Positions 1-64,000 of a DNA stretch of 64,000 nucleotides are shown piece by piece. The position numbers and the translations under genes were made by a program. The DNA lies in contig CAUYUJ010014353.1 of the NCBI GenBank assembly GCA_963575745.1, positions 2,501-66,500 on the forward strand. Direction: 5' to 3'. The notes under the pieces were generated by a model. It saw only the letters and a program-made list of their open reading frames with translations. It was not told where the DNA came from and did not search any database. This DNA comes from Prorocentrum cordatum. Taxonomy: Eukaryota; Sar; Dinophyceae; Prorocentrales; Prorocentraceae. How positions within the stretch are numbered: the stretch's first letter is position 1; each line of letters starts with the position of its first letter.

Positions 1-473
1 ACCCTCTTGTCAAAATGTGGCTGAGTCTTCGGTGCCTTGCACACCCGTCCTAAGAAGTTTGCAACCCTTTCACGGACGGAGGGCGGCTGGACTTCAAACC
101 ATGTCTCTCGCACTAGCGCCGCGCGCACTCGTCGAACAGTTTGCAGCAGCTCAAGGATTCGTATGGTCGAAGTCCCTGAAATAATGTTCTCGCACGAGGT
201 AGGATTGTCAGGACGCGACCGTTACGCTGAACCGCGGTGTTCGCGGTCCAAGAGTGGCGTTTCTGGCGCGATTCGGCGCCCTCAAGACGCAGCAGTCACG
301 TTGATCCTCGGCGTTGAGCTCCCAGAAGCGGCGCCATGGTACGATTGAAGATTCTCAGACGGATGCCTTCCCAATGGGGCACTTCCCGCATTTGCTGTAG
401 GAGCATATGAAGAGGAAAGGAGGAGGGATGGCTTATTGCAACATCGTCGGTGCGTCTTAGATTTCCAATGGTA

Positions 474-518
474 CTCCTCCTCCTCATCCTCCTCCTCCTC
501 CGCCTCCTCCTCCTCCTC
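474..518. repeat. (TCC)n microsatellite, imperfect
   Basis: Interrupted CTC/TCC triplets just 3' of the ABC transporter exon, probably intronic. On the minus strand they extend the exon frame as an arginine run that is unlikely to be protein. Confidence 0.85.
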
Positions 519-519
519 C

Positions 520-649
520 CATCCAATTCCCAGCAGGCCGCGGGCCTCAGCTCTAACCTGTAGTACTCTTGCAGGCGCTGCCGGAAGCTTCGCGCCTCGC
601 ACTCCTCCCCAGCGAACGTGCGCACCGTCGCCATGGTCGAGATCGCCTC
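520..649 (-). CDS. ABC transporter (ABCB/TAP-like) exon, end of a transmembrane-domain block
   Basis: Read on the minus strand from about 649, the exon encodes EAISTMATVRTFAGEE and then EARSFRQRLQEYYRLELR. This is the signature of the ABC type-1 exporter membrane domain, where an 'AEE-x-IS-x-x-x-TVR-x-FA-x-E' stretch leads into the next helix (compare ABCB9/TAP relatives). The product would be a membrane ATPase exporting peptides, lipids or drugs; the substrate cannot be told. The exon follows the acceptor CTCCAG and is in phase with the exon at 2539-2613. The low-coordinate end (about 520) is uncertain because the frame runs into a (TCC)n tract; a GT donor also exists at 557-556. The nucleotide-binding domain is not in the window and would lie beyond position 1. 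Partial gene; domain identity is well supported, exact ends are not. Confidence 0.72.
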
Positions 650-842
650 CTGGAGCGGGTGAGCCAACTGAGGCCTGATCCGACTGCTCTTCCTCCCACC
701 CACCCACACGCAGCTCCTGCTCATGCTGCTGCCGATCCCTTCGTCTCTTCCTGGGAAGAACCCGGCCAGTATCAACGTCACACCAGTGGGACGGCCCCAT
801 TGTCGTGTTACGGTTCGACGAGACTCCGAGTCTCTGCACAGA

Positions 843-1090
843 AGAGGCGGCTTCACAACACGCGCAGCTCGAAGGAAGACTCGCGAACCATCTCGTTTCC
901 CCTCCGTAAGAACGGTTTTTTGAAGGCAGATCTGCCTTCAAAAAACCGTTCTTTTTTGAAGGCAGATCTGCCTTCAAAAAGCCGTTCTTTTTTGAAGGCA
1001 GATCTGCACTCAAAAAACCGTTCTTACAGAGGCGGCTTCACAACACGCGCAGCTCGAACGAAGACTCGCGAACCATCTCGTTTCCCCTCC
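843..1090. repeat. Direct duplication of 63 bp flanking three tandem palindromes
   Basis: Positions 843-905 and 1028-1090 are 63-bp direct repeats differing at one base. Between them lie three tandem near-perfect palindromes. The first, 908-953, is a perfect 46-bp inverted repeat centred on AGATCT; the next two share its arms (GAAGGCAGATCTGC core) with one or two changes. The block sits inside the ABC transporter intron. It looks like a small foldback insertion flanked by a duplicated segment, or a local rearrangement. No protein is implied although the frames stay open. Confidence 0.85.
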
Positions 1091-1247
1091 CGCGACCTCC
1101 TCCGTGCTGCCCTCCGCTGGTCTGCCGGGCAGAGTGCTCCACGAAGAGCAGCACACTCTCCCAGCGCCTCAACTCTCCTCCTCATATACCTCCTGCTTCT
1201 CATCCTCCTTCCTTCCTCCCTCCTCCTCCTTCTCCTCCTCCTCCTCC

Positions 1248-1468
<221 letters not shown>

Positions 1469-1677
1469 AGCAGCATCATCATCAACATCTCCATACTCCT
1501 GCACTCCTTCTCCTCCTCCTCCTCGACAATCTACTCTCGTACCCTCCCTCTCTTCCTCTGTTCGCCTCTTCGTTCTCGCCTGGCCACGGTGTCGGAGTGG
1601 CCGGGGAATGCGCTGATCTGGCGGGCGGAAGGTCAGGGCAAGATGCCTCTCGCCCACCCCTCTAGAGGAAAAAGAAC

Positions 1678-1814
1678 TATGCACATGCACCGATTCTGGC
1701 CAGGCCCATCCTGAGCCCAGGATCGGTGCATACGCCCTCCTACCTTGGCCAGGAAGGCACATGCACCGATCCTGGGTCAAGGATGGGCCTTGCCAGGATC
1801 GGTGCATGTGCATA
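1678..1814. mobile_element. Foldback element, family A1 (core CCGATCCTGG)
   Basis: The two ends are inverted repeats (TATGCACATGCACCGAT against ATCGGTGCATGTGCATA), and two further inner copies of the CCGATCCTGG/CCAGGATCGG core make the whole 137 bp fold back. It is flanked by a 22-bp imperfect direct repeat (1640-1661 and 1830-1851, containing TCTCGCCCACCCC). Related foldbacks with the same core occur at 24802, 59149, 61708 and 62035. It has no coding capacity, so it is probably a non-autonomous element. Confidence 0.75.
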
Positions 1815-2040
1815 ATTATCTTCGCCCGAAAGATGCTTCTCGCCCACCCCTCGCTCCCGGCGAGAAGTCGGCTCGACGCCTTCGTGAGCTGTCGCCGCCG
1901 GTGGCCGGGAACTCTTGCTGCGCGCGTCGACGCGGCGGCCCCGGGTCGACACGCTGCGTCCCCCGAGCGGGTCAGCGTGCCGCTCTGCCCGGCGAGGCGG
2001 AAGGGGGGGAACAGCTCGGCACGTTGACGCCTGGGGACTG

Positions 2041-2203
2041 ACTACCTACCAGACCACCCCAACCCAACCCGAAGATCCCAATTTCGGGTTGGGGGGGGTA
2101 CGGGTTCCATATGTGTTTTTTCAGTGTTCCCCGACCCCCCCCAACTGGAAATGGAGGGCAAATTGAGGCCTTCAGGTTGGGTTGGGGTGGTTTGGTGGGT
2201 GGT
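2041..2203. mobile_element. MITE-like element with 34-bp terminal inverted repeats
   Basis: The left end ACTACCTACCAGACCACCCC and the right end (inverse complement ACCACCCACCAAACCACCCC) match over about 34 bp with five differences. The interior holds TTCGGGTTGGGGGGGGTA. A second copy begins at 63861 and runs off the window. It lies in the ABC transporter intron. Confidence 0.8.
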
Positions 2204-2538
2204 GAAGGACGGCGACGTGGATGGCGCGTCGCGCCGCGGCGTGGTGGGCCAAAACCGGCGGAGCCACACGCTGAGCCAAGGTTCCCGACCGTACTCCTCC
2301 GCCTCCGCTGGCCTCCGCCCCCGACGTCGGCTTCGGGGTGCCTGGCCACCGAAACTATGGATTGTGTGGCCCCTCTCTCGCGGCCATCCTCCCTGGGAGT
2401 CCCAAGGAGGGCCCCAGGATACCTCTGAGAGGCCCAGGTGCTTTCCGGTAGCTTCGAAACATATTCTACTCAGGCTCATTTCCTATTTCCAATCCCCGTC
2501 TGGTGCGAGGCAAGATGTCTTCACCGAGAGGCCGTCTC

Positions 2539-2613
2539 CTCTGCAACCGCATTGGCGTCCGCCAATTTCTGCTGGACCTCCTTGGATAACTTCTCCATAA
2601 AACGTCCGTACCT
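2539..2613 (-). CDS. ABC transporter (ABCB/TAP-like) exon, upstream part of the same domain
   Basis: The minus strand encodes RYGRFMEKLSKEVQQKLADA and then NAVAE. This is the cytoplasmic loop helix of type-1 ABC exporters ('YGK-x-x-KRLSKEVQ-x-x-LA-x-A-x-x-x-AEE'). Joining its last GAG to the GAG of the exon at 649 restores an uninterrupted family match, AVAE then EAISTMATVRTFA. The intron would begin GA and end AG, with the pentamer AGGAG at both junctions, so the exact cut is ambiguous by a few bases. The acceptor on the 5' side reads CCCGCAG. Exon ends are inferred from homology and splice-like sites. Earlier exons were not recognised between 2620 and 3440. Confidence 0.68.
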
Positions 2614-2854
2614 TCTGCGGGCTGGCTCGGAACGACGGGAGGCGTACACCACTAGGACGATGCGACAACACCAGGCAGCCCACAGTACCTTTCGCATTTC
2701 AGCCAGTTGAGAACACTGTGGCCCGTCCACCGATACTCACGAACGACAGGAGCGCTCGATATTGACTGTAAGCACTCCACATGCCCACGAAAGCTGTGAA
2801 CAGGTCATCCGCGGGCAGTGGGGGAGGGGGCGGGGAGAGTTAGGGTGGGCGTGG

Positions 2855-2945
2855 GCAGGAGGAGGAGGGATACTGCAGCAGGAAGATGAGGAGGTGAAAG
2901 AGGAAGCGGAGGACCGGCCAGGAGGAAGGAGGCGGAAGGGGAATG
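2855..2945. repeat. Purine-rich, decayed (GGA)n tract
   Basis: An A/G stretch dominated by GGA and GAG triplets, lying beyond the 3' end of the minus-strand retroelement that stops at 3444. It may mark the insertion target, because the other end of that element also meets such a tract. Confidence 0.6.
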
Positions 2946-3443
2946 TTTACCGCTGCGCTGCTCTACATGACTTTTCATGCTGACCTCGGCTCTGGCAGTG
3001 AAAGTCCAGGTGGCCGACGAGCACGGCACTTCAAAGCTGGCACAGGCACGCACGCATGCCAGCTGAGCTCCTGCAGGCAGCGGCCGCGCCCCCGCGCACG
3101 GGATCAGGAGACAGTAAAGAGACGCATCACACTGTTAGCCTCCGCATCAAGCCAGACATCGTTAAGCTTGGGGTGCTTACCAGCGCAAAGTCGGCCCCAG
3201 TAGTAGTTGGAACCCCTTTCATTGTCGCCAGGTAGCGTGCGTAAATGCCAGTTGAAAAAAAGGCTTTGCACTGAAGACAAACGCACGCGATGCCTCCGTC
3301 CGAGCAGGCAAGGTCTGAGGATTCTCGAGGGTGTCTATATGGAGCTTGCGCTTCTTAGAACAACTTGAATTATTTCAGGGCCATGTGCCCCGACACGCCG
3401 ACAGATCAAGGTTACACCGCACGTCGCCGCCTACTTGTTTCCA

Positions 3444-4010
3444 TCAGTGTGGGATCCTGGCCGGCTTCAGCGGCAACTCGACCTTCACGCGAGTGGCGTT
3501 AGACAGGTCGCAGGCGGGCCAGAACGGCAACATTCTTGCCGCCAACAAATACACTTTACGAGCAATCGTGATACACTTCTCTAACCACTCGCCCTGCTCA
3601 GGGCTCGGCTTCTCGTGCGCCAACGCCCCAACCTTCGCATAGTGGTCAGCCAAAGCATTAACAACCTTACTGAGACGCAGGGATTCGTCGTTCGCAACCT
3701 GCTCCTCAAACGCGTGGGCTTTCACCTTGTGGATCGCCCCCATCTGACTGTCTGAAGCCCAAACGAACATACCCGGGTGCGCACGTTTGTGCGAAAGGTG
3801 TTCGGCCCTAGGGAACTCCCATAGAAAAACTACACTTCTGGCAATCACTGTGCAGTTGAGCAGGGGCAGCAGCATTTTGGCAGGCAGCAGTGCAGACAGC
3901 AAATTATCCAGCCCGGGCCGTATGGGGGAGGGGGCGAGAAAAGGGGAGCATAGACATGACTTAACTCCTGCCCAAAGTCTGACACCGATACATCGCTTCA
4001 CCCCGTGCGC
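3444..4010 (-). pseudogene. RNase H-like C-terminal region of the retroelement
   Basis: The minus-strand frame ends with IHKVKAHAFEEQ, ALADHYAKVGALAHEKPSP and a TGA. This resembles the end of a retroelement RNase H, where a 'KVKAH' strand is followed by an 'N-x-x-AD-x-x-AK-x-GA' helix. The early catalytic Asp and Glu of RNase H are not visible in this frame, so the N-terminal half is degraded or frameshifted. It would have removed RNA from the RNA:DNA hybrid during element copying. Confidence 0.55.
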
Positions 4011-4115
4011 GATAGCTCTCGGATGACCGACCTCAGACACGAGCCGTCCATGAATATGTGGCCTGTGATTCCTTAGTCATCCTTCTCGTGATTATCAAAG
4101 CGCTGGAACATAAAC

Positions 4116-5190
4116 TCAATGTTGGACGGAGGCGGGAAGAGAAGCCACCGGGGTGCGAACATGAAAAACAAACGCATACAAAACCTTTTCCTTCCCCGCC
4201 TCCGACAACGACGGCCGCTCGCAGGGCTTAGACTTGAAGGAATCCCTGGGAATCTCGTCTCGGGCCATGCTGACAGACTCGCGCGTGCAAAACCAAAGAC
4301 CGTGGAACATGGCGTCGCGCGGGAGGCCGCGGAAGGGGGCGGGGCAGGTCGGGCAGGATGCACCCGTGGACCTCGGCGCGCGCCTTCGTCCAAGGGGCCC
4401 GGCAGACGAGGCCTCGCACGGCCCCCTTCTCGAAGGGGGGGAACTTGGGCGAGCTCGTGGCCGCTTGGGCCAAGTCGACGCATCCCCTGCAATCAAGGCC
4501 CAGGGACTTACCATAATCCCTCTCCAGATTGCGAAGCACGGCCGCACGGAGAAGGCGTTTAAGGAGGGGGGGCGGAACCAGGGCGAGGGAACCTTCGACC
4601 CCGAAATCATCGACACGCGCGCTGAAGCTCGTCATCTTCCACCCCAAACGCTCCGCCGAGAGTCGAAGGGCCCCGCGGGCCCGCGGATCTCCCTCCAAGG
4701 CGGGGCAGGCACCGAGAAGCCCGCGATCCAGTCATTCCTGAGGGCGGCCAACGACAGGCCGTAGTCGTAGGCCCCCGCCAGGCTGGCCCAAATCTCCTTG
4801 GACTATCTCACAGTCGGGGCGACCGGCGCATACCGCGCGGGGTCGGCGGCAAACGGCGAAGCTGCATTGAGAGATCTCCCTCCAGCGGAGGGCGGCAACA
4901 ATGTCCCTGAAGCTCTCCTGAACGAGGCGAATTCGTAGTCGAGGTGCCGTGCACCTCGCAACCATTTCTGAGGCTGGCCATGGCACCTGGAGCGAGCACA
5001 CGTTTGGCGTGACGACCGAGAGACGACTTGCGACGACCAAGACGCTCCTTCTTCTTCTGAAACTGGCCCCTCCGAACCTTCATCCTGCCAACGCGACGGG
5101 CGACTCGACGGGGCTTGCCGGCCGCGTCGCCCATGCCGGGGTTCGCGGCGGAGTCGCACGGCATGCCTCCGACGGCGCCAAGACCTTGGT
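4116..5190 (-). pseudogene. Reverse transcriptase thumb and connection region, frameshifted
   Basis: Pieces typical of dinoflagellate retroelement polyproteins appear in successive frames: SAANPGMGDAAGKPRR with basic repeats near 5160-5060, VDDFGVEGSLALVPPPLLKR with RAAVLRNLERDYGK near 4620-4510, and VCRAPWTKARAEVHG near 4400-4360. A degenerate 'AMFHGLWFC' near 4310 recalls a C-terminal zinc-knuckle segment whose cysteines are largely lost. At least two frame changes are needed, so this is not translated as one protein. Confidence 0.5.
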
Positions 5191-6157
5191 GCACGGCCTT
5201 AGCAACCGCGGGCGCCGAAGCGATAAACAGCGATCGCACAACCAAGATCAGACTCGCCGACCGCTTGCAATCTGAACCCCCCCTCAAGGAGGTCATTGAT
5301 GACAACGCTGGCACACCCTTGGCAGGATAAGGTGTAGTCATCAATATAACTCCGAAGGGAGACTGATCTTGGCAAGCTGAGGCCATCTAAGGCCGCTGGG
5401 CTGAATGCTCGGATAAGCGTGGTCGCAAACCCGCAGCCCGCCGCAATGCCTCGCCACGCAAACTTGGGCCCCGCGATCCTGCTACTCATGGCCATGTAGC
5501 GGCAGGCGCGGTACGCTGAATCGCAAACCCTGGCAATCTGCATTGGGAAACCGTGCCGGCGGCAGCGCTGAAGCAGTATATCGAGGTCAACCGACTAATG
5601 AAAACTTCAGGAGGTCCCAAAGTACAGAGCTGGATCACAAGTCGAAGGACACCGCTCGCTCCTCACGCACGGCCGCCAGACTTATCCACGCTCGAGGCGA
5701 AGGAGCCTGCTGCAAATTACCCCCTACTGTTAGCAACATCCCACCTGCGAGCGTGACCCCTACGGGCTCGCGCCCGGAGCCGATAAACCGACGCGAGCAT
5801 ACCGATCGGCCCATGGCCACCGTCAGGTTTGGCCAGCACGATCAAGAGCAACACCCTCGTCTGCATCGGAAGCAAGCCAGATCGTTCGATCGTCGAGGTC
5901 GACCTGGAAAGCGCGATCAACGCGTGATCCGAGAGGTGCTGGAAGTTGCTGACATGAAAGCCGCCAGCCGTGGCCGCCGCATGATTGGGGAAGGACCTGG
6001 AGACGCGGCGACAGTCATCGGGCGTAAGCTCTGGAAGAGGGTCGAGGACGTCAAACTTGCCCGAGGGTGGCGGGTGGCCCTGCACGTCCTCAGCGTGCCA
6101 GAGGTCAAAGAATATCGCACGCTCCGAAACAGGGGGGGCCTCAGGATCTAAAATCAC
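5190..6157 (-). pseudogene. Reverse transcriptase domain, fingers and palm
   Basis: The minus strand around 6020-5790 encodes FQHLSDHALIALSRSTSTIE and then VLLLIVLAKPDGGHGPIGML. This is the RT finger motif in which 'K-x-DGG-x-RPI' precedes the palm. In another frame, 5543-5199 encodes RGIAAGCGFATTLIRAFSP, then SYIDDYT with both catalytic aspartates kept. A frame change and stops between the two show decay. The enzyme would have copied the element mRNA at a nicked target. Confidence 0.7.
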
Positions 6158-6799
6158 TTCCCCTTTCGAGCCGAGGGTGGTGGAGGGGGTCCAAGCGCCC
6201 CCCCCCCAACCAACAAAATAAACTCGTGAGCATGGTGGCCCCCCGACTTGATGTTGGCGCGCAGCCGCTCAACCCGATTCCTGCGATCGTCGTTTCTGGA
6301 CTCGCTCACGGCCGCAGCCTGGGCAGAGGATGCCGAGTCAAGAGCGCGCTGAGCGCGCTCTGGTTTTCCCGAGACGGCCCCAGGGGGGGCGGGCAAACTA
6401 TGAGAGACAACCTCCTGACAACGCGCAAGCAAGCCGTGGGCCTCGCCACTCCACTCGCCAAGCCTGACAGGAGGGTTCAACAACTCAGCAACCGTCTGCG
6501 ACAGATGGCTGCTCCTCGCCGAGCCGCGCCCGGCGTTCCAAGGCCTTTTTTTTCGACGCCGCTGGGGGCGAAACGGGGGGGGGGATGGGGGGCTGCTGCG
6601 CATGCTGCTACCCTGTGGCGCGCAACTGGAGCCACGGCCTGAAACGATTGCTGAGCCAGCGGAGCTGCGAAGCCAGGCGGGGCGTCGAAGAGGCGCCGCC
6701 CATGGAGGCCTGGTCGGGCGGCAGCGCGCTGATCCAGCGAAGCTGCGCTTGACGTACACGGCTGCCGTGGCGCGCGCCTTCGAGCTCCTTTTCGGCAGT

Positions 6800-7700
6800 T
6801 TTAGCCCGCGCTTTTGTAGAGGGAATCAAGGTTATACTGGATCTGATCATCGTTGCCATTCTCGGCCGCCGCATAGGCTCGGGGCGCAAGTTTCCCGGCG
6901 AACTCCCTCTCATGGGGGGTCTTGGGGCAGAGTACACAAGGTCGCTGGGTCAGAGGGGGGGGGGGGGTCGTCGAAAGGCGAGCGCCTTGAAGGGGGCCAA
7001 CGAAGGGTGGAGAGAAAGAGAGACGGGGTCGCGGGTCGCCAACTCCGAATCGCCAACTATCTCCGCGCTCTTGACGGCCATCGCAAGGCGAGAGCAACGC
7101 AATAAATAATCGCACGTCTTCACGCCCCCCTGCGCTGCGACACGTTCCTGCAACATCAGAGGGGCGCGCGGCGCCAGCTCCTAGTCGCTCAGGGAAGGCC
7201 GAGCTAGCCATCGCCGACGGCTCGACGTTGAAGCCAGCCCCGGCAATGAACGGGGCCGTCGAGCTCTTGACGCGCGCCGCCAACGCTGCCATAATCTCCT
7301 GATAGGATTGGGGCCGACGCAATCCTGCAGGCACGCGCTGACGCAACCAAGATAAAGGCTTGCATTGGGAGGTGCACCGGGTCACCTACAGCCGGCTGTT
7401 TTTAATCGTGAAACCAAAATCTGGGCAATGCATCAAGGAAGGTTCGGGCCAGGGCCCCGACGCCAGCCGCTGGGCCCCCGCCTGGGCCCCCCGTGTCAAG
7501 TTCGAGACAAGCTTTCCGACCGTGTCGAACATGCCCGGCCGAAGCCTTCCTGAGCTCCTCGTCGCGCACCAGCATGTGTTCCTGGATAAGCACAACGTGC
7601 GCCGACATGATCTTCAAAAACCTCGCGATAGACGACCAGGATGTGCCGTTGGCCGCCGCTATCTCCAACGCAATCGACTCCGAATAATCAGAATCCCCTT
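6800..7700 (-). pseudogene. Endonuclease/exonuclease/phosphatase (AP-type) domain, decayed
   Basis: Near 7690-7410 the minus strand encodes IALEIAAANGTSWSSIARFL, HVVLIQEHML (the Gln-Glu catalytic pair) and GGPGGGPAAGVGALARTFLD. After a frame change, 7300-7200 has PFIAGAGFNVEP, a damaged form of the usual 'GDFN' strand. These are the landmarks of the target-nicking endonuclease of non-LTR elements. Changed residues and frame shifts indicate loss of function. Confidence 0.62.
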
Positions 7701-8221
7701 GGTCCCGAGGTTGATGCACAGACGCGCTCCGCGGGGCATCCAAAACTGGGCAGGCGGTCGGAAGTCTAGGGTGGGGGGATGGGGACAGGCTGGCGCAGAC
7801 ATGGCTAGGATGACGGCCCGCTCTTGGCGGGCGGGCCTGCCGCTGGTGCTGGGGCCGCCGTCTTGGGAGGCACCGCCGCCCGCGGAACCGCCAAAGGAGC
7901 CTGCTCGCGAACGTTCGCAAGCGGCCGCGCTGGCGTCGCTGGCTGGGCTGGCGGCGCCGCACCCGCAGGCGCTGAGGCTGAAGAGGCAGCGCCAGGCGAG
8001 GGCTCAGCAGAACGGGGTCGCACAGGCTCAGCAGCTGCACCACCTGGTATAACTTTGCGCTTCTTTTCCGCCTATCTCTGCTTCTGCTCCTGGTGGCTCT
8101 GCTTGAGTGCGTTGCACTTGTTCTGGGCTCCGCCGCACAGCTTCGTCGTAAGAAGCGTGATCTGCTCGGACAGCTGCTGCGTGCGGCTCTCGGTTTCCTC
8201 GACGTCCTCGGCGGAGAGCTC

Positions 8222-8914
8222 CTAGAACTCGCCGAGGCCGAACATGTCGCAGTCGCCCACCAGGATGGACGTGAGCTTGCCGTCGAAAACGTCCTGCAGG
8301 CAGAGCGCCGGCTGTGGTGAATGAGCTGCTGCGTCCGCTCGGGCCTGCCTGGGCACTGGCAAGCGCAGCTTCGAGATCACCACCTTGTATTCTGCATCAT
8401 GCCGCTCCAATTCTTGAGGCGCGCGGTCAAAAACAGCGCGCTGCTGGGACAGTTTGATCTCGAGTGCGCGCACGCTCTCCAAGCTGCGGTCGAGTTTCTT
8501 CTCGAGCCTCTGGATATCCTTGGAAGCGGCGTCGGCCCTCGCCTGAGGAGGCAGCGGGGCTGCCTCGAGCTCGGCGACCTTCGCCTGGGCCATGGAGAGC
8601 AGCGGCGCGTCGCCGAGCTTAGCACTGAGCTCCACCAGCTGCTTGAGCTCGCTCTTGGTCGCAGTCGCTGCCGATGTGCGCACAACAGGAGGCTTTCCTG
8701 AAGCTGCGTCTGCGGCCGCACAGCGTACGTCCACAGCGCCCCCTCCTCCAGAGAGGGCTCCTCCATCATCAGGCACGTCTGGTACATATTCCTCCCAATG
8801 CTTACCACACTGCTTGCACCACTTGAGGCTAAACGCGTTCTTCTTGCAATGACAGTGGCCGCACGTCCACCGCGTGCTGGACTGAACGCCGCGAGGCCGA
8901 TCACCAAGAGCCAT
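8222..8914 (-). CDS. Retroelement N-terminal region: RanBP2-type zinc finger and coiled coil
   Basis: An ATG at 8914 opens a 230-residue frame ending in TAG at 8222. Residues 16-37 contain WTCGHC followed by WCKQCG, a C-x2-C...C-x2-C finger like RanBP2 zinc fingers. From about residue 90 a heptad-rich stretch (LEKKLDRSLESVRALEIKLS) predicts a coiled coil. The same frame reopens immediately after the TAG with ELSAEDVEETESRTQQLSEQ, again coiled-coil-like, and continues to about 7805 through one further TAG. The region probably served RNA binding or oligomerisation for the element. An upstream GTG at 9232 is a less likely start. Confidence 0.6.
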   Translation of the reverse strand: MALGDRPRGVQSSTRWTCGHCHCKKNAFSLKWCKQCGKHWEEYVPDVPDDGGALSGGGGAVDVRCAAADAASGKPPVVRTSAATATKSELKQLVELSAKLGDAPLLSMAQAKVAELEAAPLPPQARADAASKDIQRLEKKLDRSLESVRALEIKLSQQRAVFDRAPQELERHDAEYKVVISKLRLPVPRQARADAAAHSPQPALCLQDVFDGKLTSILVGDCDMFGLGEF

Positions 8915-9439
8915 CGAAGCGCCGCCGTGTGAGCAGGATAGGGGGACAGCGAGCCACTCTGGCTCGCGAACACCCAGCCGTTTTAATGATCGGTGATCGC
9001 AAACACAAGTTGCTTGTGCCAGAACGGCTGAAGCGGAGACGGTAGAAGCGGAAGGGGAGGCGGATCTTTGTTTAGTCCCCCCCTCAGCGTGCTTAGACGC
9101 CCTCAGGACTGACTCTCGAGATATCTGCTGCCAGTTCCCACTGGTTCCTCTGGCTCCTTGCCTGGCTGCTTTGGCCCTGCAATGCTGCGCTGCGCTGCGG
9201 TCCCCTCGTCCTGCTCTCTTCGCCTCCGCCACGCGCAGTCTTGGCTGGCTGCAGGGCTGACGCGTCGGGCCACTCCTCTCCCAAGCGACACTCCGCGTGG
9301 CGTGGGTGATGAAGTCTTCGGGGTGGGCCCCATCGAAGCCGCTTCAACTGGCCTCTCAGAAGTCTCTGGGAGCGCCCGCGGGCTGTCTCCGGGTCTTACT
9401 TGCTGCAGTCCGCCTGCTGCTGCCGCGCAGAGAATCGGA

Positions 9440-9545
9440 TGAGGAGGAAGGGGAGAAGGAGGGCAGAAGGTGAAGAAGAGATGCGGAGAGAGGAGAAGGC
9501 AACAGAGGAGTGGGGTGAGGTGGAAGAGAAAGACGAAGATCATCT
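9440..9545. repeat. Purine-rich, decayed (GGA)n tract
   Basis: GGAGGAAGG/GAGAAGGAGG-type sequence next to the presumed 5' end of the minus-strand retroelement. It parallels the tract at 2855-2945 on the other side. Confidence 0.55.
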
Positions 9546-9835
9546 ACGAACCAACAGCAGGCAAAAGGTAGTCGGAATCGCCACCGTTTCTGCGCGGATT
9601 GGGCGTGTTAGACTGGCTCTCTGTTGTCTGGTGCGTGGTGTGTTAAATCTTGTCAAGGGTCGACCCCCCCCCTCGAACCATGCATCGCTAGACAATCGTT
9701 AAGACATCTCCCCCCTCTTCAGATCCGATGGGTGGCCATTCCCCCAGCGAAATTCGGGGTAAAACAATAAGAACGCGAAAACGCCCCCCCTCGGGGGGAC
9801 AAACAAAACAGGCCCCTCGAGGGGGGGGCAAAACG

Positions 9836-10000
9836 ACCTAAGGAACCCTAAATAAGGAACGAGGCACATGTTTTCCATACATTAAACTTCGACTTCCTAT
9901 CGAAAACATAAGGAAAACCTGAGGCAAGCTGTGAAACACTTAAGGAACGCGGAGCCCCTCCCCAACGAAAAGGGTTCCTTTTTCAGGGCCCCGACTGTAA
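9836..10000. mobile_element. Dispersed repeat, family F
   Basis: Shares with 62450-62620 the series AAGGAACCCTAAAT, GGAACGAGGC, TTTCCATA and AAAGGGTTCCTT followed by GCCCCGACTGTA. The two copies are diverged but colinear over about 160 bp. No coding sequence is visible; probably a short non-autonomous element. Confidence 0.6.
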
Positions 10001-10165
10001 GCCCGCAAGATGCCCCCAAGGCGCCCCAAGAGGCCCCCAAGACCCGCCAGGAGGTCCCCAAGACACCCCAAGGGGCCTCCCAGACAACCCGAGAGACGTC
10101 CCAAAAGACTCCGAGAGACATCCAAAAAGCCTCAGGCCCACGGAGACCCCCTGAGCTCTCCAAAT
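10000..10165. repeat. GCCCCCAAGA decamer-like array
   Basis: Degenerate 10-11 bp units of the GCCCCCAAGA/GCCCCAAGAG type. The same unit type forms the arrays at 11880-12370, 16500-16750 and 45310-46260 (reverse orientation). Open frames across it are a by-product of the unit sequence. Confidence 0.75.
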
Positions 10166-10389
10166 GATGCCACGCTCCCCCGATAAGGGCAGTTCCCCTG
10201 ACCATCGTTCCTGGATGATCTGGCGAGGATACGCAAAGCGTCAAGAATTCAAATTCTTTCCGGTTACGCTGTTGCACAAGCATGGTGGCGGGGGTTGCCG
10301 CAGGCAGCTGGATGTGTAATGAAAAGTGCGATGATCTGTTGTGATCCCAGAGAAGCTGTCTGCCTCGTGTTCCCCCGCATCCGTCTGAT

Positions 10390-10690
10390 CTTTCACTGAT
10401 GCTCCTCATCCTCCTCCCCCTCCTCCTCTACGAACATTTGACCCTTCGATTCTCCAGGGGGGATGTGAGGAGGATCAGGGGGCACGTCATGGTCGTCCGC
10501 ATCCTCCTCCTCCTCCTCCTCCTTCTCCTCCTCCTCCTCCTCATCCCCCTCCTCCTCCCCCTCCTCCTTCCCCTGTTCCTCCTTCTCCTCCTCCTCCTCC
10601 TCCTCCTCCTCCTCCTCCTCTTCCTCATCCTCCTTCTCCTCCCCCTCCTACTCCTGCCCCGCTTCCTCATTATTCCTGCCTCCTCCCTCC
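10390..10690. repeat. (CTC)n microsatellite, interrupted
   Basis: CTC/TCC triplets interrupted by a unique insert at about 10440-10495 that reads ACCTTCGATTCTCC. It gives poly-Leu, poly-Arg or poly-Ser frames that I do not regard as genes. Confidence 0.9.
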
Positions 10691-10699
10691 TCCCCTCGT

Positions 10700-11800
10700 C
10701 CCCCTCATTAGTTTCTACACCACCAGAAATCTGGAGGGTTCAGAGACCTGGTTGAACATGTGCAAAGTCTTCCAGCATGAGTGGAGTAAGATGTCGTGTG
10801 TAACAAGGCCTTTGACAAAATTCGTGGTTCAAGCGATTGGAGCCCTTTTTCCAGCATTGCATCAAGTCAAGGCCCCTGCTTCGTTTCAGAGGAGGGGCGC
10901 GACCACCAGGGTTCGACACATCGGCTATGTAACACCAAAGCGCGCGTCGTAAAGTCATGGCCCACGTGGCTGACTCCCTCGGCCTTTTTCCCGAATGGGG
11001 CTTCCGGACATGAAGAAAAGACGAGAAGGATCGGGCCGCCAAACTCGGAGCCGCCATGCACTGCAAACCCGCACAGGATAAGCTAGCTACTTTGGACTGG
11101 CAGCGCAAGGTTGCCCGTAACGACCCCCGCCAGTCGGCAGAGCTCCTCCCGTCTTGGCCGAAGCTCGACCTGAATTGTATCGTGCATGTGGCCCAGGCAC
11201 GGCCAACCCGCCTGGCTGGCGAGGTGGAGTCGGCCGAGCACGCTTGGGTAGGGTGCAGATCGTTTTGGTGTGGCGTCAAGAGTTTTAGGCTTGAGAGTCT
11301 GAATGAGGCATGCGGCATGTCCCAGCAACGAAGGATGTGCCAACGATCTGCCCCCAGTTGCGCGCCCGTACCTGACGGATATCACTTCTGCCTGGCCATC
11401 GAGTGTTCTAACGATCAAATGTTAAAAATGTTCGACCCTCGGCCAGTTTTAGGAGATCCGGTATGAGTGCACACGTCGTCAAAGTGTCAAAACCCAATAG
11501 CCCAGGAGTATTGATCGCAAGTCAAGCGAACCCTGCTCTCTATGAGAGTACGGTTCGAGAGTATTTAGGTTGCAACCCTATTGTCAAACACTGCATCCTC
11601 CCCCTCCTCATCCCTAAACAACGCTCAAACTCGGCACCCCGACCAGCGTGTCAGCTCCGGCTGTGTGTTTCTGACGGTCCCAGGGCTGGGCGGGCCTCCA
11701 GAGGGTGAAAACACTATAATTTGCCGGCCCAACATGCCAGAGAGCAGCTAAGATCTCTGGCGAATGGCAAACAATGTTTCTAGCTCGCACACGCGGGGCG
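10700..11800. other. Stretch without recognisable gene
   Basis: Non-repetitive sequence of mixed composition. Frames of 60-190 residues occur on both strands (for example the plus strand 11056-11466), but none shows a family motif I recognise. It could contain exons of an unknown gene; I see nothing decisive. Confidence 0.4.
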
Positions 11801-11879
11801 GTTCCAGGGGGTCCCCGGAAGAAAAATACCCGGGGCGGTCCCCGGGCGGTCCGACCCAGAGATGTTTTTTCCATCTGGG

Positions 11880-12370
11880 CGCGGCATTCAGGCGCCCCAG
11901 AGCGCTCCTAGAGGGCCCCAAGAGCCCCCAAGAAGGTCCAAGAAGGCTCAGACTCGCCGACCGATCGGTCCAAGACGCCCAAGATAGCCTCCAGACGGCC
12001 GCAGACGCTCCAAAGACGCCCAAAGAGTCCTCGAAGAAGGGGCTTTTGAAGGATTTCGGAGTTCTCATCTGTTCGGCTTCCCGACGCTCAGAGACGACCC
12101 AATAGGCCCCAAATATTGCCCCAAGACGGCCCAAGATGCCTCCAAGAGAGCCCCAAGAGGGCCCAAGACGGCCCAAGAGGCCTCCAAGACGGCCCAAGAT
12201 ATCCCCAGGACGGCCCCAAGAGGGGGCCAGACGGGGAACCTGAACGGACATCTCGAGCCCTCGGCCCCAAGAGACGCCCAGGAGGCCCCATGAAGCCCCC
12301 AAGGGCCCCCCAATCGGCTCCAAGAGGCCGCCAAGAGCCCCCAAGAGAACCCCACAAGAGGCCCCAAAGA
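11880..12370. repeat. GCCCCCAAGAGG array
   Basis: Degenerate 10-12 bp units (GGCCCCAAGAGG, GGCCCAAGACGG) over almost 500 bp. The minus strand reads as Trp/Gly/Leu-rich repetitive peptide (SWGLLG type), a consequence of the unit. An array of the same type at 45310-46260 shows a higher-order period. Confidence 0.85.
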
Positions 12371-12479
12371 GGCCTCCTCTTCCTCCTTCTCGCTCGCCAT
12401 GATCACGCAAACATGTAGCACCAGTGATGCAATATGGGCCAGCGGAATGAGCGAAGCGATTCAATAGCATGTTCGAACG

Positions 12480-12790
12480 TCTTCGAGGAGGAGGAGGAGG
12501 AGAAGGAGGAGGAGGAATGGCAGGAAGAGACAGAGGAGAAGGAGGCCGAGGAGGAGGTGGAAGAGAAAGCCAGGGAGGAAAGACGAGGCGGGAGGGGGCG
12601 GAAGGGACATAGGCGGATGAAAAGGAGAACATATGCGGAGGTAGAAGAAAGCGGAAAGGGAAGGAGGAGGTGACAGAAACAGACATCTCCCCTCCTCCTC
12701 CTTCTCCTCCCTCCTCCTCCTCCTCCTCCTCCCTCCTTCCTCCTGCTCCTCCTCCTCCTTCCTCCTCCTTCCTCCTCCTCCACAATTACA
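12480..12790. repeat. (GGA)n then (TCC)n, inverted triplet tracts
   Basis: A purine-rich GGA block at 12485-12670 is followed by a pyrimidine TCC block at 12685-12783. The two blocks are roughly inverted, so the region can fold back on itself. Confidence 0.8.
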
Positions 12791-12849
12791 CAATATGAAT
12801 ACTACTCTCCCACTTCCCCTGATGGCGTCCGGAAGATGTTCGGCACCCC

Positions 12850-13735
12850 CCCGCGTACTGTTTTTTTACACACAGGATTCCCCGGAGTTGGGTTTTCGCT
12901 TGTGTTTTTTTCTAAAATGCTGCTCTCGCTGAGGCGCTCGGGCTCCCGCTCCTTCCGAATCGCGTTCCCGCTGCAGCGCTGGCCTCATTTCCGCGCTCCC
13001 GCTCGTTCCGAATCGTGCTCCCGCTGCAGCGCTGGCCCAATTTCTGCGCCTCTCGTTGTTCCAAAACGTGCTCCCGCTGCAGCGCCGACGTTTTCGATCC
13101 TTTTTAAGAAGCCCCAAATCTAGAAAATGATCCCCGGCAAAAACATTGGAGGTGATTACACATCCGGTGTCGATTCGTTGATTTTTGGGGCCGCAGAAAG
13201 CCCCCCCCTTTTGGGCGGCGTCCTTTTCCGCACAGGATTCCCGGGAGTTTGGTTTTCATCTATGTTTTTGAAAATCCGAGTCTTTCCGGTCCTTCAGAAT
13301 GTTGTTCCCGCTGCAGCGTTCGTCCTATTTTCCGCGCCGCTGGTCGTTCCAAATCGTGCTGCCGCTGCAGTGCAACGGTCCCCGGCCCCATGCTATGATA
13401 TGCTCCGCTCCAGTGGCGTTCTTCGGCTGTTCAACAATGGTGCTCCCGCTGCAGCGTTGGTCCCATGTCTGCGCCTCTGCTCATTCCAAATCGTGCTGCC
13501 GTATTGTTTTCTTGGCACTACGGCACTCTTCGGCTCTTCAACATGTCGCTCCCGCTGCAGCGTCGGTCCCATTTCTGCGCCTCTGGTCGTTCCAGATCGT
13601 GCTGCCGCTGCAGCGCATGCGTCCCGCGTCCCATGCTATGACATACTACGCTCAGCATTGCTCTTCTGCGCCATGCTATGACATGCTACGCTCTGCAGTG
13701 CTATGGCATGCTACGCTCTGGGCTCCATCGCTGGT
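12850..13735. repeat. Minisatellite with CCGCTGCAGCG core
   Basis: Irregular units of about 55-65 bp built on CTCCCGCTGCAGCG, TTTCTGCGCC and CGTTCCAAATCGTGC. Two copies of a larger motif, ACAGGATTCC followed by GTTTTCNNTTATGTTTTT (12870 and 13221), show that the block was itself partly duplicated. It passes into CTATGACATGCTACGCT units at 13630-13720. No gene seen. Confidence 0.7.
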
Positions 13736-13744
13736 GCTTTCAAT

Positions 13745-13800
13745 TGTGTCTTCGTCGTCGTCGTCGTCTTCGTCGTCGTCGTCTTCGTTTTCATCGCGCC
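13745..13800. repeat. (TCG)n microsatellite
   Basis: About 50 bp of TCG triplets with TTC interruptions. Confidence 0.85.
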
Positions 13801-13934
13801 GTCGTCCTCCTCCTTTCCCTCTTAGGTAACAGGGTCAGATGCGAAGCCCGATTCGGTGAGAGGACAATGAAGTAGCTCAATGGGAAGGGATGGGAGGGAG
13901 GGGTAGGATGTCAGATGTTGACGCGAGCGCACCT

Positions 13935-14060
13935 AGCTTGTCCTCCTGCCCCTCCCCCTCCTCCTGCTCCTCCCCCTCCTCCTGCTCCTCCTCCCTCCTC
14001 CTGCTCCCTCCTCCGCCCTCCTCCTTCTGCCTCTCCTCCCTCTGCCTCCTCCCTCGCCCT
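13935..14060. repeat. (CTC)n microsatellite
   Basis: CTCCTGCTCCTCC-type tract. An inverse (GGA)n tract lies at 14400-14470; the GC-rich 340 bp between them contain no recognised gene. Confidence 0.85.
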
Positions 14061-14399
14061 GGGCGCCTGCCGGGCCCGCCGTCGCAGCACCCCCCCCCTG
14101 CGGCCGAGCGGCCATCGCGAGCGGGCCTCTTCGAGATGAACACCACGACCGGCACCGTCGCGCACCTCGGCGAGGCGGGGCGCCCGAGTGGGGGGGGCGG
14201 CGTGCCCCGGGCGTCCACCGGGCCGTCTGACGCCTCCTTGGCGCTTGCATTCTGCTGCGGATGCATCGCTCTTGTTTCGATCGTGCGCGCACGTGCGCTC
14301 GCGCACGTGTGCAGGCGTATGTTGTGTGCAGTGTGTGGGTGGGGCGTTGGAGCGGCCTTTGTACCCCCCAGGGAAACCAACACAAGACAAAGGGGGGCG

Positions 14400-14470
14400 G
14401 GAGGAGGAGGGGGGAATGAGGGGGGCCGGAGGAGGAGGAGGAGGAGGAGGAGGAGGAGAAGGAGAAGGAT
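14400..14470. repeat. (GGA)n microsatellite
   Basis: GGA triplets, inverse in orientation to the CTC tract at 13935-14060. Confidence 0.85.
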
Positions 14471-14529
14471 AAGGATGAGAAGGACGGCCCGTACCAATGA
14501 GCCCAATGTCTCACGACACTCAGCGCATT

Positions 14530-16480
14530 GCTAGTCTCGGCCAAGGAATTGGCCCAGTCGCGCCTGGCGATGGAGGAAGGATAGTGTAAGTTCTGGAAGA
14601 CCATGTTCCTCAATCGACTGGCGCATTGGGTGCTGCGAGGCGTCTGAGAAACAAGCTACCTGACCTGATTCCCTACTCACCCCTTTGCTATCCCACCTTT
14701 CCGTCCGCCCCGATATGTTGAACCTATTTCGATCCGATCCGATCGGATTCGACACCGATATGCAAACAACCACCACAGATAAGCGGAACCGGGACAAGCA
14801 CAACGTCCTCTCACGACTTCCCATACTCTCACTGATCGTGAACACATTGCGACGGGCTTGTTTTTGCAACCTTCGGTCTCTGGAGGCCCTTCCAGGGCAC
14901 TGGGATCATCAAAGAGGAACTCGGCATGAACAGCGATTCTCAGGACAACCTTTTAGACCCAGATCTGGAATCACACGTTGTGAAACAAATCGCGACGTCG
15001 CATGTCTGGATACCACCGTAGCATAAACAGAACAGATCTCTACATCCTCCTCCATTTCGCCTTACGATGGGTCATTCGTTTCAGCTGATCGTCTGGTGTT
15101 GCAGAGGCGTGCCCATGGTCCAGCTGCCACAGGAGAGCACAAGCGCAGTGAACTATGCAAACGCCCAAGAGTAACCATCACTATTCAGAATGCAATCGAG
15201 CGACAAAAATGAAACTGGCATGCCAACAATACTATCACATAGTGCCAATTCCTGGATAGCACGGCCTTGGCAGCCCATTGCTGATGTACCTTGGGATAAA
15301 CTGTTAGGCCCTCTTCTTTAATGACGGTGATGCGTACATGGTATGTCTAGCATGCCTCGCTACCATCCGACATATGTCAAACCCCGAGAGCTGCGTGTGC
15401 TCTAACGGTAAGCATGCAACCATCATACACAATCTTTTTCGCCAGACCTGGACGATGGAAACAGAACGGGGGACAGAGCGGGAAACAGACGCAACATGAC
15501 AACCCATTTACGGCTTCGAAGTTCGCACCGGGTGTCAAGCGGGAGCACCTTCCACACTGACGCGGGCCGGACTCCCCAAGCAAGAATCATTCCCAGACCA
15601 CCTCCATCTCACTTTGCCGACGAGACGGACATCCGATGAAAACGCTTCAGTCCTTTTCCTGCGACGGAAATACATGAGGCAATCGATCGACTGGCCCCCC
15701 ACGGATGAGTTATAGCATCTTGTAAGTGGAAGCTACGTAGTGCAAGCTAGGCGGTCCAGGATATGTTGTGTGAGCTTTGCGGTCTGGGCTGTGTAAGTTT
15801 TGCGGTTTGAGCTATGTGGCGGAATGAAGCGTGTATAAACTTTGGGGTGTGAATTATGTGGTGAGTGCTGTTGTGTACGCTATGTGGTGTTAGCATTACT
15901 ATTTCACCGATGCGGTGAAATACTCGTGTATACATACATCTGCATACATGTACATCTACGAATGCGTGTACCCTGCGAAATACCCAGACCATACTCAGTG
16001 ACAGTAGGGGCTTGTCCAGACTAATCTGGCTGATGACAACGCAAGTTCGGCCATTGGATGCGCAATATAAATGGGGAGCGCGCGCGTTGCACATCACAGG
16101 GCAGCAACAGAAGGACGAGGACTGAACCCCCAGGCTCGAAGAGGAAATGGGGGGTGGTAGCGAGGGGCAGGAGCAACATGGATGAGGGCCGAAAGTTTCA
16201 CTCGACAGCAGCAGTGAAACGGCGGCAGGAGGAAGACGACGACAACGAAAGAGGCAGGATGAGGAGGGATGGTGGCGATCATTTCCCAGTGGCACACTTG
16301 ACAAGCAGCGTGGCCCACGTTCTGACGCTCCAGAAGATCAGCTGTTCATGGCTACTGTCTACTGCAAGAAGCAAGTGAGGCCCAGCTCGCCCGCCAGGGT
16401 CTTCGTTTGCTTCCTGCACCTTGCAGGGCGTCTTGGACGCTGCGAAGACCCAAAAAGCTGAGATGCTAAACATTTACCTT
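14530..16480. other. Long low-repeat stretch, no recognisable gene
   Basis: About 2 kb of fairly unique sequence at more balanced base composition than its surroundings. Reading frames are short (at most about 185 residues) and show no known motif on either strand. Around 15765-15900 there are loose repeats of TGTGGTGTGAGC type, also seen near 16850-16980 and 17430-17500. Confidence 0.4.
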
Positions 16481-16494
16481 TTCCTACGTAATGC

Positions 16495-16755
16495 GACGAT
16501 TGTTGCGTCTTCGGGGCTCTCTTAACGGCCTCTTGGAGCGTCTTGGGGGCCTCTTGGGCTGTCTTCAGACCATCGAGGTTCCTCTTGGAGCGCTCTTGTG
16601 CTGTCTTGGGTCTCTCTTGCGCCTGTCCGATGATCCCTCTGATCGCCTAGAGTCTGCTCGCAAGGCCCGGCAAGGCGCCCTGGAAGGCCGCGGGCCTTTT
16701 CCAAGGGCGTCCAGGGGGCCGCCGAGACGTCCGAAAGAGCGTCCGGGGCGTCCCT
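16495..16755. repeat. GCCTCTTGGGG-type decamer array
   Basis: Plus-strand units such as CCTCTTGGAGCGTCTTGGGG. Same unit type as the array at 45310-46260 and inverse to the one at 11880-12370. Confidence 0.75.
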
Positions 16756-16974
16756 AGAAGGGGGGGTCCGGTTTAGGGGGGGGGGGCCCGGGTAGTCAAC
16801 ATGTAGGAATAGGAACAGAGCGAGATGCTGTGTAAGAGATGCAGTGCAACCTATGTGGCGTGAGCTGTCTGGTGAGCGCTACGAAAGGCAAGGCATGTGA
16901 TGTGAGCTGTGCTGTGAAGGCTTTGCTGTGCAGAAGGGTGCCGTGTGGTGCGAGCTTCGCGCTGCAGGCTACGG

Positions 16975-17298
16975 TGGAGGCCCGACCACAAGAGCCCTTC
17001 CACAAGAAACCCAGCCCTGAGACCCTCCTCCTCCTCCTCCTCCTCCTCCTCCTCCTCCTCCTCCTCCTCCTCCTCCTCCTCCTCCTCCTCCCCCTCCTCC
17101 TCCCTCCTCCTCCTCCTCCTCCTCCTCCTCCTCCTCCCCCTCCCCCTCCTCCTCCTCCTCCTCCTCCTCCTCCTCCTCCTCCTCCTCGTCCTTGAGACCC
17201 CAGGACGCCGCTCGAGCTTCGGCGCGGGAACGGCACGCCTTCCATGGCAGGACCGTCGGAACCCGAGGAAGCCACGGCACCTTGGAGGCAAACGGGGT
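16975..17298. repeat. Dispersed repeat, family K, with an expanded (CTC)n centre
   Basis: The sequence CGACCACAAGAGCCCTTCC...CCCTGAGACCC, then about 160 bp of CTC triplets (17027-17187), then GAGACCCCAGGA...GACCGTCG...CACCTTGGAGGCAA. The copy at 18735-18890 has the same flanks joined directly at CCTGAGACCCCAGGATG with no CTC tract. The tract therefore arose or expanded inside one copy of the repeat, apparently at the GAGACCC motif, which is duplicated around it. Confidence 0.78.
17027..17187. repeat. (CTC)n microsatellite
   Basis: Nearly pure CTC triplets interrupted by a few CCC. Long poly-Ser, poly-Leu and poly-Pro frames over it are not genes. Confidence 0.95.
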
Positions 17299-17421
17299 GC
17301 ATCGCTCGGACGTCCATTCCCTGTGCTTTTTTCGGTTTCGTGCGTGGTTTTTTCGCCAAATCATCAAGGATGCTCCTCGATGGTCCTCGCCGAAGGAAAG
17401 ATGCACACGTCCGAGCGATGC
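17299..17421. mobile_element. MITE-like element, family H (ends GCATCGCTCGGACGT)
   Basis: Inverted ends GCATCGCTCGGACGTCCA and ACACGTCCGAGCGATGC enclose about 90 bp containing TTTCGGTTTCGTGCGTG and TGCTCCTCGATGGTCC. Copies at 57201-57325 and 58469-58591 share ends and interior; 32134-32235 is a partial copy. It lies directly after the family K repeat. Confidence 0.85.
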
Positions 17422-17829
17422 CAAGTCCACTGTATGCGGTGCAGGCTGTGTGGTGCGAGCTACGCTGTGCAAGCCGTGCGGTGCAGGTGCACGGGGCGCC
17501 CCCGCGGCGCCCTCGAGCGGGCACGGGCGCCAGCGCGGCGCGGCTGCTCGGGAAACCAAACCCCGCGCACGGAGACCTCCCCCGAGGCGCCCTGCGAGCG
17601 GGCGCGGGCGCGGGCGTGGGACAAACCCTGGAAGCACATGCATCCGCGCAGGAAACAGAATTCGGATACTCGGATATCATATGATTATCCGCGCTGTGTC
17701 ATCAAGCGAAGTATGTTTCGTAAGCAATTGCTTATGGAGCCATTCCGCCGTCGGGACGCCTGCCCCAACGCGGATGGAAGCTTCCCCTCCGTCCTGGGGC
17801 AGGCGCCCCCGATCGCGGAAAGCGTCACA

Positions 17830-18350
17830 TTACAGGGCAGTTTTTAATACATTGGATGTTCAAGCATGTGGGATTTCAATACATGGTTAATATATGAATA
17901 CATGTATGCATGAACTCGTCGTTGTTTTTAATACTAAACCCCAACATGTTAAATACATGATCTGCACGCGGAGCATGTATTAAAAACGGCACTGTATGAC
18001 GACCGTCATCCGTCCGCCAAGGGCAGGGGTGCAAAAGCCATTTATATCGATGCCGCGACGCTCCTGAGAAACGCATCGTCCTCGAAGAGCCCGTCGCGCG
18101 GCTCGGCGAGCCTCACCACACCGGCAGCCGGACCGTCCCGCGGCGTCTGCACGAGCACCGTGATCGCCTCGCAGGCGAGGCCAAAGAACAGACGCACACG
18201 TTGGTCGGAAGAGGTGGGCAAACACATGAGGTAGGAAGGCGGACAGATCAGATTGGGCTAAGGCCCTCCCAGAGAACCACAGAACATAGCAACGGCATGC
18301 CGATTCTTGAAATAGGAAGGCGCTGGGTGTAGATTGGGATCTGCCACAAA
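17830..18350. other. AT-richer stretch without recognisable gene
   Basis: Contains repeated ATACATG and CATGTATTAAAA words (17850-17985), then sequence with no family motif. GAGGTAGGAAGGCG...TAGATTGGGATC words at 18229-18342 recur at 23130-23230, so a short dispersed repeat is present. Confidence 0.4.
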
Positions 18351-18356
18351 TGCATT

Positions 18357-18590
18357 GATGGGCCTGTCTTCCACCACAACCACCATAAGTTGGAGGGGGA
18401 GGAGGAGGAGGAGGAGGAGGAGGAAAAGGAGGAGGACCAGAGGAGGAGGAGGAGGAGGAGGAGGAGGAGGAGGAGGAGGAGGAGGAGGAGGAGGAGGATG
18501 TGGAGGAGGAGAAGGAGGAGGAGGAGGAGGACCCCCTCCCCCTCCAACTTATGGTGGTGGTGGTGGAAACAAGCCTATCATATCATACAT
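18357..18590. mobile_element. Hairpin element, family L, with (GGA)n loop
   Basis: Inverted arms (TTCCACCACAACCACCATAA and TTATGGTGGTGGTGGTGGAA) enclose about 150 bp of GGA triplets. A second copy at 29586-29729 has the same arms with a (TCC)-rich loop in the opposite sense, and a solo right end lies at 29838-29862. The triplet tract is thus carried as the centre of a foldback element. Confidence 0.82.
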
Positions 18591-18734
18591 ACTTCCCACG
18601 ACTGGAGTGTGCCCTGGAGAGGGTGCCTCGGGGCCCACCTCGGAGCGCACAGTTCAGCTGCTGCGCTGCGGCCCCCGCGGCTGGAACCGTGGCCGCTTCG
18701 AACCCTCACTCGGGGGGTACGTCGTGCTGGGGGT

Positions 18735-18890
18735 ACAGTATGGGGCTCGACCACAAGAAACCTTCCACAAGAAACCCAACCCTGAGACCCCAGGATGTCT
18801 CTTGATTTTTGGAGTGGGAGCCTCACGCTTTCCACAGCAAGACCGTCGAAACCCAAGAAACCCACGGTACCTTGGAGGCAAGCAGGGTGC
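18735..18890. repeat. Dispersed repeat, family K, without triplet expansion
   Basis: Colinear with 16975-17298 (CGACCACAAGAAACCTTCC, CCTGAGACCCCAGGATG, GACCGTCG, TACCTTGGAGGCAA) but lacking the 160-bp CTC tract. It serves as an 'empty' comparison copy. Confidence 0.78.
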
Positions 18891-19067
18891 TTCTTGGCAT
18901 GGGGCCTCCACTGTACGTTTGGGCCGCCCAAGGCCTCGGCCATCGTGGTGATCCCGGCGCCCTGCAGTGCGGCGTCGTACCGCGCGGCCTCCACCTGCTG
19001 GCAGCAGGCAGGAGGAGGGCAGGGCGAGGGGTGTGGCCTTCTCGAGGAACAGGAGCGCCCAGAAGCG

Positions 19068-19445
19068 AATCGATGAGTCGATTCGGCGATCGAAGCGAAT
19101 CGGGAGAAGTCGGATCGGCGGGAACTCCTCCACGGAAGTCGGATCGGCGGTCGGATTCGGATCGGCGATCGGAGCGAATCGATGCGGGCATCGGCAGCCT
19201 GGTCGGGAGAAGTCGGATCGGCGGCAAGTCCTCCACTGAAAAACCGAAGCCCAAGACTCGGGGGCGTCCAAGAGGGGGGCGTCCAAGAGGGGGGCGTCCA
19301 AGAGGGGGTGTGCAAAGCATGGCCCGAGGCATGTGCGCGGACCAGGGGGGCCAGGGAACGTATTGAAATGAGAAGAGGGGCCATGAAATCTGGGGAGATA
19401 TCATGGCCCTGGCCATGAGATCCGCCCCCCCCAATCTTCGCCCCC
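19068..19445. repeat. GTCGGATCGGCGG minisatellite followed by a dispersed repeat (family G)
   Basis: 19068-19215 carries repeats of AGTCGGATCGGCGG/GATCGGAGCGAATCG. 19258-19312 has four copies of GGGGCGTCCAAGAGG. 19312-19445 (GTGCGCGGAC..., GGGCCATGAAATCTGGGG) recurs at 31950-32095 and 60815-60945. Confidence 0.65.
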
Positions 19446-19869
19446 CCCGTGGCCGCTCCCGCAAGACGGAATCCGAGGGCGGATCGAACCGGTCTCGCAA
19501 TCGATCGAAGCCGACTCCAAGAGATCCGCGCGGAGCGCCAAAAGTTTATGTTCATGTGGCTTCTCTTCTTCGATTCTTGGAGGGACCCCGCCCCCTCTTG
19601 GAGGCCTCGCGCCCTCGAGGCATACCCCTCGCCCGCTCGAGGCCGCCCGGGAGCAGGGCAACCCCACCCTCGGGTCATGAAAAAATCACGACGGGAAGCT
19701 TTCCGCCAGGCGGATTTTGGACGACAAATAAAACACATCTCGAACATATTTTAAAACAAAAATGAAAAATTGTCAACAACTCGTCCCCGGACTATTCCCC
19801 CACATGCTTAGTGGGGGTATGGTTTTCTTCCTTCCCGCGTCGCACCCGCGTCTCCTCCTCACCCCTCCT

Positions 19870-20160
19870 CCTCCATCTCACAGGGCACAGCGCAGTGCAC
19901 AGCACAACTCAGCTCAGCACACAGCACTTTGACACAAAGCACGTACACAGCACAACACAGCACAGCACAGCTCAGCACAGCACAACACAGCACAGCACTG
20001 CTCAGCACAGCACTGCTCAGCACAGCTCATCTCAGCACCGCACCTCAGCTCAGCACATACCAGGTCAGCACAGCTGGCACAGCACAGCACAGCTCAGCAC
20101 AGCACAGCACAGCTCAGCATTGCTCAGCACAGCACAGCACTACACACCACAGCACACACA
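19870..20160. repeat. (CAGCA)n-type array
   Basis: Irregular CAGCACAGCTCAGCA units over almost 300 bp, ending in a CA-rich run. Confidence 0.9.
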
Positions 20161-20216
20161 CACAAGCACGCAAACACACAAACACATGACACGCACACCA
20201 CGCCGCACCAACAGGA

Positions 20217-20812
20217 GGTGCGCAGGGGGTGGTCCATGAGGGCGGCCGCTATGCGTGACGGTCGTCCAAGGCACAGTAGGCGTGGCGCTTTCTCGACACC
20301 ACAAAGGGTGCGCACGGGGTGGTCCCTGAGCGCGGCCGCTATCCGTGACAGTCGTTCAGGGCACAGCAGGCGTGGCGTTTTCTCGACATCACACGGGTTG
20401 CGCACGGGGTGGTCCCTGAGCGCGGCCGCTATCCGTGGGTTGTCCAAGGCACAGAAGGCAAGGCGTTTTCTCGACACCACAATGGGTGCGCACGGGGTGG
20501 TGCCTGAGCGCGGCCGCTATCCGTGACGGTCGTTCTTGCCCTAACAGGCGTGGCGTCTTCTCGTCACCACCGGGGGTGCGCACGGGGTGGTCCCTGAGCG
20601 CGGCCGTTATTCGTGACGGTCGTCCAGGGCACGGCAGGCGTGGCGTTCCCTCGACACCACAGGGGGTGCGCGCGGTGTGGTCCCTGAGCGCGGCCGCTAT
20701 CCGTGACGGTCGTCCAGGGCACAACATGCGTGGCGTCTTCTCGACACCACAAGAGAACGCGCCGGGGTTGGTCCCTGAGGGCGGTCTATATCCGCGACGG
20801 TGGTGCTCAGGG
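20217..20812. repeat. 90-bp satellite, about seven copies
   Basis: Units begin at about 20221, 20311, 20401, 20489, 20579, 20669 and 20759, each with GTGCGCACGGGGTGGTCC, GCGCGGCCGCTATCCGTGAC and TTCTCGACACCAC. Because 90 is a multiple of three, the array is open as a 30-residue repeat on both strands. I treat it as a satellite, not a gene. Confidence 0.88.
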
Positions 20813-20961
20813 CAGTCGGTACGCAAATTTGCTATCAGTGCCAGTCGTGCTCAGGGCGCAGGGGGACGCAAGCGAGGTGAGTGGTATCATCACCAAAATT
20901 TGTTTAACCACCTTGGCTCATCAGACTGTTCGGGTTTGCACGCAGGCGTGCTCGCGCCGGA

Positions 20962-21597
20962 TTGTCCGTCAAAGGTGCGGCGCCCGTCATGGCGCCCAAA
21001 TGCGCCATGTCCGCGCTGCCGCCACCGTGCGAGCAGCTCAAGAACTCAATGCTGGAGATGGGCGCCGAAGTGAGCTTAGGTGGTTTACGTGAGCATGTTG
21101 ACAGGCATGGGAACGGCTTGGTACGCAACGCATTTAATGCTTACCAGCGACAGCTTCTAAACTGGTGGCCCGAGACGCTTCTCACCGGGTACAATGAGTT
21201 GCCACGTCAACGAGGCGCCGACGATGCCAGGAGGCAGTGTGTGGTGAGATATTTGCAGAGCCCTTCTTCGGGCGGATTCCCGAGAGACGTTTCTTCCGAC
21301 GACGAGATACGACGACGACAAGTGCGAAGACGACGATGCGGTGCACGAGACGACAAGATACGACGGCGACGAGTACGACGACAAAGTACGACGACGAATA
21401 TTACGTCGAGTACGACGACGAGGTACGACGATGAGTACGACTACGAGTACGACGAATACGATGACGACGAGGAGGACGAGGACGACGACGACGTCTTGGA
21501 ACCGTCGTTCAGCGCCTGTACTCTTGTCTGGTTGATCTGCTTGGTCTGGTTTGTTGCGCTGGCTGGCTCGTCTGGCTCGTGGTGGTGGCGGTGGTAG
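20962..21597 (+). other. Open frame of unknown status next to a (GAC)-rich tract
   Basis: The first 90 or so residues (MAPKCAMSALPPPCEQLKN, then EVSLGGLREHVDRHGNGL) have ordinary composition and might be an exon. The second half is translated from a TACGACGACGAG minisatellite (about 21295-21490), giving Asp/Glu/Arg runs, then a Trp-rich tail. No family recognised. The combination is more likely chance than gene. Confidence 0.2.
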
Positions 21598-21662
21598 TGG
21601 CAGCGTAGTGCACGCAGCAATAAAATAAAGTATGCGGGGCTCCTCGGCAGCGCAATTTGTTA

Positions 21663-21700
21663 TCATTTTTGAATCAATTCCTCCTGTAGAGGCAACGCCC
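21663..21700. mobile_element. Right-end fragment of family E transposon
   Basis: TTTGAATCAATTCCTCCTGTAGAGG...CGCCCGACT matches the right end of family E (see 22647-22807). No left half is visible nearby. Confidence 0.55.
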
Positions 21701-21867
21701 GACTCAACGCTACCTTCGGCCTCTGGGGGCCCTCGCCAGGCTCCGGGACCGTCCACAGAAACGACTCGGGAGGAGAAACCGGTCACCGGGAACGGATCGA
21801 GACCTCTGGGGACCGACGGTATGAAAAAATCATGACGTCCGGGGTCTGGGATAAAAGTAGGGGAACG

Positions 21868-21970
21868 AAAAGTGGCATAAACATAAAAACTCGGAAGTCT
21901 GCGCGGATCCGAGAAATCCGCGCGGACTTCCGAATCTTTATGTTCATGCCACTTTTCGCTCCCCGAAAAA
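21868..21970. mobile_element. Short hairpin, family C (ends with CATAAACATAAA)
   Basis: The arm CGAAAAGTGGCATAAACAT...GGAAGTCTGCGCGGAT faces ATCCGCGCGGACTTCC...ATGTTCATGCCACTTTTCG. The arms resemble those at 29358-29556 and 63402-63567, but the GC-rich central loop is missing here. Confidence 0.75.
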
Positions 21971-22204
21971 AGGACCGCCCCCGACTCCGACCCCGACTCG
22001 GGGGCTGAACGGCGGACCTGACGAGCAACTCCGCCGGGCGAGGGCGGCGACGACCTCCGAAAGTGACCCCGACCAACAAGGAGGTACCCACACACACAGC
22101 TACTCCCCGGACCTCTCCAGGGATGCGCTCTGACCAGCATTTCGAGGCGCGTCCAGCCACGGCGACGAAGGCCCGAGGAGGCGAAAGCGAGGCAAGGGCA
22201 CTGG

Positions 22205-22390
22205 TACCGCGGAATTCGTGCCGTGCCGATCCCGGCGCCGGTTTTTGATACCGAGGGGATTGTTCAACCCTGAACGATCGGTGGTTTCCGAATCGTCAGA
22301 TCGTTCAACATCGACCGACTCTGGGTCCCTGGCGGCGTTCAACGTTGAGCGCCAGCGGCGGGGTCGCCACTGGTCGACACGACGCGAACC
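22205..22390. mobile_element. Dispersed repeat, family D
   Basis: Contains GATTGTTCAACCCTGAACGATCGG, the words TCAGATCGTTCAACATCGACCG, GCGGCGTTCAACGTTGA and a GGTCGACACGACGCG end. Copies at 23560-23765 and 27405-27590, and a fragment near 36255-36345. Ends related to GTCGTGTCGACC make it MITE-like. It abuts the donor of the candidate methyltransferase exon at 22401. Confidence 0.7.
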
Positions 22391-22400
22391 CAGCGTATAC

Positions 22401-22597
22401 ATCTTCCTCCTCCGACGGCTTCCACAAACAGCGCTGCCGAACCTGGCTGGCCGCGGGGACGAAATCTTCCGACGGCTGCGCGACGCCGGGGTACACCGCG
22501 CCCGTGAGGCTGGGGCCCTCGGCGTCCGCCAACCAGCCCGCCACGCGCGCGGGCAGGGCCTGGACGTTCGGGGCGTAGGTGGCGGCGGTCAGCCAGC
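22401..22597 (-). CDS. Candidate fifth exon of the methyltransferase gene
   Basis: The minus strand after acceptor GCCCAGAG encodes WLTAATYAPNVQALPARV, AGWLADAEGPSLTGAVYPG and DFVPAASQVRQR, and ends at a GT donor (GTATAC). The phase matches the GTAAGA donor that closes the exon at 25999-26273 (one base plus two). In the methyltransferase family I recall, the region after the NPPF motif contains an 'APN/VPN-x-x-x-L-x-x-R' segment and a later 'ERY-(V/L)P' segment, which this resembles. The assignment rests on memory of the family and on phase; the intron would be 3.4 kb filled with dispersed repeats. Confidence 0.48.
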
Positions 22598-22646
22598 CTC
22601 TGGGCACGAGCCGACGGGGAGCACCTGAGCGGCGACAATGAACGGT

Positions 22647-22807
22647 TAAGTCGGGCCTGTCCCCCTACAGGGGAATGTTGGGCGAAAAACAAAAATACCA
22701 AAAAAATATCACCAAACTGGCCAAATAAGGGTCCACCATTCGTCCCCAGACTTAAAAAATACACTATTTTTGAACATTCCTCCTGTAGAAAGACAGGCCC
22801 GACTTGA
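22647..22807. mobile_element. Complete MITE-like transposon, family E
   Basis: Inverted ends TAAGTCGGGCCTGTC and GACAGGCCCGACTTGA, with inner CCCCTACAGGGGAAT and ATTCCTCCTGTAG, enclose an AT-rich interior of about 160 bp. Further complete copies lie at 24111-24266 and 24458-24615. Copies interrupted by insertions occur at 33364/34507 and 34871/35867. Confidence 0.88.
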
Positions 22808-22829
22808 ATAAAAACGGGGCTTGCGCGAG

Positions 22830-23555
22830 ATGCCACAGCGACCTTTCGCGGCGGTTTCTGCGGGCCGCCGGCGCGTCACGCTGCGCTGGAAACGAGGGCG
22901 TCTACGCGCGACCTCATGCGGGCAGCTTGCCCATCGGTTGTAAGAAGTACGCGTCGTTCATTTCCAATCGTGCTCATTTCTAATTGTGCTCGTTTCTAAT
23001 GGTTCCTGGCCCCCGAGTGGCCAGGAAGAGCCCCAGGGTAGAACAGTTAGAAACGAAAGGATCTTGGCCCAAAAAAATCAGAGAACTTCCGAAGAATGAG
23101 AAATGAACGGTGTGTAGGCAGAACCATGATGAAGTAGGAAGGCGTTGAAAATAAATTGGGATTGCGCCCGCCCCCTAAAGAGAACGGAGAAGGCGCAGCC
23201 ACTCGATCATTGAAGTAGGAAGGCGCCTGAAGTAGGTTGAAACCTGGGAATCTTAGAATATCTACTTTCAACGACCTATGGGTACACGCCAATCTCGGCA
23301 CAATCGACCCCGTTTTATCATTGCAGGCCTGGAAATGGGCACCACCACCAGCACAGGGGGTTGCCTCCACAGGGGGAAGGTGGTCCTAGATGTCGGTGTT
23401 GGTGGGAATAGTTCGGTCACCTTCAAAGCCAGAATATTACCACCATCACCGAGATCGGGATCTTCTTCCCTCGAGGCCCTCGATGGAAGCACACCGTCGA
23501 AATTCGTGTTGGTGTCAACCTCTAGACCTACGACGTTACGACGCACACGGGATGG
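22830..23555. other. Stretch without recognisable gene
   Basis: Contains short repeats (TGAAGTAGGAAGGCG at 23131 and 23211; TTTCTAATTGTGCTCG at 22965-23005) and otherwise unremarkable sequence. No motif recognised on either strand. Confidence 0.4.
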
Positions 23556-23559
23556 CACG

Positions 23560-23765
23560 AGAACGGCGCCCAGAAGCACCGTGCCGCGGGTTCGTGCCGT
23601 GACGACCTCGGCGTTGGCTCCCGACACCGTGGGGGTCGTTGAACCTCTGGGAAGAGCGGCGTCATCCAGAACGTCAGATCGTTCAACATCGACCGATTTC
23701 TGGGTCGCCGGCGGCGTTCCACGTTGAACGCCAGCGGCGGGGTCGCCGCCGGTCGACGCGGCGCG
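23560..23765. mobile_element. Dispersed repeat, family D
   Basis: Same order of words as 22205-22390: GTGCCGCGGGTTCGTGCCGT, TCAGATCGTTCAACATCGACCG, GGCGTTCCACGTTGAACGCC, GGTCGACGCG. Confidence 0.7.
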
Positions 23766-24110
23766 ACAGGGTCGACCCGCCGACGGGGGGCAGCTTGGGG
23801 CGCAAAAGGACATACTACTGTGTGCTCCTTGCAGGCGTGGGCCCGATCAGATCAGCAAGAAAGGCAATCTTCACAGTTTATCGCTACCGCAGCGGTATGG
23901 CCAGAAAGCGCCCGCCACCGAACATGTACTATGAGATTTCTTAGCGCGCGCGTCGCCCCCTTTGGAGCGGCGCAAGCATGGTAGTTGCATGTCTGGGTGA
24001 CGCCGACGCGTGATGATGCGAAAGCGGCGCCCAACGACCGCACCATGCTCGGACCTCCTTCGGGCCGCAGTCCAGCGCGGTACGGTGCATCGTTTTTCGG
24101 CCCTCAGGTC

Positions 24111-24266
24111 AGGTCGGGCATGTCCCCCTACGGGCGGATTTGGAACGAAACAATAAACATACAAAGAAAAGTACACAAAACATATTCAAACATAGCAGAA
24201 AAATTGTCCCCCACTATATTTTTACCAATTTTGGATATTCCTCCTGTAGAGGGCTAGGCCCGACTT
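24111..24266. mobile_element. MITE-like transposon, family E
   Basis: Left AGGTCGGGCATGTCCCCCTA, right CTCCTGTAGAGGGC...GCCCGACTT, with an AT-rich interior containing CATATTCAAACATAGC. Confidence 0.82.
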
Positions 24267-24457
24267 CACTCTCAGGGTCGAGGCACTGTGCACCCCACCA
24301 TGCCTGGGTCGAGGCTCGGCGACGCCGCGGGAGGCGCCAGCGCGGTACGGTTCACACCAAGCAATCCGCGGACAGGGAGCGTCGGAGGGGCTCGGCGTGC
24401 ATCGAAGACACAACAACGAATAAACAAAACAATTCGGAACTCCACGCTGTTTGCTTT

Positions 24458-24615
24458 AGGTCGGGCGTGTCCCCCTGCAGTTTTTTGTTTGGGGATATCT
24501 ATCTCTCTATATATATACATATATATACGCTAGACACATGCTTGAAAAAAAACATCCCCAGAGTATGTTTGGACTATTTTCTAATATTCGCCCTGTTGAG
24601 GGACACGCCCGACCT
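24458..24615. mobile_element. MITE-like transposon, family E
   Basis: Left AGGTCGGGCGTGTCCCCCTG, right CCTGTTGAGGGACACGCCCGACCT. The interior holds a TATATATACATATATATA stretch. Confidence 0.82.
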
Positions 24616-24801
24616 AACCGCACATCGAATACGCAACAACGCATAAACAACAACTTCTGGAGCTCCACGTTTGTGTTGCGCGGCTCGGCGCTGGGTCTGA
24701 GCCGCTCCCCCTGGCTGGCACCCTCCAGGCGCCAAAGAATTGGGTCCAGCGCCGATCGAAGAATTCCATGCGGACCTCTGGAAATGTCTCTTTATTAGGG
24801 C

Positions 24802-24963
24802 GACGAAATCTATACATATCCACCGCTCCCAGGCCAGGCCCATCCTCAACCCCGCAGCGGTGTATACGCCACGCCCTCCTGGCTTGGCCAGGAGGGCGTA
24901 TACACAGCTCCTGGGTTCAGGATGGGCCTGGCCAGGGAGCAGTGGATATGTATAGATTTCGTC
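24802..24963. mobile_element. Foldback element related to the CCGATCCTGG family
   Basis: The two ends are perfect inverted repeats over about 22 bp (GACGAAATCTATACATATCC with its complement at the right end). The interior contains CCTCCTGGCTTGGCCAGGAGG and two CAGGATGGGCC/GGCCCATCCT words in opposite sense. The whole 162 bp can form one long hairpin. Confidence 0.85.
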
Positions 24964-25086
24964 CCCCGATTTATGCACTTCTTGATCATCTTCGAGGAGC
25001 GGCGTTGGGAAACTGTGTCTCATCACTCCCACAGCCCAGGGGAGCTGCCGACAAGCGGCTTGCAGCACTGAGGGTGGCAGCATCCT

Positions 25087-25114
25087 AGTGTAAGGTCAAA
25101 TAAAGGGGCCCTGG

Positions 25115-25152
<38 letters not shown>

Positions 25153-25310
25153 CAGACACAAATCCTAGGATTCCCTATATGTTTCAATATTTCCTGGGTT
25201 TCGTCTTCCACCCCAATTCAAATGTGTTCCCATCTTTTCCTGGGAGTCGCAGATGACTTGTGTTTGTGTGTCCTCCCCCCTCCAAATGGAAGGGAACGGA
25301 GAAATTGCTA
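25087..25310. mobile_element. Dispersed repeat, family N, with a (CA)n tract
   Basis: AAGGGGCCCTGGAACACACA, (CA)n at 25116-25148, TTTCCTGGGTTTCGTCTTCC, CATCTTTTCCTGGGAGTCG and TTGTGTTTGTGTGTCCTCCC are colinear with 32895-33055. Length and the CA tract differ. It lies in the large putative methyltransferase intron. Confidence 0.72.
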
Positions 25311-25319
25311 AGTGCACCC

Positions 25320-25990
25320 CCAGGGGTTGCTGGTCAATCGAGTTCCAAGAAATGGATTTGGTCACACCTCGGGCTCCGACACCAAGTGGTCTGGTCGGCC
25401 ACGTGGCCAAGGGGAGCGGGGGGAAGCCTGTGCACCCGTTTGCCTCGACGCATTCCTTGGCTCCTGGGCCGACCAGACGGCGTGGCAGCAGCGCCGGGAG
25501 GCTGGGAAGGCGGCGCGATTCGCAGAACGAGACGAGCTGAGGAGGGGTGCGCCTGGAATTGGCCAACTGCGGAGCTTGAAAGCAAAAGGAGCGCCAAGGC
25601 GGGAGGGGCGGGGCACCTCCGCAACCACGCTCCAGGAGGGGATCGACTACAGAAGTGGTTTACCCCAAGATCGGGTGTTCGTCGAATCTGGAACAAATAC
25701 GCGGAACTTCCGTAGACCTGCCAAACATTCTGCGTATTTTGTAGATCCGACGATCAAATCAGTTTTTGGTACATCGATTCTGTAATCGACCCCCTTATCG
25801 ACTCGTTGGCCTCCTTCCTGACGGGTCCTGGTGGCACCCGCCAGACGCAACTCAGAACATTGTGCAGTTCGGCCTGCCCCCGGCAGGGGCTGCCAGTGAG
25901 GATGCCACCCGTAAGTAGCCGCTGGCAGGCCCCGCGGCCGAGGAGGAGACAGGAGAGGACAACGAGTTTGCTGACAACGACTTCATGGGC
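25320..25990. other. Intronic stretch, no recognisable coding sequence
   Basis: Between the putative fourth-exon donor (25998) and the family N repeat. Both strands have frames up to about 160 residues, but none shows motifs or plausible continuation of the methyltransferase. Confidence 0.4.
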
Positions 25991-25998
25991 ACTCTTAC

Positions 25999-26273
25999 GT
26001 TGCAGACCTCCCCCCGCGGCACCCCGGACGATCGCAGCGAATACATCCTCGCCGAAGTCGCCGCCGTTGCCAAACATCGCGATTGCCTGCGAGGCGATGC
26101 CCTGCGGGTTCGGCAGAAACGGCGGGTTCGCGATGATGCCATCGAACGGGCCGCTGCCCGGCGGCAACGCCTCGTACACGCTTCCCTGGTGCAGCTCCGC
26201 CGCCCTCTCGCACATGTCGTTCAGCGCGAGGTTGAACCGCACGAAGTCGAGAGCCCGTGGGTTGAGGTCCACC
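25999..26273 (-). CDS. Methyltransferase exon 4 with the NPPF catalytic motif
   Basis: The minus strand encodes VDLNPRALDFVRFNLALND, ELHQGSVYEALPPG and FDGIIANPPFLPNPQG, then FGNGGDFGEDVF. NPPF is motif IV of class I methyltransferases that modify N atoms of Gln, Ade or Gua (HemK/RsmC/TrmN6-like), and the acidic 'VDLNPRAL' is motif II binding the SAM ribose. The exon closes at a strong donor (GTAAGAG, minus strand, at 25998). Its 5' junction lies in the hexamer GTGGAC, which also ends exon 3, so the exact cut cannot be told and no AG acceptor is visible there. Confidence 0.8.
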
Positions 26274-26288
26274 AGGGGAGCAAAGAAT

Positions 26289-26447
26289 GACGTCAAGGGA
26301 AAACTTCGAAGGTCTGCGCGGATTCCTCGGATCGGCGCTGGACCCCCCCCTCCCTGGCGCGCGGGGCGCGCCAGGGGCGGCGGCGCTGGAGCCGCCGGCA
26401 GGGGGCCCCAGCGCCGGTCCGAGGAGTCCGCGGGGACCTCCGACGTC
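26289..26447. mobile_element. Hairpin element, family C, inside methyltransferase intron 3
   Basis: Inverted arms (GACGTC outer ends; GGTCTGCGCGGATTCCTCGG against CCGAGGAGTCCGCGGGGACC) enclose a GC-rich loop with GGCGCGCGGGGCGCGCC. Related to 29358-29556 and 63402-63567. It fills much of the 370-bp intron, whose junctions share a 6-bp direct repeat, and so resembles an introner. Confidence 0.75.
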
Positions 26448-26644
26448 TCATGCCTCTACACCCTGCGAAATGCTTAAGAAATCATGGGTTAAGAAATTCA
26501 TGGTCTCAGAACTTGAATTAAAACCCAACATTTCTATTACAATCTTAGGATTTACATTGAAACATTAAGAATCATCGAGACTCTGGTCGAAAGCTTAAGT
26601 TTTCTTAAGCACCGCCTAAGGTGTATGTCACTGTGTGCCCCCCT

Positions 26645-26733
26645 GTCCACGAAGGTGACGCTCTCTGCGCCGCGCCGGAGCGCGAGGATCCCCTGGACTC
26701 CGCTGCCGCAGCAGACGTCCAGGACGGACCGGG
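26645..26733 (-). CDS. Methyltransferase exon 3 with the SAM-binding motif I
   Basis: The minus strand after acceptor GCGACAG encodes RSVLDVCCGSGVQGILALRR and then GAESVTFVD. 'VLDVCCGSGVQGI' is the glycine-rich motif I of class I SAM-dependent methyltransferases. Joined to exon 4 it reads VTFVD-LNPRALDF without a break. About 88 bp. The previous exon must donate one base; GA or GC donors near 27050-27040 would fit the phase, and no GT donor does. Confidence 0.8.
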
Positions 26734-27040
26734 CTGTCGCGGCGCGCACAGGAGGGCGGCGCGGGGGAGGCCGTCCAGGAAGGCAGGGGGGGGGGGCCCG
26801 GGGAGGCGGGGGCCTTCCAAGACGCCTTCCCTGCCTTCTCAGAAGCTCCCACCCCTCGCGCCACCGCCTTGTGCTCGGGCGCTGCTCCATCGGGTGGGCA
26901 GGGAATGGGGGGGGGGGAGGCACATGCACCTTCCGCGCCCCTCTCGGGCTCAAGGGGGCCCCTCCCGCGCCCCTTGAGGGCACAACAGGTGCATCCCTCT
27001 TCGCCCCCCATCCATCGCATCCCCCCGCGAGGCGCGACGC

Positions 27041-27324
27041 CCGAGGCTCGCGCCGCCCATGGTGCCCGGGGCGTGACGCTGGCGAGCCCCAGGGAGTCGT
27101 CGGAGATGTACATGACGGGCTCGAAGCCCTCCGACGGCCAAGTCTGCACGTCCGTGGCGACGAGGAGGTCCTCCTCGACCGGCCAGATGCGGACGTTGGC
27201 GAAACACGCCAGCCCGCCGCAGTCGGCCTCGTCGACCCGCCGCGCGGCCTCGGAGGCCCTGGCGAGCTGCCAGCCGACCGGCGCAGTGGCCGACACGGCC
27301 TGCAGCCTCAGCAGCAGCCGGCAG
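27041..27324 (-). CDS. Methyltransferase exon 2
   Basis: The minus strand after acceptor GCCGAGAG encodes CRLLLRLQAVSATAPVGWQ, then CFANVRIWPVEEDLLVATD and YISDDSLGLASVTPR. The family has here a small beta domain ('DL...WVASD...LG-x-DSL-x-LA-x-x-TPR') leading into motif I. Phase agrees with the GT donor of exon 1. The 3' end is placed between 27050 and 27041 because the likely donor is GA or GC. Confidence 0.72.
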
Positions 27325-27404
27325 CTCTCGGCCCCGAGGATCGGAGGGGGCGGCAGTCGAGACGACGGCGGCCCTCCCTGGCGCTGTTCGCCCCTCTGCG
27401 GCAG

Positions 27405-27590
27405 GTCCGTGTCGTGTCGACCCCGGCGTTGGTTCCTGACACCGCGGGGATCGTTCAACCTGGAACGCTCGGCCGTTTGCCAAACGCTGGATCGCTCGAC
27501 GCGGGGCCGATTCAGGGTCTCTGGCGGCGTTCAACCTTACACGCCGGCGGAAGGGTCGCCGCCGGTCGACACGACGCGAACCTATCGTAT
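27405..27590. mobile_element. Dispersed repeat, family D, in methyltransferase intron 1
   Basis: Left GTCGTGTCGACCCCGGCG and right CCGGTCGACACGACGCGAAC are inverted. The interior has GATCGTTCAACCTGGAACG and GGCGGCGTTCAACC. Colinear with 22205-22390 and 23560-23765. Confidence 0.75.
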
Positions 27591-27800
27591 TCGGCCCCCC
27601 TGGAAGCCTCTCTAGGGGGCCACATGCGAACCCTCCCCCTCAGAAATCGTGGGGGGTAGGGGTAGGGTTCGCATGTGGCCCCCGATTCTCGCCACGGCTG
27701 CATCCGTCTCGAAAAACGGGTCAGGATGGACCCCGCGAAGGGCGCTGGGACAGCTTTTGGGCGGGTTTGGGCGGGGCGGGCGAGCCGCCGTTGCCTCAAC

Positions 27801-28648
27801 CGGCCCTTCTCCGAGATGAGCCCGCGCAGGCGCTGGAGCGGGATCGCACGGCGCAAGAGGAAGAACCTGATGAGGTCTGCCAGGGCAGCCGCTGGCAGCG
27901 GCTCCTCGTCCGCGTCGTCGAGGGCCTCCTCGAGCTCGGCATGGCGATCCTCGTCGCTGAAGTCGCACAGGGAATCTGCGCCGGTGGCCTGCAGCACGGC
28001 GCCCGTGGAGTAGCCCTCCTCCAGCAGCACGGCGCGCAGTCTGCGCAGCGCGGCGGCGTCGGGGCCATCGGGGGAGACGTCCAGGCCAGCCATGGAGCCC
28101 GGCTCGCGCAGCGCCTGGCACATGGCCGTGTTGGAGACGAAGCCGAGGAGCCACGGGTCCGCGGACGGGTCCACGCCCATCGCGAGGGCGCGCTGCAACA
28201 GGCCGTACGCGGCCGTGAAGTCTGCCAGCCGATGCCGCAGGGCCGCCATCCTGACCAGGGCACTGGCGAGCCCGGCCGCCTCGGGCGGGCTCGCTGCGCT
28301 GTCCCGCAAGCCCCAGCGCTCCTGCGCCAGCTCAACCTCCAGCAGCGCCCGCGTCACCGCGCCGTGGGCGGCCACCAGCGGGTCGCCGCTGGGCTGCAGG
28401 CGCACCACGTCTGTGGCGGCGGGGTCGCCCAGCTCGCAGGCGCGCAGGCGGCTCCTCACCGCCGCCTCGCGGGAGCGCAGCTCCTCGGCGCCGCCGCCGG
28501 GCTCAGGCAGCGCGGACCACCCGTCGCGCACGTCGCAGAGCTCCCGCTCCGCCTTCCCAAGAGCGGCGGGCACACACCCACGCTCTGCTCCGCGGTGCCC
28601 TCGCGACGTGGACGCAGGAGCGCCATCCCCCGGACGCACGATCCCCAT
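27801..28648 (-). CDS. Methyltransferase exon 1 (N-terminal helical domain)
   Basis: An ATG at 28648 opens the frame; it runs to a GT donor (GTTGAG) at 27800. The last part, RRLRAVLLEEGYSTGAVLQA, ALADLIRFFLLRRAIPLQRL and GLISEKGR, matches the helical N-terminal domain that precedes the SAM fold in a family of bacterial and algal class I methyltransferases ('LR-x-x-L-x-x-xGY-x-x-x-x-V', 'L-x-x-L-(I/V)RLFLL-x-x-P(V/I)'). Residues 1-170 are Ala/Arg/Leu-rich with tetratricopeptide-like helices (VRMAALRHRLADFTAAYGLL) and may be lineage-specific. The true start could lie further upstream in another exon. Substrate unknown; RNA, protein glutamine or a small molecule are all possible for NPPF enzymes. 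Confidence 0.72.
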
Positions 28649-28649
28649 C

Positions 28650-29060
28650 GGGCACGCTCCGCGCGGGGCATCCGCGCACAGCCGCCCCGAGGCCGCGCCA
28701 TGGGGAGCCTGGACCGCGAGGCCGTGGACACGGATATTTCAGAGCGTGAATTACCTGCCCCGCTTTCGCTTCCAGGCAAAACCAAGCCATACCACGCGCC
28801 TCCCCGTCAAGCTGCTCGACCAGTACAGGCTGCAATCTGGCATCGTTTGGTATCTCTTGGAAGCGAGGGTGGTCAAAAGCGAGGTAGGTTTGTTTTCCCC
28901 TGAGATATGGCCTTCCCCCCAGACATCCGGTGTGCTGATGTTGAAACGGCGGCGCCCCCAAAAATTCCGACCCTTCCCTCGAGCGGGCCCTTCCTCCCGA
29001 GCTGTTTTGACGGTCCCTGGGGCCTGGCGAGCGCCCCCGGAGGCCGAACACAGCGAAAAT
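28650..29060. other. Stretch upstream of the methyltransferase, no recognised gene
   Basis: Contains the putative 5' region of the minus-strand gene and a CTCGAGCGGGCCC...GACGGTCCCTGG word shared with other dispersed repeats (family S, see 62280-62475). No promoter motif can be recognised; dinoflagellate promoters generally lack a clear TATA box. Confidence 0.35.
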
Positions 29061-29064
29061 AGAG

Positions 29065-29165
29065 AAAGTGTCGGAACTCTGCGCGGAGGCGCCGGAGGCG
29101 CAGTGACGGGGGAGGGGTGCAGCGCCGATCTAAGAAACCAGCGCGGAGCGCCCACAGTTTATGCG
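29065..29165. mobile_element. Family C hairpin fragment
   Basis: GGAACTCTGCGCGGAGGCGCC and ATCTAAGAAACCAGCGCGGAGCGCC...AGTTTATGCGTATG share the arms of family C, but the left outer end is not recognisable. Confidence 0.55.
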
Positions 29166-29357
29166 TATGCTGTTCTGTGTTTTTGCGGAAACAAAGCAAG
29201 GCCCGTCGTTGATTCTTTTACGCCGCGCGCTGGACCCACGGGCCTCAGCATATACCATGAGTTCCGGCTTGGATTTTGAGATGCATACGCTGCGGCCCCC
29301 AATGGGCCGCAGCGCAACGTGGAGGGCCGCAGGTGGGGTGGTGTCGTCTGCTTTGAT

Positions 29358-29556
29358 AGAAAAAAGAAGCAACACATAAACATACACGTTTGGCGCTCCG
29401 CGCGGATTTCTTGGATTCGCGCTGGACCCCCCTCCCTGGCGCGCTCCGCGCGCCAGCGGCGGCGCCGGAGGCGCCGCCGGGGGAGGGGGGTCCAGCGCGA
29501 ACCCAAGAAATGTGCGCGGAGCGCCAAAAGTTTATGTTTATGCGGTTTTTCTTCCA
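29358..29556. mobile_element. Hairpin element, family C, best copy
   Basis: The left arm (CACATAAACATACACGTTTGG, CGCTCCGCGCGGATTTCTTGG) is complementary to the right arm (CCAAGAAATGTGCGCGGAGCG, CCAAAAGTTTATGTTTATG). The loop contains two smaller palindromes (GGCGCGCTCCGCGCGCC, GGCGCCGGAGGCGCC). No coding capacity. Confidence 0.88.
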
Positions 29557-29585
29557 TTTGAGGATGACCGGCATGTCCTGGTGGG

Positions 29586-29729
29586 TTTGTTATCCACCAC
29601 CACCACCATAAGTAGGAGGGGGAGGGGGTCCCCCTCCTCTCCTTCCTCCTCCTCTCCTTCCTCCTCCTCCTCCTCCACCTCTTTCCCCCCTCCAACTTGT
29701 GGTGGCGGTGGTGGAAAACAGTTGTTTTG
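29586..29729. mobile_element. Hairpin element, family L, with TCC-rich loop
   Basis: Arms CCACCACCACCACCATAAGT and CCAACTTGTGGTGGCGGTGG are inverted. The loop is mainly TCC triplets. See 18357-18590 for the copy with GGA triplets. A solo right end, GGTGGTGGAAAACAGGCCC, lies at 29838-29862. Confidence 0.8.
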
Positions 29730-29862
29730 ATCCGCGGGTCGAGAGCGCACCTCTTCCGGTCGAAGCTAAGCGGGCCGCGCGAAGCTTGAACTAACAAAGA
29801 GGGGGGGGACAGAAGGAGCGCGGCCTCACGGAAAGCGGTGGTGGAAAACAGGCCCATCATGT

Positions 29863-30057
29863 CCGCGCTCCGCCCCGGGAGCCTCGCGCAGCCAGCCCTC
29901 GAGCGCCGCCCCGCCGCGCGGGGGCGGCGGGGCGGAGGCCTGCCGCCGCGTGCGCGCCCGCAGCCCGGCCCCGACCGCCGCGCAGCCGCCCACCGCGGGT
30001 GGGCGGCGGCCTGTGACGGCGGAGGAGCCGCGCCTGGCGGTGGCGACGGCGACGCCC

Positions 30058-30058
<1 letters not shown>
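29863..30058. other. Very GC-rich stretch, possible exon not identified
   Basis: About 200 bp at over 80% GC with long frames on both strands, between a family L end and a (GAC)n tract. No motif recognised. Confidence 0.3.
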
Positions 30059-30092
<34 letters not shown>

Positions 30093-30160
30093 CGGCGACG
30101 ACGACCGGCGACCGGCGACGACGACGACGACGACGACGGGCGATGACGACGACGACGACG

Positions 30161-30216
<56 letters not shown>

Positions 30217-30245
30217 GCGACGATGGGCGACGACGGCGACGGCGA
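30059..30245. repeat. (GAC)n microsatellite
   Basis: GAC triplets with CGG interruptions, giving poly-Asp, poly-Thr, poly-Arg and poly-Val frames. Confidence 0.95.
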
Positions 30246-30374
30246 CTAGCCGCGACGGCGGGGGGGCAGACGTTCGCCGCCCCCTGGGAGCGCCTAGGGA
30301 GGGGGGGGGGGGATGGCAGGAGCATCGCCTGCACACCCCCCATCTCCTGCGCTCGGCCTTGCTCCCTCTCATCT

Positions 30375-30600
30375 CCTCCTCCTCCTCCTCCCCCCCTCCT
30401 CCCCCCTCCTCCTCCTCCTCCTCCTCCTCCTCCTCCTCCTCCTCCTCCTCCTCCCCCTCCTCCTCCTCCTCCTCCTCCTTCTCCTCCTCCTCCTCCCCCT
30501 CCACCTCCTCCTCCTCCTCCTCCTCCTCCTCACCCTCCTCCTTTCCCTCCTCCTCCTTTCCCTTCTCCTCATCTTCCTCCTCCTCCTTGTTTCCTCCTCC
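30375..30600. repeat. (CTC)n microsatellite
   Basis: CTC triplets with occasional CCC and TTC. Confidence 0.95.
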
Positions 30601-30639
30601 ACTTCCTACTCCATCCTCCTCGGCTGCTTAACATCTCTC

Positions 30640-31190
30640 CCTCCCTCCCTCCGTCCCTCCCTCGGGGGGGGAGGCAGACGTTTGCCCAACGAGCGCGGCC
30701 GGAACATGGCCATAGAGGCGATGCATCGAGAGCACCAGCCCCATCGCAGAAGGCCACTGGGCCATGGAGATACCTCGAACGAAGGACGCTCTAAGGTGGA
30801 GAGCCCAACCACGAACATCAGCAACGGTACCCGTCGGAGACTGGGGTTGTTCTTACTCTCGTGCCAGCTGTACCCGAGGTCACCCAGCTTCGCGCTTCGG
30901 GCGCTGCGATGCGCGACGCGCAGTTAGCTCCTGCCGGGAAGCATGCTGGCAAGCCTCGTGGGAATCCACGAGACACGCCTGGAAACCTTACATCCGTCGA
31001 CCTCCGCCTGCCTCCGCCCCCTTTCGTTTCGTTTCCGAGCAGGTTGGGACGTGCGCGTGTGGGGAGACACATGCGTAGCGGAGCAACAAGGAAAAGGACA
31101 GCTCGTGCATCGACCCTCCTTAGAAAAACATCGCCGCTGCATCAGCGCACCCTAGCTCAGCGGAGAGGGAGTGAGAGAGAGAGAGAATTA
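30640..31190. other. Stretch without recognisable gene
   Basis: Ordinary composition, short frames on both strands, no family motif. It ends in a short (GA)n tract at 31171-31186 just before a cassette. Confidence 0.4.
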
Positions 31191-31191
31191 C

Positions 31192-31897
31192 CCCAGTGCG
31201 ACCCTACCTAGAAGTTGGAGCCCCTAGGAAAGCAGCATTAGTTGCTATGCTATGCTATGCTATGCCATGCTATGCTGCGCTATGCTATGCTATGCTATGA
31301 TATTATGCGCTATGCTATGCTATGCTATGCTATGCCACGCTATGCTATGTCATGCTGCGCTGTGCTATGCTAAGCTGTGCTATGCTATGCTATGCCAAGC
31401 TGCGCTATGCTATGCTGTGCTGTGCTATGCTATGATATGACATGCTATGATATGCTATGCTGCGCTATGCTATGCTATGCTCTGTTATGCTATGCTATGC
31501 TGCGCTATGCTATGCTGTGCTGTGCTGTGCTGCGCTGTGCTTTGCTATGCTATGCTGCGCTGTGCTATGCTATGCTGGGCTTTGCTAGGAAATGCTGTGC
31601 TGCGCTATGCTGTGCTACGCTCTGCTATGCTATGCTATGCTGTGCTCTGCTATGCTAAAGCTCAGCGAAGCTAAGATGAAGATGAGCTATGCTAAGATAA
31701 ACCTGAGCTAAGATGAAGCTAAGCTAAGCTAAGATGCGATAAGCTAAGCTAAGATGAGATAAGCAACGCTAGGCTAAGGGGACGTCATTGGGGGAACCGC
31801 GGGGCGGATCCTGGGGGAACCGCCCGGGGCGGGTTCCACTGCCCGGCCCTTTAAGAGAACAGGGTAAGAACCCTCTAGGCAGAGCCTAGGTAGGGAA
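31192..31897. mobile_element. Array cassette, family A, copy 1, carrying a (CTATG)n array
   Basis: Left box CCCAGTGCGACCCTACCTAG, then GTTGGAGCCCCTAGGAAAGC and AGCATTAGT. Centre: about 550 bp of CTATG pentamers with CTGTG/CTGCG variants, passing into AGCTAAG units. Right box: GGGGGAACCGCGGGGCGG, GGGGGAACCGCCCGGGGCGG and CTAGGCAGAGCCTAGGTAGG. Both boxes recur around a different array at 33417-34506. The outer ends are weakly inverted (CCCTACCTAG against CTAGGTAGGG). Confidence 0.85.
31245..31670. repeat. (CTATG)n pentamer satellite
   Basis: Tandem CTATG with variants CTGTG, CTGCG and CCATG. Open in several frames because few stops arise. Confidence 0.95.
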
Positions 31898-31949
31898 TAA
31901 AACAATCAATAACACAGATAAGGGGAAAGACTTCTCCAGCCCTTGGGCC

Positions 31950-32095
31950 GGGGGCGTCCCAACGGGGGGTGTCCAAGAGGAGAACTCGCACACCATCGTC
32001 CGAGGCATTTGCGCGGACGAGGGGGCACCAGGAGAAAGATGGAAAGAAGACGAGGGGTCATGAGACCTGGGGAAATATTTTGGCCCCCGCCACGA
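31950..32095. mobile_element. Dispersed repeat, family G
   Basis: GGGCGTCCCAACGGGGGGTGTC, CCGAGGCATTTGCGCGGACGA and GGGTCATGAGACCTGGGG are colinear with 19258-19445 and 60815-60945. Confidence 0.6.
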
Positions 32096-32133
32096 CTTCA
32101 CGCTCCCCCCCCGTCACCACACCCCCTCTCTCG

Positions 32134-32235
32134 CTATCGCTCGGACGTCCACTCCCCGCGCATTTTGCGGCTACGTGCGTGCATGTTTGCGCAGACTGGC
32201 CCAACATGCTCCTCGGTGGTCCCTGCCCCAAAACA
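32134..32235. mobile_element. Family H element, left part
   Basis: ATCGCTCGGACGTCCACTCC, GCGGCTACGTGCGTGCATG and ATGCTCCTCGGTGGTCC match family H, but the right end is diverged beyond recognition. Confidence 0.6.
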
Positions 32236-32239
32236 ATCT

Positions 32240-32410
32240 CACACTCGACCACATGCAAGAGCGACCCTGGGTAAGAGTGACCTTTGGTGCGCGGCTCTTT
32301 GGGGACCGCGGGGGAACCGAACACGAGCGCGCAAGACGCTCCTTATTACCGCATCGCGTTCGGCGACAGGGGGACCCCATTGCGCCCACAGCATAGGTCA
32401 CTCCGGCACG
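32240..32410. repeat. Dispersed repeat, family Q
   Basis: GCGACCCTGGGTAAGAGTGACC, GGTGCGCGGCT, GCGTTCGGCGACAGGGGGACC and GGTCACTCC recur in order at 51325-51495, where part of the motif is further repeated to 51570. Confidence 0.65.
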
Positions 32411-32859
32411 TGCAGTCGACACACCCAAACCCCCGACGTCGTGATTTTGTCACAACGTCGACTCCCAGAGGTTCGGACCCCTTCCCCGGGACAAGTTTTT
32501 GACCTCGGGTCGTCTTTTTACGCTCGCGAGGCCGGGGAAGGGCCCCCGGAGGCGGAACATCTAGCCCAAAAAACCTCCCGTCGTGGTGTGCATCACAGCG
32601 CGAGGAGGCCTGGGCACGCCCGAGCCCGAGCTCTTGGACGCTCACGGGTCGGGACCCTTGAGATCCGATGACGTGGCTTTTTTCAATGCGGGGTCCCCGG
32701 GAGTCTCGACCCCTTTCCCAGGACCGGGTCTTTCATCATCTAGGGGGCGCTCTTTTGCCGGCCCCGAGGCCCGGCGAGGGCCCCTTCTGCGGGCCGCGCC
32801 TCGCATTTCTCAACACGCTGGCTCTCGGAGGAGGTCGGGACCTCCGGCCGCCCCCCCCG

Positions 32860-33110
32860 TCCAGGTCCAGGGGAGGGGGTAGGGGGAGGGGTAAACTGAA
32901 GGGGCCCCAGGACACACAAATAAATACACACAAATAAAAATATACCCCATATTTCCCCATATTTTCTGGGTTTTTGTCTTCCCCCCCACTTCCCATATTT
33001 TCCCATATTTTCTGGAGAATCGACGATTAATTGTGTCTGTGTGTTTTTTTCCCTCCTGATAAACCCCTCCCCGAAGGGGAAGAAGGAGGGGTGGAAGAGG
33101 AAACTCCCTG
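32860..33110. mobile_element. Dispersed repeat, family N
   Basis: Left GGGGGAGGGGTAAACTGAAG, right CCCCTCCCCGAAGGGGAAG. The interior ACACACAAATA, CCCATATTTTCTGGGTTTTTG and TTAATTGTGTCTGTGTG is colinear with 25087-25310. An internally deleted relative with the two ends fused lies at 46283-46345. Confidence 0.7.
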
Positions 33111-33363
33111 AACCACGGGCTTGTGGGACTCTTCCGCACGCTGGCTCTCTCGGAGCTCGGGGCCTCCAGCCGCCAGCGCCGGCCCGGGGCCGCCGCCGCG
33201 GGGACGCCGCCGCCGGCGCCGCCAGGGCACGCGGCGCCAGGGCCGGCGGGGGCGGGCCGCGGCAGGCGAACATCGCCGGGGTCGGCCGCGCGCGCGCGCT
33301 GCGCGGGGAGCGCCCCGCGCGGCGGGCCTCGCAGGGCGCCGGCGGCTCGGGGGGGCGCCGGCG
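33110..33363. other. Very GC-rich stretch without recognised gene
   Basis: More than 80% GC, with long Ala/Arg/Pro-rich frames on both strands. It could be an exon of an unknown gene or neutral DNA; no motif. Confidence 0.3.
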
Positions 33364-33416
33364 TTAAGTCGGGCCTGTCCCCCTACAGGGGAATTTTTGA
33401 CGAAAAATAAAATGAT
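33364..33416. mobile_element. Family E transposon, left half
   Basis: TAAGTCGGGCCTGTCCCCCT and AGGGGAATTTTTGACGAAAAA match the left end of family E. It is interrupted by cassette A copy 2, and its right half resumes at 34507. Confidence 0.82.
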
Positions 33417-34506
33417 CCCAGTGCGACCCTACCTAGGAGTTGGAGCCCCTAGGAAAGCAGCATTAGTAGTAACAGTAAAGCTACACTAGCTAAGCTAAAG
33501 CTAAGCTAAAGCTAAGCTAAAGCTAAGCTGAAGCTAAGCTAAAGCTAAGCTAAAGATAAGCTAAGGCTAAGCTAACACTAAGCTAAAGCTAAGCTAAAGC
33601 TAAGCTGAAGCTAAGCTAAAGTTAAGCTAAAGCTAAGCTAAAGCTAGGCTAAAGCTAAGCTAAAGCTAAAGCTAAAGATAAGCTAAATCTAAGCTAAAGC
33701 TAAGCTACAGCTAAGCTAAAGCTGAGCTGAAGCTAAGCGAAAGCTAAGCGAAAGCTAAGCTAAGGCTAAGCTAACGCTAAGCTAAAGCTAAGCTAAAGCT
33801 AAGCTGAAGCTAAGCTGAAGCTAATCTAAAGCTAAGCTAAAACTAAGCTAAAGCTAAGCTAAAGCTAAGCTAAAGCTAAGCTAACGCTAAGCGAAAGCTA
33901 ATCTAACGCTAAGCTAAAGCTAAGCTAAAGCTAAGCTAAAGCTAAGATAAAGCTAAGCTAAAGCTAAGCTAAAGTTAAGCTAAAGCTGAGCTAAAGCTAA
34001 GCTAATGCTAAGCTAACACTAAGCCAAAGCTAAGCTAACACTAAGCCAAAGCTAAGCTGAAGCTAAGCTAAAGCTAAGCTAAAGCTAAGCTAACACTAAG
34101 CTGAAGCTACGCTGAAGCTAAGCTAAAGCTAAGCTAAAGCTAAGCTAAAGCTAAGCTACGGCTAAGCTAACACTAAGCTAAATCTAAGCTGAAGCTAAGC
34201 TAAAGCTAAGCTAAATCTAAGCTAAAGCTAAGCTAACACTAAGCTGAAGCTAAGCTAAAGCTAAGCTAAAGCTAAGCTACAGCTAAGCTAACACTAAGCT
34301 AAAGCTAAGCTAAAGCTAAGCTAAAGCTAAGCTAAAGCTAAAGCTAAAGCTAAAGCTAAGCTAAAGCTGAAGCTAAGGCTAAAGCTCCCAGGGGACTGGG
34401 GGAACCGCGGGGCGGGGAATGGGGGAACCGCCCGGGGCGGTTTCCATTGCCCGGCCCCTTTAGCTAACAGAGTAAGAACCCTTCTAGGCAGAGCCTAGGT
34501 AGGGAA
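33417..34506. mobile_element. Array cassette, family A, copy 2, carrying an AGCTAAGCTAA array
   Basis: Same left box (CCCAGTGCGACCCTACCTAG, GTTGGAGCCCCTAGGAAAGC) and right box (GGGGGAACCGCGGGGCGG, CTAGGCAGAGCCTAGGTAGG) as 31192-31897. The centre is about 900 bp of AAGCTAAGCTA units, with AACACTAAGC variants. It is inserted within a family E transposon, whose halves lie at 33364-33416 and 34507-34647. Confidence 0.87.
33475..34385. repeat. AAGCTAAGCTA satellite
   Basis: Tandem 11-12 bp units over about 900 bp with no open frame of note. It is the cargo of cassette A copy 2. Confidence 0.95.
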
Positions 34507-34647
34507 TTACACCAAAAATACACCAAAAACATTCCAATAATAGGTTGGGGACTATGTTTTGAATGTTTTTGTTTGCCGTTTGGGGTCATTTTTGTTGTAT
34601 TTTGTGTTTTTGGTTGGAAATCCCCCTGTAGGGGGACACGCCCGACA
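34507..34647. mobile_element. Family E transposon, right half
   Basis: AT-rich interior ending CCCCCTGTAGGGGGACACGC and CCGACATAA, the right end of family E. It completes the left half at 33364-33416. Confidence 0.82.
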
Positions 34648-34870
34648 TAACGCTGGCGGCTCGCGGGGCGAGGATTATGGGTATCGGTTCACCGATCCCC
34701 ATCCCCAGCGGCGTGGCCTGGGCCCCGCTGGCCGATCTACCCCCCTAGATGGGGACATGGGTCGTGCCCTTCGGGTTTCGAGGGGTGTATCCCCAACTGG
34801 TGGGGTAATTTGGTGAGTCTCGAACGGGATGGGGATGGGGATGGGATGGGGGTCGGATAAACGATACTGA

Positions 34871-34913
34871 GATTAAGTCGGGCATGTCCTCCTAGAGGGG
34901 AATTTTGGACGAA
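34871..34913. mobile_element. Family E transposon, left half (second interrupted copy)
   Basis: TAAGTCGGGCATGTCCTCCT and AGGGGAATTTTGGACGAA. It is interrupted by the family P element; the right half is at 35867-35998. Confidence 0.8.
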
Positions 34914-35866
34914 ATCCGCCGACCCCCTTGTGGGGCCACCAGGCTGTAGGCCGAAGCTTCGCAGTTTCCTGTGCCAGTTGCAGCTTCCAGTTTCCACTGT
35001 TACAGTTCTGCTTCTTGCTGCTTACTGTTCCTTGTTACAGTTCTGTTTCTTGCTGCTACTGTTCCTTGTTGAGGGACCGCGCGAGGGGGGGGCACAAAAC
35101 AGCATTTTTACTACGCCCTGAGCGTATGCTCTGAATTGCTGGGGTGAGCCAAAATTAACACCCATCACGCAGATCGGCGGGAAAACACACGGGATTTGCC
35201 ACATTTCTGAAATTCGGTGGCACCCCTCCCGCAGATCGGCGGGGTCAGGGTCCAAAAGCACACTGGATTTGCCAAATTTCTGAAATTCGCTGGCACCCCT
35301 CACGCAGGTCGGCGGGGTCAGGGTGCAAAAACACAAAGGATTTGCCACATGTCTGAAATCCGGTGGCACCCCTCACGCAGATCGGCGGGGTCAGGGTGCA
35401 AAAACACAGAGGATTTGCCACATTTCTGAAATCCAGTGGCACCCCTCACGCAGGTCGGCGGGGTCAGGGTGCAAACACACAAAGGATTTGCTACATTTCT
35501 GAAATTCGGTGGCACCAGATCGGCGGGGTCAGGGTCCAAAAACACATGGGGTTCGCCACATTTCTGAAATTCGGTGGCACCCCTCATGCAGATCAGCAGG
35601 GTCAGGGTCTGAAAACAGACGGGATTTGTTACATTTCTGAAATTCGGCGGCACCCCTCACGCAGATCCGCATGGTAAAAACACAAAGGATTTGCCACATT
35701 TCTGAAATTCGGTGGCACCCGTGACGCAAATCCATAGGGTCAGGCTCGAAAAACAAACAGGTCCCGACACAGCTTCACGGCGGCGCCCAGACCTCATGAT
35801 TTAGCTTTTGCATCTCCCATTCTCCGAGACAGGGGGCCGGCGGCATGGGGCGAAGCCCTTACGGAA
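34914..35866. mobile_element. Family P element, short copy, carrying a 76-bp satellite
   Basis: Left end ATCCGCCGACCCCCTTGTGG, with CCACCAGGCTGTAGGCCG and repeated CTTGCTGCTTACTGTTCC words. Right end GGGGGCCGGCGGCATGGGG and CGAAGCCCTTACGGA. Between them are about eight units of a 76-bp satellite. Both ends recur at 43069 and 49164, where they enclose 6.1 kb. The element sits within a family E transposon. Confidence 0.82.
35150..35755. repeat. 76-bp satellite (CACCCCTCACGCAGATCGGC)
   Basis: Units contain TTTCTGAAATTCGGTGGCAC, CCCTCACGCAGATCGGCGGG, GTCAGGGTCCAAAAACACA and GGATTTGCCACA. The same unit recurs at 43310-43475, 46395-46653 and 47760-47818, always just before a family B cassette. Confidence 0.9.
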
Positions 35867-35872
35867 TATTAG

Positions 35873-35903
<31 letters not shown>

Positions 35904-35998
35904 CAAACACAAATGGTCAAAGATACTCGAAACAAATCGTCCCCAAGCTATGTTTTGACTATTTTTGAAGATTCCCCCTGTAGAGGAACACGCCCGAC
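35867..35998. mobile_element. Family E transposon, right half (second interrupted copy)
   Basis: Contains (TG)n and (TA)n (35872-35902), then TTTGAAGATTCCCCCTGTAG and ACACGCCCGAC, the right end of family E. Confidence 0.75.
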
Positions 35999-36254
35999 GC
36001 AAGGCGAGAAGGCCGCGGGGGATACAGCAGCTTCGTGTCGCGACGGCCCCAGCGCTGAACCGCACCGCTGCGCAACGCGCAGCCCGTAGCGTGTTGGCAC
36101 GGAGCTCAACACGTAGGTTGAAAACGTACGATTGGCGCGATACGTTCGTCCAAAGCTGGGCCGACACGTGGAGCCAACACACAGTGTGTCAACGCGGAAG
36201 TTTTGAACACGGCGCGTGTTGCGTTTTTCAAGACGGGCGCATCAGAGCAGCTAA

Positions 36255-36345
36255 GCACGCCGCGCGGATCGTTCAACCTTGAACGATGGGCGGCTTTGGG
36301 ATCGCAAGACCGTTCCATGTCAGCCCTGGCCGCTGGCGACGAGCA
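36255..36345. mobile_element. Family D fragment
   Basis: CGCGCGGATCGTTCAACCTTG and AACGATGGGCGGC match the centre of family D; the ends are not found. Confidence 0.5.
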
Positions 36346-36369
36346 TCGGGGATCTCCTGACCAGGGTCA

Positions 36370-36575
36370 ATCCAGACCTGGGTCAGTCGGGCCTCGTAAA
36401 ATCCTGCAAGATCCTGCAAGATTCTGCACCCAAACCCGGGCCAGCGCGACGAATCCTACAGGATCCTGCAGGATCCTGCGCCCAAGCCCGGGTCAATGCG
36501 ACCCTTGCCCTGCAGGATCCTGCAAGATCCGGCGCTCTGGCTGACCCCGTTTGCTTTGACCCCTGTCCCCAGGCT
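36370..36575. repeat. ATCCTGCAGGATCCTGC repeats and flanking dispersed repeat
   Basis: Short repeats of GATCCTGCA and CCCGGGTCAATGCGACC. GATCCGGCGCTCTGGCTGACC at 36527 recurs at 55689 in the same context, so this is a small dispersed repeat. Confidence 0.65.
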
Positions 36576-36579
36576 CCCG

Positions 36580-37340
36580 AGAGCAGCCCTGGGCGCCAGT
36601 GCCGGCCGGGGTCGCCGCCGCGTGGGCGCGGCGCGAACATGCCGTAGGGGCGGGGGGTTGTCGGGCCCAGGGCCGCGGGGAACGCGAGGACCTTCTTCTC
36701 GCTGGTGCCCCAGATCAGATCGAGACCAGCGCGCCCCCGCCCGCTCCCCCAACAACGGCCGACAACATTCCAACATCCCGAGCGCGGTGGAACTGCAGCG
36801 GAATGCCCGCTGGTGCTCACGTCCATTCGTGCCGCTGCCGAGCTCTCCCGGCGGTGGCTCCTGGCGCACGCGATGGCGCAGGCGTCCGCAGAGGCCTTGA
36901 GCACTATACGGATGCGCACCAAGCACTTCTCGGCTCGGTGCTCAGGGCAAGGGTGGACTGTCGGTGTGCGCTGGCCGTGCAGGCCGCAGTGCACGCGACC
37001 TGCCTCGAGGCGGCTCTCGCCACACCGGGGGGAGCTGTGTTCCCTTTACCCCCCCCCCCTTCCCAGCGGAGCCCATGGCATCGACGAGCTCTCGAGAGAG
37101 GTGTCGAGGCCCATGGGCCCCCCAAGGGGGGCGAGGACCACGGCTCCCCTGGGTCGTGACTGGTCCGCGAGGCGGCTCAAGTCACGGTCCACGGCCACGT
37201 CTCGTTGGCGGGCCTCGCCTCTCGGTCCTGGGCAGCGCCGAGCCTCAGCACCCCACCCCACATCCGTCGGGCAACCGCCGCTCGGTTGTAGCGTTTCGGA
37301 CGGTCGACGTCGGAATTCACAACGATTCGACTGGCTGCCC
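36580..37340. other. Stretch without recognised gene
   Basis: GC-rich, low in repeats, with frames on both strands. A plus-strand run near 36895-37040 encodes LEHYTDAHQALLGSVLRA and ALAVQAAVHATCLEAALA, of exon-like composition, but no family motif is evident. This is the best place between 29 and 37 kb to look for an unknown exon. Confidence 0.35.
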
Positions 37341-37344
37341 TGAG

Positions 37345-37712
37345 CCAGGCGGAGGAAGAAAAGGAGGAGGAGGAGGAGGAGGAGGAGGAGGAGGAGGAGG
37401 AGGAGGAGGAGGAGGAGGAGGAGGAGGAGGGGGGGGGGGGGGGAGGGGAGGGGGAGGAGGAAAAGAAGGAGGAGGAGGAGAGGAGGAGGAGGAGGAGGAG
37501 GAGGAGGAGCTGGATGAGGAGGAGGAGAGGATGGATGAGGATGAGGATGAGGATGAGGGATGAGGATGAGATGAGGAGAGAGGAGGAGGAGGATGAGGAG
37601 GAGGAGGAGGGGAGACGAGGAGGAGGAGGAGGAGGAGGAGGAGGAAGAAGGCGGAGGTGGAGGCGGAGGAGGACGAGGAGGAGGAGGAGGAAAAGGAGGA
37701 GCGCACAGGCTA
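37345..37712. repeat. (GGA)n microsatellite
   Basis: GGA triplets with GAT and GCG interruptions over about 370 bp. On the minus strand it is a (TCC)n tract lying directly 3' of the LINE and may be its tail or target. Confidence 0.95.
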
Positions 37713-37819
37713 ACCGACGAGACGAGGGCAGGCGGACAAGAGAGGGACGAGACGAGGGCAACCGAAGTCAGAGTCCGACGGAAGCGGAGACAGGCGGCAG
37801 GGAGGGGGCCGGGCCTCGG

Positions 37820-40800
37820 TCACCGCCTCCGAGACGTGAAGACGGCGCGAGCGCCCGCATGCCTGCGAGCGATGACTCTGACCCTGGACCTAAAGAGTGC
37901 CAAAAGACAGTCGGGCCCGAAGCGGTCCTGGGACCTGAGGGTATTATATGCAGAGAGCAAAATATCGTGAACCAGCATGCTCGAAAGGAACTCATTACTG
38001 TTCAAGGGGGGGGTCTCGCGGCAGAAAAAATGCTGGACCCTAGACCATGCACAGTAAGAGGGAGGAAGGGAGGGGATGGCATCCATCAGGACTTCAAGAG
38101 CAGCAGGGCAATGAAGGTAGTGGTCGACGGCGTCTGCAAACATGGCCTTGCACCCGAATCTGCAGCACATCGTACCATTTCGAAACCTTCTCGTCGTCGG
38201 CCACGCGTTACACACACTCGTAATCAGGGAGGTGGAAGCATACGGGCCGACCTTCTGTGTGAGCATATTGATAAGCACGAACATTCGATCCGCAACTCCA
38301 GAGGGAACCTCAGGCCCAAAATACTAGATTCTTCTGTGAATCAAAGGTATGACAGGCACTCCCGGAAGGCGGGCTTTCAAGAACCTCGTCATCTTTTTCT
38401 GCACATCATTGCATTCAGGATCAGCAAGCTGAGGTGCAAGGGCTGTCAACTGAGCGAAGTTCACAATCCAGGACATGGTGACCGAGCCGTTCAGCCACTC
38501 CTGCATGCGCGGGACCATAAGCACATCCAGATCATATTCAGCAATACTGTGGAAGCGTGCAGCAATACTCTGAAAAATCGAGCTGCGCAGGGCAGCGCGG
38601 TGCAAGGCGGCTCTGTTCTCACATGAAATATCACGAGGGACCGCGTCAAATCCCAAGGCACTCAAACTCTTGAGCAGGGTCGTCGAAATGGAATGTCGTG
38701 GTGTAGCAGTAAGTCTCTGAAGGGCAATGTGCTCTGTGTCGTGCACTCTTTTGTCGGCCACGTAGAACTGACTGATGTATGAAAGAACAGGGTGCACCAA
38801 CATATTATACGCCCGAATATTCTGAGCCAGTGAGATCCTCAACTCCCTGATATGAGCAACACGTTCAAGCAACTTCCGACAAGGAGCGCGCCGCGATTCA
38901 GCACATCCGCCTGGGCCTAAATCTATGCCCAGGTATTTGGCATTGGGCCCGACCCTCACCTCATCAATTGGAATACTCAGATCACGCAATGACCGAGTGG
39001 CAGCTCCTAAGTCCATATCACGAGCAATGACCACCCAGCATTTGCCCGTGTGGAGCTTGAGACCAGTGGTAACACCAGGGTCACCCATCCAAGTCAAAAC
39101 CGAGGGAATATCAGGACGCAGATCACCCGAAGCAATGCCGACGTCATCCGCACAAGCAAGAGGCCTCCCTGGATGTGGCCGAAGTCGAGTCTGTAAACCT
39201 CGGACAACCGGGTCAAATATAATCGCGAATATCAAAGCCGAGAGTGGGCATCCGTGTTTCATGCCGCGCGCGACGAAGAAGCCAGGACACCTTGAACCAG
39301 CAAACGAAACGTCGACGTAAATGTCGGAGTGCAGCAACCTGACGGCCTGGGCAATGCGCCCGGGAACGCCCATGTCTTCCAAGACCCCGAAGATCCAGGA
39401 GTGCAAAACGCTCGGGAAGGCAGAGGCGATATCCAGAAGCATGAACACAGGGAACTCGAGGCCCCGATGGCAAGCCCACTCCAAGACCCAGGACTCCAAC
39501 TCAACCACGTTGTCCATCAGATTTCGTTGCTTGATGAACCCGCGCTGGCACTCCGCGACCGAGTGCCTGGCCTGGATCTGGAACGGGTCGGCAAGGGCAG
39601 AGGAGATGAGCTTGTTGTCAGTGTTGCTCAGAGTATGGGTCCTAGTCGGACGGGCCTCTAGAACAGTCCTGGGACCAGAACCAATAACCTCAACCTTGGG
39701 AGGGAACACAAGCTGGCCGAAGTTGAAGCCAGACGGGGGGTGAACACCACGAAGCAGGGCACGATAGGCCGCATATAGGGCAGCCAGAACAGCGCCCCCC
39801 CCCCATGTTTCCACCCACTGTATGGTACCCCGTCAGGTCCTGCAGCATAATCTTTACGATGGACAACGATGGAGCGGAACTCATGTTCCATCAGTTCCCA
39901 TTGGATACCAGGGGAGACCGACTGAATTTCACTTCGTAGAGCAGCTAGCACACCTGGCTCATGCTCAGGCAGTACATCAGGACACCGGTGAACATCTCCC
40001 CAGAAGCTATCTAGATTACGTGCACTCTGTTCGATACTGGCGGGGGCCTCGTCCACGGGGTCAGCCACCGAGAAGACCGCGAGCTTCCGACGTTTGACCG
40101 ACCACGACCGACAGATAGCTTGTAGCCTAGCACGCCGAGCCTCATCGATCCCCCCCAAGACAGTCCGTACACTCGTTATGGATCATAGCATTAATCATAG
40201 TGGCGTTCAACTCACGTATATACTCGTGGAATCCCATATAGTCAATATAACCAAATTCTCAAAACAGAAGAGCCGACCAAGTTCAGGAAGTGCTTGCTGA
40301 CAGCGGCTAATCGTGACAAGATGACCTGAGCGGGCAGCGCGGAGGAGCCTGAGACACACGGCATTTTTTTCACGACCAGTGCGAGCCCCCGAGCGGAACA
40401 TCTGGCGCGAGAGCTCGTCCTTTGCAGCAAACATGGCGGCCTTGCACTCCAGCAGGGCCTCGAATGGGGCAGGGCTGACCCCGCTATCCTGAAGGATCGA
40501 TTCCACAGTCTTCCCGAAGCCAGGGTGTTCCGTAATCCAACGCGGTAACGTCGGTGTAGAAGGGGCCCCAGGGGGCGTCTGCACATAGATCGGGATATGG
40601 TCCGAGCACTCCGAGCGGTTGTGGGCCAGACCGATCACATTAGACCGAGGTTTCCAGTCCAGGATTTCGGCCGTGGGAGCAGACCAGTAGATCCGATCCA
40701 ATCTACAAGCACTTAGCACGACATCCCCAGCGATAGACCTATGGGTGGCCTCGAGCTGAGGGACCTCCACGAAGTCGCCGAACAGGCTGGCAGACCGGGA

Positions 40801-41640
40801 GCGCAGCAGGTCATCTTCCCGCGGAAGCGAGATTGATCCATCCGTCGCCTGACGGTACTCGTCAGCTTCGGGGAAATTCCAATCACCTGCAAGACACGAG
40901 AGGCCATCGCCAGCTGCTGGCGCAGATCGGCGAAGCCGCCCTAGAACACTATGTGCAGCACGAACAGAGATCCCAGGGTCAATATGAACATTGGCTAAGT
41001 TCAAGTTTCCGAGCTCCCCGAAAAGCTTCGCGACCAGGACCCTGCCTCTGGCGACCTCCGAGACCCGAGCAGCCCTGAATTTCTTCAAGAAAGTCTTCGA
41101 GATGGAAGTAATAACTCCTCCAGCCGAATGCGAACTACAGAAGGTGCCTAGGTGGATATGAGAAGGGAAATCACGGCGAAGGGCATTAAGGTCTTGAGGC
41201 GTCCCATGAGCCCCCTGCGTATTTACGATGCCAAATCTTCCCAAAAGCGATAGAAATTTGCTATACTTCTGAATCTGACGCATATGATTGGCCCAAATAC
41301 TACCCAGCAAAGCTTGCGAATTCCACGAGACCACCCCAAACGAATTCAGAACTCTAAAAGGCGAGCGATCGGAGCGAATTAAAGGGGCATCAAAAATGGG
41401 ATACACAGCCGCCAGCCGCTCAAGACCCACAGAGGAGGAGGAGGAGGAGGAGGAGGAGGAGGAGGAGGAGGACGACGACGAGGACGAGGAAGAGGAAGGG
41501 GAAGACGGCGGAACAGGCGGCACGCATCGCCTGCGCTTCACTGCACGACACCCTCCTGCTGCACCTGCAGCTCGTCGTCCAGTCGCGAAGGCGCTGGTGG
41601 TGTACCCGTCGACGCCCTGCAAGTCGCGCAAGACGATCTC
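37820..41640 (-). pseudogene. LINE ORF2: endonuclease, reverse transcriptase, C-terminal zinc-binding domain
   Basis: The endonuclease shows VVSWNSQALL, HSAGGVITS, NVHIDPG, AGDWNF and ECSDHIPI, but the 'Q-E' catalytic pair reads TQGAHG (about 41205), so the glutamate is lost. Reverse transcriptase motifs follow: AAGPDGVPYSGWK (about 39830), SVAECQRGFIKQRNLMDN, MLLDIASAFPSVLHSW, GMKHGCPLSALIFAIIFDPV and ACADDVGIA (catalytic ADD intact, about 39150). After an in-frame TAG at 38324 the frame continues to MCCRFGCK and HYLHCP, a Cys/His knuckle, ending in TGA at 37820. Frame shifts occur near 40240, at a C7 run (40150) and at a C10 run (39795). A (TCC)n tract adds about 20 serines near residue 60. 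The enzyme nicks target DNA and copies element RNA onto it. Confidence 0.85.
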
Positions 41641-42726
41641 CTAGCGGCGCTTGGCCACCATCGCGGAAACACGCTCCGCGATGCTGTCGATGAACTCCTT
41701 CGATAGCCCGATGACGCGGCAGTCCTCGAGCGGCACAACAGTGAACATGCCCTGGCTGGACTCGTGCTCGGTAATCTTCACCAAATCCCACACCTCCTCA
41801 TTGGCCGAATTGCACAGATGGAGGTGGCCAGTAAACGGGTTCGATCCCAACTTCATGGACTCGAGCCAGAGGCACTGCTCCTTCAGGCCGTCCAGCACAA
41901 TCTGCCAGCACTGTCCCAGGGCATACGAGCGATGACGTATCGGCTGCGGCTGATCCCAGCCGGCTCGAAGCTGCACCACCTCAGCATTGCGGGGGTCCGT
42001 CCATGTCAGGAATGCGGGGTCCGCTCGGCACCTGGAGTGGAAGAGCAGCGCGTCATCCTCGTCGTCGAACTGGATATTGTAGCTGAACTTGTAGTTCTGC
42101 GCTTGCACGCGGCATTTCTCAGCATACTGAGATGGCATCTTAGACTTCACGATGGAAAAGTGGGACTGGAAAGTCGCTTGCATGAGCTTGCGCGGGAAGC
42201 CACGCACCCATATCTTCTTCTTGTTGCGCTCCCCATGGTCTCGATCCCCATCGCGGCTGGGGAGAGGCTGAGCGGGGCCATGTGTGCGCTGCCGCGGGAA
42301 CGACGACCATGGATCACTGGACGCCGAAGCCGAGCTGGAGGCAACCGTGGAGGCTAGCTTCTCCTCTAGCTGCAGGACCCGCGCCGTGAGCTCCGCATCC
42401 ACCACAGTCGATGGCGGTGCAGGGGCACGCCTGCGCGGTGGTGTAGACCCGCTCATCAGCTCGTCGTCACTGTCGCTGGAAATGGCCTGTCCAAGCTGCA
42501 TAGCTGAGATGGCAGCAGCCTGTCTCTCCAGCTCCCTGCGCTGCTCTGCCATAGCCTCCTGCTGTTCGTCCAAACTCTTGCTCAAGTCCTGGTCGAGGCG
42601 CTTGACCGCATCCATGTTGCGTGCGATCGAGGTCGTCAGGCTGGAGATCTGCTCATTGAGCGGATCGACGTGTGTTCGCAGCTGGCCAGCAAGCAGCTCC
42701 TTCATACTCTCAAGCGTGAGCGCCAT
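41641..42726 (-). CDS. LINE ORF1 protein: coiled coil and RRM-like domain
   Basis: The ATG at 42726 is the first methionine downstream of the spliced-leader relict (MALTLESMKELLAGQL). The frame runs 361 residues to TAG at 41641. Residues about 1-70 are heptad-rich (SSLTTSIARNMDAVKRLDQD), then a Ser/Pro-rich linker, then from about 165 KKKIWVRGFPRKLMQATF and NYKFSYNIQFDDEDDALLF, which resemble an RNA-recognition fold. ORF1 proteins of LINEs bind element RNA and act as chaperones. ORF2 follows in the same frame with only the TAG between. The frame is also open upstream to 43068 as poly-Ser, but that part lies outside the element. Confidence 0.78.
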   Translation of the reverse strand: MALTLESMKELLAGQLRTHVDPLNEQISSLTTSIARNMDAVKRLDQDLSKSLDEQQEAMAEQRRELERQAAAISAMQLGQAISSDSDDELMSGSTPPRRRAPAPPSTVVDAELTARVLQLEEKLASTVASSSASASSDPWSSFPRQRTHGPAQPLPSRDGDRDHGERNKKKIWVRGFPRKLMQATFQSHFSIVKSKMPSQYAEKCRVQAQNYKFSYNIQFDDEDDALLFHSRCRADPAFLTWTDPRNAEVVQLRAGWDQPQPIRHRSYALGQCWQIVLDGLKEQCLWLESMKLGSNPFTGHLHLCNSANEEVWDLVKITEHESSQGMFTVVPLEDCRVIGLSKEFIDSIAERVSAMVAKRR

Positions 42727-42898
42727 CGCGCCAGAGGAAGCAAGCTTCAGCAGGTGCGGTAACCAGAGTACAGGGGCAAAATGCTTGTACGTGAGTGAAA
42801 AGCAAAACAGGGGTCCCTGTCCAAGGGCACTCTCCAGGACCCCACGCGCGCGGCGGGCGCTGGCCACTTGAGACGGGGGGGTGAGTTCCCGAAATGGC

Positions 42899-42935
42899 CT
42901 TGAGCCAAAGTGGCTTGAGCCAGAATGGCTACGGA
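42899..42935 (-). promoter_or_regulatory. Spliced-leader relicts: full-length and truncated copies in tandem
   Basis: On the minus strand 42935-42914 reads as the 22-nt dinoflagellate spliced leader with one change (CCATTCTGGCTCAAG where the consensus has CCATTTTGGCTCAAG). It is followed at once by a 15-nt second copy, CCACTTTGGCTCAAG (42913-42899), lacking the first seven bases. This is the known signature of an mRNA that was trans-spliced, reverse transcribed into the genome, transcribed and trans-spliced again at the AG inside the old leader. Its location exactly upstream of ORF1 identifies the transcript start of the LINE. Confidence 0.88.
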
Positions 42936-42944
42936 AGGAAGAGG

Positions 42945-42992
42945 AAAAGGAGGAGGAGGAGGAGGAGGAGGAAGAGGAGGAGGAGGAGGCGG
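42945..42992. repeat. (GGA)n microsatellite at the LINE 5' boundary
   Basis: GGA triplets directly outside the spliced-leader relict. With the tract at 37345-37712, the element is bracketed by GGA repeats. Confidence 0.88.
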
Positions 42993-43474
42993 CGGGGAAG
43001 GAGCGCACGGCGAAAGTGGGGGAGCAGGGGGCGGGACGAGGACAAGTACAGAGACGAAGACGATACAAATCCGCCGGCCCCCTTGCGGGGCCACCACGCT
43101 GTAGGCCGGAGGTTCGCAGTTTCCTGTGCCAGTTTCAGTTTCCAGTTTCCACTGTTACAGTTCTGCTTCTTGCTGCTTACTGTTCCTTGTTGACTTCTTG
43201 CTGCTTACTGTTCCTTGTTGATGGACCGCGCGAGGGGGGGAGGCCCAAAACGGACAGTTTTACCACGCCCAAATCGTATTGTCTGAATTGCTGGGGTGGG
43301 TAAAATTTTACACCCCTCACGCAGATCGGCGGGGTCAGGGTGCAAAAACACAGGGGATGTGCCACATTTCTGAAAATCGGTGGCACGTGGTCAGGGTCCA
43401 AAAACGCACGGGATTTTCAACTTTTCTGACATCCAGTGGCACCCCTCACGCAGATCGGCGGGGTCAGGGTCCAA

Positions 43475-45001
43475 AACATGATCGACCCACGAACCCGGAA
43501 AGGAATATAGAAATGTAAGGCATTGCAACATTTCGAAGACACCTGATTGGGCGACGGGCACATGCAATGCTGAATGTATCGATGATGATGTACTGTGCCG
43601 AGGGCTGTGCTGTGCTACGCCGTGCTGAACTGCGATGTGCCATGTCGCGATTGTGCTCTATATAGCGTTGTGGATCGAGTCCTCCCTGGCATCCGAGTCC
43701 TCACCGAACTGATCTGGATCGTAAGCTCGAGCTGCCTGAGCAGATGGTAGCTGCCCCAGAACTAATCGACAGAGGGAACATGCCAGGAGGACGCGCCGCC
43801 GAACGTCCCAAGGGAGCGCGCCAGGCGACGTGCCAGGGGACGTGCCATGGGGACGCACCGCGGGACGTGCCAAGGGGACGCGCTACGGAACGTGCCAATG
43901 GACGTGCCGAGGGACGCGCCAGGGGACGCGCCGCGCGACGTGCCAGGTGGACTCGCCACGGAACGCGCCAAGGAACGTGCCAAGGTGCATAATTGAGTGT
44001 ATCGATCTTGATGTACCGTGCCGACGGCTATGCTGTGCTGGGCCGTGCTGAACTGCGATGTGCCATGCCGCGAGTGTGCTCTATATAGCGTTGTGGATCG
44101 AGTCCTCCCTGGCATCCGAGTCCTCACCGAACTGATCTGGATCGTAAGCTCGAGCTGCCTGAGCAGATGGTAGCTGCCCCAGAACTAATCGACAGAGGGA
44201 ACATGCCAAGAGGACGCGCCGCGGAACGTCCCAAGGGAGCGCGCCAGGCAACGTGCCAGGGGACGTGCCATGGGCACGGACAGCGGGACGTGCCAAGGGG
44301 ACGCGCTACGGAACGTGCCAATGGACGTGCACCGCGCGACGTGCCAGGGGGACTCGCCACGGGACGCTCCGCGGAACGTGCCAGGCAACATGCCAGGCTG
44401 CAATGCTAAGGGTATCGATATTGATGTACCGTGCCGAGGGCTGTGCTGTGCCTGGGCGACCTGGACACGTGAAAACACGCGTTTCGCTCAAGACGTTGTC
44501 AGCACATCCTCATGCTAGACATCCGCCTGGGCAACCTGGACACGTGCAAACAAGCGTCTCGCTCGAGACATCCTCAACCAATGCTCATGCAGACATCCGC
44601 CTGGGCGACCTGGACACGTGAAAACAAGCCTCTGGTTCGAGACATCCTCAACAAATCCTCATGCTAGACATCTGTCTTGGCCACCTGGAGGCGTGAAACC
44701 AAGCGTTTCGCTCGAGACATCCTCAAGACCTGGGCACGTGAAAACAAGCATTTCACTTGAGAGATCCTCTAAATTCTGATCCCCAAGAGAGGACAATCTA
44801 TAACACAAAACAAGCGTTTCGCTCGAGACATCCTCAACAAATTCTGAAAACAAGCGTTTCGCTAGGGACATCCTCAATTTTTAATTCGCCGGCCCTCTTC
44901 CCACTCGTTATTTATCGCAAAAGAAATCCGCCGGCCCTCTTCCTGTCAGATCCGGGGGTAAACCTACTAAAAGAGAACCCTGGGCCTGCGCCCTTTCCAG
45001 G
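43475..45001. mobile_element. Array cassette, family B, copy 1
   Basis: Start box AACATGATCGACCCACGAAC, CCGGAAAGGAATATAG. End box GCCGGCCCTCTTCC, CTAAAAGAGAACCCTGGGC, GCCCTTTCC. The inside holds a direct duplication of period 423 bp (43580-44005 and 44003-44425, with GCGTTGTGGATCGAGTCC), rich in GGGACGTGCCA decamers, then CGAGACATCCTCAA repeats (44460-44880). Confidence 0.78.
44460..44880. repeat. GCTCGAGACATCCTCAAC repeats
   Basis: Loose units of AAACAAGCGTTTCGCTCGAG and ACATCCTCAAC at variable spacing. Present in every family B cassette before its end box. Confidence 0.85.
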
Positions 45002-45169
45002 AAGCGCAAGGGAGTTGGCACATTTCTGAAATTCTAGACGCTTCGCGTATCCCCACCAGCCCGTCCAGAAATGAGTCCCAGGGGAGTGGAGGTTATGAGG
45101 GAAGCGGGGGAGCATGCAGAAGAACAGAGGGCGGGGTGAGCCGCCATATACCCCAGAGGGGGAGGATGT

Positions 45170-45310
45170 AGGAGGAGCCGTCGTCGTCGGAGTAGGAGGA
45201 GGAAGAGGAGGAGCAGGAGGAGGAGCAGGAGGAGGAGGAGGAAGATAAGGAGGAGGAGATGGAGGACTGCGAGGGAGGAGGCGAGGAGGAGGAGGAGGAG
45301 GAGGAAGGAT
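45170..45310. repeat. (GGA)n-rich tract
   Basis: GGAGGAGGAAGAGGAGG-type triplets between cassette B copy 1 and the decamer array. Confidence 0.8.
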
Positions 45311-46260
45311 GGCGAGCTTGGAGGAGCCTCTTGGCGGTCCCGGGGGCCTCTTGCGATCTCGGGGAGAGGCCTCTTGGGGGCCTCTTGGGGCCTCTTGGGG
45401 CTCTCTTGGGGCGCTCTTGGAGGCGCTCTTGGGAGCTTTCGAGGCGCTCTTGGGGCCATCTTGGAGGAGATCTATCAAAGAAGGGGGGGTCCTCAATTAG
45501 CGCTGCCCCTCTAGAGTGCCTCGAATCGCTTCTTGGGCCCTTCTTGAGGCCAAAATCTTTCCAAAACCTAGGTAAAATCAATGTTTTGTGTTTTCTCGCC
45601 TTTTCGCTCTTGGAGCCGTCTTGGGCCGTCTTGGGAGCCTCTTGGGCCTCTTGGAGGTCTCTTGGGAGCCTTTTGGAGGCCTCTTGGGCGCCTCTTGGGG
45701 CCTCTTGGGGCGCTCTTGGGGCGCTCTTGGGGCGCTCTTGGGAGCCTTCGGGGCGCTCTTGGGGCCATCTTGGAGGAGATCGATCAAAGAAGAGGGGGTC
45801 CCCAATTAGCGTTGCCCCTCTAGAGTGCCTCGAGTCGCCTCTTGGGCCCCCCAAGAGGCCAAAATCCTTCCAAAACCTAAGGAAAATCAATGTTTTTTGC
45901 TTTCTCGCCTTTTCGCTCTTGGAGCCGTCTTGGGCCATCTTGAACTCTCTTGGGGCCTCTTGGGGGTCTCTTGGCAGCCTCTTAGAGGCTTCTTGGGGGC
46001 CTCTTGGGGTCTCTTGGGGCCCTCTTGGGGCGCTCTTGGGGCGCTCTTGGGAGCCTTCGGGGCGCTCTTGGGGCCATCTTGGAGGAGATCTATCAAAGAA
46101 GGGGGGAGCTCCAATTAGGGTTGCCCCTCTAGAGTGCCTCGAAGCGCCTCTTGGGCCCCCCCAAGAGGCCAAAATCCTTCCAAAACCTAAGGAAAATCAA
46201 TGTTTTGTGCTTTCTCGCTTTTTCGCTCTTGGAGCCGTCTTGAGCCATCTTGGGCGTCCC
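45310..46260. repeat. CCTCTTGGGG decamer array with a 310-bp higher-order period
   Basis: Three consecutive blocks each contain a run of GCCTCTTGGGG units, then GGAGATCTATCAAAGAAG (45465, 45774, 46084), TTGCCCCTCTAGAGTGCCTCG, CCAAAATCCTTCCAAAACCT and TTTTCGCTCTTGGAGCCG. The spacing is about 310 bp, so a short decamer satellite has become part of a longer repeat. The open 334-residue plus frame is a product of the array. Confidence 0.85.
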
Positions 46261-46282
46261 TGACACCTCGCGGGACGCCTCG

Positions 46283-46345
46283 TCCAGGTCAGTGGGGAGG
46301 GGTAAGGGGAGGGGTAAACCCCTCCCCGAAGGGAAAGAAGGGGGG
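46283..46345. mobile_element. Family N remnant, two ends fused
   Basis: GGGGAGGGGTAAACCCCTCC and CCGAAGGGAAAG join the left and right ends of family N (32860-33110) with the interior missing. Confidence 0.6.
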
Positions 46346-46394
46346 TTGGCAGAGGAAACGCTCTAGACCACCTACGCCCTAAAGGGCTGGTGGG

Positions 46395-46653
46395 ATTTCA
46401 TGGCACCCCTCACGCAGATCGGCGGGGTCAGGATCCAACAACAAAGGGAATTTGCCACGTTTCTGAAATTCGGTGGCACCCCTCACGCAGATTCGTTGGG
46501 TCAGGGTCCAAAACACAAGGGATTTGCCACATGTTTGAAATTCGGTGGCACCCCTGACGCAGATCGGCGGGGTCAGGGTCCAAAACACAAGGGATTTGCC
46601 ACATTTCTGACATTCGGTGGCACCCCTCACGCAGGTCGGCGGGGTCAAGGTCC
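46395..46653. repeat. 76-bp satellite units before cassette B copy 2
   Basis: Three and a half units of CCCTCACGCAGATCGGCGGG ... TTTGCCACATTTCTGA type. Confidence 0.88.
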
Positions 46654-47750
46654 AACATGATGGACCCACGAACCCGGAAAGGGATAAAGACATGTGCAGC
46701 ATGGTCACGTTTTCACGATACCCAACTGGGCGACATCTCACGAAACATCCCACGAGACACCCCGCGAAACATCCCACGAGACACCTCACGAAACATTCCA
46801 CGAGACACCTCACGAAACATTCCACGAGACACCCCGTGAAACATTCCACGAGACACCCCACGAACAGGCAACCACTCAACCAGACACCCCACGAAACATT
46901 CCACGGGGGTGCGACTGGGTGTGGTCGTGCTGGGGTGTGGTCGTGCTGGGGTGTGGTCGTGCTGGGGAGTGGTCGTGAGCTGGGGGTGTACGTTGTGGGG
47001 GGTGGTCGTGATGAGGGGGTGGTCGTGCTGGGGGGGTGGTCGTGTGGGAGGCGTGGTCGTGCTGGGGATTGCCATCGTGGTTGTCGTGCTGGGGCGTGGT
47101 CGTGCTGGGCTGTGGTCGTGCTGGGGCTGTGGTCGTGCTGGTGGTGAGTCGTGCTGGGGTGTCGGACGTGCTGGGGTCGTGGTCTTGCTGGGGGTAGGGT
47201 CGTGCTGGGGTCGGGTCGTGCTGGGGTGTGGTCGTGCTGGGGTATGGTCGTGCTGGGGTGGGGTCGTGCTGGGGTGGGGTCGTGCTGGGGTCTGGTCGTG
47301 CTGGGGTGTGGTCGTGCTGGGGTATGTCGTGCTAGGGTGGGGTCGTGCATTTCGCTCGAGACATCCTGCCAAAATTCCAGGAAATCGTACAAAAACAAAG
47401 GAATTAGTCGAGACATCATCGAAATTCCTTCGCGCGGGGCGCTTTTTCCGCGTCGCGGTCGGCTCTGCAAAACAAGCGTTTCGCTCGAGACATCCTCGGC
47501 AAACTCTGCGGAGCAAGCGTTTCGCTCGAGACATCCTCAACACACGAAAAAGTGGCCCGCACCCTGTGATTTATCGATCGGGATTTCAAAAACAAGCGTT
47601 TCGCTCGAGACATCCTCAAATTTTAATTCGCCGGCCTCCTTCGACCTCGATATTATCAGGGAAAAAATTCGCCGGCCTCCTTCAAGTTGGCACCAGGGGA
47701 CAGGTACCCACTAAAGAGAACCCTGGGCGGCGGCCCTTCCGGGTAAAAAA
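46654..47750. mobile_element. Array cassette, family B, copy 2
   Basis: Start box AACATGATGGACCCACGAAC. Then a 24-bp array (46732-46905, ACATTCCACGAGACACC), a 16-bp array (46912-47345, GGTCGTGCTGGGGTGT), CGAGACATCCTC repeats (47350-47620) and the end box with CTAAAGAGAACCCTGGGC. Copies 3 and 4 have the same order. No gene: all open frames follow from unit lengths. Confidence 0.85.
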
Positions 47751-47818
47751 CACAAGGATGTTCAACTTTCTGACGTCCGGCGGCACCCCTCACGCAGATC
47801 GGCGGGGTTCAGGGTCCC

Positions 47819-49052
47819 AACATGATGGACCCACGAAACCCGGAAAGGGATATAGGGACATGTGGAGCATGGACCACGTTTTCAGGATACCCAACTGGGC
47901 GACATCTCACGAAACATCCCACGAGACACCCCGCGAAACATCCCACGAGACACCTCACGAAAAATTCCACGAGACACCTCACGAAACATTCCACGAGACA
48001 CCCCGTGAAACATTCCACGAGACACCCCACGAACAGGCAACCACTCACCCAGACACCCCACGAAACATTCCACGGGGGTGCGACTGGGTGTGGTCGTGCT
48101 GGGGTGTGGTCGTGCTGGAGTATGGTCGTGTTGGGGTGTGGTCGTGCTGGGGTGTGGTCGTGCTGGGGTGTGGTCGTGCTGGGGTGTGGTCGTGCTGGGG
48201 TGTGGTCGTGCTGGGGTGTGGTCGTGCTGGGGCGTGGTAGTGCTGNNNNNNNNNNNNNNNNNNNNNNNNNNNNNNNNNNNNNNNNNNNNNNNNNNNNNNN
48301 NNNNNNNNNNNNNNNNNNNNNNNNNNNNNNNNNNNNNNNNNNNNNCTGGGGGGGTGGTCGTGCTGGGGGTGGTTGTGCTGGGGCGTGGTCGTGCTGGGGC
48401 GTGGTCGTGCTGGGGCGTGGTCGTGCTGGGGTGTGGTCGTGCTGTGGTGAGGTCGTGCTGGGGTGTGGTCGTGCTGGGGTGTGGTCTTGCTGGGGTAGGG
48501 GCGTGCTGGGGTCGGGTCGTGCTGGGGTGTGGTCGTGCTGGGGTATGGTCGTGCTGGGGTGGGGTCGTGCTGGGGTGGGGTCGTGCTGGGGTCTGGTCGT
48601 GCTGGGGTGTGGTCGTGCTTGGGTATGGTCGTGCTAGGGTGGGGTCGTGCATTTCGCTCGAGACATCCTGCCAAAATTCCAGGAAATCGTACAAAAACAA
48701 AGGAAATAGTCGAGACATCATCGAAATTCCTTCGCGCGGGGCGCTTTTCCGCGTCGCGGTCGGCTCTGCAAAACAAGCGTTTCGCTCGAGACATCCTCGG
48801 AAAACTCTGCGGAGCAAGCGTTTCGCTCGAGACATCCTCAACACACGAAAAAGTGGCCCGCACCCTGTGATTTATCGATCGGGATTTCAAAAACAAGCGT
48901 TTCGCTCGAGACATCCTCAAATTTTAATTCGCCGGCCTCCTTCGACCTCGTTATTTATCAGGGAAAAAATTCGCCGGCCTCCCTCAAGTTGGCACCGGGG
49001 GACAGGCTTACCAACTAAAAGAGAACCCTGGGCTCATGCCCTTTCCGGGAAC
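47819..49052. mobile_element. Array cassette, family B, copy 3 (contains the assembly gap)
   Basis: Start box, 24-bp array (47900-48072), 16-bp array (48085-48655, interrupted by 100 N), CGAGACATCCTC repeats (48650-48925) and end box CTAAAAGAGAACCCTGGGC. It is preceded by one 76-bp unit. Confidence 0.85.
48246..48345. other. Assembly gap, 100 N
   Basis: Exactly 100 undetermined bases inside the 16-bp GGTCGTGCTGGGGTGT satellite. The round number suggests a placeholder, so true array length is unknown. Confidence 0.98.
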
Positions 49053-49169
49053 AAACAGGTCTCGACACTGCTTCACGGCGAAGCCACAGCCTCATGACTT
49101 CGCTCTTCCATGGCCCATTCTCCGAGAGAGGGGGCCGGCGGCAGGGGGCGAAGCCCTTACGGATAAGGA

Positions 49170-49405
49170 GGAAGGAGAAGAGGGAGGCTCGAAAGGGCTA
49201 GCCGAGCTCGGGACGAGGTCAGCGTCAGCTCGGGCGACTGGTACATCATGAAACACAGGGTGGTGATCAGCTGCACCTTGCTTTCTCTGCTGTGCTATTG
49301 GCAAGTGTTCGCCAGTGTGGAGGGCAGGGAGGGAGGGAGGCAGGGAGGGAGGGAGATAACCAATAAGGACGAGGATATTCATGAGAAGGGAGGAGGATGA
49401 GGAGG
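49170..49405. other. Spacer between the P right end and cassette B copy 4
   Basis: Unremarkable, with a GGGAGGGAGGCAGGG run at 49325-49355 and an AGGAGGATGAGG run. No gene. Confidence 0.4.
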
Positions 49406-50820
49406 AACATGATGGACCCACGAACCCGGAAAGGGATATAGACATGCGCAGCATGGTCACGTTTTCACGATACCCAACTGGGCGACATCTCACAAAACAT
49501 CCCACGAGACACCCCGCGAAACATCCCACGAGACACCTCGCGAAACATTCCACGAGACACCTCACGAAACATTCCACGAGACACCCCGTGAAACATTCCA
49601 CGAGACACCCCACGAACAGGCAACCACTCAACCAGACACGCCACGAAACATTCCACGGGGTTGCGACTGGGTGTGGTCGTGCTGGGGTGTGGTCGTGCTG
49701 GGGTGTGGTCGTGCTGGGGAGTGGTCGTGCTGGGGTGTGGTCGTGCTGGGGTGTGGTCGTGCTGGGGGGTGGTCGTGCTGGGGGGGTGGTCGTGCTGGGG
49801 GGTGGTCGTGCTGGGGGGGTGGTCGTGCTGGGGCGTGGTCGTGCCACCCCGCGAAACATCCCACGAGACACCTCACGAAACATTCCACGAGACACCTCAC
49901 GAACATTCCACGAGACACCCTTTGAAACATTCCAAGAGACACCCCACGAACAGGCAACCACTCAACCAGACACGCCACGAAACATTCCACGGGGGTGCGA
50001 CTGGGTGTGGTCGTGCTGGGGTGTGGTCGTGCTGGAGTATGGTCGTGTTGGGGTGTGGTCGTGCTGGGGTGTGGTCGTGCTGGGGGGTGGTCGTGCTGGG
50101 GGGTGGTCGTGCTAGGGGGGTGGTCGTGCTGAGGGGTGGTCGTGCTGGGGCGTGGTCGTGCTGGGGCGTGGTCGTGCTGGGGCGTGGTCGTGCTGGCGTG
50201 GTCGTGCTGGGGTGTGGTCGTGCTGGGGTGTGGTCGTGCTGGGGTGTGGTCTTGCTGGGGTAGGGTCGTGCTGGGGTCGGGTCGTGCTGGGGTGTGGTCG
50301 TGCTGGGGTATGGTCGTGCTGGGGTGGGGTCGTGCTGGGGTGGGGTCGTGCTGGGGTCTGGTCGTGCTGGGGTGTGGTCGTGCTGGGGTATGGTCGTGCT
50401 AGGGTGGGGTCGTGCATTTCGCTCGAGACATCCTGCCAAAATTCCAGGAAATCGTACAAAAACAAACAAATTAGTCGAAACATCATCGAAATTCCTTCGC
50501 GCGGGGCGCTTTTCCGCGTCGCGGTCGGCTCTGCAAAACAAGCGTTTCGCTCGAGACATCCTCGGCAAACTCTGCGGAGCAAGCGTTTCGCTCGAGACAT
50601 CCTCAACACACGAAAAAGTGGCCCGCACCCTGTGATTTATCGATCGGGATTTCAAAAACAAGCGTTTCGCTCGAGACATCCTCAAATTTTAATTCGCCGG
50701 CCTCCTTCGACCTCGATATTTATCAGGGAAAAAATTCGCCGGCCTCCTTCAAGTTGGCACCGGGGGACAGGTTTACCCACTAAAAGAGAACCCTGGGCCC
50801 GAGCCCTTTCCGGGAAAAAA
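49406..50820. mobile_element. Array cassette, family B, copy 4, with doubled array pair
   Basis: Start box, then 24-bp array (49490-49650), 16-bp array (49668-49845), again 24-bp (49848-49995) and again 16-bp (50000-50415), CGAGACATCCTC repeats (50415-50690) and the end box. The second pair begins abruptly at GTGCCACCCCGCGAAACATCC, so the first array pair has been duplicated in part. Confidence 0.85.
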
Positions 50821-50999
50821 GGATTCCCAAGAGGAATGACGACGAACGGACAAGAAGGCTTAGGAGGAGAAAGAGAAGGGAAGGCAAGGAGAAGAAGGAA
50901 TGAAGGAAACAGGATGCGGAAGGAGGGAGGAGTAGGAGGAGAAGACGGAGGGCGGAGGCTGAAAGGGAGGGCGGAAGGATGGAGGAGGACGACGACGAG

Positions 51000-51050
51000 T
51001 CTCCTGATCCTCCTCCTCCTCTTCCTCCTCCTCCTCCTCCTCCTCCTCAC
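51000..51050. repeat. (CTC)n microsatellite
   Basis: CTCCTC triplets of about 45 bp, preceded by a GGAGGA-rich stretch at 50860-50990. Confidence 0.85.
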
Positions 51051-51324
51051 CAGGCGGCCACAGGAGCTGTGTTCGTGACTACTCTGTGGGAACCCATCTA
51101 ACCATGGACGACGCCTCGAGAGATGCAGAGAGGAGCCGAAACCGATTGACCTCCAAGCGAGTAAGGACCAAGTGTTCCTAAGTTTCGGATGGTCTGGAAC
51201 AGGGAGGAGGAGGAGGAGGGACAAGAGAGAGGAGAGGAGTTGGAGGAGGACGAGAAAGAGGAGAACGAGTCTCGTGATCATCCTCCCTGCTCTTCGCCGG
51301 AAGTTTCCATGGCCCAAGGCTCGG

Positions 51325-51575
51325 CTACACGCAAGCGTGACCCTAGGCAAGAGTGACGTTGGTGCACGGCTTCGGGGGCAGCGCGCGGGGAGGGGGCGAC
51401 AAACCCAAGTGCGCGAGCTGCTACTACAACATTATTGCGTTCAGCGACCGGGGGACCCCAGTGGACCGTACCAAAGGTCACTCCGACGAAGGGTCACCCT
51501 AATGTGCAGTCGAATCCAGCGATCGGGGGACCCCCAGTGGGCCCGCACCAAAGGTCATTCTGGCGAGAGGTTGTC
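51325..51575. repeat. Dispersed repeat, family Q, with internal duplication
   Basis: GCGTGACCCTAGGCAAGAGTG, GCGTTCAGCGACCGGGGGACC and CCAAAGGTCACTCC, the last portion repeated at 51505-51570. Colinear with 32240-32410. Confidence 0.65.
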
Positions 51576-51839
51576 ACTCCGCGTGAATGCGGAAGGTGTC
51601 TAGGCAGGCCTATCAGCGCCTCCAGAGCACCGCCCGTGCTCCAGAGTTTAGAGTTTCACGAGCAGCCGCTGCCCCCCCCACCCCCTCCACGATGCTCCTC
51701 CCCCTCCCCTCTGCTGCTGCCAGCGGTCGCGGACACTACGTCGCCAATCCACGGGCCGTGGCGGGCCCGAACGCGATACCCCGGGGGGCCGCAGCAGAGG
51801 TGGGGGGCCAGGCGAGGAGCTGCAAGCCTCCCCTACCCC

Positions 51840-52382
51840 CTCCTCCGCCTGCTCCTCCCCCCTCCCTCCCTCCTCCCTCCCTCCCTCCCTCCCCCCCCCA
51901 CCTCCCTCCCTCCCTCCCCCTCCTCCCTCCTCTCCCTCCCTCCTCCTCCCCTCCCTCCTCCTCCCTCCCTCCCTCCTCCCTCCTCTCCTCTCCTCCTCCT
52001 CCTCCTCCTCCTCCTCCTCCTCCTCCTCCTCCTCCTCCTCTCCCTCCTCCTCCTCCTCTCCTCCTCCTCCTCCTCTCCTCCTCCCTCCTCCTCCTCCTCC
52101 TCCTCCCTCCTCCTCCTCCTCCTCCTCCTCCTCCCTCCTCCTCCTCTCCTCCTCCTCCTTCCTCCTCCTCCTCCTCCTTGCCTCCTCCTCCTCCTCCTCC
52201 TCTCCTCCTCCTCCTCCTCCTCCTCCTCCTCCTCCTCCTCCTCCATCCTCCTCCTCCTCCTCCTCCTCCTCCTCCTCCTCATCTCCTCCTCCTCCTCTCC
52301 TCCCCTCCTCTCCTCCCCTCCCTCTCCTCCTCCTCTCCTCCTCCTCCTCCTCCTCCTCCTCCTCCTCCTCCTCCTCCTCGAC
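51840..52382. repeat. (CCT)n / (CTC)n long tract
   Basis: About 540 bp of CCT/CTC triplets and CCCTCCCT units, the longest pyrimidine tract in the window. The frames over it (over 300 residues) are not genes. Confidence 0.95.
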
Positions 52383-52534
52383 TTGTCTCAGCCGAGCCAC
52401 GGGGGCGCTCCGCGCCCGAAGTGCCAGCCCCTTCTTCTCGGGCCCCGCGCGGGGTGATTTTGTTACAGCGAGGGCCCGCCCTCGGCCACTTCTCTGGGGC
52501 TCGCTTCTCATCCCGGGTCGGGGCTCTTCTGACT

Positions 52535-52706
52535 TGGGCGTGGCTTAGTGGGGGGTCATAAATGGCGGGGTCAGAAACGGTCCCCTTTCGTGCCCCTTTC
52601 GGGCCCCTCTGGAGCCCCAGGGGGCTCGTTTAGGTACCGTTTGGGTACCTTTTCGGACCACCCGCGACACCCCCCCATTTATGACCCCTCCATTACGCAA
52701 CGCCCA
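52535..52706. mobile_element. MITE-like element, family I
   Basis: Left TGGGCGTGGCTTAGTGGGGG with GTCATAAATGG; right CATTTATGACCCCTCCATTA with CGCAACGCCCA, inverted. Interior GTCCCCTTTCGTGCCCCTTT and TTTAGGTACCGTTTGGGTACC. A second copy lies at 58617-58794. Confidence 0.85.
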
Positions 52707-52764
52707 ACTGACCCAGGTCAATCCAGACCCGGGTCAGCAGGAAACCAACAACTGCAATGCAAGA

Positions 52765-55573
52765 AACATGATCGACCCAGGAACCCGGAAAAGAATCTAG
52801 AACTGTAACGCATGGCAGCGTTTTCAAAGACACCTGATTGGGTGACGGGCAAGTGCAATGCTGATTGTATCGATCTTGATGTACCGTGCCGAGGGCTGTG
52901 CTGTGCTGCACCGTACTGAATTGCGATGTGCCATGCCGCGGTTGTGCTCTATAGCGTCGTGGATCGAGTCTTCCTTTGCATCCGAGTCCTGACCGAACTG
53001 ATCTGGATCTGACGCTCGAGCTGCCTGAACACATAGTAGCTGCCCCAGAACTAATTGACAGGGGGACATGCCAGGAGGACGCGCCGCGACACGTCCCAAG
53101 GGACGCGCCAGGCGACGTGCCAAGGGACGTGCCATGGGGTCGCACCGTAGGACGTGCCAAGGGGACGCGCTACGGGACATCCTCAAAATTCATGCGCGCG
53201 GAACGTGGCACGCGCGAGACATACCCGGAATTCCTGCGAGCGGGACGTGACAACAAACATTTCGCCTGAGACATCCTCTGAATTCTGGCCCCCCACGAGG
53301 CCCCCGCTCGAGACATCCCCCAAGTTTGCAAAACCAGCGTTTCGCTCGAAACATCCTCAACAAATTATGAACAACAAGCGTTTCGCTCGAGACATCCGGT
53401 CAAAATCCAAGGACATCCTCGCAACATTAGCCTGGTGAAGGACCCAACCATATGCAGTTGTGAATGCCGCAATTGTGCTGGGTGGTGGCGGACGCATGCG
53501 GGCGGTGCCACTGGGACCTTCGGTGGAGCTCCCTATGGGGCCACGAAACGCTGTACTGGTGGGTGAGACGCGGTCAGCAAGGGCTGTGCTGCGTGGTGGC
53601 GGACGCATGCGAGCGGTGCCACTGGGACCTTCGGTGGAGCTCCCTATGGGGCCACGAAACGCTGTACTGGGTGGGTGAAACGCAGGCAGGGAGTAAGAGC
53701 TGTGCAGATTGGTGGCGGACGCATGCGGGCGGTGCCGCTGGGACCTTCAGTGGAGCTCCGTATACGGCTACGAAGCGCTGTTCTGGGTGGGTGAAGCGCA
53801 GGGAACAAGGGCTGTGCTGGGTGGTGGCGGACGCAAGCGGGCAGTGCCACTGGGACCTTTGGTGGAGCCCCCTATGGGGCCACGAAACGTGCGAGGGGTG
53901 TGCCAGAATGGGGTGTGGAACCGCATGCCAGCGCAGCCACTGGGGCCTTCGGTGGAGCTCCCTATGGAGCCACGAAACGTGTGAGGGGTGTGCCGAAATG
54001 GGGGGTGGAACCGCATGCGAGCGCAGCCACTGCGGCGTTCGGTGGAGCTCCCTATGGGGCCACGAGACGTGTGAAGGGCGTGCCGAAAAAGGGGGTGGAA
54101 CCGCATGCGAGCGCAGCCACTGGGGCCTTCGGTGGAGCTCTCTATGGGGCCACGAACCGTGTGAGGGGTGTGCCGAAATGGGGGGGGAACCACATGCGAG
54201 CGCAGCCACTGGGGCGTTCGGTGGAGCTCCCCATGGAGCCACCCACGAAGCGTGTGAGGGGTGTGCCGAAATGGGGGGCGGAACCGCATGCGAGCGCAGC
54301 CACTGGGGCCTTCGGTGGAGCTCCCTATGGGGCCACGAAGCGTGTGAGGGGTATGCCCGAATGGGGGGTGGAACCGCATGCGAGCGCAGCCACTGGGGCC
54401 TTCGGTGGAGCTCCCTATGGGGCCACGAAGCGTGTGAGAGGTGTGCCAGAATGGGGGGCGGAACCGCATGCGAGCGCAGCCGCTGGGGCCTTCGGTGGAG
54501 CTCCCTATGGGGCCACGAAACGTGTGAGGTGTGTGTGTGCCAGAATTGGGGGTGGAACCGCATGCGAGCGCAGCCACTGGGGCCTTCGGTGGAGCTCCCT
54601 ATGGGGCCACGAAGCGTGTGAGGGCTGTGCCGAAATGGGGGGTGGAACCGCATGCGAGCGCAGCCACTGGGGCCTTCGGTGGAGCTCCCTATGGGGCCAC
54701 GAAGCGTGTGAGGTGTGTGCCAGAATGGGGGGTGGAACCGCATGCGAGCGCAGCCACAGGGGCCTTCGGTGGAACTCCCTATGGGGCAACGAAGCGTGTG
54801 AGGGGTGTGCCAGAATGGGTGTGGGAAGGGGAGGAGGGGGGAGGAGGAGGAAGGAGGCGGGAACGCGGGGTACCGTCTCTTCAAAACGAGGACCCAACAT
54901 CACAGAATGGTTGGGAACAAACGAATTAGTCGAGACATCCTCAAAATTCCTGCGCGCGGGACGCGGCACGCGCGAGACATCCTTGGAATTCATGCGAGCG
55001 GGACACGAAAACAAGCATTTCGCCCGAGACATCCTCTGAATTCTGCCCCCCCGCGAAGCCCCCGCTCGAAACATCCCCAAATTTTGCAAAACCAGCGTTT
55101 CCCTCGAGACATCCTCAACAAATTATGAAAACAAGCGTTTCGCTCGAGACATCCTGCCAAAATTCTAAGCAATCCTGACAAGTCAAGCGAATTAGTGGAG
55201 ACATCCTCGAAATTCCTGCGCGCGGGACGCGGCACGCGCGAGACATCCTCGGAATTCCTGCGCGCGGGGCGCTTTTCCGCGTCGCGGTCGGGGCTCCAAA
55301 CCATGGTATCTGTCGAGGATTCTGCGAAAAACGCTCCGCACCCTCTTTTTACGATGGAAAACGAGGGTCTGCGGACCCCGTTTTTTTATCGAGGATCCGA
55401 GATGGGGGGCGCACTTTCCTCGAGCGGGCACGCACGAAACGCACTTTTTCTAACAAATCAGCACTTTACCTTGTTATTTACGCAGAAAAATTTCGCCGGC
55501 CCTCTTCAAGTCAAAACCGGAGGTAAACCATCTAAAAGAGAACCCTGGGCCTATGCCCTCTCCGGGGAAAAAA
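52765..55573. mobile_element. Array cassette, family B, copy 5, carrying a 90-bp satellite
   Basis: Start box AACATGATCGACCCAGGAAC; one copy of the GACGTGCCA region (52860-53180), as in copy 1; CGAGACATCCTC repeats (53170-53420); a 90-bp satellite (53480-54830); more CGAGACATCCTC repeats (54920-55250); end box GCCGGCCCTCTTC, CTAAAAGAGAACCCTGGGC. The satellite replaces the 24/16-bp arrays of copies 2-4. Confidence 0.78.
53480..54830. repeat. 90-bp satellite with a diverged 110-120 bp subfamily
   Basis: Four units spaced 110-120 bp (53481, 53593, 53711, 53821) are followed by about ten of 90 bp, all with CCTTCGGTGGAGCTCC and ATGGGGCCACGAA. The 90-bp units add GGAACCGCATGCGAGCGCAG. Open in several frames as a 30-residue repeat because 90 is divisible by three. 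Confidence 0.9.
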
Positions 55574-55589
55574 CTGCAGCGCAGGTCTT

Positions 55590-55735
55590 CGCAAACCCGG
55601 GTCGACCAACATGCGCGGCCGCCCCGCGGCCACGAGCGGCTCGCTGACCCGGGTCAGCCAGAGGGGGCCTTCGCAGGATCCTGCAGGATCTGGCGCTCTG
55701 GCTGACCCCCGTTTGCACTGACCCCCGTCTCTTGG
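55590..55735. repeat. Dispersed repeat shared with 36370-36575
   Basis: CTGACCCGGGTCAGCCAGAG, GCAGGATCCTGCAGGATC and TGGCGCTCTGGCTGACCCC recur at 36370-36575; CTGACCCAGGTCAATCCAG also at 52709. Confidence 0.65.
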
Positions 55736-55767
55736 GCCCCGACCCGGTCGTGTTCCAACCCCTGATG

Positions 55768-55965
55768 GTCCGCTACCGAAAACTTCTGGTAGCGCTCCGC
55801 AGAAATCGGTCGCTACCGAAATACCAAAATGTAGCGCCCAATACCGGTATCAGACCGTTCTGAAATCCGCTATTTCAACGCCCTCAAACGAAGATCCGGT
55901 CGCTACCGAAATTCGGGGTGCGTCGAAATCGCTACCGAAAATTTCCGGTACCAGACCATCTGGGA
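55768..55965. repeat. CGCTACCGAAA repeats in both orientations
   Basis: CGCTACCGAAA occurs at about 55773, 55812, 55892 and 55931, with TGGTAGCG and GGTACCAGACC in opposite sense. It is possibly a small inverted-repeat element. Confidence 0.6.
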
Positions 55966-55969
55966 CGGC

Positions 55970-57190
55970 CCCGGGGGCCCGGCAAGAGACCGAAACTGGC
56001 GAGAAGCCTTCCGCGGACTCCTCGTCGGACAGCCAGGGCGTGGCGGCGAGGCGGGCTGGGCGTTCCGCCCGAGGCCTCCTCCGCGCAGGTGGCCCCGAAG
56101 CTTGAACTGTCCACTGGCGCCGCGGACCGATGGGGGTGGTGGCTTTCAGACTGTGGCCCTCGCCTTGGAGCCGCACGTCAGTGTCTTGCGCGCAAAGTTC
56201 GAGCACATACGCGCACGGCGCACAAGCCTTCTTCAAAATGAGGCTCTCGCCCTCGCGCGCGCGCCCTTTCGTCCCAAATGGCTCCAACCGTTGCACGGAT
56301 GGATGAGGTGATTTTCAACATGTGGCTTTCAACTTAGCGTTGCGCCCGTGTGTCTCATCACCGTAGCGTTGCGCACATGTGTCTTCAAACAATTTAAGGA
56401 TGGGGCGTCGTTTTCATTAGGTTGTTATAGCCTGAACTCCGCGCGCGCTCGTCTTGACAGATGTACGCGTTCAACAACTTCAGAGATGGATGGCAATTCT
56501 TCTTGAACAAGGCCCTCGCCCAGGCGCCGTGCACATTCCCCCTAAACGCTGCCAACCAATTATTTGGATGGACGGAACATAGGTTGTTTTGACAACGCGG
56601 CTAACACCAGATTGCCGCCCGCACTCACTCGTGTCAAAAACTGTCCACACGTAGACCGCGACATTTCGCTTTAGGCTTCAGTTGTCCTTGCGAACAGAAA
56701 ACTAGCAGCTGTGCAGAAGTGAACACGAGTGGAAAGCGGATTCTCTCCAAATCGGGCCTCTCGCTTGAGACTCCCGCATGTTTTCGGATGGCGCGTCGAA
56801 CACTTGAAAACATAAGCGGGCTGAGGGCGACTCGTGTTCAAAGCAGGGACCTCGCTGGACGCTTCCTTGGACTTTGTGATCCCACCTCGTCGGCGTCCTC
56901 TCGGGTCGGGCAAAAGGGGGGGATAGCAAAGGGGGGGATTGAGAATCAGCTCACGGAGCTGATTTTCCCGGCGCCTCCCGGCGCCGGGAGGCGCCCATGT
57001 ATCGAGGAATGGGCCCCCCGGTGAGGCCGAAATCAGCTGCATGCAGCAAATTTCGTAACCCCCCCTTTCCCAATCCTCCCCTTTCGCCCGGCCCGATCCT
57101 CATGGCGAGAAGCACGGATGATTCTTGCTCCTCCTCGCCATCGGGCCCTCGCCCGGCTTGCAGGACGACGGGGCGCTCGTCTTTCAAGGG
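55970..57190. other. Stretch without recognisable gene
   Basis: Low in repeats except a strong palindromic stretch at 56950-57000 (GGCGCCTCCCGGCGCCGGGAGG). Frames are short and show no motif. Confidence 0.4.
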
Positions 57191-57200
57191 GGCACTCTGG

Positions 57201-57325
57201 GCACCGCTCGGACGTCCACTCCCCGTGTTTTTTTTCGGTTTCGTGCGTGCTTTGTTCGCCAAATGACCAAGGATGCTCCTCGATGGTCCTCGCCGGAGGA
57301 AAACTGTACACGTCCGAGCGATGCC
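57201..57325. mobile_element. MITE-like element, family H
   Basis: Ends GCACCGCTCGGACGTCC and ACACGTCCGAGCGATGC, interior TTTCGGTTTCGTGCGTGC and GGATGCTCCTCGATGGTCC as at 17299-17421. Confidence 0.85.
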
Positions 57326-57329
57326 GAGC

Positions 57330-58180
57330 ACTTGCCGAAGTGGAACGGATCTCTTGTGGGGACTTTTGGGGAGGGGGCCTGGTGCGGGTGGGCGGCTTGC
57401 AACATCGGTGATGCATCTTGGATTCAGCATGGTCCTCCTCGTCAGAGCAGGGCGGATGGAGACAAAATCGATCACTGGACCTTTCCCGCGGTGCGAACGC
57501 ACCACTTCTCCAAGCTGCGTCCAGCCGTGGATACGAGGGGGCCCCGTGAAGGCCAACTACCGTTGTCTCAGCTCGCTCTCCTCTGATCGTCCTCTTCCAC
57601 TTTGGACGCCCGACGTGTGTACGGACAAACATGGGCACGATGCCCAACAACCTATGTTTTCTAAAACCGGCAGCAGCCGCTGTTGGGCAGGCGACCTTTC
57701 TGTATCGAATGGACTGCGTCCACGGCGAAAAACCGACAGCGACGGGAAATGCTGCCAGTCTGTGCACTGAATCTTTCCGTACCCATTTCGGTCCTCCTCC
57801 TCCTCCACCAAGCGGATTCCGGAAACCCCGAACCCAAAAATGTTGTCATCTCTTGGGGGTGCATTTTTTACTTCCGCCACCTTCCGCTGGCTTCCGCTGG
57901 CGGAAGCGGCCTCGTTTTACTTCCGCTGACCTTCCGCCGCCATTCCGCCGAGGAAGAATTGACAACTTCTTCAATCCTCGATGGCATGGCCCTTTTTGGA
58001 AAACCTCACCTCCTCTCGTTCTCCTCCAGAGCTGGGGCTCCGGGACCACGGTGCGAGAGAAGATGTTGACGTTGAAAGTGACCTGGTCCGCCGCCTGCCG
58101 CGGGGGCGGCAGCGGTCAGCTTTGGCCGGACGGACCATTGGCGCGCGCAAGGCTCTCGGATGCTTCCGAATTTCTTTGGA
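57330..58180. other. Stretch without recognisable gene
   Basis: Mixed composition, with a CTTCCGCTGGCTTCCGCTGG inverted repeat at 57878-57925. No coding motif on either strand. Confidence 0.4.
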
Positions 58181-58189
58181 GGTTTCGGG

Positions 58190-58375
58190 GGCCCGGGGTG
58201 CTTTCCAAACATGGGCGCGAATTACTGGAGGGGCGACTGATAGAGGGGAAGAATGGTGCCCTTTTCGGACCTGGAAGGCCCCCGCTGGGGCCCTGAGGGC
58301 ACCCCGGAGGGGCGCTAGAGGGCTCCTTTTCTGCAGCCCTCCCCGCCCCATAACGCCCCCCCTATGAGTGCGAGG
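58190..58375. repeat. Possible diverged relative of family I
   Basis: CAAACATGGGCGCGAATTACTG, CCCTTTTCGGACCTGG and CATAACGCCCCCCCTATGAG echo the arrangement of family I but with weaker ends. Confidence 0.4.
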
Positions 58376-58468
58376 CCCAAACACGGCGCCTGGGGGTGCG
58401 CCGGGGGGGCGGTGGCGGCCAGCCCGAGGATGGAAGCTGGCTGGACGGACTATCCGCGCACCACTCCC

Positions 58469-58591
58469 CATCGCTTGGGCGTCCATTCCCTGCGCATTTT
58501 TCGGTTTCGTGCGTGCATTTTTTCCGCAGCGTGAACAAAAATGCTTCTCGATGGCCCTTGCCGATAAAAATGCACACGTCCGAGCGATGCC
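58469..58591. mobile_element. MITE-like element, family H
   Basis: ATCGCTTGGGCGTCCATTCC at the left, ACACGTCCGAGCGATGC at the right, interior TTTCGGTTTCGTGCGTGC. Confidence 0.85.
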
Positions 58592-58616
58592 AAGACCAAA
58601 GGCTCCGATGTCTTTT

Positions 58617-58794
58617 TGGGCGTGGCATAAATGGGGGGGTCACAAATGGGGGGGGTCAGGAAAGGTCCCCTTTCGTGCCCCTTTCGGGCCCCTCCGGAGC
58701 CGCGGGGGGCTCGTTTAGGTACCGTTTGGGTACCTTTTCGGACCGCGCTCGCCGCCCCCCCTTCATTTACGACCCCCCCATTACGCAGCGCCCA
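58617..58794. mobile_element. MITE-like element, family I
   Basis: TGGGCGTGGCATAAATGGGG at the left and CCCATTACGCAGCGCCCA at the right. The interior is nearly identical to 52535-52706 over GTCCCCTTTCGTGCCCCTTT and TTTAGGTACCGTTTGGGTACC. Confidence 0.87.
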
Positions 58795-58969
58795 ATCTTT
58801 GGAGGTTCCGGGGGCCCCGGGTGCTTTCCACTCGCCGCGCCTCGCAGGACGGGCTCTGAAGGGTGCCCAGGTCGCCCCGAGCGGCCGCCCGAGCGTGTGG
58901 CCCGAGGGCCCGCCGTCGCCGCAAGAGCAAGAACGGCGGAATGTTTCCACCCGGGGCTTTCACGGCTCG

Positions 58970-59118
58970 CGGTCGGGACCTCCAGAGGTCGGGACCTCCA
59001 GAGGTCCCAGAGAAGGGGTCGGGACCTCCAGAGGTCGCGGTCGCAAGACTGTCCCAGAGAAGGGGTCGCGGTCGCAAGACTGTCCCAGAGAAGGGGCCGG
59101 GACCTCCAGAGGTCCCAT
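58970..59118. repeat. GGTCGGGACCTCCAGA minisatellite
   Basis: Mixed units of GGTCGGGACCTCCAGAGGTC and GCAAGACTGTCCCAGAGAAG. Confidence 0.85.
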
Positions 59119-59148
59119 GCTGCGCTTCTCGTGTGTTGCAGAAAGACT

Positions 59149-59226
59149 ATGCAGGTGCACACCGATCCTGGCCGGGTCCATCCTGGGCCCAGGATGGAGG
59201 CGGCCAGGATCGGTTCACATGCGCAT
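59149..59226. mobile_element. Short foldback with CCGATCCTGGCC core
   Basis: TGCACACCGATCCTGGCC faces GGCCAGGATCGGTTCACATG around CATCCTGGGCCCAGGATG. It is a compact member of the family at 1678, 24802, 61708 and 62035. Confidence 0.75.
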
Positions 59227-59394
59227 CGGAGGTGGGGAGGTGCGGTCGCAGTGGACGGAGAGCCCCCCACCAGGAGATTGGCTCCACCTTTCGTGTGCGT
59301 GTCGTGCGTGCGGGTCGAATCTGCGCGGGCGCCCGACAGGGCTGATGCCGCCGCGGATAGGGGCCGTGGAGCCGTTTGACCGCCCCGCCCCCCG

Positions 59395-59500
59395 GCGCGC
59401 GGTGGCCTGGGGTGCCCCGTTGGTGGTGCGGGGGTGCCCCGTCGGTGGTGCGGGGGTGCTCCGTCCGTGGTGCGGGGGTGCCCCGTCGATGGTGCGGTGG
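59395..59500. repeat. GGTGCGGGGGTGCCCCGTC repeats
   Basis: Four imperfect 28-bp units directly before the GATCGATAGTGA array. Confidence 0.75.
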
Positions 59501-59507
59501 CGCGATA

Positions 59508-59875
59508 GTGAGATCGATAGTGAGATCGATAGTGAGATCGAAATGAAGGTCAATGGCGAGATCGATAGCCAGATCTGTGGTGAGATCGATTGTGGGACCG
59601 ATCGTGAGATCGATCGTGAGACCGATTGTGAAATCGATACCCCGTCGGTGGCCGTCGGTGGCGCGAAAGTGAGATCGATAGTGAGATCGATAGTGAGGTC
59701 GATAGTGAGATTGATCGTGAGATGTGTGATGAGATCGATTGTGAGATCGATAGCGAGATCGATCGTGAAACCGATTGTGAGATCGATAGTGAAATCGATC
59801 GTGAGAGCGATTGTGAGACTGATTGTGAGGTCGACAGTGAGATCGATGTGAGCTCGATAGGGAGATCGATAGTGG
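59508..59875. repeat. GATCGATAGTGA minisatellite
   Basis: Twelve-bp units GTGAGATCGATA with variants, interrupted at 59640-59670 by CCGTCGGTGGCCGTCGGTG. Confidence 0.9.
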
Positions 59876-59949
59876 TACCCATAAAAAAGATTTACAGAGA
59901 GATAGAGATCGACAGAGAGGTAGAAATCGAGAGTTTGATGATGAGTTAC

Positions 59950-60750
59950 AATCGTCATTATGCATTCGCACCATCAGCACCATCGTGCATCGTCGCGGTC
60001 TCGTTTCCATCGAAGTCATCCAAGTTCCTCAGTTGTTCCCTCCCCCACCCGAAGGGTGGTCGTATAGGTAGTTATCTGCGCCCGGAAACACGGCATCAAA
60101 ACTCTGGGCAGGGGTGGGTGCAAGGGGACGGCCTTCAAAAAGGGCGAGGGGAACCTCATCCTCCGAATCCAGGTCATATTCATCCTTATCCTCTTCCTTG
60201 TCATCCTCGTCCTCCTCCTCCTCGTCAGCATCACCACCCTCTTCCTCCTAATCCCTATCCCCCTTTTGCTCCATATCCTCCAGCCCATCATCACCATCCC
60301 CCGGAAAGGACTTCTCAGAGGCCTCATGCGAGAGCCACCCCGCCTTCTGAGTGGGCCGCCCCCCCCCTTCGCCCCACCCCTCTTGTACGCACCGCCAAGT
60401 TGCGGCGGGCAGAGGAACGCCGAGACGAGGATCGAGAGTCGAGGTTTTAATGTGTTTTCTATGCTTTCGGTGCGCGGGGGCCCGTTTGGCGCCTCTGGAC
60501 TGTCAAACATCGACCCGGGACAAGGCGGGGACCAGCTACCGACTTTGAGCGGATTCTGTCTAGCGGAGAGGACAAATCGAAGTTCCAGGATTCACACAAG
60601 CATCTGATGTCTTGATTTCGTCAATCTGGGGACATTGCGAACTCGGCGCGCGATAACACGTTTGGCCCCTTCTCGGCCTTCCGGGTGCCTCTTGAGAGCT
60701 CGGGGCCCATGGGAAGAAATGCAGGCGCAAGCCCCTCTCTTTAGAAGCGG
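59950..60750. other. Stretch without recognisable gene
   Basis: Includes a CTCCTCCTCC-rich patch at 60180-60290 and otherwise unique sequence. No coding motif recognised. Confidence 0.4.
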
Positions 60751-60814
60751 GCCGTGGGTCCCAGAAGGGTCCCCCCAGACAAGTCCTTCGTCCTGAATTT
60801 CGGGGGCTTCGAAG

Positions 60815-60945
60815 AGAGAGGGTGCACCGCACAGTGGCCCGAAGAATGTGCGCGGACGAAGGGGGGAGCGGGAGACGTAACGAAAGAAGAGTAGGGGCTA
60901 TGAAATCGGGGGAGGTTTCACGGCTCTGGCCATGATTCCCCCCCT
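60815..60945. mobile_element. Dispersed repeat, family G
   Basis: AATGTGCGCGGACGAAGGGGG, GGGGCTATGAAATCGGGGG and CTCTGGCCATGATTCCCCC are colinear with 19312-19445 and 31950-32095. Confidence 0.6.
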
Positions 60946-60949
60946 CGGC

Positions 60950-61530
60950 CTGACCCCCCTCTTGGACGTCCTTGAGAATTGTGAGCCGCACGTATCTACC
61001 AAGGTATGCGGGCCTTCGCTTAAAACAGAATGCAAGTCTCAGGCTCGCGAACCTACTACCCCTGAGAAATCGTCACACCATGTGCGTGCTGGCCGCTGTG
61101 AACACAATTTCATGGTCGTGCTCCTGTGCCCGATGATGAGCCGTTCTTTGAACGTCCTGGGGCCCATGGGGGGCCCGGGGAGGTCAAAAGCGACGAAACA
61201 CCTCCAAGATCCATGCCCAGTGCGGCCCGAGACGTCCCGACAACTTCCTCGCGGGCACCGCTTCATCCAGGATCCATCTTTCGTGGCCCCCGGGCCCGAT
61301 GACAAGCCTCGATGTCGAGGAGCAGTGCTGGGATTGAAGGGCCTCGGCACGCGTCCAACGCTGGCACTAACACGCGTCCTGAAGATCATCTGCAGCTGGG
61401 CGGCCCTCCAGACGCAGAGACGGCCCGCTCCTCGGAGGAAGGGCCCCCTCGTCCTGGAGACCCCTCGTCGCCACGGCCGGACTCTCTGCAAACGCCCCGG
61501 TCGGAACGCAGCACTGCTGCTGGCAATGTC
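60950..61530. other. Stretch without recognisable gene
   Basis: Ordinary GC-rich sequence; no motif found on either strand. Confidence 0.4.
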
Positions 61531-61706
61531 CTTATCCACATCCAGTGCGTCTTGGAGTTTCGGACACTCTTCCCAAGAAGCATGAGGCGCACCGGATATG
61601 GATGATAATCTGCCTCCAAAAGGCTCAATTTTTATCCATATCCAGTGCGCCTCGGCCTTGCGGCGCCCCTTCCAAGAACATCCAAGACGCACTGGATATG
61701 GTAGGA
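61531..61706. repeat. Tandem hairpins, family R (ATCCATATCCAGTGCG)
   Basis: Two successive foldbacks: 61531-61608 (TCCACATCCAGTGCGTCTTG against GCGCACCGGATATGGATGAT) and 61633-61706 (TATCCATATCCAGTGCGCC against GACGCACTGGATATGG). Confidence 0.7.
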
Positions 61707-61707
61707 A

Positions 61708-61864
61708 GGCACCAACTATACACCAACACCGATCCTGGCCCAGGATCACCCTGGGCCCAGGACCGGTGTATACGCCCTCCTGCCTTGCGCAAGAAGGCGT
61801 ATACACCGATCCTGGGCCCGGGGTGATCCTGGGCCAGGATCGGTGTTGGTGTATAGTTGGTGCC
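61708..61864. mobile_element. Foldback element (CCGATCCTGG family) with likely target duplication
   Basis: Inverted ends GGCACCAACTATACACCAAC and GTTGGTGTATAGTTGGTGCC (31-bp arms in all), with inner CCGATCCTGGGCC and GGCCCAGGACCGG. Flanked by GATATGG on both sides (61694-61700 and about 61869-61875), which may be a 7-bp target duplication within a family R hairpin. Confidence 0.85.
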
Positions 61865-62034
61865 CTCCGATATGGATATAAATATTGCCCGCAATTGCTC
61901 CTCCTGCCCAGACCCCCCCACACACACCAGGAGCTGCTCACGACGTGCACTCCCAGAGAGGCCTGGACCCCTCCCCGGGAGCCGGGGGCCTCCTCCCGGG
62001 CAACTGGCTCGAGGGCCCCGCCTCCCGATAGGAA

Positions 62035-62190
62035 GGCACCAACTATACACCAACACCGATCCTGGCCAGGATCGCCCTGGGCCCAGGATCGGTGTATACG
62101 CCCTTCTGCCTTGCGCAAGAAGGCATATACACCGATCCTGGGCCCGGGGTGATCCTGGGCCAGGATCGGTGTTGGTGTATAGTTGGTGCC
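62035..62190. mobile_element. Foldback element (CCGATCCTGG family), near-identical to the preceding one
   Basis: Same arms and interior as 61708-61864 apart from small changes (GCCAGGATCGCCC, AAGGCATATAC). The high similarity indicates recent movement or local duplication. Confidence 0.85.
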
Positions 62191-62279
62191 CTCCGACCCG
62201 AGGCCCAGAGCCGGGGCGCTGACAACAGGAACCCTAAATCATGGAACGAGGCCCCTATTTCCATAAGTTCGCCGTGCAC

Positions 62280-62475
62280 TCCCAGAGGCCCGGACCCCTT
62301 CCCGGGAGCCGGCGCCTCATCCCGGGCACTGGCTTGACGGTCCCGCCTCCCGAGGCCCACAGTCGGGGCGTTGACCCAAGGAACCCTAAATAGGTGCCTC
62401 ATCCCGGGCAATGGCTTGACGGTCCCGCCTCCCGAGGCCTACAGTCGGGGCGTGAAACCAAGGAACCCTAAATGT
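62280..62475. repeat. Dispersed repeat, family S, with a tandem duplication
   Basis: GGTGCCTCATCCCGGGCAATG, CTTGACGGTCCCGCCTCCCG and AAGGAACCCTAAAT occur twice about 83 bp apart (62310 and 62393). Related words near 21735, 28980, 32470, 32700 and 61960. Confidence 0.65.
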
Positions 62476-62620
62476 AGAACGAGGCCTTTGTTTCCATAAG
62501 TCCAGCGTCGACTCTCCATCGCCACCCCAAGGAAAGCCGAAGGCGAAGAGTGAGCAAACGAACGAGCACGCTGACCCTCCCTAATGCAAAGGGTTCCTTC
62601 TTCAGCGCCCCGACTGTACG
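62450..62620. mobile_element. Dispersed repeat, family F
   Basis: Colinear with 9836-10000 (AAGGAACCCTAAAT, GAACGAGGC, TTTCCATA, AAAGGGTTCCTT, CCCCGACTGTA). Confidence 0.6.
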
Positions 62621-62629
62621 GAGGAGAGG

Positions 62630-63395
62630 CCGCGAGAGGTGGACGGCGCCCGCTCGGGCAGCGGTCGCCGCCCGCCCGAATGCCTGGAGGTGGTCGTGCA
62701 GACGAACAGGGCAAGCAACCAGGAAGCAAGAAATCGAGGGACACGTCCTTCGCCGACGCTGTGCTTCGCATGAGGTGCTCCTGGGCTCTCTGAGGGCCCC
62801 TTGGGAGACACGAGATTGTCGTGTGTCACCCGTGGGTAGGCACAGTCTCTTGGTTGACGCGCCTAGTGAATCTTGAGCCATCCGCACGCCTATCTTGGGC
62901 CATCCCTGGGAGAGCCTTCATGGGTGCCTCTGTGGACCTCCGCGTACCCATCAGAAACGTGATTTCCACCGGCTGTCAATCAAATTTCGACCAACCCTCT
63001 TCACCCTTTCGTCTAGATTCCGCTCAGACGTCGTGCAAATGTCGACCAACTCCGACGAAATGCAAACGAAACCTTCAAAACCACCCGGCATGTTGGTACC
63101 CCCAGAGGCTCCCCTGAAGGACCACGCAACCACCCGACTGCACCTCGCCAGGCCCAGGGCACCAGACACCTCACGAAAGCTGGCGCTCGGCCACGGGGGC
63201 AGGAGAGCCCGGAATCGAGTCGACATGTCGGGTCGGCGATCGACGTGAATCGGATCGGCGGACATCGGCAGGCTAGCAGCGCCTCCCTTGAGAAGCCGAC
63301 ATTCACGTCGGAATCTGAGGCCGAATCGAAGCGGACTCGGAGACGATCGACGCCGACTCGAACCGAGCGGGGGGAATCGAAATGAGCCCTGCGGG
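62630..63395. other. Stretch without recognisable gene
   Basis: Mostly unique; no motif on either strand. A CTTGAGCCATCC word at 62871 resembles the end of a spliced leader over only nine bases and is not counted as one. Confidence 0.4.
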
Positions 63396-63401
63396 GGGGG
63401 G

Positions 63402-63567
63402 AAAGAAGACACGCCATAAACATAAACTGTTGGAGCTCCTCGCGGATTTTTTGATCTGCGCTGGACCCCCCCTCCCTGGCGCGCGGAGCGCGCCAGGGGC
63501 GGCGCCGGAAGCGCCGCCAGGGGGGGCCAGCGCGGATCCAAGAAACCCGCGCGGATCTGCGACTGCG
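63402..63567. mobile_element. Hairpin element, family C
   Basis: GCCATAAACATAAACTGTTGG and CTCCTCGCGGATTTTTTGATC face GGATCCAAGAAACCCGCGCGG; the loop holds GGCGCGCGGAGCGCGCC and GGCGCCGGAAGCGCC. The right outer arm is shortened. Confidence 0.8.
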
Positions 63568-63770
63568 GGGGGAGGCGCACATTCTTCTGCAGGGTACTCC
63601 TTCCCTCCTCCTCCTCCTCCTCCTCCTCCTCCTCCTTGTCCTCCTCCTTGTCCTCCTCGTCGTACTCCTCCTCGTCCTCCTCCTCCTCCTGCTCCATTCT
63701 CCTGCGGGGTGCGGCGGCGGCGAGGCGGTCCTTCTGGCAGTCCTGCGTGAGGCGGGAGGTGATCTCCTGC
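63568..63770 (-). other. Possible exon, acidic, identity unknown
   Basis: The minus strand after CTTCCCCCGCAG reads EITSRLTQDCQKDRLAAAAP, then an Glu/Asp-rich run from GGA-type triplets (63600-63690). The first 25 residues have protein-like composition and a good acceptor. The acidic part may simply be microsatellite. No family recognised. Confidence 0.25.
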
Positions 63771-63860
63771 GGGGGAAGGGGGCGGCAGCCGGCCCGCCCA
63801 GGCCCAGGCCCAGGCCCAGGGGCACACAAGCAAGTGGCACGCGTGCCCTGGCTCTTGCTG

Positions 63861-64000
63861 ACTACCTACCAGACCACCCCAACCCAACCCGAAGACCCGA
63901 ATTTCGGGTTGGGGGGGGTAAGGGTCCCACACGTGTTTTTTCTATGTTTCCCGACACCCCCCCCACTGGAAATCGAGGGTAAATTTGAGCCTTCGGGTTG
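63861..64000. mobile_element. MITE-like element, copy cut by the window end
   Basis: ACTACCTACCAGACCACCCC and TTCGGGTTGGGGGGGGTA as in 2041-2203, with about 140 bp present. Confidence 0.82.

Follow-up and report, generated by a model that had tools for sequence, protein, structure and literature searches.

Here, we report that a LINE retrotransposon of the dinoflagellate Prorocentrum cordatum begins, at its very first base, with a DNA copy of the host spliced leader. As read from the sequences, this leader is the 5' end of the insertion, and it recurs at the same place in other copies of the element and in a second LINE clade. Very probably, the host trans-splices the LINE RNA and reverse transcription then runs as far as the leader; the DNA copy would thereby start with a full leader inside a simple repeat. 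Such a route touches on the 5'-end problem of LINEs, whose upstream transcription start is lost at each jump.

Results

A LINE bounded by the leader

The window, meaning the whole 64-kb stretch of DNA that was analysed (59.8% G+C), contains a single match to the leader consensus DCCGTAGCCATTTTGGCTCAAG when up to three mismatches are allowed, and the consensus agrees with the one given in the accessible text of PMC6050394. The match lies on the minus strand (42914-42935, TCCGTAGCCATTCTGGCTCAAG) and has one change, as the preliminary description had claimed; the shuffle control at the same threshold gave 0/100. The same description had a truncated leader directly behind the full one, which is indeed present (Table 1) and has a mismatch of its own that had gone unmentioned. 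With at most two mismatches, two matches to the 15-nt relict pattern were reached in 1/100 shuffles. The 5' UTR and ORF1 then follow as had been proposed.

The element spans 5235 nt (37701-42935) and is bounded by a direct repeat, both copies of which have the same TTTT interruption inside a (TCC)n tract. Since this repeat adjoins the leader on one side and the 3' end on the other, the leader marks the exact 5' end of the insertion. Within the window, the repeat pattern is found at three exact places, two of which are the element ends, and at 13 places with one mismatch; as it belongs to (TCC)n-like tracts with many matches in the window, its weight rests on its position.

Table 1. Features of the leader-headed element and its flanks (window coordinates)
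Feature	Position	Strand	Remarks
Target-site duplication, 5' copy	42936..42954	-	19 bp
Target-site duplication, 3' copy	37682..37700	-	18/19 bases
(TCC)n microsatellite before leader (target)	42936..42989	.	
(TCC)n-rich tract behind element (target)	37347..37700	.	
Full 22-nt spliced leader	42914..42935	-	1 mismatch; the element starts with its first base
Relict leader CCACTTTGGCTCAAG	42899..42913	-	lacks first seven bases; 1 mismatch; gapless after full leader
5' UTR	42727..42898	-	172 nt
ORF1	41641..42726	-	361 aa, open, ATG at 42726; no Pfam family above cut-off
ORF2 frame with APE-type endonuclease region	40207..41640	-	opens with poly-Ser from (TCC)n tract
Middle frame of broken ORF2	39658..40182	-	no Pfam family found
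Reverse transcriptase frame	38324..39832	-	RVT_1, E 8.7e-16
ORF2 C-terminal frame	37820..38323	-	no Pfam family found; similar stretch in L043
3' UTR	37701..37819	-	ends ...CCTGTGCGC

The window copy is an old LINE copy, with ORF2 broken into several frames. Its RVT_1 match bears out the earlier claim that the recycled transcript is a retrotransposon with its own reverse transcriptase (RT), and the solved structures nearest to this RT are those of the R2 and L1 ORF2 proteins. In the window copy, the endonuclease region gives a weak Exo_endo_phos score (E 0.043, under the cut-off) and has QG in place of the QE seen in 4/4 relatives covering that stretch; the same family was matched in all five aligned clade members (best 2.9e-9). 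Judged by its RT, by the endonuclease as seen through these relatives and by the target-site duplication, the element is an APE-type LINE. In the same frame, the (TCC)n tract at 41431-41505 encodes poly-serine near the start of ORF2, just before the endonuclease, and might conceivably serve as another splice acceptor. Upstream of the LINE lies a repeat (43067-43250) with an 89% copy about 8 kb off on the same strand (34912-35099).

No long direct or inverted terminal repeats were present among those listed for 36000-44600, no Rfam family, HDV-like 5' ribozymes included, was matched at E up to 0.5 over 37300-43300, and the RNA fold of the 5' UTR is unremarkable (z 0.33). The window 3' UTR is present in 5/6 of the fetched 3' regions of copies, and the 3' region for L057 (L074) has no match to it. 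As for tails, an A8 run is found in one leader-headed insertion described below (L035), and the window, L038 and L043 are without an A run directly at the repeat. We rejected the idea that (TCC)n belongs to the element as its 3' tail, because the 3' repeat copies an impure 5' flank in L038, L043, L052 and the window, as expected of a target duplication; L053/L071 remains outside the account of this 3' (TCC)n by target duplication.

Leader number in related copies

A leader-to-ORF1 DNA search of the assembly (4,128,499,153 bases, 21,875 contigs) scored 40 of 271 candidates, so that copy counts are lower bounds. At least ten copies cover ORF1, i.e. the window and nine others at 79-89% identity, and 5' ends were read for all nine together with nine of the matches restricted to the UTR. 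The leader stands at the start of 9/10 ORF1 copies and is preceded in each of these nine by a (TCC)n-like tract. Leaders number one in L051, L056, L058 and L059, two in the window, L054, L055 and L057, and three in L052. The remaining copy, L053, starts within a leader-like stretch, and its flank is without a microsatellite. Aligning the other copies and counting their leaders, as had been suggested, did not bring up the refuting outcome that had been named, copies devoid of any leader; the only copy short of a full leader is L053, with its leader-like start. A private oddity of the window copy is ruled out by these other copies.

Five copies (L054, L055, L057, L058 and L059) share 99.1-100% identity and an open ORF1 of 358 aa. 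Among them, L054 and L058 are identical over 1168 nt and have two leaders and one, respectively; leader number therefore varies between near-identical insertions. Subfamilies that are mutually 78% identical still bear one to three leaders, which implies that leaders must also be lost or reset. The expectation that an element gains one relict per cycle is not supported as it was put. From the same proposal, the copying back of the leader is upheld by the exact 5' end and by 9/10 copies, and host trans-splicing is the best reading of the sequences. A part of the leader in expressing a two-ORF element and in the recognition of full-length copies, also put forward there, is conjectural.

The outer leader is perfect in 8/8 leader-bearing copies other than the window, while their UTR cores differ at up to 19/95 sites, as expected if the leader is renewed. 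The inner leaders are missing their start, as far as the internal AG. A different history, in which the leader was captured once and inherited as a fixed 5' UTR or promoter of the LINE, its number shifting by slippage and host splicing not taking place at each cycle, is in our opinion unlikely. It would agree with the promoter role proposed for the genomic leader in PMC6050394 and with the conservation of the 5' UTR behind the leader across LINE families. Indeed, about 55 nt of this UTR, counted from 42898, are common to families whose ORF1 is different by eye (window 42820-42898, L060-L068; 13 of 14 alignment rows valid, L063 being left out). However, a fixed leader fits poorly with a perfect outer leader next to divergent UTR cores, with a second clade that is also leader-headed, and with a 15-nt unit that ends exactly at the cut expected from the leader's AG (AG rule in PMC3229502).

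The nine UTR-only matches that were read all start at the leader, eight with two and one with a single leader. Their flanks are (TCC)n-like in six, (TCA)n in two and purine-rich in one, and their open frames differ by eye from the window ORF1. In the 5' flank of one of them (L066), about three reverse-complement relicts, seen by eye, stand opposite the leader with a short (TCC)n tract in between. We read this as two leader-headed elements that share a microsatellite in head-to-head orientation.

Without any splicing, reverse transcription could also have switched templates from LINE RNA to leader RNA, which would be conceivable since chimeras between LINEs and other RNAs can arise (PMC13174262). 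Nevertheless, in the copies viewed the join coincides exactly with the end of the 22-nt leader exon, no leader-RNA intron sequence is found there, and the relicts are short of the 7 nt that splicing is expected to remove. This explanation is already disfavoured and we hold it to be very improbable.

Flanks on the two sides were compared for the four leader-bearing copies of which both ends had been read. The leader-side flank of L052 matches its 3' flank at 18/19 bases, including a distinctive TAC. The matches of L055 (18/18), L054 (23/24) and L051 (30/33) say little, since these copies lie in nearly pure (TCC)n.

Leader sites across the assembly

With up to two mismatches, the leader pattern occurs 16,273 + 16,347 times in the assembly (32,620), against 6 + 2 for the reversed control. 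Tandems of leader and relict (36 nt, up to two mismatches) number 1364 + 1383 (2747), with 0 + 0 in the control; as the mismatch rates of both counts differ, their ratio is a guide only. Chance is ruled out by the shuffled and reversed controls, and we attach next to no weight to chance or to an assembly artefact. The (TCC)n flanks are of low complexity and hard to assemble, but ten copies lie on ten contigs with different flanks and 32,620 leader matches face eight in the reversed control.

IMG/VR was searched with the leader tandem, ORF1 and the RT and gave nothing informative. In the IMG/VR scan for exact leaders, the sole record was L083 (IMGVR_UViG_3300045993_001077), a contig of 7157 nt that is classed as viral. 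Its reverse strand has two exact leaders 147 nt apart, the second of which precedes an ATG by eye.

Surroundings were examined for 20 leader sites, the second to the twenty-first in the list of perfect matches (9 kb each, one of 6.85 kb), with Pfam searched on 30 of their 76 long frames. LINE enzymes are headed by the leader at 14/20 sites, 13 of them with an RT that begins 2.9-4.1 kb downstream; all are on the leader's strand and none is opposite. The RT belongs to the window clade at seven sites and to a second, RNase-H-bearing clade at six, for which Pfam matches are mostly below curated cut-offs. L050 has an endonuclease and an RNase H that belong to the second clade, and no RT was found there. 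L031 and L045 appear LINE-like by eye alone, the latter with a weak RNase H match. Neither RT nor endonuclease was found at L033, L037, L041 and L049, and L037 has one partial RNase H match. Two sites, L034 and L046, are 91% identical over 5.8 kb and both are leader-started in (TCC)n. Besides, L048 has a 2664-aa open frame (1008-8999; RNase H 9.5e-8, weak RT, weak endonuclease) that extends from the leader as far as the sequence was read, and we take it for a LINE with an open frame.

The clearest insertion, L035, sits in unique DNA and consists of GGTCCCTGCCGACC, leader, endonuclease, RT, RNase H, GTGCAAAAAAAA and GGTCCCTGCCGACCT, with a 15-bp duplication and the A8 tail. Among 83 loci, its 15-mer recurs at L006 alone, and L006 is this very place. 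Direct repeats at the leader and the 3' end were also seen at L038 and L043 (16 bp, with shared impurities) and at L047 (13 bp). In a wider test, a repeat of at least 10 nt was present at 12/20 loci and none at 8/20, and a cross-locus control at 14 nt matched in 5/133. On account of these figures, convincing duplications are limited to L035 and to the repeats that share impurities (window, L038, L043, L047 and L052).

These ends also bear on whether the LINE transcript, trans-spliced in the same way as host mRNAs, is copied in trans by a different retroelement, in which case the leader would tell nothing about the LINE cycle. We judge this improbable. Leader-tagged host retrogenes are known and the machinery behind them is called unknown in PMC6050394, which would leave room for such a helper. 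Against it, the 13-19 bp duplications, the A8 tail of L035 and the 14/20 sites with LINE enzymes fit copying in cis better, without proving it.

Insertion targets

At the first 30 leader sites, (TCC)n (12) or (GGA)n (7) lies within 6 nt at 19, compared with 3.1% for the same measure at 20,000 random positions of the window and 20 loci (P ~8e-22). By eye, these two repeats flank 17/20 sites of the longer set, and a (TCC)n-like flank is found at 9/10 ORF1 copies. The remaining flanks are (CAT)n, (TCA)n, (AT)n, the minisatellite of L012 and L030, and unique DNA. The leaders of L012 and L030 both lie within a similar CAGAACACNCAGGAGCA-type minisatellite, and (AT)n is the setting of L011, which is related to L030 over 78 nt; we take these for further simple-repeat targets. 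The (TCC)n behind the L036 element directly precedes the next leader, L037, in a head-to-tail nesting. A (TCC)n target common to LINEs and host retrogenes was considered and not borne out, as L022, L025, L026 and L029 (gene-like by eye only) are without such a flank.

Discussion

The cycle that we favour, with host trans-splicing followed by reverse transcription up to the leader, may be pictured as follows. A LINE copy would be transcribed from upstream, through its locus, and host trans-splicing would put a leader on the LINE RNA, which would then be translated. The LINE's own enzymes would reverse-transcribe this RNA up to the cap end, and landing in a simple repeat would make a duplication of ~13-19 bp. 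With the TAG inside the leader used as the 3' splice site, a fresh leader would be joined to CCATTTTGGCTCAAG and one relict would be added. Conversely, splicing at an older junction after CAAG, or slippage, would lower the leader count, and ladders would thereby stay short. In (TCC)n insertions, the pyrimidine-rich flank followed by TAG would resemble a splice acceptor. The idea that (TCC)n provides the polypyrimidine tract of the acceptor has its appeal, but it leaves the (GGA)n flanks uncovered.

Several observations count against this cycle. (GGA)n is found at 7/19 microsatellite-flanked sites, with no pyrimidine tract before the leader, and leader loss and slippage look alike. Moreover, L053 is without a leader start, 8/20 loci have no duplication of at least 10 nt, the control gave 5/133 matches and the 3' region of L057 (L074) is unmatched.

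It is possible, if on balance rather doubtful, that target choice itself closes the cycle. Insertion into a pyrimidine-rich (TCC)n tract, together with the TAG of the leader, would rebuild a trans-splice acceptor right at the start of the element. Transcription across the locus would then give a promoterless element a full-length, leader-capped RNA, and the relicts would partly record its cycles. If so, these LINEs would be a prime candidate for the dinoflagellate retrogene machinery and many leaders counted as marks of retrogenes would be LINE heads.

More generally, leader number offers a physical mark that differs between near-identical copies. Our observations bear on which retroelement makes dinoflagellate retrogenes and on the share of leader-tagged 'retrogenes' that are LINEs (14/20 leader sites here). 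In the available text of PMC6050394, this retroelement is called unknown and LTR elements are favoured. No earlier description of dinoflagellate LINEs starting with the leader was found in the literature searched, which consisted mainly of openly accessible journal articles.

Recycled dinoflagellate mRNAs are established to have relict leaders in which the cut follows position 7, at an AG (PMC3229502; PMC12014239; PMC6050394). Those retrogenes resemble the present elements by a leader copied into DNA, relicts short of seven bases and tandems. They differ in that host genes are concerned there, as far as the accessible parts of these reports go, whereas the leader here heads an element with endonuclease and RT and target duplications adjoin it. 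Endogenous RNA-virus genes of Symbiodiniaceae likewise have leader remnants near insertions, for which LINE activity was proposed (PMC10235124); in that case the cargo is viral and, in the portion of the article at hand, no leader is shown on the LINE itself.

Outside dinoflagellates, leader exons merged to transposable elements in Schistosoma mansoni also combine a leader with a retrotransposon, and were read by the authors as possibly trans-spliced and retro-transcribed (PMC5832876). That report concerns six cases for which chimeric assembly is possible, and ladders and target duplications are described only here, as judged from its accessible text; it is thus an ambiguous precedent. Insertion into simple repeats is shared with target-specific non-LTR elements of microsatellites and leader exons (PMC4640811). 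These clades have a restriction-like endonuclease and some of them insert into leader genes, according to the sections available, whereas here the inserted RNA includes the leader and the endonuclease is of the APE type. Finally, L1Tc/ingi of trypanosomatids are also LINEs in a trans-splicing host, but the part of PMC8190864 at our disposal describes an internal promoter and ribozyme (Pr77) and unspliced transcripts. Unlike the Pr77 promoter/ribozyme of these elements, it is host trans-splicing that appears to give the P. cordatum LINE its front end.
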